The position numbers were made by a program, and so were the translations under genes. DNA of 33,312 nucleotides from Candidatus Bathyarchaeota archaeon (GTDB taxonomy: Archaea; Thermoproteota; Bathyarchaeia; 40CM-2-53-6; RBG-13-38-9), in contig JAGTRD010000020.1 of the NCBI GenBank assembly GCA_018396915.1, forward strand, positions 1-33,312, read 5' to 3'. Positions 1 to 33,312 of this stretch are shown in pieces (the stretch's first letter is position 1; each line of letters opens with the position of its first letter). A model generated the notes under the pieces. The model ran no database searches. It saw only the letters and a program-made list of their open reading frames with translations, and was not told the DNA's origin.

Positions 1-2
1 CG

Positions 3-341
3 CCTGAAGGAATGGTTGACTGGAAAGACCATAGAATTAACTGTCAATGGATAATATGCTACGGGGACGAGATAATTGATATCGATGCGATCCAGCGCAA
101 AATCACCCCGCAGCTCACTGCCCTCCTCCGAGAATATTCCGTAATAATCGACTGCACCTCAAGCACAAAACCTGCAACAATCGCATACTATGATCTCGCC
201 CAGAGATTCCTAATTCCATGCATCTACGTGAGTGAGGAGAAGAAATCCATAAGATGGCTAATCTCGAAGGAAAGTATAATGAGGAGACTAGGGCTAGGAC
301 AGACAAGATCTTACCAAACGAAGAAATCGCATATTTACTGA
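3..341 (+). CDS. C-terminal part of a possible CARF-like nucleotide-sensing protein (5' end probably outside window)
   Basis: The reading frame is open back to the window edge, so the ATG at 12 may be internal and the N-terminus missing. The visible 109 residues hold a hydrophobic strand followed by DCTSSTKPATIAYYDLA and then a second strand (LIPCIYVSEE) ending in IRWL. A strand-D-x-T-x-x-T-K-x-x-helix-strand order resembles the D-x-TGGTK-like ligand loop of CARF/Can-type Rossmann domains that sense cyclic oligoadenylates, but the Gly-Gly is replaced by Ser-Ser. That family link is inference from motif shape. No CRISPR gene or array is visible nearby. It could equally be another Rossmann-like regulator. 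Confidence 0.5.
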   Translation, partial: PEGMVDWKDHRINCQWIICYGDEIIDIDAIQRKITPQLTALLREYSVIIDCTSSTKPATIAYYDLAQRFLIPCIYVSEEKKSIRWLISKESIMRRLGLGQTRSYQTKKSHIY

Positions 342-741
342 CTGAAGAGTAGGTAAAAGAAGCTTAGATCAATGAGAGAAACCTGACATACCGCTCTTGT
401 AAGGCATTCAAACTTTAAGTACGTGTTCGACTTACTTCCAAAACAATTCTCACGTACATATTTTTGCATCGTGGCTACTATGAATAAACTTATTAGAAGA
501 TTGACACAACCTTTATGAAATCATCCTATCATGAAGCCTTTCCACACAGTTACGTGAATATGTGCGGCTCTCCTTAGCAATCTTCTACCATTTACAGAGG
601 GTTGCTGTATCCCTAACATGTGTTCTCCTTATTTTGGTCTTTGTGGGGCATATGTCTACTTGGTAGAGTTTGAATATATTCTGGCGTTGCAAAAAAATTT
701 TTTAAATTATTGTATTTCACAACCACCACTGTGAGATAGTT
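342..741. other. 400-base intergenic region
   Basis: No coding potential is apparent on either strand. A 7-base inverted repeat (GTACGTG at 419-425, CACGTAC at 451-457) has a 25-base spacer and is too weak to call. The right end carries the promoter of the following membrane protein gene. Confidence 0.4.
691..735 (+). promoter_or_regulatory. Putative archaeal promoter of the GT-C gene
   Basis: An A/T-rich run with TTTTTTAAATTATTG lies around 698-712, centred roughly 37 bases before the ATG at 742. This suits a TATA box with transcription starting near 730 and a very short leader. GTGAG at 731-735 could act as a weak ribosome site. Confidence 0.5.
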
Positions 742-1989
742 ATGCGTATCTCTGTTGATGACCTCGATTTGACTGCGTTTATTGTCTTTGCCATTCTGCT
801 AGCTTCGCTGACATCACGTGCCTTATTACTCTATAAACGAACATTCAAGATTGAGCCTTTAGCCTATAACCCAGCTGCTCTTCTTATTCTGGTTATCGCT
901 CTAATTTTAGTTCTGGTAATTTCTAGCAGCAAGATCAGGACGATTGTCCTCGCTGGGTATATATTTGCATTCGGTATTTACTCGAGGGCTCTCTATGTTT
1001 ATGATCCATCTATATGGGCTGACGTTCTTCCAGTCACGAAAGAGGCTTTGGAAGTCATTCTTTCAGGAGGAAACATATATCTCCATGTATTCCGTTCCTC
1101 AGCCCCTCCAGGTCAACCGTTCAAGTACGGTCCTTTCGAACCCCTCTTCTACATTCCATTCTATCTTACTTTTGGTGACCTGAGAATCGCAGAGCTCTTC
1201 AGCTCAACCGTTGTTATGATCCTGATATTCTATTTGGGTAGATACGCGGGGTATGCCAAAACCTTGATTCCTTTGGCGATCTACTCCAGCTGGGGACTGA
1301 ATATTACAACGACTGGTGCAGGTGTCAATGATGATAGTGGAGGTATGTTGGGGTTCCTATCTATCTTTCTACTGATCCTATCCATGCGGCGAAAAAGCAA
1401 GTACCTAGCTATATCGAGTTCGGTTGTTCTGGGGCTCTCAATATGTTTCAAACTATTTCCAGCCCTATTAGCACCTTTCATAATCATACTGCTTTATAAC
1501 CTGAGGAGAGAGTTTCCCCTTAACTGGAAATATTATCTGGCAATCTTGACCTCTACAATTTTCATCCTCAGTCTACCGTATCTTCTCGTCTCTCCCGAAG
1601 CCTACCTGAGAAACCTCTTCGTTGCAAATATTGATAGACTAGTCGAGTTTCACCCCGACTCATACCAATGGCATATATGGGCCTCAATTCTGAATAGAGA
1701 CTTCTTCCTCTACTTGCCATCCATACTGAACATAGACGTTATCACAATAATCTTTATGGTGCCCAAAATCATGATCGTGATCTTCCTGGTAACAATGATT
1801 CTACTGCTGAACGCTACTAGAAGAGTGGTGTCTCTCGCCCGATGCATATCCTACAGCATTATTTCGTGGTTTACCCTCCTTATAACAGGCCCATGGTTTC
1901 CAAGCTCATTCTTCGGATACATCGCCCCGTTAATCTGCGCACTCCCAATATTAGACCAAGCATGGAATGAGGGTCTTGCAAAAACATAA
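742..1989 (+). CDS. Polytopic membrane glycosyltransferase, GT-C / GT87-like
   Basis: A 415-residue, very hydrophobic protein with about ten predicted membrane segments. The segment after the first few helices contains the signature seen in GT-C enzymes: a conserved acidic loop (YDPSIWADV, about residues 87-95), then GGNIYLH and PFKYGPFEPLFYIPF (about 126-140). This resembles GT87/DUF2029 polyprenyl-phosphate-dependent mannosyltransferases that act on the outer face of the membrane. Later helices include CFKLFPALLAPF, also typical of these proteins. The acceptor and sugar cannot be read from the sequence. The gene stands alone, with its own TATA-like promoter and no glycosylation genes adjacent. 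The class is well supported, the exact family less so. Confidence 0.75.
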   Translation: MRISVDDLDLTAFIVFAILLASLTSRALLLYKRTFKIEPLAYNPAALLILVIALILVLVISSSKIRTIVLAGYIFAFGIYSRALYVYDPSIWADVLPVTKEALEVILSGGNIYLHVFRSSAPPGQPFKYGPFEPLFYIPFYLTFGDLRIAELFSSTVVMILIFYLGRYAGYAKTLIPLAIYSSWGLNITTTGAGVNDDSGGMLGFLSIFLLILSMRRKSKYLAISSSVVLGLSICFKLFPALLAPFIIILLYNLRREFPLNWKYYLAILTSTIFILSLPYLLVSPEAYLRNLFVANIDRLVEFHPDSYQWHIWASILNRDFFLYLPSILNIDVITIIFMVPKIMIVIFLVTMILLLNATRRVVSLARCISYSIISWFTLLITGPWFPSSFFGYIAPLICALPILDQAWNEGLAKT

Positions 1990-2156
1990 GCACATATCAT
2001 CAATCAGCCCTGGAGATCTCTAGTAAAGCTGATTAGGGCATTGAAAACGGCACATAATATGCACCGGCCTCAACAGGACAGAATCAATAGGTATGTGTGA
2101 TCACCCACTGCTCGTGTGATAGAACTTCTCATACAATGGTTATGTTAGAATCCTAT

Positions 2157-2603
2157 CTACTTATTTGTTTGCAGATGCTGTAGAAACTCATTTGGCGTGA
2201 ATATCTTCACACCATCTACTCTCTTCAATTGGAGTATATGTTGGTCGCCGGTTATAATGTAGTCAGCTGAATTCTCGACGGCACAATTCAAAATGATATC
2301 ATCAGCTGGATCTTGTGTGATCCAACTCCTCAAGCTCTTCGTCCCTACAAGTTCCGTTACTGCAAGAATCTGCGCGACTACTGTCTCAGTGGAGCGTTTT
2401 GACTGTTCTAGAATTTTTCTCAACTTTCCATATCTCAAAACCCGAGCGATCTCTAGAATCAGGTCGGTGGAGACGAGAATTCGTACACGACCCTCCTGTG
2501 CAAGTTTAATTATGGCTGCGGGCTTGCCTCCGAATAGAAAAGCAGATATCCAAACATTACTGTCAAGGACGAGTCGCGGCCTTCGCTTCCTCGATGAGGG
2601 CAT
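2157..2603 (-). CDS. PIN-domain ribonuclease toxin (VapC-like, COG1569 type)
   Basis: A PIN-domain protein of about 148 residues. It starts with the strand RLVLDSNVWISAF, whose Asp is the first metal ligand. Further conserved acids are Glu in LILEIARVL, Asp in DPADDIIL and Asp in TGDQHIL, giving the four-acid active site of PIN nucleases. The family cleaves RNA, and the partner antitoxin blocks it. The ATG at 2603 is preferred over the GTG at 2618 because GAGGAAG sits about eight bases before it. The gene overlaps the 3' end of the upstream antitoxin gene in another frame, indicating translational coupling. The COG1569 branch includes many uncharacterised PIN proteins, so toxicity is inferred from the gene pair. 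Confidence 0.85.
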   Translation of the reverse strand: MPSSRKRRPRLVLDSNVWISAFLFGGKPAAIIKLAQEGRVRILVSTDLILEIARVLRYGKLRKILEQSKRSTETVVAQILAVTELVGTKSLRSWITQDPADDIILNCAVENSADYIITGDQHILQLKRVDGVKIFTPNEFLQHLQTNK

Positions 2604-2829
2604 TGATGTCTTCCTCACTCAGACCAAGTTCTCTAACAGTCTTCCAAATTGGCCTCGCAACCTCCTCGAAGGTCATCTTACTAAGCTTCTTCATTACAAT
2701 CGTCTCTCCAATAGCGATTACGAGTAGGTCATCACCCTCCCGGAGTCCAACGGACCTCTTCACAGACTCAGGAATCACTACTTGACCCTTCGACGATACC
2801 TTGGTTGTTCCCGCTTGCATGTTCACCAT
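2563..2829 (-). CDS. AbrB/MazE-type antitoxin (VapB-like)
   Basis: An 88-residue protein with an N-terminal swapped-hairpin AbrB domain: TTKVSSKGQVVIPESVKR, then VGLREGDDLLVIAIGE, about residues 8-50. The acidic C-terminal helix (about 55-85) would wrap the toxin. The 3' end overlaps the PIN gene. Two starts are possible. The ATG at 2829 fits a leaderless transcript from the TATA-like TTTTAAGT at 2855-2862 (minus strand). The ATG at 2820 has GGTGA just before it. AbrB-family antitoxins normally bind their own promoter, and the palindrome at 2839-2858 is a candidate site. Confidence 0.88.
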   Translation of the reverse strand: MVNMQAGTTKVSSKGQVVIPESVKRSVGLREGDDLLVIAIGETIVMKKLSKMTFEEVARPIWKTVRELGLSEEDINALIEEAKAATRP

Positions 2830-2838
2830 CCTATATTA

Positions 2839-2858
2839 AAGTAAGAATATTCTTACTT
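2839..2858. promoter_or_regulatory. 20-base perfect palindrome, candidate antitoxin operator
   Basis: The sequence AAGTAAGAAT followed by its exact reverse complement forms a 20-base dyad ten bases upstream of the antitoxin ATG. Its outer edge overlaps the minus-strand TATA-like element (2855-2862), so a dimer bound here would block TBP. Autoregulation by the AbrB/PIN complex is inferred from position and symmetry. Confidence 0.75.
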
Positions 2859-3239
2859 AAAATCCTATCTGAGGCTACTGCAGGCATTGATAGAAAGTCA
2901 ATCTCACTCACAGAGCCTAGATTCTAGCTTGGTGCTTTCATTCATAGAATCAAACATAACAATTGGTGTGAGCATTATCAAATCTCAGAGCATTGCTGTC
3001 AAGTCGCCTCTTCATTAGGCTCTTTCTCAACTAATATAAAATATTGTCCAGAGACAGAGTGTTTGTAAAGTGTCTGTTTGCTAATACTCGTACTCTCTAA
3101 CAAAATCTTTTTTGTAAGTTTAAGGATCGACTCCTATGAAGGACGCTCATCCTTCTCAGCTTCTGGCAGTTGGAAACAAGAGGAGTCGTTGGCAAGCGAT
3201 TTCTAGTACTCAACTAAAATACTTGTAAAGGATTTTTCA
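2859..3239. other. 381-base intergenic region with a possible structured element
   Basis: No convincing reading frame was seen. A possible RNA fold occupies 3128-3188 and is listed separately. A T-rich run (ATCTTTTTTG, around 3104-3114) precedes it. Confidence 0.35.
3128..3188 (+). ncRNA. Possible small structured RNA element (tentative)
   Basis: CGACTCCT at 3128-3135 pairs perfectly with AGGAGTCG at 3181-3188. Inside this closing stem a second hairpin, AAGGA (3139-3143) with TCCTT (3150-3154), has a six-base loop. The nested arrangement is more than expected from one chance repeat, but there is no clear promoter, C/D box or H/ACA box. Strand is uncertain because inverted repeats are symmetric. 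Confidence 0.25.
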
Positions 3240-5159
3240 TTATTTTGATTTTATGTATCGTCCCATTATTTTTCTATATATTTTTCGAAATTTAACTATT
3301 GGTATTAAGATATAAATTGTTGCGGTTGATGCAGCTGCAAATATGAATGCAGCGACTGATGCGAATGATACGTTGAGAATAGCTACTGCTGTGTAAATTG
3401 CTTCTGTTATATGTGTTATTACAAGGAGGGGTAGTAGTAGGATTTGGAAGACTGGTTGGACTGTTCTATGTGCGGCTATGAAACTTGCGATTGGAGGCGA
3501 CCACAAATAGTAGAAAGCGTTCAGTCCGTTCACGATATGTCTTCCAACCTGGTTTGAACCTATAAGGTCGTCCCTGACATGGCGCATATAGATAACCTCG
3601 GAGGCGAGGGTGCTGTTGTATGTCGCTGTTGCAATTACGCAACCTGGGGTTGGTGTGGCCCTCAATATCTGTATGCTCACATCTATGTTGCTTGAGAGGG
3701 TTCCACTTGTACCTGTGACTCTCAGAGTGAATGTTCCAATGGTGGCGGTGCTGCTGGCGAAGACCTGGAGTTCAGACGTTGTAGACCCATCAGGTGGAGG
3801 CATCACCGGTCCAGGTAGGGTTACGGTGACCCCACTTGGTATGGCCCCTAACCATGAATAGGATAATGCCACAGGGGATGAGAATCCCGATATGGAAGAG
3901 ACTGTTACTGTTGATGTTCTCAATGTCCCAGCAGGGATCGTCAATGAGGCTGGGGAGGCTGATAACATAAAGTCTGAAGCTGTACCACCTATGGTTCTGA
4001 ATATCATGTCATCATTTCTCAAAGAACCTCCTTGTATCGCCCGGCCATTTGGGTAAGTGTCACCGGATGCGCAATACCATGAGATCATATCGTTCGTTCC
4101 AGACTGATGATAATAGAGGCCAAGATTCACCTCAATTATGTACTGGTTCCCTGGGATGAGTCTGATAGGTGTGGGAAATATGAAGGAAGTTAATTCTCCA
4201 ACATCGTCATTCCTTACACCAGGCGGGACATTGGTGGCAGCTGAACCTATGATCGTTCCTCCCCAAGTACTCCTGAGATTGACAGTCACATGGTAAGTGT
4301 TTATGTTGCCGACGCTGTCGAGGGCAAGATCTATTCTTGTAAGCCTATTCATCATCGGAGTGAATGACTGGCCCCAATCACCAATATTGGCAACAGCAGA
4401 TCTCGGCACATCGTTATTCTGGTCAGTGAGCCCTAGTTGCGAGACATATTCAACATAGGGGTCCTTATCTGTCCCAGCCTGCTCAGACGCGTGGAGATGC
4501 CATAGATTCTTCATTCCATCACTGTTCGTGTTCACTGTCATCTTCACCATGAAGGCACTCCATGCCCTACCATTATTCACATCATCTTGCATTGCAGATG
4601 TAACATCTATTGAGAGATATCCGACATTCGGCGTCTGAATTGAGCCGATCAATACACCGGGATCGTTGCCGATAGATGGGGCATTGAAATCTCCAGCATC
4701 AAGGGAGCCGTAATCATTTATATGAATGACGACGCATTCTCCTAAGCCAGGATTCGGTAAGGGACTTACAAAAAAGCCTGTGGGACCTATTGTCACCCCG
4801 TAAACATATAGATATAGTCGGGCAGAGGATATAATTCCAGAGACTCCTGATAAACTGAATTTTAAGAAAGCGCGAAAGTAAACATTGAGCTCATTATCCC
4901 CAACATACATATAAGATGTGGATGTCGTGACGGAACCGGTGTTGCCAACGAATCCGTCGCTTGAATCACTGTAAACAACAGCCGGAGCCGCATCAACTTC
5001 TATAATGGGCCTGAAGCAGTTTACAGATAAAATAACCGCCATCAACAATATTGTCAGAATACGACTTATTCTCTTGTCAAAAACATATCTTCTGTCAAAA
5101 AACAAAATCGCATCCCTAATCTCATCATGTTCTGATACATTTTTAAGTGTTTCTAACAT
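3240..5159 (-). CDS. Secreted, membrane-anchored surface protein: DNRLRE-like, jelly-roll and Ig-like domains with CFI-box-like C-terminus
   Basis: A 639-residue protein. A short cytoplasmic start leads into a hydrophobic signal segment (ILTILLMAVILSV, about residues 35-47). Residues 57-205 resemble a DNRLRE/CBM96-type sandwich, with YFRAFLKFSLSG followed by ARLYLYVYG. Residues 240-395 look like a second beta-sandwich, with QSFTP and LTRIDLALDSVG. Residues 398-500 form an Ig-like repeat of the type seen in archaeal surface proteins, with IPAGT and GFSSPVALS. From residue 505 the protein has GCVIATATYNSTLASEV, RHVRDD and SPPIASFI, which closely match the CFI-box C-terminal domain (usual form CFIATAAYGS), followed by two hydrophobic helices and a basic tail. 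The role is probably cell-surface attachment or binding. No catalytic site was recognised, and the ligand is unknown. Confidence 0.8.
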   Translation of the reverse strand: MLETLKNVSEHDEIRDAILFFDRRYVFDKRISRILTILLMAVILSVNCFRPIIEVDAAPAVVYSDSSDGFVGNTGSVTTSTSYMYVGDNELNVYFRAFLKFSLSGVSGIISSARLYLYVYGVTIGPTGFFVSPLPNPGLGECVVIHINDYGSLDAGDFNAPSIGNDPGVLIGSIQTPNVGYLSIDVTSAMQDDVNNGRAWSAFMVKMTVNTNSDGMKNLWHLHASEQAGTDKDPYVEYVSQLGLTDQNNDVPRSAVANIGDWGQSFTPMMNRLTRIDLALDSVGNINTYHVTVNLRSTWGGTIIGSAATNVPPGVRNDDVGELTSFIFPTPIRLIPGNQYIIEVNLGLYYHQSGTNDMISWYCASGDTYPNGRAIQGGSLRNDDMIFRTIGGTASDFMLSASPASLTIPAGTLRTSTVTVSSISGFSSPVALSYSWLGAIPSGVTVTLPGPVMPPPDGSTTSELQVFASSTATIGTFTLRVTGTSGTLSSNIDVSIQILRATPTPGCVIATATYNSTLASEVIYMRHVRDDLIGSNQVGRHIVNGLNAFYYLWSPPIASFIAAHRTVQPVFQILLLPLLVITHITEAIYTAVAILNVSFASVAAFIFAAASTATIYILIPIVKFRKIYRKIMGRYIKSK

Positions 5160-5773
5160 AATACAATAGATTTTCAGAGAGTTTAGACAAGATAAGAAAA
5201 GCGAAGATAGTATCCTTCAAGATAGCATGAGAAAAATGTGTGGCGAAAAGTTGCAGTTCAACCGATACTGAGATTTCAGATACGCTCATCCATTTTATGC
5301 TTAGCCCCTTCTGTTAGAACCCTGGTAATGCTCAATCTTCCATTTAATCAGGGCATTCACTATTTCTTCAGCTATCTTAGAAGATATCAGAAAAATCTGA
5401 CTGACATAGTATCCTTGGCGACGTTTATGGACACCAATGAACTGGTGATAGATTGTATGAGTGAAAAAAGGCCGTAGATGCCATCATTCAGACTCTGGAG
5501 CTCATCAAGGACATAGCTTCCAGATAAAAGTCAGAGATATCACATTTCAACTTTGAACAGCTCAAGGCTTGATAGTATGCAGGGATTTTCATAGGGGTTC
5601 TTCGATTCATTGCTTGCAGGCTCAGCCTTGACTCATGTCATATTAGGAGACGATGATGCGTCCTTAAATATTCCAAACTTGAAGAGAATAAACTAGCCCA
5701 ATATTCAAGTGAACTGAGGAGACGCTAACCCAAGCCCCAATAAATGAATAACTAAAAATCGACAATCTGCAAG
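5160..5773. other. 614-base intergenic region with a decayed gene
   Basis: Apart from the possible regulator remnant at 5238-5526, nothing is recognisable. No tRNA-like or mobile-element ends were seen. Confidence 0.4.
5238..5526 (+). pseudogene. Possible remnant of a small transcriptional regulator gene (frameshifted)
   Basis: Short coding-like stretches appear in successive plus-strand frames. One frame around 5300-5345 reads LAPSVRTLVMLNLPFNQGI. Another reads TISSAILEDIRK. A third, ending at the stop at 5524-5526, reads KKAVDAIIQTLELIKDIAS, which looks like the C-terminal helix of an ArsR/MarR-like winged-helix protein. Joined, they suggest a regulator of about 90 residues broken by frameshifts. 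This was assembled by eye, so chance similarity is quite possible. The 79-codon open frame starting at 5238 is not credible as an intact gene. Confidence 0.3.
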
Positions 5774-6835
5774 CTATTTGTACCAGCTCAAACTTTCCTT
5801 AATATAGTCTATGAGAGATGAAAAGAATTCCTTAACTTCTATGTTCATGCCAGTTTTTGATATCAGATTCTTGGCTGAGTCGGCATGTTCCATAGATCTC
5901 TTCACCGCCTCTTTCAGGGATCCGCATCTCCTTACAATCTCTCTCGTCTTCTCCAAGTCTTCATCTGTGAGACCACTTTGAGCGGCTCTTCTGATGAATT
6001 CTATCTGTGGTTGATTTGCCATCATATATGTGTAGACTATGTGTAGAGGTTTCTTGCCTTTTATCAGGTCTCCCCCAGGCCTCCTACCGTACTCCTGCTC
6101 TGAGGCGAATGTATCGATGATGTCGTCTTGAATGTCGAAGCAGTAGCCTATATGCTCAGCCGCATCCTCGAGGATTTCAAGGTCCCTGGTGGGGGCTTCT
6201 GCCAAATATGCTCCAACCAGTATCGAGGTTTTAAACAGTGAGGCTGCCCTCTTCGATGCCATAACGTACCATTCTGCAATGTCAGGCATCTTATGTTCGA
6301 ATAGGAGGTCCAGTATCTGGCTTTCATTAACATCCTGGAAGGCTCTGTTGAGCCTATGAATTGTTTGAATCTTCTCTTGAATGTTGAAATCTGAGTCTAC
6401 AATCGCTCTCAAGGCCAGGGTGTAGAGGATGTTGCCTGCAAATACTGCTACGCCGGTACCAAACCTCAACCCGTGGCTTTGACAATATTTTCTATGGATG
6501 GTTTCTGCTCCTCTCCTCGTCTCATCATCGTCTGCCAGATCATCATGTATAAGGATGGAGTGGCGGTAGAGCTCAACCCCAACACAGACATCCAGGATCC
6601 TCTCATCAACCTCTCCCCTATACCCTTTATATGTCAGTAGTGTGCTGCATGAGGCGAGTCTCTTACCCCTTCTGAGAACATACTCACTCAAGTTATTGTA
6701 AAGTTCACCTATGTAAGGGTGGTAGGCGGAGGCTATCCTAAGGTTTTCATCTAGAAACCTTGAAACTTTCGCCTCTATGATGTTGCTGTACTCGTCTAGA
6801 ATCTTCTCCCATCCAACCATTGAATGATTCTCCAA
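5774..6835 (-). CDS. Isoprenyl diphosphate synthase (GGPP synthase family)
   Basis: This 353-residue all-alpha trans-prenyltransferase condenses allylic diphosphates with isopentenyl diphosphate, supplying chains for archaeal ether lipids or quinones. The first Asp-rich motif is HDDLADDDETRRG and the second is DIQDDIID; the family's basic residues (GKRL near 56, KGKKPL near 263) are present. The residue five positions before the first motif, which limits chain length in this family, is Ser here, whereas as I recall Sulfolobus GGPP synthase has Phe there. A small residue at this place is typical of enzymes making longer products, so the product may exceed C20; this is inference. The gene follows the radical SAM gene on the same strand after 40 bases, probably as one transcript. 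Confidence 0.93.
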   Translation of the reverse strand: MENHSMVGWEKILDEYSNIIEAKVSRFLDENLRIASAYHPYIGELYNNLSEYVLRRGKRLASCSTLLTYKGYRGEVDERILDVCVGVELYRHSILIHDDLADDDETRRGAETIHRKYCQSHGLRFGTGVAVFAGNILYTLALRAIVDSDFNIQEKIQTIHRLNRAFQDVNESQILDLLFEHKMPDIAEWYVMASKRAASLFKTSILVGAYLAEAPTRDLEILEDAAEHIGYCFDIQDDIIDTFASEQEYGRRPGGDLIKGKKPLHIVYTYMMANQPQIEFIRRAAQSGLTDEDLEKTREIVRRCGSLKEAVKRSMEHADSAKNLISKTGMNIEVKEFFSSLIDYIKESLSWYK

Positions 6836-6875
6836 CAGACATGTTTCGGTATAGTGAACTGGATTATTCGGATGG

Positions 6876-7799
6876 TTATATTAGGCCAAGTGGATGCCTG
6901 AAACTCTCACCCCTCTCCAAACCAAACTTTCTAGCCAACTTCACAACTCTCCCATACTCTTCGAATGTCGGCCGCCTCTTCAACCCATCATACTTATATG
7001 CTTTATACATCGGCCTGTACTGGTCCATTATGTTGATGTATGTGTTTTTCGAAATCTCCTCAGCGATGAATCTGAGAACCTCCTCACTCCCAGCCCCATC
7101 CTCAGGCAAGACTAAGTGTCTTATGAGTAGCCCCTTCTTGGCGATTCCATTCTCAATCACTAGGTCACCTACCTGCCTATGCATCTCCCTAACAGCCTCC
7201 TTGCAACGTTCAAAATAATCTGGCGCGTTCGAGTATTCCTTAGCTGTGTCCGACCTCCCATATTTCATATCTGGCATGTAAATGTCGACTATACCTTCGA
7301 GGAGCTTTATCGTCTCAACATTCTCGTAGCCACCGCAGTTCCAAACTATTGGCAGATTCAACCCTTTCAAAATAGCGAGTTTTATGGCTTTGACCAGTTG
7401 AGGGGTGTAGTGGGTTGGTGTGACAAAGTTTATGTTGTGGCAGCCCCTCCTCTGAAGGCTTATCATATACTCTGCAACCTTATCCTCCCTCACAGCCGAG
7501 CCGTATCCTAGGTGGCTGATCTCATAATTCTGGCAGTATACACATAGCAGGTTGCAGTTCGTCAGGAATACTGTCCCTGACCCTCCAGTACCTACCAAAG
7601 GATCTTCCTCACCGAAATGAGGGTTGAAACTTGAAACCATTACCTCCATTCCAGACTTGCAGTACCCCCTCTCACCCCTCATCCTGTTTACTCTACACTT
7701 TCGGGGGCACAACTCACAACTCTCAAGGATCTTATACAGTCTTTCAAGCCTCTCATCTAAAACTCCATTTTCATAGGAGCTTAAATAAACTGGTTTCAT
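6876..7799 (-). CDS. Radical SAM protein, PFL-activating-enzyme-like (COG1313 type)
   Basis: A 307-residue protein. The radical SAM cluster motif CNLLCVYC has cysteines at about 82, 86 and 89, holding the 4Fe-4S cluster that cleaves S-adenosylmethionine. An N-terminal set, CELCPRKC (28, 31, 35) plus GYC (47), is typical of the COG1313/PflX and AmmeMemo-associated groups and may bind another metal or cluster. Further conserved pieces include VTPTHYTPQ and WNCGGYE. The family is annotated as PFL-activating by similarity only; substrates are mostly unknown. It is transcribed away from a second radical SAM gene that begins only 36 bases away, and its own downstream partner is the polyprenyl synthase. 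Whether it modifies a lipid or a glycyl-radical enzyme cannot be decided from the sequence. Confidence 0.88.
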   Translation of the reverse strand: MKPVYLSSYENGVLDERLERLYKILESCELCPRKCRVNRMRGERGYCKSGMEVMVSSFNPHFGEEDPLVGTGGSGTVFLTNCNLLCVYCQNYEISHLGYGSAVREDKVAEYMISLQRRGCHNINFVTPTHYTPQLVKAIKLAILKGLNLPIVWNCGGYENVETIKLLEGIVDIYMPDMKYGRSDTAKEYSNAPDYFERCKEAVREMHRQVGDLVIENGIAKKGLLIRHLVLPEDGAGSEEVLRFIAEEISKNTYINIMDQYRPMYKAYKYDGLKRRPTFEEYGRVVKLARKFGLERGESFRHPLGLI

Positions 7800-7821
7800 A
7801 TAGCATCCTAAAGATTCTCAA

Positions 7822-7840
7822 TCCACACCTACATTGTGGA
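7822..7840. promoter_or_regulatory. Inverted repeat over the start of the ferredoxin-radical SAM gene
   Basis: TCCACA (7822-7827) and TGTGGA (7835-7840) form a 6-base dyad with a 7-base spacer in the 36-base gap between the divergent radical SAM genes. The right arm covers the presumed GTG start at 7836. It could be a shared operator or a hairpin that hides the start. The plus-strand TATA-like GCTTAAATAAAC (around 7780-7791) lies inside the opposite gene. Confidence 0.35.
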
Positions 7841-9146
7841 GTTCTCTAATTTATTTGAATGGGGAAAAGACCATATCTTAACTTTTCTATTCACACAAGA
7901 TAGTAGGTGGCCTAAAGACTTGGCTCTGAAATATGCGTGGAGAGACAAGTCTAGATGTCGGATGTGCCATGTATGCGATGAGATCATAGCCTGTCCAGGG
8001 GAAGGTGTGGGTCAGGTCGAGGGATGTGTAGGCTGCGGGGCATGTGAACTTGCCTGTCCAAACGAGGCCATACAGCTTAAGGATAGGCTGGGAATTATGA
8101 GGGAGATAAAGATCAAGGTTGATCGGCGCGTGTTCCATATACCTGAAGGGGTGACTGTGCTGAATGCCCTTCAATATCTCGGCTATAAGGTCTCTAAATA
8201 TCCTGGTGAGGGTGTTCTATTCGCACCATGTGAGGTCGGTGGATGCTACAGTTGCTCCCTTAAGATAGATGGAGCCTTGAGGCCCGCATGTGTCACCCGT
8301 GTGAGGGATGGTATGGAGGTTGAGACATCACCCTCAGACCGTGAAGCATCGAGAAGGATTGTTGAGGGTTGGATGTGCCATACGGTTGGCGGGGTTGGAA
8401 CACCATGGTACCTGAAGAATGGAAAAGAATATGTTGAAGCCGCGGTCTTCGCCTGCGGCTGCAATCTCCGTTGCCCCCAATGCCAGAATTGGGAGATAAC
8501 TTATCGTGGCAAGGGTTCAGCTCTGACACCTGAGGAGGCGGCTTTGAAGATGACCCTGATGAGGAGGAGTTGCGGGGTGGATAGGATGGCCATATCTGGT
8601 GGAGAGAGCACCCTGAACAGACCCTGGCTCATACAGTACATTGAAGAGTTGAGGAGGCTGAATCCAGATGGGAAGGCTAGGATCCATGTGGACACGAACG
8701 CATCGATCCTCACCAAAGACTATATCGACGAGCTGATCGAGGCTGGGATGACCGATGTGGGACCTGACCTGAAAGGTCTGCGGCTCGAGACTTTCATGAG
8801 AATATCTGGGTTGAAGGACAGGGAGCTTGCAAAGAAGTATCATATAACGAGTTGGGAGGCGGTGAGGTATCTGGCCGACAAGTATCTGGGGGAGGTGTTC
8901 ATCGGTGTGGGGATCCCCTACAATAAGAGTCTCATCTCGATAGATGAGGTTGCCCGAATGGGTGAGGAGATATTTAAGATCGATTCGGAATTGCAGGTTT
9001 GCGTCTTAGATTATAGGCCTGAGTTTAGGAGAAGGGATATTGTGAGGCCTAGATTTGAGGAGATGGTCAGGGTTTGGAAGACATTGAAGGACGCTGGGCT
9101 CAGAACCGTGATATGTCAGACTGAACGTGGCCACATAGGTCCATGA
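7836..9146 (+). CDS. Fusion of dicluster ferredoxin, 2Fe-2S ferredoxin-like and radical SAM domains
   Basis: A 436-residue protein with three iron-sulfur modules. Residues 41-74 carry two cysteine sets (41, 44, 47, 53 and 64, 67, 70, 74; CVGCGACELACP), as in dicluster ferredoxins. Residues 92-160 resemble the Fer2_4-type 2Fe-2S domain, with an IPEGVTVLNAL strand-helix and cysteines at 132, 137, 140 and 152. Residues 203-436 are a PflA-like radical SAM domain, with CGCNLRCPQC (209, 213, 216), then ISGGEST and VDTNA. The ferredoxin part probably feeds electrons to the radical SAM cluster. The GTG start at 7836 leaves an ordinary N-terminus; a later start is possible. The substrate is unknown. 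The gene is monocistronic and ends facing hisC. Confidence 0.88.
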   Translation: MEFSNLFEWGKDHILTFLFTQDSRWPKDLALKYAWRDKSRCRMCHVCDEIIACPGEGVGQVEGCVGCGACELACPNEAIQLKDRLGIMREIKIKVDRRVFHIPEGVTVLNALQYLGYKVSKYPGEGVLFAPCEVGGCYSCSLKIDGALRPACVTRVRDGMEVETSPSDREASRRIVEGWMCHTVGGVGTPWYLKNGKEYVEAAVFACGCNLRCPQCQNWEITYRGKGSALTPEEAALKMTLMRRSCGVDRMAISGGESTLNRPWLIQYIEELRRLNPDGKARIHVDTNASILTKDYIDELIEAGMTDVGPDLKGLRLETFMRISGLKDRELAKKYHITSWEAVRYLADKYLGEVFIGVGIPYNKSLISIDEVARMGEEIFKIDSELQVCVLDYRPEFRRRDIVRPRFEEMVRVWKTLKDAGLRTVICQTERGHIGP

Positions 9147-9150
9147 ATCA

Positions 9151-9168
9151 CAATCGACCGGTCGATTG
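9151..9168. terminator. 18-base perfect palindrome between convergent genes
   Basis: CAATCGACC followed by its exact reverse complement lies four bases after the radical SAM stop and 42 bases beyond the hisC stop. The position suggests a bidirectional terminator hairpin or a protein binding site. No T-run follows on the plus strand, so termination is not assured. Confidence 0.45.
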
Positions 9169-9210
9169 AAGGTAGCGGGAGAAAATTTGCTGCTCAACCT
9201 CTGACCTTGA

Positions 9211-10335
9211 TCATGTTGTTCTTCGACTATTTTTCAGGATTGTTTCCAAGGTTTTTATGAAGAATCTGTTCTCATCATCCTTTCCAATGGTGACCCTGAC
9301 ATATTCACCTAGACCCCAAGCCTTCATATGTCTTACTATGACCCCTGAACTTAACAGTCTCTGGTAGATCTCTTCTGAGTTGGAGCCGAGTTTGACTAGG
9401 ACGAAGTTTGTGGCACTCGGCACATACTCTAAGCCTAGCCTTTCAAATTCACTGTATAGATACTTCTTCCCCTTGTCAGTCTCCGCCCTTACGAATCTGA
9501 CATACTCCTCATCATCCAGAGCTGCTAGGGCCGCTTCCTGGGCTAGGAGGTTAACGTTGAAGGGTTCCCGAACCTTGTTCATTCCATCTATTATCTTCTT
9601 ATCTGCGACTCCGTATCCTAGCCTCAGTCCTGCTAGACCATATATCTTGGAGAATGTTCTGGTTGTGACTATGTTGCCTCTTCCCATATACTTCATAGTG
9701 TCTGGATAGTCATCGTCCTTGGCATATTCATAGTAGGCCTCATCGAAGAATAGAAGTATATCTTCTGGAACCTTCTCGATGAAGGCTTCAACCTCACCCT
9801 TTGTGACGTAGGTTCCTGTCGGATTGTCAGGATTCGCTATGAAGATCATTCGGGTTCTATCTGAGACCTTTGAAGCCATCGCCTCAAGGTCATACCTCAT
9901 ACCCTTTAAAGGAACTAGTACAGTCTTGACGCCAGCAGCCTTCGAGGCTATTCGATATATTAGGAAGGTTGGATCTGCAATGATAACCTCATCCCCAGCC
10001 TCAAGGAAGGCTCTGACAGCGAGTACTATCAGCTCGTCGGAGCCGTTTCCAAATATCAGGTTGCCCTCATCGACACCAAGGATTCCAGCCAACCTCCTCC
10101 TCAAGTAATAGCAGCTACTGTCAGGGTACCTGTTCACATTATATATGGCTGATTTTAGGGCGGCCAAGGCTTTGGGGGATGGCCCGAAAGCATTCTCATT
10201 GGAGGCCAATTTGACGACATGTTTCAGATTCATCTCCCTCTGCAACTCCTCTATAGGCTTGCCTGGAACATACACCTCAAGGTCCCGCAGCTCCTTCCTA
10301 ACCTCAACCATAACGCTCAGACTCCGAGACTCCAT
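9211..10335 (-). CDS. hisC: Histidinol-phosphate aminotransferase
   Basis: A 374-residue fold-type I PLP aminotransferase that converts imidazole-acetol phosphate and glutamate to histidinol phosphate. The start VYVPGKPIEELQRE and KLASNENAFGPSP are characteristic of HisC. PLP-contacting segments are NPDNPTGTYV, FDEAYYEY and the Schiff-base lysine in RTFSKIYGLAGLRLGYG. The length matches the family. The ATG at 10335 has a minus-strand TATA-like element about 25 bases upstream (near 10355-10363), which suits a leaderless transcript; the ATG nine codons further in is an alternative. No other his genes are in the window. Relatives acting on aromatic or other amino acids are hard to exclude, but the N-terminal motif favours HisC. 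Confidence 0.9.
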   Translation of the reverse strand: MESRSLSVMVEVRKELRDLEVYVPGKPIEELQREMNLKHVVKLASNENAFGPSPKALAALKSAIYNVNRYPDSSCYYLRRRLAGILGVDEGNLIFGNGSDELIVLAVRAFLEAGDEVIIADPTFLIYRIASKAAGVKTVLVPLKGMRYDLEAMASKVSDRTRMIFIANPDNPTGTYVTKGEVEAFIEKVPEDILLFFDEAYYEYAKDDDYPDTMKYMGRGNIVTTRTFSKIYGLAGLRLGYGVADKKIIDGMNKVREPFNVNLLAQEAALAALDDEEYVRFVRAETDKGKKYLYSEFERLGLEYVPSATNFVLVKLGSNSEEIYQRLLSSGVIVRHMKAWGLGEYVRVTIGKDDENRFFIKTLETILKNSRRTT

Positions 10336-10421
10336 TTAACCATGAACATCCCCTTAAAAACTGTGCCATTCCGCTAGTCGACTTTCACCATCCAACGCTC
10401 CATAGTTACGATGTGAGTGGC

Positions 10422-10463
10422 AAAAATTAATAGTATAGAGACGGTAATGATTGATTGGGTTGA
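10422..10463 (+). promoter_or_regulatory. Putative promoter of the larA-like gene
   Basis: AAAAATTAATAG at about 10423-10434 is centred some 35 bases before the GTG start at 10464, so the leader would be only about ten bases. It lies in the 128-base divergent gap shared with hisC. Confidence 0.45.
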
Positions 10464-11732
10464 GTGGGTGTGCAAATAAAGATTCCTTACGGTAAGGGTG
10501 AGGTTGAGTTCGATATAGATGACAGGAGGGTCCTGGGCGTAATTACCCCTGCAGAGATCCAGCCTGCCATAGATTATAGTTTGGAGATAGAGAGGTCTTT
10601 GAAGAATCCTATAGAAGGCCCAACCGTTGAGGATCTATCCCCAAGAGGCAAGACTGTAGCAATAGCTGTGGATGATTTGACCAGGGTGACACCGACCCAC
10701 CTCATACTGCCCAAGATTCTAGACTCACTCGAGAAGGCTGGAGCAAAGAGGAGGGACATCAAGATAATCATAGCCTTGGGTACACATAGGGAGATGACCG
10801 CTCAAGAGATGAGGGAGAAGTATGGGGCTACTGTCGTTGAGGAGTATGAGGTTGTCAACCATACTTTCGATGATGAGTCTAACCTGGAATATTTAGGTAA
10901 GATAGCTGGAGATGTCCCCGTCTGGATAAACAAGGAATATTTGAAGGCAGATATCAGAATAGTCACCGGAAATATTATACCCCACTTCAACGCCGGCTGG
11001 GCGGCTGGTGCTAAGATCCTGCTTCCAGGCTTGGCTGGCGAGGAGACCGTTGGCAGGATGCATGTCCACTCATCATTGACAACCCCAAACGGTTTAGGTA
11101 TGGATGAGAATCCGACAAGACAGTTGATAGATGCCTTCGCAGAAAAGGTTGGAATACATCTTCTTGTCAACACGGTCATAACGAGAAACAGGGAGATAGT
11201 TAGAGTCTACACAGGACATTTTATGAAGGCACATAGGCAAGGTGTGGAGTTTGCCAAGAGGATATATGGTGTAAAGGCCCCAGGACTGGCGGAGATATCG
11301 ATCTCTAGCAGCTATCCAGCAGACATCGAGTTCTGGCAGGGCCAGAAAGCCCTCTTCCCAGCAGATTTGGCAACAAAGCCTGGCGGAGGTATAATAGAGG
11401 TCACACCATGCCCAGAAGGCATATCCGTGATGCATCCCAAATGGATAGACTACCTACACTGTAATACTGAGGAGCTGAAGAGAATGTATGAGAGGGGGGA
11501 GGTTGAAGATTTGGTAGCTCTAGGTCTGGCAATGAACTACACAAGCATAAAGGATAAACATCCAATATGCTTGGTCTCAGAAGGAATATCCTACAGAGAC
11601 GCTGAGAAGATTGGATGTCAGAAATTCAGAAGAGTTGAGGAAGCTCTGGAATATCTTACTGAACGTTACGGTTCAGATTCTAAAGTGAATATTCTCACCC
11701 ATGGAGGAGAGACATATCCAATAGTAAGTTGA
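10464..11732 (+). CDS. larA: LarA-family nickel-pincer racemase/epimerase
   Basis: A 422-residue DUF2088/LarA protein. All hallmark residues fall at or next to the numbering I recall for Lactiplantibacillus LarA: His108 (ALGTHRE), His174 (NIIPHFNAG), Lys184 (GAKILLPG, the residue that bonds the nickel-pincer cofactor), His200 (GRMH), and a Gln-x-x-Lys pair at 290/293. The enzyme is therefore probably able to hold the nickel-pincer nucleotide and move a hydride on a 2-hydroxy acid or a similar substrate. Many archaeal homologues act on unknown substrates, so lactate is not certain. No larB, larC or larE lies in the window; the cofactor genes would have to be elsewhere. It starts with GTG; another GTG two codons later is possible. 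Confidence 0.88.
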   Translation: MGVQIKIPYGKGEVEFDIDDRRVLGVITPAEIQPAIDYSLEIERSLKNPIEGPTVEDLSPRGKTVAIAVDDLTRVTPTHLILPKILDSLEKAGAKRRDIKIIIALGTHREMTAQEMREKYGATVVEEYEVVNHTFDDESNLEYLGKIAGDVPVWINKEYLKADIRIVTGNIIPHFNAGWAAGAKILLPGLAGEETVGRMHVHSSLTTPNGLGMDENPTRQLIDAFAEKVGIHLLVNTVITRNREIVRVYTGHFMKAHRQGVEFAKRIYGVKAPGLAEISISSSYPADIEFWQGQKALFPADLATKPGGGIIEVTPCPEGISVMHPKWIDYLHCNTEELKRMYERGEVEDLVALGLAMNYTSIKDKHPICLVSEGISYRDAEKIGCQKFRRVEEALEYLTERYGSDSKVNILTHGGETYPIVS

Positions 11733-11767
11733 ACCATTTATCTGTTTGTTTTCCATGACTTTTTTAC

Positions 11768-13669
11768 GTGAAAGGGATGGATGCGGATAAGAGCTGGCTA
11801 ATCAAATTATTGAAGTCGCATAATGTAGATGTGGAGTCGACACTTGGGAGCTTGACTATAGGCGACGAGGATCTAATCCCTTTCCTGCATAGAAATAAGG
11901 TGAAGTTGCCCGAGAGCTTCTTTAAAGATCTGGCTGGAATTCTGAATCTGCCATATATCGGTAGCGAACAAGTTCGAAGTAAATCTAGACTAGCCCTGTT
12001 TATGCCCTATTTAACTATGAAGAACAATCTAATTTTTCCCCTAGAAGTTTCAGAAGACAAAATTAAAATAGCTACTTCAAACCCTTTAAACAGTAAATTC
12101 TTAAGAATTTTGGAGCAGCTCTTCAAGGATAAGTCCATAGAGCTATATGTGGCGTCGACTGGAGCTGTGGATGAAGCTATCGAGGACGGTTATAGGGAGC
12201 TGCATAGGGATAAAGCGCTGAGAGACCTTATATATAGAAGGCCGGACGAGTCAGCCTATCGAGTTCTATATCCGTGGCAGAGACACCTGATTATAGGATT
12301 ATCTGTACTGTTTCTAGTCTTGTTCATCATAAATTATCCTGCATCATTCATCATTTTATTTTCAACAATCAACATAATATATTTCATAGTGAATCCGATA
12401 AAATTTTACATATCTATCAGAGGCTTCCTAGGCTCACATAGAGCTGTTAGAGTATCGGATGATGAAGTCAAGAAAATAGATGAGAAGACCCTTCCAATAT
12501 ACACAGTTTTGATACCTCTCTATAAGGAAGCTAGGGTCTTACCGCATATTTTGCAGAACGTCTACAGGATGGATTATCCGAAGAATAAGCTCGACGTTAA
12601 GATCTTGATGGAGGAGAAAGATAGTGAAACTATAGGTGAAGCTAGAAGACTGGGATTGTTGGGGGACAGTGAGGTGACTATTGAATCTATGACTAGGGAG
12701 CAGTATAGAGATTTTCTTAAAACATTTGATCCAGTCATAGTTCCTTACGCTGAGATTACGACGAAACCTCGAGCACTCAACTTTGGGCTATTCAGAGCGA
12801 AAGGGGATTACTGTGTTATTTATGATGCTGAAGATGATCCTGAACCTGACCAGTTGAAGAAAGCTGTAATAGCCTTCTCGAAAGTCGAAGATAACTGTGT
12901 GTGCTTGCAATCTCGCTTAAACTATTATAATGCTAAACAGAACATTTTGACGAGATGGTTCTCCCTAGAATATTCGTATTGGTTTGACTATTATCTTGAG
13001 GGACTTGATCGTGTAGGTGCCCCTATACCTTTGGGTGGAACGAGTAACCATTTCAAAACTAGAAAACTGAGGGAGCTCGGCGGCTGGGACCCATATAACA
13101 TGACTGAGGATGCTGATCTAGGTGTGAGAATTTCAAGAGCCGGATTTAAGACAGCTATGTTAAACTCTTATACATATGAGGAGGCGGCAAGTAGGCTCAA
13201 GAGTTGGATACGCCAACGTTCACGCTGGTATAAAGGATATGTGCAGACATACCTTGTTCATATGAGACATCCTCGGCAACTCATTAAAGAGATGGGTTGG
13301 AAACAATTCTTTTATTTCCAGTTGACTTTTGGCGGAAATATATTTCTGCCACTGGTGAATCCTCTGCTTTGGGCTGTTACATTACTTACTCTAACTGTAC
13401 CAGGGATTTTTCAGTTTCTTTTCTTTTATCCCATAGTCTACTTCTGCATGTTCAACTTGATTGTTGGAAATATCGTTTATATTCTTCTACATATGGGCCC
13501 ATATATTATTAAGAAAAACTACACGTCAATCCCTCTAGCTGTAATAATTCCTTTATATTGGGTTCTGATAAGCGTCGGGGCTTGGAGGGGGACTTTACAG
13601 TTGATTACTAAACCTTTCTACTGGGAGAAGACTGAACATGGAATTTCAAAGCCGGTCAGAAAAACTTAA
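11768..13669 (+). CDS. Processive GT2 glycosyltransferase with N-terminal MshEN-like domain (XagB-like)
   Basis: A 633-residue protein. Residues 1-135 resemble the MshEN/GSPII_E N-terminal domain (LPESFFKDLAGILNLPYIG, then a PLEVSEDKIKIATSNPLN stretch), which binds cyclic di-GMP in several bacterial proteins. Two membrane helices follow (about 175-215). The catalytic domain (about 245-475) begins YTVLIPLYKEA and has the DAEDD metal motif, GGTSNHF, the TEDADLG acid and QRSRW, the full D,D,D,QxxRW set of cellulose-synthase-like enzymes. Further membrane helices (about 520-620) would form the export channel. The likely product is an extracellular polysaccharide of unknown sugar. The start is GTG at 11768, or ATG at 11777 with GTGA just before it. 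It converges on the two-component genes after 15 bases. Confidence 0.88.
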   Translation: MKGMDADKSWLIKLLKSHNVDVESTLGSLTIGDEDLIPFLHRNKVKLPESFFKDLAGILNLPYIGSEQVRSKSRLALFMPYLTMKNNLIFPLEVSEDKIKIATSNPLNSKFLRILEQLFKDKSIELYVASTGAVDEAIEDGYRELHRDKALRDLIYRRPDESAYRVLYPWQRHLIIGLSVLFLVLFIINYPASFIILFSTINIIYFIVNPIKFYISIRGFLGSHRAVRVSDDEVKKIDEKTLPIYTVLIPLYKEARVLPHILQNVYRMDYPKNKLDVKILMEEKDSETIGEARRLGLLGDSEVTIESMTREQYRDFLKTFDPVIVPYAEITTKPRALNFGLFRAKGDYCVIYDAEDDPEPDQLKKAVIAFSKVEDNCVCLQSRLNYYNAKQNILTRWFSLEYSYWFDYYLEGLDRVGAPIPLGGTSNHFKTRKLRELGGWDPYNMTEDADLGVRISRAGFKTAMLNSYTYEEAASRLKSWIRQRSRWYKGYVQTYLVHMRHPRQLIKEMGWKQFFYFQLTFGGNIFLPLVNPLLWAVTLLTLTVPGIFQFLFFYPIVYFCMFNLIVGNIVYILLHMGPYIIKKNYTSIPLAVIIPLYWVLISVGAWRGTLQLITKPFYWEKTEHGISKPVRKT

Positions 13670-13684
13670 AAACATAATTACTAT

Positions 13685-14143
13685 TTATTCGCGGCTTTCA
13701 TCGGACTCCAGCTTTTTCAGTCTGGTCTCCATCCACTCCCTAACCTTCTCTTCACTCATGCTCTCAATCTCACTCTGCTCCTTAAGCTTCTCTTCGATAA
13801 CTTTGAGTAGGATGTCTGGTTTAACTGGTTTTATAATGTAGGCGTCTGCACCTAGGTTTACAGCCTTGACCGCATTTTCAACCGTCGGGTAGCCTGTTAA
13901 CATTATCTTCATTACTTTAGGCGTTGTCCTATGCATCTTAACCAGTAAGTCTGTTCCTTCCATATCTGGAAGTTTTATGTCAAGTAATGCTAGATTGAAG
14001 AATTTCACCTTTGATTTCTCTATTGCTTCTCGGCCGTTCTCTGCTGTCTCAACAATGTAACCTTTAAACTCTAGAATGCTCTTCAGGCTTCTCAGAATCT
14101 CCAAGTCATCATCGACTATTAAGATTCTCTTCTTCTCAACCAT
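13685..14143 (-). CDS. Single-domain response regulator (receiver only)
   Basis: A 152-residue protein. The receiver domain has acidic pair DDD near residue 10, the phosphorylated Asp in LLDIKLPDMEG (about residue 56), Thr in LTGYP and Lys in IKPVKP. After about residue 120 only a charged helical tail remains, with no DNA-binding or enzymatic output domain, as is common in archaea. The signal must pass through a protein partner. The ATG lies three bases after the histidine kinase stop, with GGTG inside the kinase's last codons, so the two genes are coupled. The adjacent glycosyltransferase is on the opposite strand, so a functional link is only suggested by position. Confidence 0.92.
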   Translation of the reverse strand: MVEKKRILIVDDDLEILRSLKSILEFKGYIVETAENGREAIEKSKVKFFNLALLDIKLPDMEGTDLLVKMHRTTPKVMKIMLTGYPTVENAVKAVNLGADAYIIKPVKPDILLKVIEEKLKEQSEIESMSEEKVREWMETRLKKLESDESRE

Positions 14144-14146
14144 ACC

Positions 14147-15682
14147 TTACACCACTCTTGAAGGTATGCATACTGTAAATTTTGTTCCTTCACCAACATT
14201 ACTCTCTACAGTTATTTTACCATTGTGGGCCTCAACAAACTTTTTGCAGACAGCTAAGCCGAAACCTTGACCTTTAGCTTTTGTCGTGAATGTTGGGGTA
14301 AAGATCTTATCCAGATTCTCTTTCGGTATGCCTACCCCAGTATCTGATATGCTGATGCATCTCCAACCTTCACTCTCATGGACTCTAAATGTTATTTTAC
14401 CTCCTGTTGGCATAGCCTGAATCGCATTTGTGATTAAATTGATGAAAACTCTAGTCATTAATGCTTTGTCAACTGATATCGTCACGTCTTCATTTACTTC
14501 GTTTGACACTTTAATATTGCTGGGGATGGTTAGATTCTCGATTATGTTATCTAATAGCTCTTTTGTCTTTATTTCTTCAATTGATAGGGTCACTGGTCTT
14601 GCGTAGTCCTGAAGGTCTGAGACGATCTTATCCATGTAGCCTATCTGGTCTCTTATCCTAGAACATAGGTCAGATAGACCGTGCTTCTCAAATATTTCTA
14701 AACATTCTCTACTTGAACTCTTGAATATCTCCTCTGCGAGATAAACTAGATTCATCAGAACCTGGAGGGGGTTACGTAGATCATGGCCGACCATGGCTGC
14801 CGTCTCACCTATAGCGGCAAGCCTCTCGGCCCTCAACAGTTCCTCCTCCATCCTCTTATTCTCAGTGATATCTCTTGTCACACCAATTATATGGGTTACA
14901 TTACCCTCCTCATCTTTCAACGGCGCCTTCGTGGTGCATAAAACTCTCTTCGTTCCACTCGCGTCTCTCAGGGTTGCCTCAGGCATGTAAAATATTTTCT
15001 TTGTCTCAATAACCTCCATATCCTGTTTTGTGAAGTAGTCAGCCAAATCTTTCGACGCTATATCATATAATGTTCTTCCTAAGATTTTGTCCTTAGGTAG
15101 TCCAAAAAACTTGCAGAACGAGTCGTTGACCAACACATATTTTAGGTCTTTATCTTTTATATACATCAGGTCCGGAACATTCTCAATAATCATCTCCAAG
15201 AATTTCATTGTCTTCTCCAAATCCTCAGTTCTCTGTTTAACAGTCCTCTCCAAATTTTCAGAATACTCCCTTACCATTCTCTCAATCTTCTTACGTTCGG
15301 TGATGTCATGTGCAATACCTAGAATGAGCTTCTTACCTTCTACCTCAACTGGGTATGTGGATATCTCAACGACTACTCTCCCACCGTCTCTCCTATTCAA
15401 AATAAATTCGTCTGGTCCTGAGGGTTCGCCTAGAAGATTCTTGCTTAGAAGGGTCAAAGCCTTAGAAACATAGCCTTGATCTAAGATTCCGGACTCAACA
15501 ATCTTTCTACCTATAAATTCTTCCTTCCTGTAACCAGTCAACCTCTCTGCAGCCTTGTTTGCATCTACAAGAGTACCTTCTGAGTCGAGTAAATAGTAAG
15601 CATCAGGAGCATAATCAAAAAAGATCTTGAGATGCTCATCAGAATACTTGATTTCACCTCTAGCATTTGCACGTTTCGTCAT
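14147..15682 (-). CDS. PAS-PAS sensor histidine kinase
   Basis: A soluble kinase of about 511 residues without membrane helices, so it senses a cytoplasmic signal. PAS1 begins HLKIFFDYAPDAYYLLDSEG and ends in a PAC-like segment (GIAHDITERKK). PAS2 begins NVPDLMYIKDKDLKYVLVN and ends GVTRDITENKR. A coiled coil (EYSENLERTVKQRTEDLE) joins them. The HisKA box is MVGHDLRNPLQVL, with the phospho-accepting His. The ATPase domain has N (LITNAIQAM), DTGVGIP and GFGLAVCKKFVEAHNG. The ATG at 15682 is chosen because GGTGTGA lies just before it; the upstream TTG at 15703 has no such site. The PAS ligand (haem, flavin or other) cannot be told. Confidence 0.92.
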   Translation of the reverse strand: MTKRANARGEIKYSDEHLKIFFDYAPDAYYLLDSEGTLVDANKAAERLTGYRKEEFIGRKIVESGILDQGYVSKALTLLSKNLLGEPSGPDEFILNRRDGGRVVVEISTYPVEVEGKKLILGIAHDITERKKIERMVREYSENLERTVKQRTEDLEKTMKFLEMIIENVPDLMYIKDKDLKYVLVNDSFCKFFGLPKDKILGRTLYDIASKDLADYFTKQDMEVIETKKIFYMPEATLRDASGTKRVLCTTKAPLKDEEGNVTHIIGVTRDITENKRMEEELLRAERLAAIGETAAMVGHDLRNPLQVLMNLVYLAEEIFKSSSRECLEIFEKHGLSDLCSRIRDQIGYMDKIVSDLQDYARPVTLSIEEIKTKELLDNIIENLTIPSNIKVSNEVNEDVTISVDKALMTRVFINLITNAIQAMPTGGKITFRVHESEGWRCISISDTGVGIPKENLDKIFTPTFTTKAKGQGFGLAVCKKFVEAHNGKITVESNVGEGTKFTVCIPSRVV

Positions 15683-15703
15683 TACGTCACACCTACTACT
15701 CAA

Positions 15704-16020
15704 ACATACTCCATAAATCCATATATAGCCTATTAGGAATACAATGTTTATTCATATAGTAAATATGTCTTATCTGGACTATGAATGTTAAGTTTGCAGT
15801 CTATTAAGTATTAGCATATACATCCCTGAATGACCGCTCTATTTCACCATCATCCAACGTTTGCTCAATTATACGCATCTCCATCAGTTACCCTCATTAT
15901 TTTTATACATCATACAACGATAAAAATCGACTTTAAGGGCATTCTTGTAAGCAAAAAAAATTAAAAGTAAAAAAGCAAAGTTTAATTTAGATGTATATTA
16001 TAATTAAACGTGTGATTCAA
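15704..16020. other. Divergent intergenic region between kinase and AT-hook genes
   Basis: A/T-rich and noncoding. The right part has long A-runs (15953-15976) and the inverted repeat at 15980-16009. The TATA-like AAAAATTAAAAG near 15956-15967 would start transcription around 15986. Confidence 0.45.
15980..16009. promoter_or_regulatory. Inverted repeat in the leader of the AT-hook gene
   Basis: GTTTAATT (15980-15987) and AATTAAAC (16002-16009) are perfect 8-base arms with a 14-base spacer, ending 11 bases before the preferred ATG. A/T-rich minor grooves of this kind are what AT-hooks bind, so autoregulation is possible but unproven. Confidence 0.45.
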
Positions 16021-16245
16021 ATGCCAAGAAGGAAACAATCAAGCTTGGTCGCTGAAGTTCTGTCTTCAGCCGAGAGCCTTAAAGAGAATATCGAGAGTCT
16101 TCCACCCAACATAAGAGATAAGATCAGGGAAATCGCCTTGTCGATGATCGCTATGCCGGTTAAGAGGCGTGGCAGACCACCTAAGGTGGAAGGTAAACGG
16201 AGGAGAGGTAGGCCACCTAAGACAGAGGCAGCGGCCGAAATCTAA
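16021..16245 (+). CDS. Small AT-hook DNA-binding protein
   Basis: A 74-residue protein from the ATG at 16021, preferred over the ATG at 15991 because GTGAT at 16012-16016 is a good archaeal ribosome site and the earlier ATG lies within the inverted repeat. Residues 10-45 are predicted helical (SSLVAEVLSSAESLKENIE). The C-terminal third carries two AT-hooks, KRRGRPPK and KRRRGRPPK, separated by a few residues. AT-hooks insert Arg-Gly-Arg into the minor groove of A/T-rich DNA. This suggests a chromatin or regulatory protein in which the helical part may dimerise. AT-hooks are not typical of well-studied archaeal chromatin proteins. Confidence 0.85.
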   Translation: MPRRKQSSLVAEVLSSAESLKENIESLPPNIRDKIREIALSMIAMPVKRRGRPPKVEGKRRRGRPPKTEAAAEI

Positions 16246-16331
16246 CCTGAAAGACAACGAATGTTTTTGCATCTTCAGGTTTAGAATGTCTCCTCTACAT
16301 GACCTACGGTTGAGGCTAGAGGCATTCAACC
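16244..16331 (+). terminator. Two consecutive stem-loops after the AT-hook gene
   Basis: AACCTGAA (16244-16251, overlapping the stop codon) pairs with TTCAGGTT (16274-16281). Further on, GGTTGA (16308-16313) pairs with TCAACC (16326-16331). They may form a structured 3' end or terminator. A T-rich tract (CTCTCTTTTTTATTATAGG, around 16376-16394) follows 45 bases later. Confidence 0.35.
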
Positions 16332-16564
16332 ATAAATCTCCATATTTTTCTAAAAACGTCTAAGAGTACTATTAACTCTCTTTTTTATTATAGGAACCAT
16401 CCAATCTCTATTGTCGACAGTCTTGACTTGTAGAATAGTCATTGCAATTTCTTCAAGGTCTTACAGCTACTAGAGCCTATAGGGGTCAGGAAAATCTTAT
16501 TGAATATTGTAACATATATTTATCTCCAAATATATGTTAGTTAAATGTGTGGAGCTGGATCGTT
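16246..16564. other. 319-base intergenic region
   Basis: Contains the 3' stem-loops of the AT-hook gene, a T-rich tract and, at the right end, the 12-base inverted repeat before the crotonase gene. The short open frames here are not coding-like. Confidence 0.45.
16510..16539. promoter_or_regulatory. 12-base perfect inverted repeat upstream of the crotonase gene
   Basis: TAACATATATTT (16510-16521) and AAATATATGTTA (16528-16539) are exact reverse complements separated by six bases. The repeat ends 25 bases before the preferred ATG at 16565, and its A/T arms probably include the TATA box, so a dimeric regulator binding here would control the gene. Confidence 0.65.
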
Positions 16565-17338
16565 ATGAGTGATGAGTTGAAAATTGATAGGAGAGGTTCA
16601 GTCGCTTTACTCACTTTGAACAGGCCACAGGTCTTGAATGCGTTGAATCAACCTTTAGTCGATGCAATCATTGAAAGACTGAGAGAAATTGAGGGTAAAG
16701 ATGAGTTTGGCGCTGTTGTAATAGATGGTTCAGGTAGGGCTTTCTGTAGTGGTCATGACTTGAAGGAACTGTTGAAGGCTACTCCACTGGAGAGAAGGGC
16801 AATATTCACAAAGTCAATTCAGATCTACGAGGAGATTGCCAAGATGGGTAAACCTGTGATAGCGGCAGTACATGGGATCGCCACCGCCGCTGGATGCGGA
16901 TTGGCTGCAGCCTGCGATCTTGTAATTGCATCTGAAGATGCAATATTTCAAACTCCAGGGGTAAACATAGGAATATTCTGTTTAACTCCAATGATTCCAT
17001 TGCAGAGGTCTATTGGGAGGAAGAAGGCTATGGAGATGCTACTCACAGGAGATCCTGTAGATGCGAGGGAGGCTGAGAGGCTCGGCCTGGTCAATAGGGT
17101 GGTTCCAACAGGTAAACATGTTGAGGAGGCTGTTGAGCTCGGTCAAAAAATCTCTAGTAAATGCAGAATAGCCTATGAGATTGGGAAACCAGCCTTCTAC
17201 ATGATGGATGATACAGACTATGTGAAGGCCCTCCACTACGCCAAGGACCTCATAACCCTAGTCACATTGACCGAGGATGCTGAGGAAGGCCTCACAGCAA
17301 TACTGGAGAAGAGAAGCCCAACATGGAAGCACAGGTGA
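16565..17338 (+). CDS. Crotonase-fold protein of ECHDC3 type, lacking both usual catalytic glutamates
   Basis: A 257-residue protein from the ATG at 16565 (GGAG at 16551-16554); a GTG at 16547 would add six residues. The crotonase fold is clear: LTLNRPQVLNALN, SGRAFCSGHDLKEL (oxyanion-hole strand) and AAVHGIATAAGCGLAAACDL. In enoyl-CoA hydratase two Glu residues add water to the double bond. Here both places hold Gly (about 112 in AGCG and 132 in QTPG). The stretch TPGVNIGIFCLTP closely follows what I recall of mitochondrial ECHDC3, whose reaction is unsettled. Acyl-CoA binding is therefore likely but ordinary hydration is not. No beta-oxidation partners are adjacent. Confidence 0.88.
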   Translation: MSDELKIDRRGSVALLTLNRPQVLNALNQPLVDAIIERLREIEGKDEFGAVVIDGSGRAFCSGHDLKELLKATPLERRAIFTKSIQIYEEIAKMGKPVIAAVHGIATAAGCGLAAACDLVIASEDAIFQTPGVNIGIFCLTPMIPLQRSIGRKKAMEMLLTGDPVDAREAERLGLVNRVVPTGKHVEEAVELGQKISSKCRIAYEIGKPAFYMMDDTDYVKALHYAKDLITLVTLTEDAEEGLTAILEKRSPTWKHR

Positions 17339-17475
17339 ATGTGATAGAAAGAAATGCCAAAACTAAGTGTCCAAAACTGGAAACAAACAATTTCCTTGAA
17401 CCTTCAGAAGTCAAATAATCTGTAGAGGTGGCAAACCTTCATATAACATGATGTTACAATGCATCGGAAAGGTAT

Positions 17476-18072
17476 GTGGCTGATAGGTTGAGTAACTCAT
17501 TCAAATGGACCTTAACATTCTTGGTTGCATCTGTTGTGATGTTTCTAGTTCAGAGTCTGACCCGCATCTGGATATACTTGGCTTTCTTCCCAGCCTTCTC
17601 ATTAGATGCCCCTTGGATGTTTGTGACCTCAATATTTCTGCATGCTGATACTTCACACTTATTCTTTAACATGCTCGCCCTACTATTCTTCGGCACATCG
17701 TTGGAGAGGATGATCGGCGGTAGGACGTTTGCTCTTCTATTCATATCTTCTGGAGTAGTTGGGAATATAGGCTACTTACTCACAGCCAGCGACCCATATA
17801 CTCCAGCCATAGGTGCATCTGGTGCGATATACGGCTTGATAGGAGCGCTGGCAACCCTAAGACCCTTCATGATAGTGTATGTTTACGGAATGGTTCCTCT
17901 ACCTATGGTAGCAGCAGCAGCTCTATGGGCGCTTCTAGACCTAGCTGGGCTCTTCGCACCGTCTGGGGTAGCCCATGGCGCACACCTTTCAGGTATGCTT
18001 GTAGGAGTTGCTTTCGGCCTTTACTATAGGGTCTTGTGGGCAAGTTTGAGGATGTGGAGATACATCTACTAG
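17476..18072 (+). CDS. Rhomboid-family intramembrane serine protease
   Basis: A 198-residue protein with six predicted membrane helices. The family motifs are present: HLFFN (His61, Asn65) in helix 2, GASGAIYG with the catalytic Ser115, and AHGAHLSG with the catalytic His near 167-170. It would cleave membrane helices of partner proteins within the bilayer. It starts with GTG, with AAAGGT just before it. There is no extra cytosolic domain. It stands alone between the crotonase and DUF167 genes; substrates are unknown, although the membrane-anchored proteins elsewhere in the window are conceivable ones. Confidence 0.92.
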   Translation: MADRLSNSFKWTLTFLVASVVMFLVQSLTRIWIYLAFFPAFSLDAPWMFVTSIFLHADTSHLFFNMLALLFFGTSLERMIGGRTFALLFISSGVVGNIGYLLTASDPYTPAIGASGAIYGLIGALATLRPFMIVYVYGMVPLPMVAAAALWALLDLAGLFAPSGVAHGAHLSGMLVGVAFGLYYRVLWASLRMWRYIY

Positions 18073-18109
18073 AATCGTCGATTAACTATCCGGGTCTGAC
18101 TGAGAAAAA

Positions 18110-18343
18110 TTATTGATTAACGAGGTTTGAGGTAAATTTGATTTCAACTATCTTATTTCTGGATCCAAATCCTGAGATTATTCTGATGTTGGATGTTGGG
18201 ACGTTGAAATGTTCAGCAAGCTTCTTCAAGAGTTCTTTATTGGCTCGCCCCATAACGGGTTTGGAGGTTAACCCGACATTTATTTTATTCCCATCCCTCT
18301 CAATGAAATCTTTATGGAATGTGACGTGAACTTCAAAGATCAA
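18110..18343 (-). CDS. DUF167 (YggU) family protein
   Basis: A 77-residue protein matching the small DUF167/UPF0235 fold. It has an INVGLTSKPVMGRANKELL core, then LAEHFNVPTSNIRIISGFGSRNKIVEI, corresponding to the family's conserved G-x-A-N and S-G-x-x-S-R-x-K motifs. Function is unknown. It starts with TTG at 18343. A TATA-like element at 18371-18385 read on this strand (TTTATATATTTTAAA) would start transcription just before it. The opposite gene uses the same element. Confidence 0.88.
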   Translation of the reverse strand: MIFEVHVTFHKDFIERDGNKINVGLTSKPVMGRANKELLKKLAEHFNVPTSNIRIISGFGSRNKIVEIKFTSNLVNQ

Positions 18344-18370
18344 ATCTTAGACCGCCAAGTATACTTTGAG

Positions 18371-18385
18371 TTTAAAATATATAAA
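18371..18385. promoter_or_regulatory. Shared TATA element for divergent DUF167 and macro-domain genes
   Basis: TTTAAAATATATAAA reads as a strong archaeal TATA box on both strands. On the minus strand it sits about 35 bases before the DUF167 TTG. On the plus strand it predicts a start near 18403, upstream of the macro-domain ATG at 18432. No second TATA-like sequence is obvious in the gap. Confidence 0.65.
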
Positions 18386-18431
18386 TGGCGGGGAATCAAT
18401 TTGGAATGTTGTATTCACGGAAATCTTCAGG

Positions 18432-18998
18432 ATGTTGAATATGGAAAGGCTTGTTGGAAAGGCTAGGCTCAGACTGGTCCAAGGCGACATAACTGATCAA
18501 GATGTCGACGCAATCGTCAATGCTGCCAACCCCAGCTTGATGGGGGGTGGTGGTGTTGACGGTGCAATTCACAGAAGGGGTGGTCCAAAGATATTTGAGG
18601 AATGCAGAAGAATCAGGTCTGAGGAGTGGCCTGACGGCCTACCAACCGGTAAGGCTGTGATAACTTCAGGTGGAAACCTCAAGGCGAGATATGTGATCCA
18701 TACGGTTGGACCAGTGTGGCGTGGGGGGAAGGTTGGGGAGCCTAAACTTCTAGCGGAGGCCTATCGAAACTCTCTCGAACTGGCCTTGAGGAATGGTTTG
18801 AAAAGAATCTCTTTCCCCTCCATAAGCACTGGCGCGTATGGTTATCCTATTGAGGAGGCGTCTCGAATAGCATTGAGGACTGTCAAAGAATTTCTTGAGG
18901 AGAGAGACCTCATTGAAGAAGTGAACTTTGTCCTATTCACAGATGTAGACTTCAAGGTTTACTCGCAGGCAATGGTTGAGATTTTTGAACATAAATAG
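18432..18998 (+). CDS. Macro-domain protein, O-acetyl-ADP-ribose deacetylase / MacroD-like
   Basis: A macro domain of about 189 residues. Key parts are LRLVQGDITDQDVDAIVNAANPSL, the Gly-rich GGGGVDGAIHRRGGP loop, AVITSGGNLKARYVIHTVGP and FPSISTGAYGYP, all lining the ADP-ribose site in MacroD enzymes. The Asn and Asp used by these hydrolases are present (NAAN, VDGAI). They remove ADP-ribose from proteins or deacetylate O-acetyl-ADP-ribose. The open frame begins earlier at a TTG (18366), but that codon sits next to the TATA box and would lie before the transcript start, so the ATG at 18432 (or 18441) is preferred. Confidence 0.92.
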   Translation: MLNMERLVGKARLRLVQGDITDQDVDAIVNAANPSLMGGGGVDGAIHRRGGPKIFEECRRIRSEEWPDGLPTGKAVITSGGNLKARYVIHTVGPVWRGGKVGEPKLLAEAYRNSLELALRNGLKRISFPSISTGAYGYPIEEASRIALRTVKEFLEERDLIEEVNFVLFTDVDFKVYSQAMVEIFEHK

Positions 18999-19051
18999 AA
19001 TTTTCATTTATATCAACTAAACTTATCGGACTCTATTCTTTCGAAAAATAT

Positions 19052-20158
19052 TCAACCTTTACGTTCGACTGTTGATGATATTTCTTCCTCAGCCTTTACG
19101 GCAACCTGTTCCGGAAAGAATCTCTTGGCCCATAGGGAGACGTTTACCAGACTTATAAGTACTGGAACCTCGAAGAGCGGGCCTATCACAGTCGCGAAGG
19201 CTTCGCCTGAGTTTATTCCGAAGACACCTACTGCAACCGCTATTGCCAACTCGAAATTGTTGCTTGCAGCTGTGAAGGAGAGTGTCGCTGTCTCTGGATA
19301 TGTGAATCTGAGGGCCCAAGACATTGCGAATGATATTCCGAACATTATCAGGAAGTAGCTGACCAGCGGTATGGCTATGCGAACCACATCCCACGGCAAG
19401 GCTAGGATGTATTCGCCTTTCATTGAGAACATCACAACTATGGTGAATAATAGTCCTATGAGAGCTGTTGGGCTGAGTCTTTCCATGAATACATTTTCAT
19501 ACCATTCTCTGCCTCTCCTATTGATCAACGTGAATCTCGTCACTATTCCAGCTATGAACGGAATTCCCAAGAAGATGAATACTGTCTTAGCAATATCTAT
19601 TATTGATACGTTAACCACTACCCCTGCACCTTGGGAGATCCATGATGAGAGATAGGTTACGAAAAACCATGCGTAGACCGAGTATAGTGCTATCTGGAAG
19701 ACAGAGTTCAAGGCTACAAGAACAGCACAGTATTCGTTGTCACCTTCAGCTAAAAGATTCCATATGAGAACCATAGCTATACATCTCGCCAAGCCCACTA
19801 TGATTATTCCAACTCTGTAGTGTGGTAGGTCTGGAAGGAAAAGCCAGGCGAGGCCGAACATTAAGAAAGGACCTACGATCCAGTTCTGTATGATGGAGAC
19901 GGTGAACATTCTATATGCCTTAGCAACTCTTGACAGCTCCTCATATCTCACCTTCGCCAGTGGAGGATACATCATCCATAGGAGGCCCAACGCTATTGGG
20001 AGTGAGACGGTGTCTATTCTCATGGCGTCCAGGATAGTAGATACTTCTGGGAAGACCGCTCCTAAACCTACTCCACCAGCCATAGCCAAAAAGATCCATA
20101 AGGTTAGGAAACGGTTGAGGAGCGAGAGCTTCTTGACCTGCATCTTCTCCAACCTCAC
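19052..20158 (-). CDS. acr3: Arsenite efflux permease ACR3
   Basis: A 368-residue protein of the BART/ACR3 family with ten predicted membrane helices. Family segments include [19 protein letters not shown] near residue 58, [10 protein letters not shown], the conserved Cys126 in [14 protein letters not shown] (needed for arsenite transport in characterised ACR3 proteins) and [22 protein letters not shown] near the end. It exports As(III). The GTG start overlaps the arsR stop by four bases and has GGAGGG before it, so the pair is translationally coupled. No arsenate reductase or arsA lies in the window. Confidence 0.95.
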
Positions 20159-20553
20159 ATACCCTCCTTTACAATTTTCAATGCGTCTTCAAACATTTTT
20201 TTGACGCTAGAATTTGCCAGCCTGTAGAATACCCACCTACCCCTATGTCTAGAAGACACGAGTCCACCCCTCTCCAAGATTCTGAGGTGATGTGAGGTTG
20301 TTGGCTGTGTCAACTCTAACGCTGCTGAGATCTCACATACGCACAGCTCCTCCTCAGTGATGAGCTTCAAAATCTGCAGTCTCGTTCGATCGCCTAGACC
20401 GATGAACATGCTCTCCATATCTGCCAGTATTTTATTATCTAGTCCGCTCAGGAGCTCCCTTAAATGTGTCAGCCTTTCGACTGTTGTGCAAGGTTCTCTC
20501 ATGCCTGAATCTACGAGTCTCTTCAGTCTATCATGCACGATGGTTAAGCTCAT
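20155..20553 (-). CDS. arsR: ArsR-family arsenic-responsive repressor
   Basis: A 132-residue winged-helix protein. The helix-turn-helix reads [21 protein letters not shown], and the metal box is ELCVCE, with Cys71 and Cys73 on the recognition-side helix, as in classical As(III)/Sb(III)-sensing ArsR. The wing is [13 protein letters not shown]. About 40 extra residues at the N-terminus include another Cys (22). Binding of arsenite should release it from DNA and induce the arsR-acr3 operon. The ATG at 20553 lies 24 bases after a palindromic A/T element (20577-20588) that probably holds both the TATA box and operator. Confidence 0.95.
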
Positions 20554-20576
20554 AGAACCCGAAATTACATTTTTAC

Positions 20577-20588
20577 ATATTTAAATAT
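20577..20588. promoter_or_regulatory. arsR-acr3 promoter, palindromic TATA region
   Basis: ATATTTAAATAT is a perfect 12-base palindrome centred about 30 bases before the arsR ATG on the minus strand, the right place for a TATA box with a short leader. ArsR-family operators are often A/T-rich dyads around the promoter, so ArsR may compete with TBP here. Confidence 0.55.
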
Positions 20589-20775
20589 ATCGTTTCATAA
20601 AAGATTGTAACAACCACGGCATCCCCAATATACCATCTCTAGATGTTCCTCGAACCAATCCTTTATGAAGACCCATCTGCATAAGCTGGACTAGGTCGGG
20701 CGCCATCCCACCTGAAGTTAACAATCTAAGTTCAATTCAACAGTTTATTAGAACCTATTATGAAAACAACTCCTC

Positions 20776-20780
20776 GGAGG
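20776..20780 (+). promoter_or_regulatory. Ribosome binding site deciding a TTG start
   Basis: GGAGG lies seven bases before the TTG at 20788, which is the only start that keeps the first phosphoesterase strand (IVVVSDVHLG) intact. Confidence 0.7.
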
Positions 20781-20787
20781 CCTTATC

Positions 20788-21549
20788 TTGATAGTTGTCG
20801 TCTCAGATGTTCATCTGGGCTATCGAAACTCTAACAGGCAACTCTTCCTAAAATTTTTGGAGGATATATGTAAGCCGCTGGGTCCAGATGACCATCTTAT
20901 TCTTCTAGGCGATATACTCGACTTCTGGAGAAGGAACAATGTGCTCGTCGCTGTTGAAAACGAGACCATATTTAAGACCCTCGAATCCTTGAACTCAAAG
21001 ATACATTACATCGTTGGAAACCATGACTACACATTGATAACGCTGAAACTTCCTGAAAACCAGTACTTCAATGTGAGTAAGACCCTCAGATTAAAAGACG
21101 GCGGGACCACATACAATTTTATTCACGGATATCAACTTGAGGCCCTAGCTCTGCTCGAACCCCTAACGATAGAAGAGTATGAATCCATATGTGTCTCCCT
21201 ATGTCAGAGGACTGGAGACTTCATAGGTGATATTCTGAGCGTCCTATGGGATACCCTACACCTCAGCTTCAAGAAGGGAGATAGAAGACAGAAAGCTATC
21301 AGTTCAATAACCGAGGTTCCTGAGAGTCGAAGAGACATGCATAGGGTTGAGCAACTCGCCAAGTCCAGTGTAAAAGATCTGTTTCTAGGTCTTGAAAGAG
21401 GTGCTAGACTCATCTTCGGCCACACCCACCGCCCCTTCATAGATGGCAATGTAGCCAATAGTGGAAGCTGGGTTTCAGATGCGACTGTCCAGAACACCTA
21501 CCTAACTATCGATGATGGGAATATGGAGTTGAAAGTGTATCAACCATGA
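20788..21549 (+). CDS. Calcineurin-like metallophosphoesterase
   Basis: A 253-residue protein with every metal-binding block of the family in order: SDVHLG (residues 6-11), LLGDILDFW, VGNHDY, FIHG and FGHTHRP, followed by NSGSW. The overall pattern resembles the UDP-2,3-diacylglucosamine pyrophosphatase-like branch, but archaea lack lipid A, so the substrate is a different phosphoester or pyrophosphate. The middle (about 130-200) is a helical insertion and may act as a lid. The HprK-like gene follows after 61 bases on the same strand and may be co-transcribed. Confidence 0.9.
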   Translation: MIVVVSDVHLGYRNSNRQLFLKFLEDICKPLGPDDHLILLGDILDFWRRNNVLVAVENETIFKTLESLNSKIHYIVGNHDYTLITLKLPENQYFNVSKTLRLKDGGTTYNFIHGYQLEALALLEPLTIEEYESICVSLCQRTGDFIGDILSVLWDTLHLSFKKGDRRQKAISSITEVPESRRDMHRVEQLAKSSVKDLFLGLERGARLIFGHTHRPFIDGNVANSGSWVSDATVQNTYLTIDDGNMELKVYQP

Positions 21550-21610
21550 TCATGCCGTCAACAATTAATATGGGGAGACGCTCAGCTACGTTTGTAGGTT
21601 GTAGACCAAA

Positions 21611-22564
21611 TTGAACTCACAAGCAAAGTATGAGGTTGAGCTGATCAATATTGAACGTAAAGATGAGCTACTCCAACACTACTCTAAAGAAGTCCTCTAT
21701 GAGGAGAGGGCTGACATTTACGGTTGCTGCATCAAACTCCTGACGAACCTGAAATATGTTAAGGATAGGTGGGAGGAAAATTTCTATCCGATGTCAGCTC
21801 ACGTCAGGTCTCACGGTAGACTCTTAGTTGTTGAAGAGAAGGATAAACCCTTGACGGTCATGTATGACCCACTATCGAAGACCGCTTTCCTCTTCAATGT
21901 CGACTATTACGGTTGGATAAAGTCTCTAGCCCTCGCAACAGCCGGGGATATACTTGAAGATGAACATAACATAAACAGTATTCACGGTGCCTGCATCGAT
22001 ATGGACGGCCACGGGATATGTTTGATAGCACCCCCTGGAACAGGTAAGACAACCCACACCTACGGGCTACTACGTATCCCAGATGTGAGGGTACTCTCAG
22101 ACGACTGGTTCTTTGTAAGATTCTCAGACAACTCAGCCTTGGCCTACGGGTCTGAAAAAAACTTCTACACACCAGCCGATGTCGCCGAGACTTGGGGTGA
22201 ATACAAGCAGATAGTCGACAACGCGATCTTCGACAATCGTGGGAGGGCAATCATCGACATCAGGTGGATAATAGGTAAGGGCAGGGTTGTTCCCTTCACA
22301 ACCATAAGGAAGATAATCCTCCTGAAGAGAGATTCGAAAGATACAATGTTGGCCAGAAGGATGGATCCCAGTGAAGCTTTGGAGTTTTTGGAATACCACA
22401 ACTTTTGTAACCCCCACCTCCTAGTCAGATCCGATAGGAAGAAAGACCTCCGAAGACTATTCTTCAAACATCTTCTGAATAGGGTTGAAGTATACATGGT
22501 GAATACAACGCCGCCGCCGAATGAGACCCATGAAATCATAAGGAGAATCTGTGAGGGCCGATAA
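21611..22564 (+). CDS. HprK/PEPCK-like P-loop kinase-fold protein
   Basis: A 317-residue protein. Residues 124-260 match the HPr-kinase/PEP-carboxykinase-like core: IHGACIDMDGHGICLIAPPG leads into a Walker A (GTGKTT, about 143-148), followed by VLSDDWFFV, whose paired Asp residues resemble the metal and catalytic acids of these folds. The N-terminal 120 residues form a separate alpha/beta region of unknown role. HprK phosphorylates a serine in HPr in bacteria; archaea lack that sugar system, so the target must be something else. The start is TTG at 21611, without a strong ribosome site. Its neighbour is a phosphoesterase, which raises the idea of a reversible phosphorylation pair. Function is inferred from fold only. 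Confidence 0.72.
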   Translation: MNSQAKYEVELINIERKDELLQHYSKEVLYEERADIYGCCIKLLTNLKYVKDRWEENFYPMSAHVRSHGRLLVVEEKDKPLTVMYDPLSKTAFLFNVDYYGWIKSLALATAGDILEDEHNINSIHGACIDMDGHGICLIAPPGTGKTTHTYGLLRIPDVRVLSDDWFFVRFSDNSALAYGSEKNFYTPADVAETWGEYKQIVDNAIFDNRGRAIIDIRWIIGKGRVVPFTTIRKIILLKRDSKDTMLARRMDPSEALEFLEYHNFCNPHLLVRSDRKKDLRRLFFKHLLNRVEVYMVNTTPPPNETHEIIRRICEGR

Positions 22565-22711
22565 TCCGATACTGGACAGGATACGCATTTGAATAGCCTA
22601 AAAGAAGCTGGATCTAACGTATCCAGGCCTCCGACCGAGACTTCATTAATGGTCTAGACTCTAACCGAAACAGTATAATCTCAGAGAACCATTCTACAGC
22701 CTCGGCGAATT

Positions 22712-23272
22712 ATGATGAGTCCCATAGAAGATGTGAAAGAAGCCGTAATTATTGTAGATATGCAGAAGGATAATGTTGGAAGATTCTGCGGAGAGATAAT
22801 ACCTAACATTAAACTTCTTATCGATGATGCGAGGCGGAGGGGGAGACCTGTAATCTACGCTTGCGACAGCAGGTTCAGGGATGACCCTCTATTCAGAAAG
22901 CTCGGATTCCCAGAACATGCAATCCGTGGAACAGAGGGTGCTGAAGTAATAGATGAGATAAAACCTCAACAAGGAGATATTCTGGTTGAAAAGAGAATGT
23001 TAAGCGCCTTCTTCGGAACAGACCTAGACTACACGTTGAGACATAAGAATATAAAGTCTCTAATAATAGCTGGTATACGCACCGAAGCATGTTTGCTGAA
23101 GACTGTTCTAGACGCTTTCGAACTCGGATACGACGTCACCGTCCCCTCCGACGCATGTTCCTCACCGTCCCAGCAGAACCATGAGGCGACCCTGAAGATA
23201 CTTGATGTCTTGAAGATACGTAAGGCGACTACTAAGCAGCTTCTGGCTGGGTTGGAGGCGTACCCGAAATAA
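22712..23272 (+). CDS. Isochorismatase-like cysteine hydrolase
   Basis: A 186-residue protein with the Asp-Lys-Cys triad of the family: Asp16 in IIVDMQKD, Lys94 in EKRMLSAFFGTDLD and Cys127 in GIRTEACLL. The family includes nicotinamidases, isochorismatases and carbamoyl-amide hydrolases. The nicotinamidase metal site (D-x-H-x-x-H) is not obvious here, because the region after the first strand has CDSRFRDDP instead, so NAD salvage is not supported. The substrate is probably a small amide. Two ATGs (22712 and 22715) are adjacent. The gene stands alone with about 145 bases on each side. Confidence 0.88.
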   Translation: MMSPIEDVKEAVIIVDMQKDNVGRFCGEIIPNIKLLIDDARRRGRPVIYACDSRFRDDPLFRKLGFPEHAIRGTEGAEVIDEIKPQQGDILVEKRMLSAFFGTDLDYTLRHKNIKSLIIAGIRTEACLLKTVLDAFELGYDVTVPSDACSSPSQQNHEATLKILDVLKIRKATTKQLLAGLEAYPK

Positions 23273-23415
23273 AGAATAGTGAAAGTTGACCTTCAGCACC
23301 ATGATTCTTTGACCCTAACACTCATATGACTCCAAACAGTATCATGAATTTTAGATGGATTTATCTAGATCCAATCTAAACTTCAAAATGTAATTCTACG
23401 GTTGGCCTCGAAAGG

Positions 23416-25044
23416 ATGGATACGACCATAGAGGATCAGATTGAGAACCTGCCTGAGAAGACTGGAGTATACATTATGAGGGGGGAGGAGGTTCTCTACG
23501 TCGGTAAAGCAGCAAACATCAGAGAGAGGGTTAGAAATCATCTCCAAGCATCGAAGTCCGATCCTCGGGAGGCCCTGATCATTGGAGGCACAAAGAGGAT
23601 CGATTACATAGTCACAAGCTCCGAAGTAGAGGCACTCGTCGAAGAGAATATTCTGATAAAACAGTATAGACCAAAATTCAATGTCAGGTTGAGGGATGAC
23701 AAGACCTACCCCTACCTGAAACTCAGCCTCGAAGAGGATTATCCAACCCTCACAATCGTTAGGAGACCAAAGAGAGACGGTAACCGATACTACGGCCCAT
23801 ATGCAGATGTTGCAGCCATGAGGCGGACTCTGAACACGCTCAGAAGACTATTCCCCCTCACAGCATGCAAGTATGACCCAAAGAAACCTAGGAGACGACC
23901 ATGCATCTATTACCATATAGGCCTATGCAGCGGGGTTTGTGCAGGACTCATATCGAGAGACGAGTATAATGAGCGTGTGAAGGAGCTCATCCTGGTCCTT
24001 GAAGGTAAGGCTGAGATGGTTGTTGAGAAGCTGCGGAAGGAGATGCTTGAGGCTTCGACGAACCTTGAGTTTGAGAGAGCTGCCATAGTAAGGGATCGAA
24101 TCGCATCCCTGGAGAAGACCCTCCCAGGGGTGACCGTAGCATTCCCTGAACCTATAGATCTGGATGTTCTGGGTTTAGCGAAAACCCCCTCGACAGCCTG
24201 CGTCCAAGTCTTACAAGTCAAAGCTGGGAGACTCATCTCCTCAGAATGCTTCGAATTGAACACTCAAGGGGCGGAGGAGAGTGAGATAATAGAGTCCTTC
24301 ATAAAACAATACTATTCTAGAAGGATGACACCACCACCTGAGATAGTGGTCTCGACGAAACCTAAAGATGTCAAAACGATCCAGGATTGGATGTTTGAAA
24401 GATTCGGGGTGGAGACAACTATCTCATACTGGGCGAAGGGTAGGAAACGGCGCCTGACAAGACTGGCTGTAGAGAATGCTAAGACCCATCTTGAGGAGTT
24501 GGGCAGCCGGGAGAGAAGAAACTTGGAGGGACTGAAGGAGCTCCAGGAGGCACTGGGCTTGGAAGATACACCCAAACTCATAGAATGTTTCGACGTCTCC
24601 ACATTGGCTGGAAAGATCTCAGTCGGATCCATGGTAGCCTTCATGAACGGTGAACCCTTGAAGAGTCGCTACAGAAGATTCAGAATAAAGACCGTAGTCG
24701 GTCAGGATGATCCTAGGATGATCGGTGAGATCGTCTACAGAAGATACAGGCGTCTGCTAGAAGAAAGAGCTGAGCTACCTGACCTCATCATCGTCGATGG
24801 GGGGATAACCCAGTTGAACTCTGCCAGAAAGTCACTCTCAGACCTAGGACTAGAGTTGCCTATAGTTGGCCTAGCCAAGAGACTTGAACAATTATACCTA
24901 CCCAAGAGACCTGAGCCTGTTGAGCTCAAGAAAGACTCTGAAGGCCTCCACCTGATTCAGAGGATCAGAGATGAAGCACATAGATTCGCCATATCATATC
25001 ATAGAAAGTTAAGAGTCAAAAACGAAATCTCGAACAGAACATAA
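23416..25044 (+). CDS. uvrC: Excinuclease ABC subunit C, short form without HhH domain
   Basis: UvrC makes both incisions in bacterial-type nucleotide excision repair, acting with UvrA and UvrB. This 542-residue copy has the GIY-YIG nuclease (GVYIMRGEEVLYVGKAANIRERV, residues 17-40), the family Cys-rich segment (CKYDPKKPRRRPCIYYHIGLCSGVC, described here in parts: CIYYHIGLC), the UvrB-binding UVR motif (LEFERAAIVRDRI, about 215-230) and the RNase H-like second nuclease (FDVSTLAGK, IIVDGGITQLNSA, EAHRFAISYHRK). It stops directly after that last motif, where usual UvrC proteins (near 600 residues) continue into tandem helix-hairpin-helix motifs. uvrA and uvrB are not in the window. In archaea the system is generally regarded as acquired from bacteria. 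Confidence 0.95.
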   Translation: MDTTIEDQIENLPEKTGVYIMRGEEVLYVGKAANIRERVRNHLQASKSDPREALIIGGTKRIDYIVTSSEVEALVEENILIKQYRPKFNVRLRDDKTYPYLKLSLEEDYPTLTIVRRPKRDGNRYYGPYADVAAMRRTLNTLRRLFPLTACKYDPKKPRRRPCIYYHIGLCSGVCAGLISRDEYNERVKELILVLEGKAEMVVEKLRKEMLEASTNLEFERAAIVRDRIASLEKTLPGVTVAFPEPIDLDVLGLAKTPSTACVQVLQVKAGRLISSECFELNTQGAEESEIIESFIKQYYSRRMTPPPEIVVSTKPKDVKTIQDWMFERFGVETTISYWAKGRKRRLTRLAVENAKTHLEELGSRERRNLEGLKELQEALGLEDTPKLIECFDVSTLAGKISVGSMVAFMNGEPLKSRYRRFRIKTVVGQDDPRMIGEIVYRRYRRLLEERAELPDLIIVDGGITQLNSARKSLSDLGLELPIVGLAKRLEQLYLPKRPEPVELKKDSEGLHLIQRIRDEAHRFAISYHRKLRVKNEISNRT

Positions 25045-25168
25045 CATTTAACAGTAAGAAAACAAGCCGCTGAAGAACCTTATAATCCTACTGTTCAAAG
25101 GATCCTCCTCCATCCGTCGCATTCGCATTCTAAGTGTGGTTTACTTTATGATTGGGCGTTTAGTTTGA

Positions 25169-25176
25169 TTTAAATA
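25169..25176 (+). promoter_or_regulatory. TATA box of the binding-protein gene
   Basis: TTTAAATA is centred about 27 bases before the ATG at 25200, exactly where a leaderless transcript would place it. This favours that ATG over the one at 25185. Confidence 0.6.
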
Positions 25177-25199
25177 GACGTTGGATGGAATATCCATCC

Positions 25200-26510
25200 A
25201 TGCACTGCAAAATACTGATTCTGCTAACAATAACACTTCCCATCATCTCAACATTCAACCTGACAGTTCATGCCGGCAGCGCTTACCCAATGGTTGTAGT
25301 CGACGATTTCGGTAGAAGCGTCACCATAAACTCTCCTCCAAACCGAATTGTTTCAACAGCCCCAAGCAACACTGAGATACTCTTCGCGTTAGGCCTTGGA
25401 GAAAAAGTCGTTGGCGTAACTAAGTACTGCGACTGGCCACCTCTGGTTCTCGACAGGGTTAAGGAAGGTAAGATCACGGTGATAGGGGGTTACGCCGATC
25501 CTAGTCTTGAGGGGGTAGTCTCCCTCAAACCTGACCTGGTAGTTGCAGCTACGAATCTGCAACTCAATTTCATCTCCGCCCTTCAAAATAGAGGGGTTAC
25601 AGTCATAGGTTTAAACCCTAAGAACATAGGGGAGGTCATCAATAACCTGCGCCTCATCGGAACCATATGCAACAAGACAGATGAGGCGAACAGGCTTGTC
25701 GAGAGCCTCCAGAGAAGATATGACTATGTCTTAGAGAAGACCAGTAAGGCGACGAGTAAACCCAAGGTCTACTATGAATTGTGGTATGACCCTCTGATGA
25801 GTTTCGGCGGGAACACGGTTGTTGATGATCTGATCCAGAAGGCTGGGGGCCAGAATATCTTCCACGATTCACCGGCACCCTACCCTACAATCAATAGTGA
25901 GATGGTTATACAGAAGAATCCCGACGTAATCATCGTCCCGATAGGGTATATGGGTGGAGTCTCAAAATCCGACTTTGAGAAGAGGCCTGGATGGAGTATG
26001 GTAGAAGCAGTGAAGAAGAATCGAATATACGCTCTGAATGAGAATACCCTCATCCGTCCTGGACCTAGACTCTTCAATGGACTCGAACACTTGGCAGCCG
26101 TGATTCACCCCGAACTATTCACTGGAACGATCAACTATAACAGTTCAATATCGATAACAACCAACTCAACATTATTCGCCGTAATCTACAATGACGCTAA
26201 ACGTCTCCTCAACTTCACCATAATAGGTGTGGATGGAGCTGTAGCTTCTGTGAATGTGTCTATTGAGAAGAGGCTGCTGAGAGGAAGACCTATCGTACTT
26301 GTTGATGGTGTAGAGACCGGCGCGTCAGTATATGAAGATCAAAACAGATTTACAGTCAGATTCAACACTTCAACGAGTAGACGGGAGGTTGTCATCGGCG
26401 GGAGCGAAGACATACCTGAATTCAAGATTCCCTACACAATACTCCCTATAATCATCCTAATCACCTTATCAGTGATGAGATTCAAATCGAGCAGGAAAAA
26501 TGAATCCTAG
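25200..26510 (+). CDS. Membrane-tethered BtuF/FepB-like substrate-binding protein
   Basis: A protein of about 436 residues. It has a signal peptide (ILILLTITLPIIS), then a type III periplasmic-binding domain (about residues 35-305): VVVDDFGRSVTI, RIVSTAPSNTEILFALGLG, VVGVTKYCDWPP, LKPDLVVA and WSMVEAVKKNRIYAL. This group delivers cobalamin, haem or ferric chelates to BtuC-type permeases. Residues 310-410 form an extra beta-rich region (VDGAVASVNVSIEKRLL), followed by a C-terminal helix and basic stop (YTILPIIILITLSVMRFKSSRK) that anchors the protein outside the cell. ATG 25200 is chosen from the TATA position; ATG 25185 is the longer option. No permease or ATPase gene is adjacent, so it must share a transporter encoded elsewhere. 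Confidence 0.88.
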   Translation: MHCKILILLTITLPIISTFNLTVHAGSAYPMVVVDDFGRSVTINSPPNRIVSTAPSNTEILFALGLGEKVVGVTKYCDWPPLVLDRVKEGKITVIGGYADPSLEGVVSLKPDLVVAATNLQLNFISALQNRGVTVIGLNPKNIGEVINNLRLIGTICNKTDEANRLVESLQRRYDYVLEKTSKATSKPKVYYELWYDPLMSFGGNTVVDDLIQKAGGQNIFHDSPAPYPTINSEMVIQKNPDVIIVPIGYMGGVSKSDFEKRPGWSMVEAVKKNRIYALNENTLIRPGPRLFNGLEHLAAVIHPELFTGTINYNSSISITTNSTLFAVIYNDAKRLLNFTIIGVDGAVASVNVSIEKRLLRGRPIVLVDGVETGASVYEDQNRFTVRFNTSTSRREVVIGGSEDIPEFKIPYTILPIIILITLSVMRFKSSRKNES

Positions 26511-27098
26511 CTGTCCGCCCTCCAAGCTACCGTGAAATGCATACCAACAATTATTAAAGTAAAATCCTCAAGATATGTCCCTGGACCAAGTTCGAATGTT
26601 AGGCATTAAATGGATGAGAGTAGGGCTCCAAGTGCTTATAGTTAGCCTGACTTAAACTCTTGTGATCGCTGCTGCAGCTCAAATTCATGGCTGCCAACTT
26701 GTCTCAGACGACCCGCACTTCCAAGAGATGAGAGAGCTCAAAACAAGATAGTATAATACTTTCTGAAAGTATTACTTATGCCCATCGCTCAGACCGACCG
26801 ACACGCAGCTTAAACTCATCGAACCTCCAACTTTCACAGTATTTAACACATAATATTACATCTATCATCTTCAGACTCCATTTGAATCTTCAAGAGTCTT
26901 TTTTGAGTGATGAGAATGTTTGATCTTCACCTTGAAATACCGTCAGAACCGCTATAGACCATACATTCAATTTTTAAACGTCTCCGACCCGAGATCGTCC
27001 ACCCAGCCACCACGAGGGATCCAGATTTTTCTGCAGAATCTTTGGTAAAAGTAAAATAAGAAGGATCTATGAATAGGTTGGGCTAAGGTAGTGGGGGT
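26511..27098. other. 588-base intergenic region
   Basis: No gene-like frame on either strand. It contains the 21-base dyad at 26754-26774 and, near the right end, TATA-like AATTTTTAAACG (about 26970-26981), which may start the aspS operon with a leader of roughly 100 bases. Confidence 0.45.
26754..26774. repeat. Near-palindrome with 10-base perfect arms
   Basis: TAATACTTTC and GAAAGTATTA flank a single central T. A second small dyad, AGTAT-A-ATACT (26750-26760), overlaps its left edge. It lies about 240 bases after the binding-protein gene and 325 before aspS, too far from either for an ordinary operator. It may mark an unannotated transcript end or a protein site. Confidence 0.55.
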
Positions 27099-28424
27099 TT
27101 GCCTAAGACTCTAGACGGCCTCAACGACTGGAGGAGGACACACTACTCCATAGAAGTCAAACCTGACTTAGACGGGTCTCCAGTCACCGTCTTCGGTAGG
27201 GTTCAGAGCATACGTAGGCAAGGTGGGATAACCTTCATCATTCTGAATGACATGAAGGGAATAGTTCAAGTTACGGTTCATAAAGAGAATTCTGAGAGGT
27301 CGCTGCTGGAGAAGGTTGAGCGTCTACCGCAGCATTCACTTATAGGGGTTAGGGGGGTTGTGAGGAGCATAGTCAAGGCTCCACATGGCGCTGAGATACT
27401 GCCGTCTGAAATTAAGATACTGAGTGAACCTAGAAAGGATCTTCCGTTCGATCCTTATGGGAGGGTTGAGCAGAGTATAGATAAGAGGCTCGATCTCCGT
27501 ATGGTAGACTTACTGAGGCCCCAGTCCAACGCCATATTCAAGATTAGAAGCGTCGTCCTCGAATCTATAAGGGAATATCTCTACAGTAGAGACTTCATCG
27601 AAGTCAACACGCCTAAGATAATATCTTCAGCGACTGAAGGAGGCGCCGCACTATTCCCCCTCCTATACTATGATAAGGAGGCTTTCCTAGCCCAGAGCCC
27701 CCAACTATATAAGGAGCAGCTGGCAGCTGTCTTCGAGAAGGTCTTCGAGATAGGTCCCATATTCAGAGCTGAACAGTTCAGGACACTCAAACACCTCAGT
27801 GAAGCAGTGTCGGTCGATGTTGAGGAGGCTTACGTAAACTATGTCGACGTCATGGAACTCCTTGAAGGAATGTTAAAACATGTTGTAGACACAGTTCGTA
27901 AAAGATGCGGGGGAGAACTGGCAACATTGAATGTTAAACTTGAACCGGTGGAACTCCCACTCAAGAGGGTGACGTATGATGAGGTTCTCAATATTCTTGA
28001 GGGTGAGGGTGTCAAGGTTGAGTGGGGGGAGGACCTCTCGACACCTATCCTTAAAACATACTCAAAAATCCTTTCAGATTACCATTTCATAATCGACTGG
28101 CCGACGAAGTCGAAAGCCTTCTATATCAAGCCGAGGAGGGATAGGCCTGAGGTCTGCGAGTCTTTCGACTTCATGTATGGGTCTGTTGAACTTGCTTCTG
28201 GAGGCTCAAGGATAGATGATAGGAAGGAACTTACTGAGAGGTTGAAGGAGAAAGGTTTGAATCCTAAAAACTTTGAGTACCATCTGAAGACATTCGATTA
28301 CGGTATCCCCCCACATGCTGGGTTCGGCCTCGGCTTGGACAGGCTGATAATGGTTCTTGTAGGTGCCGAGAATATTCGGGAGGTCGTCCTCTATCCAAGA
28401 GATCCTCAGAGGCTCACACCTTGA
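27099..28424 (+). CDS. aspS: Aspartyl-tRNA synthetase, archaeal type, probably non-discriminating
   Basis: A 441-residue class IIb synthetase. The N-terminal OB fold binds the anticodon (VTVFGRVQSIRRQGGITFIILND). The catalytic domain has motif 2 (FRAEQF), the aspartate-site loop (AQSPQLYKEQL), ASGGSRIDD and motif 3 (GFGLGLDRLIM). At the places that decide tRNA choice in archaeal AspRS, this protein has Gln36 where discriminating enzymes have Trp and Pro95 where they have Lys. The proline is the feature tied to tRNA(Asn) recognition in published work on the Methanothermobacter enzyme. With gatCAB immediately downstream, it probably makes Asp-tRNA(Asn) as well as Asp-tRNA(Asp). It starts with TTG; the short G-rich run before it is a weak ribosome site. 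Confidence 0.93.
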   Translation: MPKTLDGLNDWRRTHYSIEVKPDLDGSPVTVFGRVQSIRRQGGITFIILNDMKGIVQVTVHKENSERSLLEKVERLPQHSLIGVRGVVRSIVKAPHGAEILPSEIKILSEPRKDLPFDPYGRVEQSIDKRLDLRMVDLLRPQSNAIFKIRSVVLESIREYLYSRDFIEVNTPKIISSATEGGAALFPLLYYDKEAFLAQSPQLYKEQLAAVFEKVFEIGPIFRAEQFRTLKHLSEAVSVDVEEAYVNYVDVMELLEGMLKHVVDTVRKRCGGELATLNVKLEPVELPLKRVTYDEVLNILEGEGVKVEWGEDLSTPILKTYSKILSDYHFIIDWPTKSKAFYIKPRRDRPEVCESFDFMYGSVELASGGSRIDDRKELTERLKEKGLNPKNFEYHLKTFDYGIPPHAGFGLGLDRLIMVLVGAENIREVVLYPRDPQRLTP

Positions 28425-28438
28425 AGGGGAATATTCAC

Positions 28439-28729
28439 ATGGCTAGGGGAGTTATAACTCTTGAAGAGGTGAGGCGGCTTGCTTGGCTGTCCAAGATCAA
28501 GATTTCGAAGAAGGAGGAGCGTAGATATCTCGATGAGATGAGTGAGATCCTAGAATATTTCAGAAGGCTCGACGAGATCGATACTGAAGGTGTTGAGCCA
28601 ACATACCATGTCATTGAACTTGTGAATGTCGCCAGAGAGGATGTTCCCCAGCAGCCTTCTCCAGACAGCATCCTCGAAATTGTTCCTGTTATGAAAGGTA
28701 GATATGTGAAAGCCCAAAGGATAGTTTAG
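28439..28729 (+). CDS. gatC: Asp/Glu-tRNA amidotransferase subunit C
   Basis: A small GatC subunit of about 97 residues that wraps GatA and GatB. Conserved features are TLEEVRRLAWLSKIKIS, the helical pair with EMSEILEYFRRLDEIDTEGVEPTYHV, and LVNVAREDVP. The ATG at 28439 has AGGGGA eight bases before it and is preferred over the TTG at 28421, which overlaps the aspS stop. The gene is followed two bases later by gatA, so all four genes aspS-gatC-gatA-gatB form one operon. Confidence 0.92.
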   Translation: MARGVITLEEVRRLAWLSKIKISKKEERRYLDEMSEILEYFRRLDEIDTEGVEPTYHVIELVNVAREDVPQQPSPDSILEIVPVMKGRYVKAQRIV

Positions 28730-28731
28730 CA

Positions 28732-30201
28732 GTGTCTTATATGCCTAGAATATTGGAGTTGCCAGCATCTGAGATCGTCAGGAAAGTTAAGGTACAAGAG
28801 ATCTCTGTTGAAGAGTATATTGGCGAGTGTTTTGAAAGGATAAAGACAGTCGATCCTAAGATACATGCATTTCTGACCTTGACGGAAGATTATGCTTTGA
28901 CGAGGGCTCGTGAGATAGACTCTAGAATCCGTAGGGGAGAGAAGGTAGGCTCCTTGGCTGGGGTCGCAGTTGCAGTCAAGGATAATATTTGCACAATGGG
29001 CGTTAGAACCACATGTGCATCCAAGATGCTCGAGAGTTTTATTCCAACATATGATGCAACAGTCATTGAGAGGCTCAAGGCCGAAGACGCGGTGATCATT
29101 GGCAAGACGAATATGGATGAGTTCGCTATGGGCTCATCGACTGAGCAGAGTGCTTTCGGACCTACCCTCAACCCCTACGATCTCACAAGGGTTCCAGGAG
29201 GCTCATCTGGTGGGAGCGCGGCTTCAGTAGCCTCTTATGAGGCGACAGTATCTTTGGGTTCAGATACAGGCGGGTCGGTCAGGTGTCCAGCAAGCTTCTG
29301 CGGGGTTGTAGGTCTGAAACCTACGTATGGTCTCGTAAGCAGGTATGGTCTCATAGCCTTCGCTAACAGTCTCGAGCAAATATCCCCGATTGGGAGGACT
29401 GTAGTTGATGTTGCGACGGTTATGGACTGCATATCGGGCCATGACAGTCGGGACAGCACATCGGTGAATACTGGACCTACAAGCCTGAGGAGCCACCTTA
29501 TAGACGACGTTTCAGGTATCAGGGTGGGAGTTCCAAAGGAGCTCTTCGGCGAGGGTACAGAGGAGGCGGTCTCTAAGGCTGTTTGGGATGCCATAAATAG
29601 GCTGGTCGGTTTGGGGGCTACATGTGAGGAGGTGAGCCTACACAGTCTGAAGTATGCTCTGGCTTCATACTATATTATAGCGATGTCTGAGGCCAGCTCA
29701 AACCTTGCAAGATATGACGGTCTGAGGTATGGGTTCAGGCTTGAGGATGACGACTGTGACTGGGGTGAGGCTTATTCACGTAATAGGAGTGAGGGGTTCG
29801 GACCTGAGGTTAAGAGGAGGATCATGCTAGGTACATATGCCCTCTCAGCAGGCTACTACAACCAGTATTACTTGAGAGCACAGAGGGTGAGAACCTTGAT
29901 CAGGCAGGAACTCTCCAGGGTCTTCGAGAGTTTCGATCTCCTCGCAAGCCCAACAATGCCAATTCTACCATACAGACTTGGAGAAAAGTTACGTGACCCG
30001 TTGGAGATGTATATGTGCGATGTCGACACGGTCACTGCCAACTTAGCTGGGATCCCTGCAATATCGGTCCCATGCTCCTCATATCAAGGCCTACCCATAG
30101 GAATCCAGTTTATGGCCCCACCTTTCAGGGAGGACCTTCTCATAAGGGTCTCATACACTTTAGAGAAGAATCTCGAATTGGATCTGAAACCCGCTGTTTA
30201 G
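28732..30201 (+). CDS. gatA: Asp/Glu-tRNA amidotransferase subunit A
   Basis: This 489-residue amidase-signature protein releases ammonia from glutamine for transfer to Asp-tRNA(Asn) (or Glu-tRNA(Gln)). The Ser-cisSer-Lys triad is visible: Lys in VAVKDNI, and the two Ser in GGSSGGSAA and GSDTGGSVRCPASFCG. GLKPTYGLVSRYGLIAFANSLEQ is typical of GatA. It starts with GTG two bases after the gatC stop. In most archaea GatCAB serves Asn-tRNA synthesis while GatDE serves Gln-tRNA, so the Asn role is favoured here. Confidence 0.95.
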   Translation: MSYMPRILELPASEIVRKVKVQEISVEEYIGECFERIKTVDPKIHAFLTLTEDYALTRAREIDSRIRRGEKVGSLAGVAVAVKDNICTMGVRTTCASKMLESFIPTYDATVIERLKAEDAVIIGKTNMDEFAMGSSTEQSAFGPTLNPYDLTRVPGGSSGGSAASVASYEATVSLGSDTGGSVRCPASFCGVVGLKPTYGLVSRYGLIAFANSLEQISPIGRTVVDVATVMDCISGHDSRDSTSVNTGPTSLRSHLIDDVSGIRVGVPKELFGEGTEEAVSKAVWDAINRLVGLGATCEEVSLHSLKYALASYYIIAMSEASSNLARYDGLRYGFRLEDDDCDWGEAYSRNRSEGFGPEVKRRIMLGTYALSAGYYNQYYLRAQRVRTLIRQELSRVFESFDLLASPTMPILPYRLGEKLRDPLEMYMCDVDTVTANLAGIPAISVPCSSYQGLPIGIQFMAPPFREDLLIRVSYTLEKNLELDLKPAV

Positions 30202-30214
30202 GATAGTGGTTTGA

Positions 30215-31669
30215 ATGCATGTTGAAACGGTTCCAGAACTCAAAGTCAAGATTGGACTAGAGGTTCACTGTCAACTCACAAATTTGAAGAGTAAACTGTT
30301 CTGCAGCTGCTCGGCAGACTATAGGGATAGTGAGCCGAACACTCACATCTGCCCCGTATGTATGGGTATGCCTGGAACACTTCCGGTTCTCAATCGTAAG
30401 GCGGTTGAAGACGCAATTATGATAGCCCTGGCACTCAACATGCAGGTGAGCAGTAGAACCCTATTCTACAGGAAGAACTACTTCTATCCCGACATGCCCA
30501 AGAACTTCCAGATATCCCAGTATGATAGGGCTGGAGGAGTACCAATAGCGAAGAATGGATATGTAACCCTCGACGGCGGCCGTAAGGTTCGAATCTCGAG
30601 ACTCCAGTTGGAGGAGGATCCAGGTAAACTCGTCTATGAGGGGACCATAGAGACCTCGAAAGCCACGCTCGTAGACTACAATAGGGCTGGGGTGGCCTTG
30701 GCTGAGATAGTCACTGAGCCGGATATAACATCACCGAGGGAGGCTAGAATATTCCTGCAGAAGTTGAGGTCCATCCTTGAGCATTTAGGGGTTTCAAGCG
30801 GGGAACTCGAAGGCTCTATGAGGTGCGACGCAAACATATCTATTGAGGGTGGGACAAGGGTTGAGGTGAAGAACATCTCATCCTTCAAGGAGGTTGAGAG
30901 GGCCCTCAACTTTGAGATGACCAGGCAGAGGAGCCTACTCAGGAAAGGTTTGTGTGTAGGTAGGGAGACCAGGCATTGGGATGAGTTGAGGAGGGTCACC
31001 GTAACCTTGAGGGTTAAGGAGGAGGAGGAAGACTACAGATACTTCCCTGAACCTGACCTGGTCCCAATATTGATATCGAATGAGGATGTTGAGAGGATCA
31101 GGGCTTCGATGCCTGAGCTCCCCGACAGTAGGAAGCGGAGGTTGATGGAGCAGTACGGCATATCGATGCAGAACGCTGAGGTTCTGACAGATAATAAGGC
31201 CCTCGCCGAATTCTTCGAAGCCTGCGCGGCAGACTACAGCAGGCCTGACCTGCTGAGCAACTGGATAGTCGGCGACCTCCTCTCATACTTATATGATATG
31301 GGTTTGGAGCTGAGGCAGACAAAGTTGACACCACAACACATGGTTGGGATGCTCAGACTGATAGATGACGGAACCATAAGCGGTAAGATCGGTAAAGAAG
31401 TGTTGAAGGAGATAATGGTCACGGGGGAGGCCCCTGAAAGTATCGTCAAGGCTAGAGGATTGATCAGAATATCGGATAGGGAATATTTGGAGAGGCTGAC
31501 CGACAAGGTCTTCGAAGAGAACCCTAAGGCTGTGAAGGACGCTCTGAAAGATGAGAAGGCTGTACGTTTCCTGGTTGGCCAGTTGATGAAGTTGACCGAA
31601 GGTAAAGCCGACCCTCAACTTGCAAACATTCTTGTTACGAAAAGGCTGAAGGCCTTGGCTGGAAAATGA
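30215..31669 (+). CDS. gatB: Asp/Glu-tRNA amidotransferase subunit B
   Basis: The 484-residue GatB kinase-transferase activates the misacylated tRNA with ATP and receives ammonia through a channel from GatA. Typical parts are KIGLEVHCQL, the zinc site (CSCSADYRDSEPNTHICPVC, cysteines at each end), FYRKNYFYPDMPKNFQISQYD, VDYNRAGVALAEIVTEPD, EGSMRCDANIS and RYFPEPDLVP. The C-terminal helical YqeY-like tail (about 395-484) binds the tRNA elbow. The ATG follows gatA after 13 bases. Confidence 0.95.
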   Translation: MHVETVPELKVKIGLEVHCQLTNLKSKLFCSCSADYRDSEPNTHICPVCMGMPGTLPVLNRKAVEDAIMIALALNMQVSSRTLFYRKNYFYPDMPKNFQISQYDRAGGVPIAKNGYVTLDGGRKVRISRLQLEEDPGKLVYEGTIETSKATLVDYNRAGVALAEIVTEPDITSPREARIFLQKLRSILEHLGVSSGELEGSMRCDANISIEGGTRVEVKNISSFKEVERALNFEMTRQRSLLRKGLCVGRETRHWDELRRVTVTLRVKEEEEDYRYFPEPDLVPILISNEDVERIRASMPELPDSRKRRLMEQYGISMQNAEVLTDNKALAEFFEACAADYSRPDLLSNWIVGDLLSYLYDMGLELRQTKLTPQHMVGMLRLIDDGTISGKIGKEVLKEIMVTGEAPESIVKARGLIRISDREYLERLTDKVFEENPKAVKDALKDEKAVRFLVGQLMKLTEGKADPQLANILVTKRLKALAGK

Positions 31670-31913
31670 AGTTTAACAGCCGAGACCGGAAACACATACG
31701 GACCTGATTGATTGCCTATGCATCTATATGAGATGCATGGTAGCCGGCCCATCTGGGTTTAACAATCCACAGCGGGCGAGTTTGTGCGCCCCTAACAGAC
31801 ACCAAACTTCCAATACTCAACTTTTGGCACCTTGCTGAGGCCAATTTTGGCACGGCAATTCTTAAGAGGGGGGAATGGATACTAGAATCGTATGAGAAGC
31901 GAGAGTAAGTGAA
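31670..31913. other. 244-base intergenic region with several hairpins
   Basis: No gene. It holds the hairpins at 31718-31791 and a direct repeat TTTTGGCAC (about 31823-31831 and 31856-31852 region, spaced by roughly 20 bases) before ssb. An ATG with GTGA just before it starts ssb at 31914. Confidence 0.35.
31715..31791 (+). ncRNA. Cluster of stem-loops after gatB (terminator or small RNA, tentative)
   Basis: ATGCATCT (31718-31725) and AGATGCAT (31731-31738) make an 8-base stem with a five-base loop, extended by CC (31715-31716) and GG across a one-base bulge. Further on, GGGCG (31774-31778) pairs with CGCCC (31787-31791). ACA follows six bases later (CTAACAGAC), faintly like an H/ACA guide end, but no K-turn was recognised. 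The first hairpin could simply close the gatB operon. Confidence 0.3.
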
Positions 31914-32396
31914 ATGTCCGAAGAGAGACCGACTATGAATCTAGAAACCGTGAAAGTGGAAGCCCTAACCCCAAACTCTAAACAGGTAAATACGACTGTG
32001 AAGGTCGTGTCGAAGAGTCCTGTCAGAGAAACGATCTCGAGAAGAGATGGGTCTGTTCACAGAGTCGCAGACGCCCTGGTTGGGGATGAGACAGGCTCAA
32101 TATACTTGACCCTATGGGACGACAATATCGACGCTGTGAAGGAGGACAGCATCCTAGACATAAAGAACGGCTACATCTCCCTATTCAAAGGATCGATGAG
32201 ACTCAACATAGGCAGATATGGGAGCATATCATCCTCAACACAGACAATAGGTTCAGTGAACACCGATAACAATCTATCAGACAAGCAGTTTGAGCAGGAG
32301 AGGCGTTACCCAACATTCAAACCAAGATATGGTGGAGACTATAGGGGCGAGGGTAGAAGGGGCCACAGAAGGTTCGGTTCGAGAAGGAGATTTTAA
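31914..32396 (+). CDS. ssb: Single-stranded DNA-binding protein, crenarchaeal type
   Basis: A 160-residue protein with one OB fold (about residues 10-105) and a flexible Arg/Gly/aromatic tail (YGGDYRGEGRRGHRRFGSRR). The line ADALVGDETGSIYLTLWDD and the segment NGYISLFKGSMRLNIGRYG follow the Sulfolobus SSB pattern closely. The three base-stacking aromatics known there correspond to Trp68, Tyr87 and Phe91 here. It protects single-stranded DNA and, as in related proteins, may recruit repair enzymes. Unlike the acidic tip of bacterial SSB and of Sulfolobus SSB as I recall it, this tail stays basic to the end. It ends just before a hairpin terminator. Confidence 0.92.
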   Translation: MSEERPTMNLETVKVEALTPNSKQVNTTVKVVSKSPVRETISRRDGSVHRVADALVGDETGSIYLTLWDDNIDAVKEDSILDIKNGYISLFKGSMRLNIGRYGSISSSTQTIGSVNTDNNLSDKQFEQERRYPTFKPRYGGDYRGEGRRGHRRFGSRRRF

Positions 32397-32400
32397 AAAT

Positions 32401-32433
32401 TAAGGTGGCGCGTCAACGCGTCATCCCTTTTTT
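32401..32433 (+). terminator. Hairpin and T-run terminator of ssb
   Basis: CGCGT (32409-32413) and ACGCG (32416-32420) form a tight stem with a two-base gap, and a run of six T follows at 32428-32433, five bases after the ssb stop begins this region. The T-run is the main archaeal termination signal. Confidence 0.6.
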
Positions 32434-32460
32434 ATCATTCAATTCTACCCAGCGAATATT

Positions 32461-32901
32461 TCATTCCGTACCGTACTCAACCCAGTAAGACTCACCTGAC
32501 TCCAAAGTTTCTTTCTTCCATATGGTCGCCTCCCTCTTTGCACGTTCAACAGCCTCAACCAATGCTGGAAAGACATCTCTTCTAGATCGTCCAGCAACCA
32601 TCACTACAAAGATCAGGTCGCCCAGCTTCAGTTTACCGGTGACATGGTGGATGAGACACTCAACTATCCCAGGTCGACTCCTTATGTCTTCGGCTATTTG
32701 GCTGAAGATCTCCTCAGCCCTCTCCTTATATGCTTCCAACTCCAGATCCTTAACCTTCTTTCCTTCACCTATCATGCCCTTTACGAAACCTAGGAAGCAG
32801 GCGACTCCGCCAACCTCCCCAAACCTTTCATTTGCCTTTATGTATTCAATCAACTCCTGAATCGACAGGTCACCCTTCTCATGTATCCCTACACGAGTCA
32901 A
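32461..32901 (-). CDS. moaE: Molybdopterin synthase catalytic subunit
   Basis: A 146-residue MoaE that inserts two sulfurs into precursor Z (cPMP) using MoaD-thiocarboxylate. Conserved parts are GGVACFLGFVKG, LELEAYKERAEEI, IHHVTGKLKLGDLIFVVMVAG, and the lysine pair spaced seven apart ending in TIWKKE, which matches the catalytic lysines of the Escherichia coli enzyme as I recall them. The usual HR of the A-G-HR segment reads GRSRRD here. It starts with TTG at 32901; the frame stays open upstream but offers no better start. No moaD or other cofactor genes are nearby. Confidence 0.9.
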   Translation of the reverse strand: MTRVGIHEKGDLSIQELIEYIKANERFGEVGGVACFLGFVKGMIGEGKKVKDLELEAYKERAEEIFSQIAEDIRSRPGIVECLIHHVTGKLKLGDLIFVVMVAGRSRRDVFPALVEAVERAKREATIWKKETLESGESYWVEYGTE

Positions 32902-32969
32902 TGTAGGACCATCCCCTGCAGGACTCTGTTCAAGAAACTTATGAATCTTGCCTACAACCGTTATAATAG

Positions 32970-32980
32970 TTTAAAAATTT
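32970..32980 (+). promoter_or_regulatory. TATA box of the NSUN6-like gene
   Basis: TTTAAAAATTT is centred about 56 bases before the ATG at 33031. Transcription from about 33002 would leave a leader of near 30 bases containing AGGATCA as a ribosome site. Confidence 0.5.
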
Positions 32981-33030
32981 CCATCCAGACCGTGAGTTGA
33001 ACGTTGCATCGGCATTCGCAGGATCATATT

Positions 33031-33312
33031 ATGGAGCTTTCGAAGAGATACCTCTTCCATCCAGACTCAATAACGGTCATGGCTGAAGTTTTCAAGGGAG
33101 AGCTTGTGAGGGCCATCGAATCGTTGAGGAGACCTGGCCGCAGATACTTCTTGAGGGCGAATACTCTGAAAGTCTCGGCTGAAGAGTTGGCTTCAAGGCT
33201 TGGATATTTGGGGATCCCTATCTACAGGCATGAATGTATCGATGAGGCTCTCTACATGAATGTTGAGGGCCCCCTGCCAATTCCTGAAGCTGGTAAGAGG
33301 GTGGTCGTCGAT
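33031..33312 (+). CDS. NSUN6-like RNA (cytosine-5) methyltransferase, N-terminal part (cut by window end)
   Basis: An open frame of 94 codons runs from ATG 33031 to the last base of the window without a stop. It begins MELSKRYLFHP and then has RRYFLRANTLKVSAEELASRL, the RNA-recognition strand-helix seen at the start of NOL1/NOP2/Sun methyltransferases. It continues CIDEALYMNVEGPLPIP and GKRVVVD, which corresponds to the linker into the inserted PUA domain of the NSUN6/archaeal group. These enzymes methylate C5 of cytosine in tRNA (position 72 in NSUN6). The catalytic cysteines would lie beyond the window, so activity cannot be checked. Confidence 0.8.
   Translation, partial: MELSKRYLFHPDSITVMAEVFKGELVRAIESLRRPGRRYFLRANTLKVSAEELASRLGYLGIPIYRHECIDEALYMNVEGPLPIPEAGKRVVVD

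Follow-up and report, generated by a model that had tools for sequence, protein, structure and literature searches.

Two radical SAM genes stand back to back in the window, a 33,312-nucleotide stretch of a Candidatus Bathyarchaeota contig (JAGTRD010000020.1), and one of them encodes ferredoxin-type domains in the same chain. The locus raises the question of what this enzyme does with its extra cluster sites, and whether it works with its neighbor, with a glycyl-radical enzyme, or alone. The reductants of radical SAM enzymes in archaea are poorly known, and their auxiliary clusters are mostly unexplained. The ORFs of protein A (7836–9146, plus strand) and protein B (6876–7799, minus strand) are divergent, lie where the initial annotation placed them, and both score above the cut-off of PF04055, which bears out its description of two divergent radical SAM genes.

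Domain Architecture of Protein A

The ORF of protein A opens at GTG 7836 and encodes 436 residues. Because the first 28 of these fall outside the family alignment (52 homologs), and because TTG 7920 corresponds to the position where the ORF of the nearest relative (locus L051, 86% identity) begins, the true start is probably TTG 7920, giving a 408-residue protein (7920–9146, plus strand). This start would widen the gap between the two genes from 36 to about 120 bp. Between the two genomes of the window's genus, dN/dS for protein A is 0.22, and the gene is therefore under purifying selection.

Pfam assigned Radical_SAM (72.2 bits, cut-off 29.5), Fer2_4 (39.6 bits, cut-off 22.8), and Fer4 (23.6 bits, over its cut-off) to protein A, the last corresponding to the second of two 4Fe-4S sites. 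The first site is too atypical for Pfam; its four cysteines are kept in 96–100% of the 52 homologs. Together the two sites, CxxCxxCxxxxxC and CxxCxxCxxxCP, occupy 7956–8057 on the plus strand (residues 41–74 of the 436-residue ORF), with ligands C41/C44/C47/C53 and C64/C67/C70/C74. The Fer2_4 2Fe-2S domain, of the HydA/NuoG type, follows at 8100–8330 (plus strand, residues 89–165) with four invariant cysteines, C132/C137/C140/C152. A sequence profile of the N-terminal part also matched the 2Fe-2S domains of HydA1, the complex I 75 kDa subunit, and formate dehydrogenase. The radical SAM core spans 8448–8918 (plus strand), with CxxxCxxC at 8460–8483 (C209/C213/C216) followed by the SGGE, HxD[ST]N, and [DE]xK motifs common to the pyruvate formate-lyase (PFL)-activating enzyme.

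All 15 cluster cysteines are conserved in 96–100% of the 52 homologs, so the architecture is not due to chance, and Radical_SAM and Fer2_4 occur together in 49 of 49 aligned homologs. The ligand sets for two 4Fe-4S clusters and one 2Fe-2S cluster are thus complete within a single chain, and the fusion of a dicluster ferredoxin and a 2Fe-2S domain to a radical SAM core, as originally read from this ORF, holds up. Two further elements are specific to the family: the invariant H154, G157, G158, T161, and P162 directly before the core, and a C-terminal motif, LDYxPxFRR....RP, at 9006–9050 (plus strand), whose L, D, Y, P, F, and P are invariant in 49 sequences.

AlphaFold2 modeled protein A with a mean pLDDT of 94 and a pTM of 0.93. 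Only the core has a good match to a solved structure, the best being PFL-activating enzyme (TM-score 0.77 normalized to the target and 0.48 normalized to the query). In the numbering of the 408-residue protein, the core carries SGGE, invariant D258 and N260 with S or T between them, and D/E283-x-K285; D258-[ST]259-N260 and [DE]283-x-K285 align with LDTNG and DLK of PFL-activating enzyme. Protein A is thus predicted, from both sequence and model, to have the core fold of that enzyme together with its SAM- and cation-site motifs.

Distribution and Classification of the Protein A Family

Protein A was present in 53 of 300 Thermoproteota genomes and in 28 of 127 genera. Its spread is patchy: only 3 of the 38 genomes of the window's order carry it, and of these three, two make up our whole sample of the window's genus. 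The tree has two large clades, and the taxonomic families f21 and f20 each have members in both, a split suggestive of transfer or ancient paralogy. Apart from the relative in the same genus, a scan of genome contigs returned just a single distant protein, from a bacterium, and the plasmid collection that we searched held no match. Judged by its alignments, protein A is a coherent, conserved family.

No curated NCBIfam cut-off was reached by the window's protein A. Its best matches were NrdG2, MoaA, and PFLA; against NrdG2 (TIGR02495) it scored 59.7 bits where the cut-off is 131, which places it outside that family. The tetraether lipid synthase Tes (NF045702) was absent among the models that protein A matched at E 1e-5, and weak cross-matches to NF045702 were seen in 9 of 49 family members. 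We found no description of this domain order in the open-access literature that we searched. The window's genome (1.63 Mb) has 20 radical SAM matches, and none reaches the NrdG2 cut-off.

In two other genomes, G009 (locus L096) and G212 (L127), the gene for protein A is broken by an in-frame TAG, and in G246 (L101) a TGA was counted within the match. These stop codons may reflect decay, assembly error, or recoding.

Proposed Role of the Auxiliary Clusters

We lean toward protein A being an anaerobic radical SAM enzyme that acts alone, has its electron wire built into the same chain, and works on a substrate other than a glycyl-radical enzyme. Low-potential electrons from a ferredoxin or flavoprotein would enter the N-terminal 4Fe-4S pair and travel by way of the 2Fe-2S domain to reduce the 4Fe-4S cluster that binds SAM. 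Cleavage of SAM would then yield a 5'-deoxyadenosyl radical, which would abstract hydrogen from a small molecule, or from another protein or RNA, but not from a glycyl-radical enzyme. Which way the electrons flow, in what order the clusters relay them, and what class of substrate is attacked are our inferences. The suggestion that protein A may carry its own electron supply is plausible, because all three auxiliary sites are conserved across the family; the extra clusters probably carry electrons either toward the active site or away from it. There is precedent for auxiliary clusters that conduct electrons, in the radical SAM enzyme PapB (PMC10470005). We raise as a tentative possibility the fuller proposal that protein A stands for a radical SAM family not described before, one whose HydA/NuoG-type 2Fe-2S domain couples a ferredoxin module directly to SAM cleavage, and that the family serves an archaeal pathway with a non-glycyl-radical substrate.

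The same conserved clusters could also serve a current running the other way. Fer2_4 domains, as in HydA and NuoG, can pass electrons in either direction, and protein A might be a radical SAM oxidoreductase in which the nearest auxiliary cluster oxidizes the substrate radical and the ferredoxin domains carry the electron away, a scheme put forward for SPASM-type dehydrogenases. We consider this rather unlikely. Sink clusters typically lie in the C-terminal SPASM/Twitch position, and the auxiliary domains of protein A are at the other end, the N-terminus.

With PFL-activating enzyme (PDB 3c8f/3cb8) protein A shares the radical SAM core fold and the GC..RC..C, SGGE, D[ST]N, and [DE]xK motifs, and it differs in the invariant H..GG..TP linker and the LDYxPxF motif. 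Relative to that enzyme and to the wider glycyl-radical activases, it has three extra N-terminal cluster sites, one of them 2Fe-2S, and a host without an intact glycyl-radical partner. Its Fer2_4 domain resembles the N-terminal 2Fe-2S domain of NuoG and HydA1 (7q4v, 8a6t, NDUFS1) in its four invariant cysteines; here, however, what the domain connects to the ferredoxin module is a radical SAM core in place of an H-cluster or complex I. A fused 4Fe-4S ferredoxin module is likewise found in HPAD activase and OaCutD. The dicluster domain of these two is inserted directly behind the radical SAM motif, and they are not known to have a 2Fe-2S domain, whereas the module of protein A is N-terminal and comes with Fer2_4. 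Both belong to the activases that have a ferredoxin-like domain, and many glycyl-radical activases bear auxiliary clusters of unknown function (PMC11528403).

A family with a complete, conserved set of four clusters in one chain of about 400 residues would make it possible to study, through ligand mutants of one protein, how electrons reach or leave the SAM cluster.

Search for a Glycyl-Radical Partner

The resemblance to PFL-activating enzyme makes it natural to ask whether protein A activates a glycyl- or aminoacyl-radical enzyme, with its ferredoxin domain N-terminal instead of inserted. Its core is nearest PFL-activating enzyme in both fold and sequence, its best NCBIfam matches are NrdG2, MoaA, and PFLA, NrdD occurs in many carriers of protein A, and a Gly_radical domain occurs in 13 of the 53. 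We nevertheless regard this reading as improbable: protein A falls far short of the NrdG2 cut-off, and the genomic evidence points away from it.

The initial annotation had noted that the window holds no glycyl-radical enzyme, and this absence extends to the whole genome (96% complete), in which we found no Gly_radical domain and no PFL-like protein. The genome's sole NrdD homolog, at locus L150, has RSSATYIP where canonical NrdD has RVVGYLRP. Its adjacent active-site cysteines are gone (CC to GF), a further conserved cysteine is changed (C to E), and the radical position, alanine in L150, varies freely among A, S, N, T, and G in its relatives. Because the thiyl-site cysteines are lost and the radical position is free to vary, the L150 protein looks catalytically degenerate. 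Protein A as a glycyl-radical activase in its own genome can therefore be set aside. The same holds for an aminoacyl-radical partner, an idea taken from PMC11528403: L150 has alanine at the radical position, but the thiyl-site cysteines are also lost.

Co-occurrence across genomes gave a similar picture. An NrdD match better than 1e-20 was missing in 14 of the 53 carriers of protein A, and three of these 14 have PFL. The 11 others, metagenome-assembled genomes that are 89–98% complete and in which single absences may be assembly gaps, had no detectable glycyl-radical enzyme. With the window's own genome included, at least 12 of 53 carriers lack a detectable intact glycyl-radical enzyme, and protein A therefore cannot depend on a known one in all its hosts. 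Conversely, most NrdD-positive genomes are without protein A, and none of its neighboring genes that we examined encodes a glycyl-radical enzyme. Taken together, a glycyl-radical partner for protein A is unlikely. PFL-activase-like cores thus also occur where the host lacks glycyl-radical enzymes, so that an automatic label of "glycyl-radical activase" or "NrdG" would be misleading in this case.

The L150 gene (L150:1495–3780, minus strand; G000:C1:121695–123980) encodes an N-terminal helix-turn-helix-like segment and keeps the C-terminal zinc-site cysteines. Homologs were found in 79 of 121 genomes of the class, and from these sequence features the protein looks like a class-wide pseudo-reductase or regulator.

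Protein B and the Gene Neighborhood

Protein B (6876–7799, minus strand) is a single-domain radical SAM protein of 307 residues (PF04055, 45.7 bits, cut-off 29.5). It scored 19.6 bits against the AmmeMemoRadiSam enzyme model (TIGR04337, cut-off 220) and so falls outside that family; this similarity, like that of protein A to NrdG2, is weak and at family level, far under the curated cut-off. Protein B is a short relative, and possibly an ortholog, of a widespread family of 360–400 residues, with which it shares about 36–43% identity and which we take to be PflX-like (COG1313). A homolog at E 1e-20 was present in 194 of 300 genomes, and genomes with the shorter B-type showed no second member at that threshold.

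Protein B is the divergent neighbor of protein A, not a conserved partner. It adjoins protein A only in the window's genus, that is, in the window and at L051, a locus that belongs to genome G325, to which it is 100% identical over 4.2 kb. The three closest homologs of protein B outside the genus (60–66% identity; G014, G160, and G190) are in genomes without protein A, and no protein B stood beside protein A at over 50 other loci. Because the two genus genomes share gene order over the whole stretch, through larA and past it, the adjacency of the pair carries little information. The suggestion that the two proteins form a radical pathway is thus not supported by the gene neighborhoods, in which the pair is not conserved together, the outcome that the initial annotation had named as refuting it.

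The link to isoprenoid chemistry fares no better. A polyprenyl synthase paralog does lie 3' of protein B (5774–6835, minus strand), as first described, and is a local neighbor only. It follows protein B only in the window's genus, homologs of protein B elsewhere have other neighbors, and the genome has a second, higher-scoring prenyl synthase on contig C2 (193 bits against 142 for the window's). It is thus highly improbable that proteins A and B work together, as a divergent pair, in a radical pathway related to isoprenoids or tetraethers: the gene order beside the prenyl synthase is kept in both genus genomes, but these are syntenic throughout the stretch, the adjacency is absent outside the genus, and the other close homologs of protein B are in genomes without protein A and have no prenyl synthase beside them. 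Within the genus, the window's polyprenyl synthase is 85% identical and evolves faster than most of its neighbors.

No other gene emerged as a partner for the proposed stand-alone enzyme. No neighbor family occurred at more than six of over 50 loci of protein A, and recurrences were limited to a few lineages. Candidate operon partners that we considered and rejected (DUF438-like, Trm5-like, Mth938-like, and TatD-like) recur only within one or two lineages. A reading of protein A as a lipoyl synthase was also rejected: what we take to be lipoate genes lie near it at three loci, but two of these also encode a canonical LipA-like protein, and the other loci have none. Elsewhere in the window, 10464–11732 encodes a homolog of nickel-pincer racemases, for which the closest model was the LarAH6 malate racemase (335 bits against a cut-off of 500).
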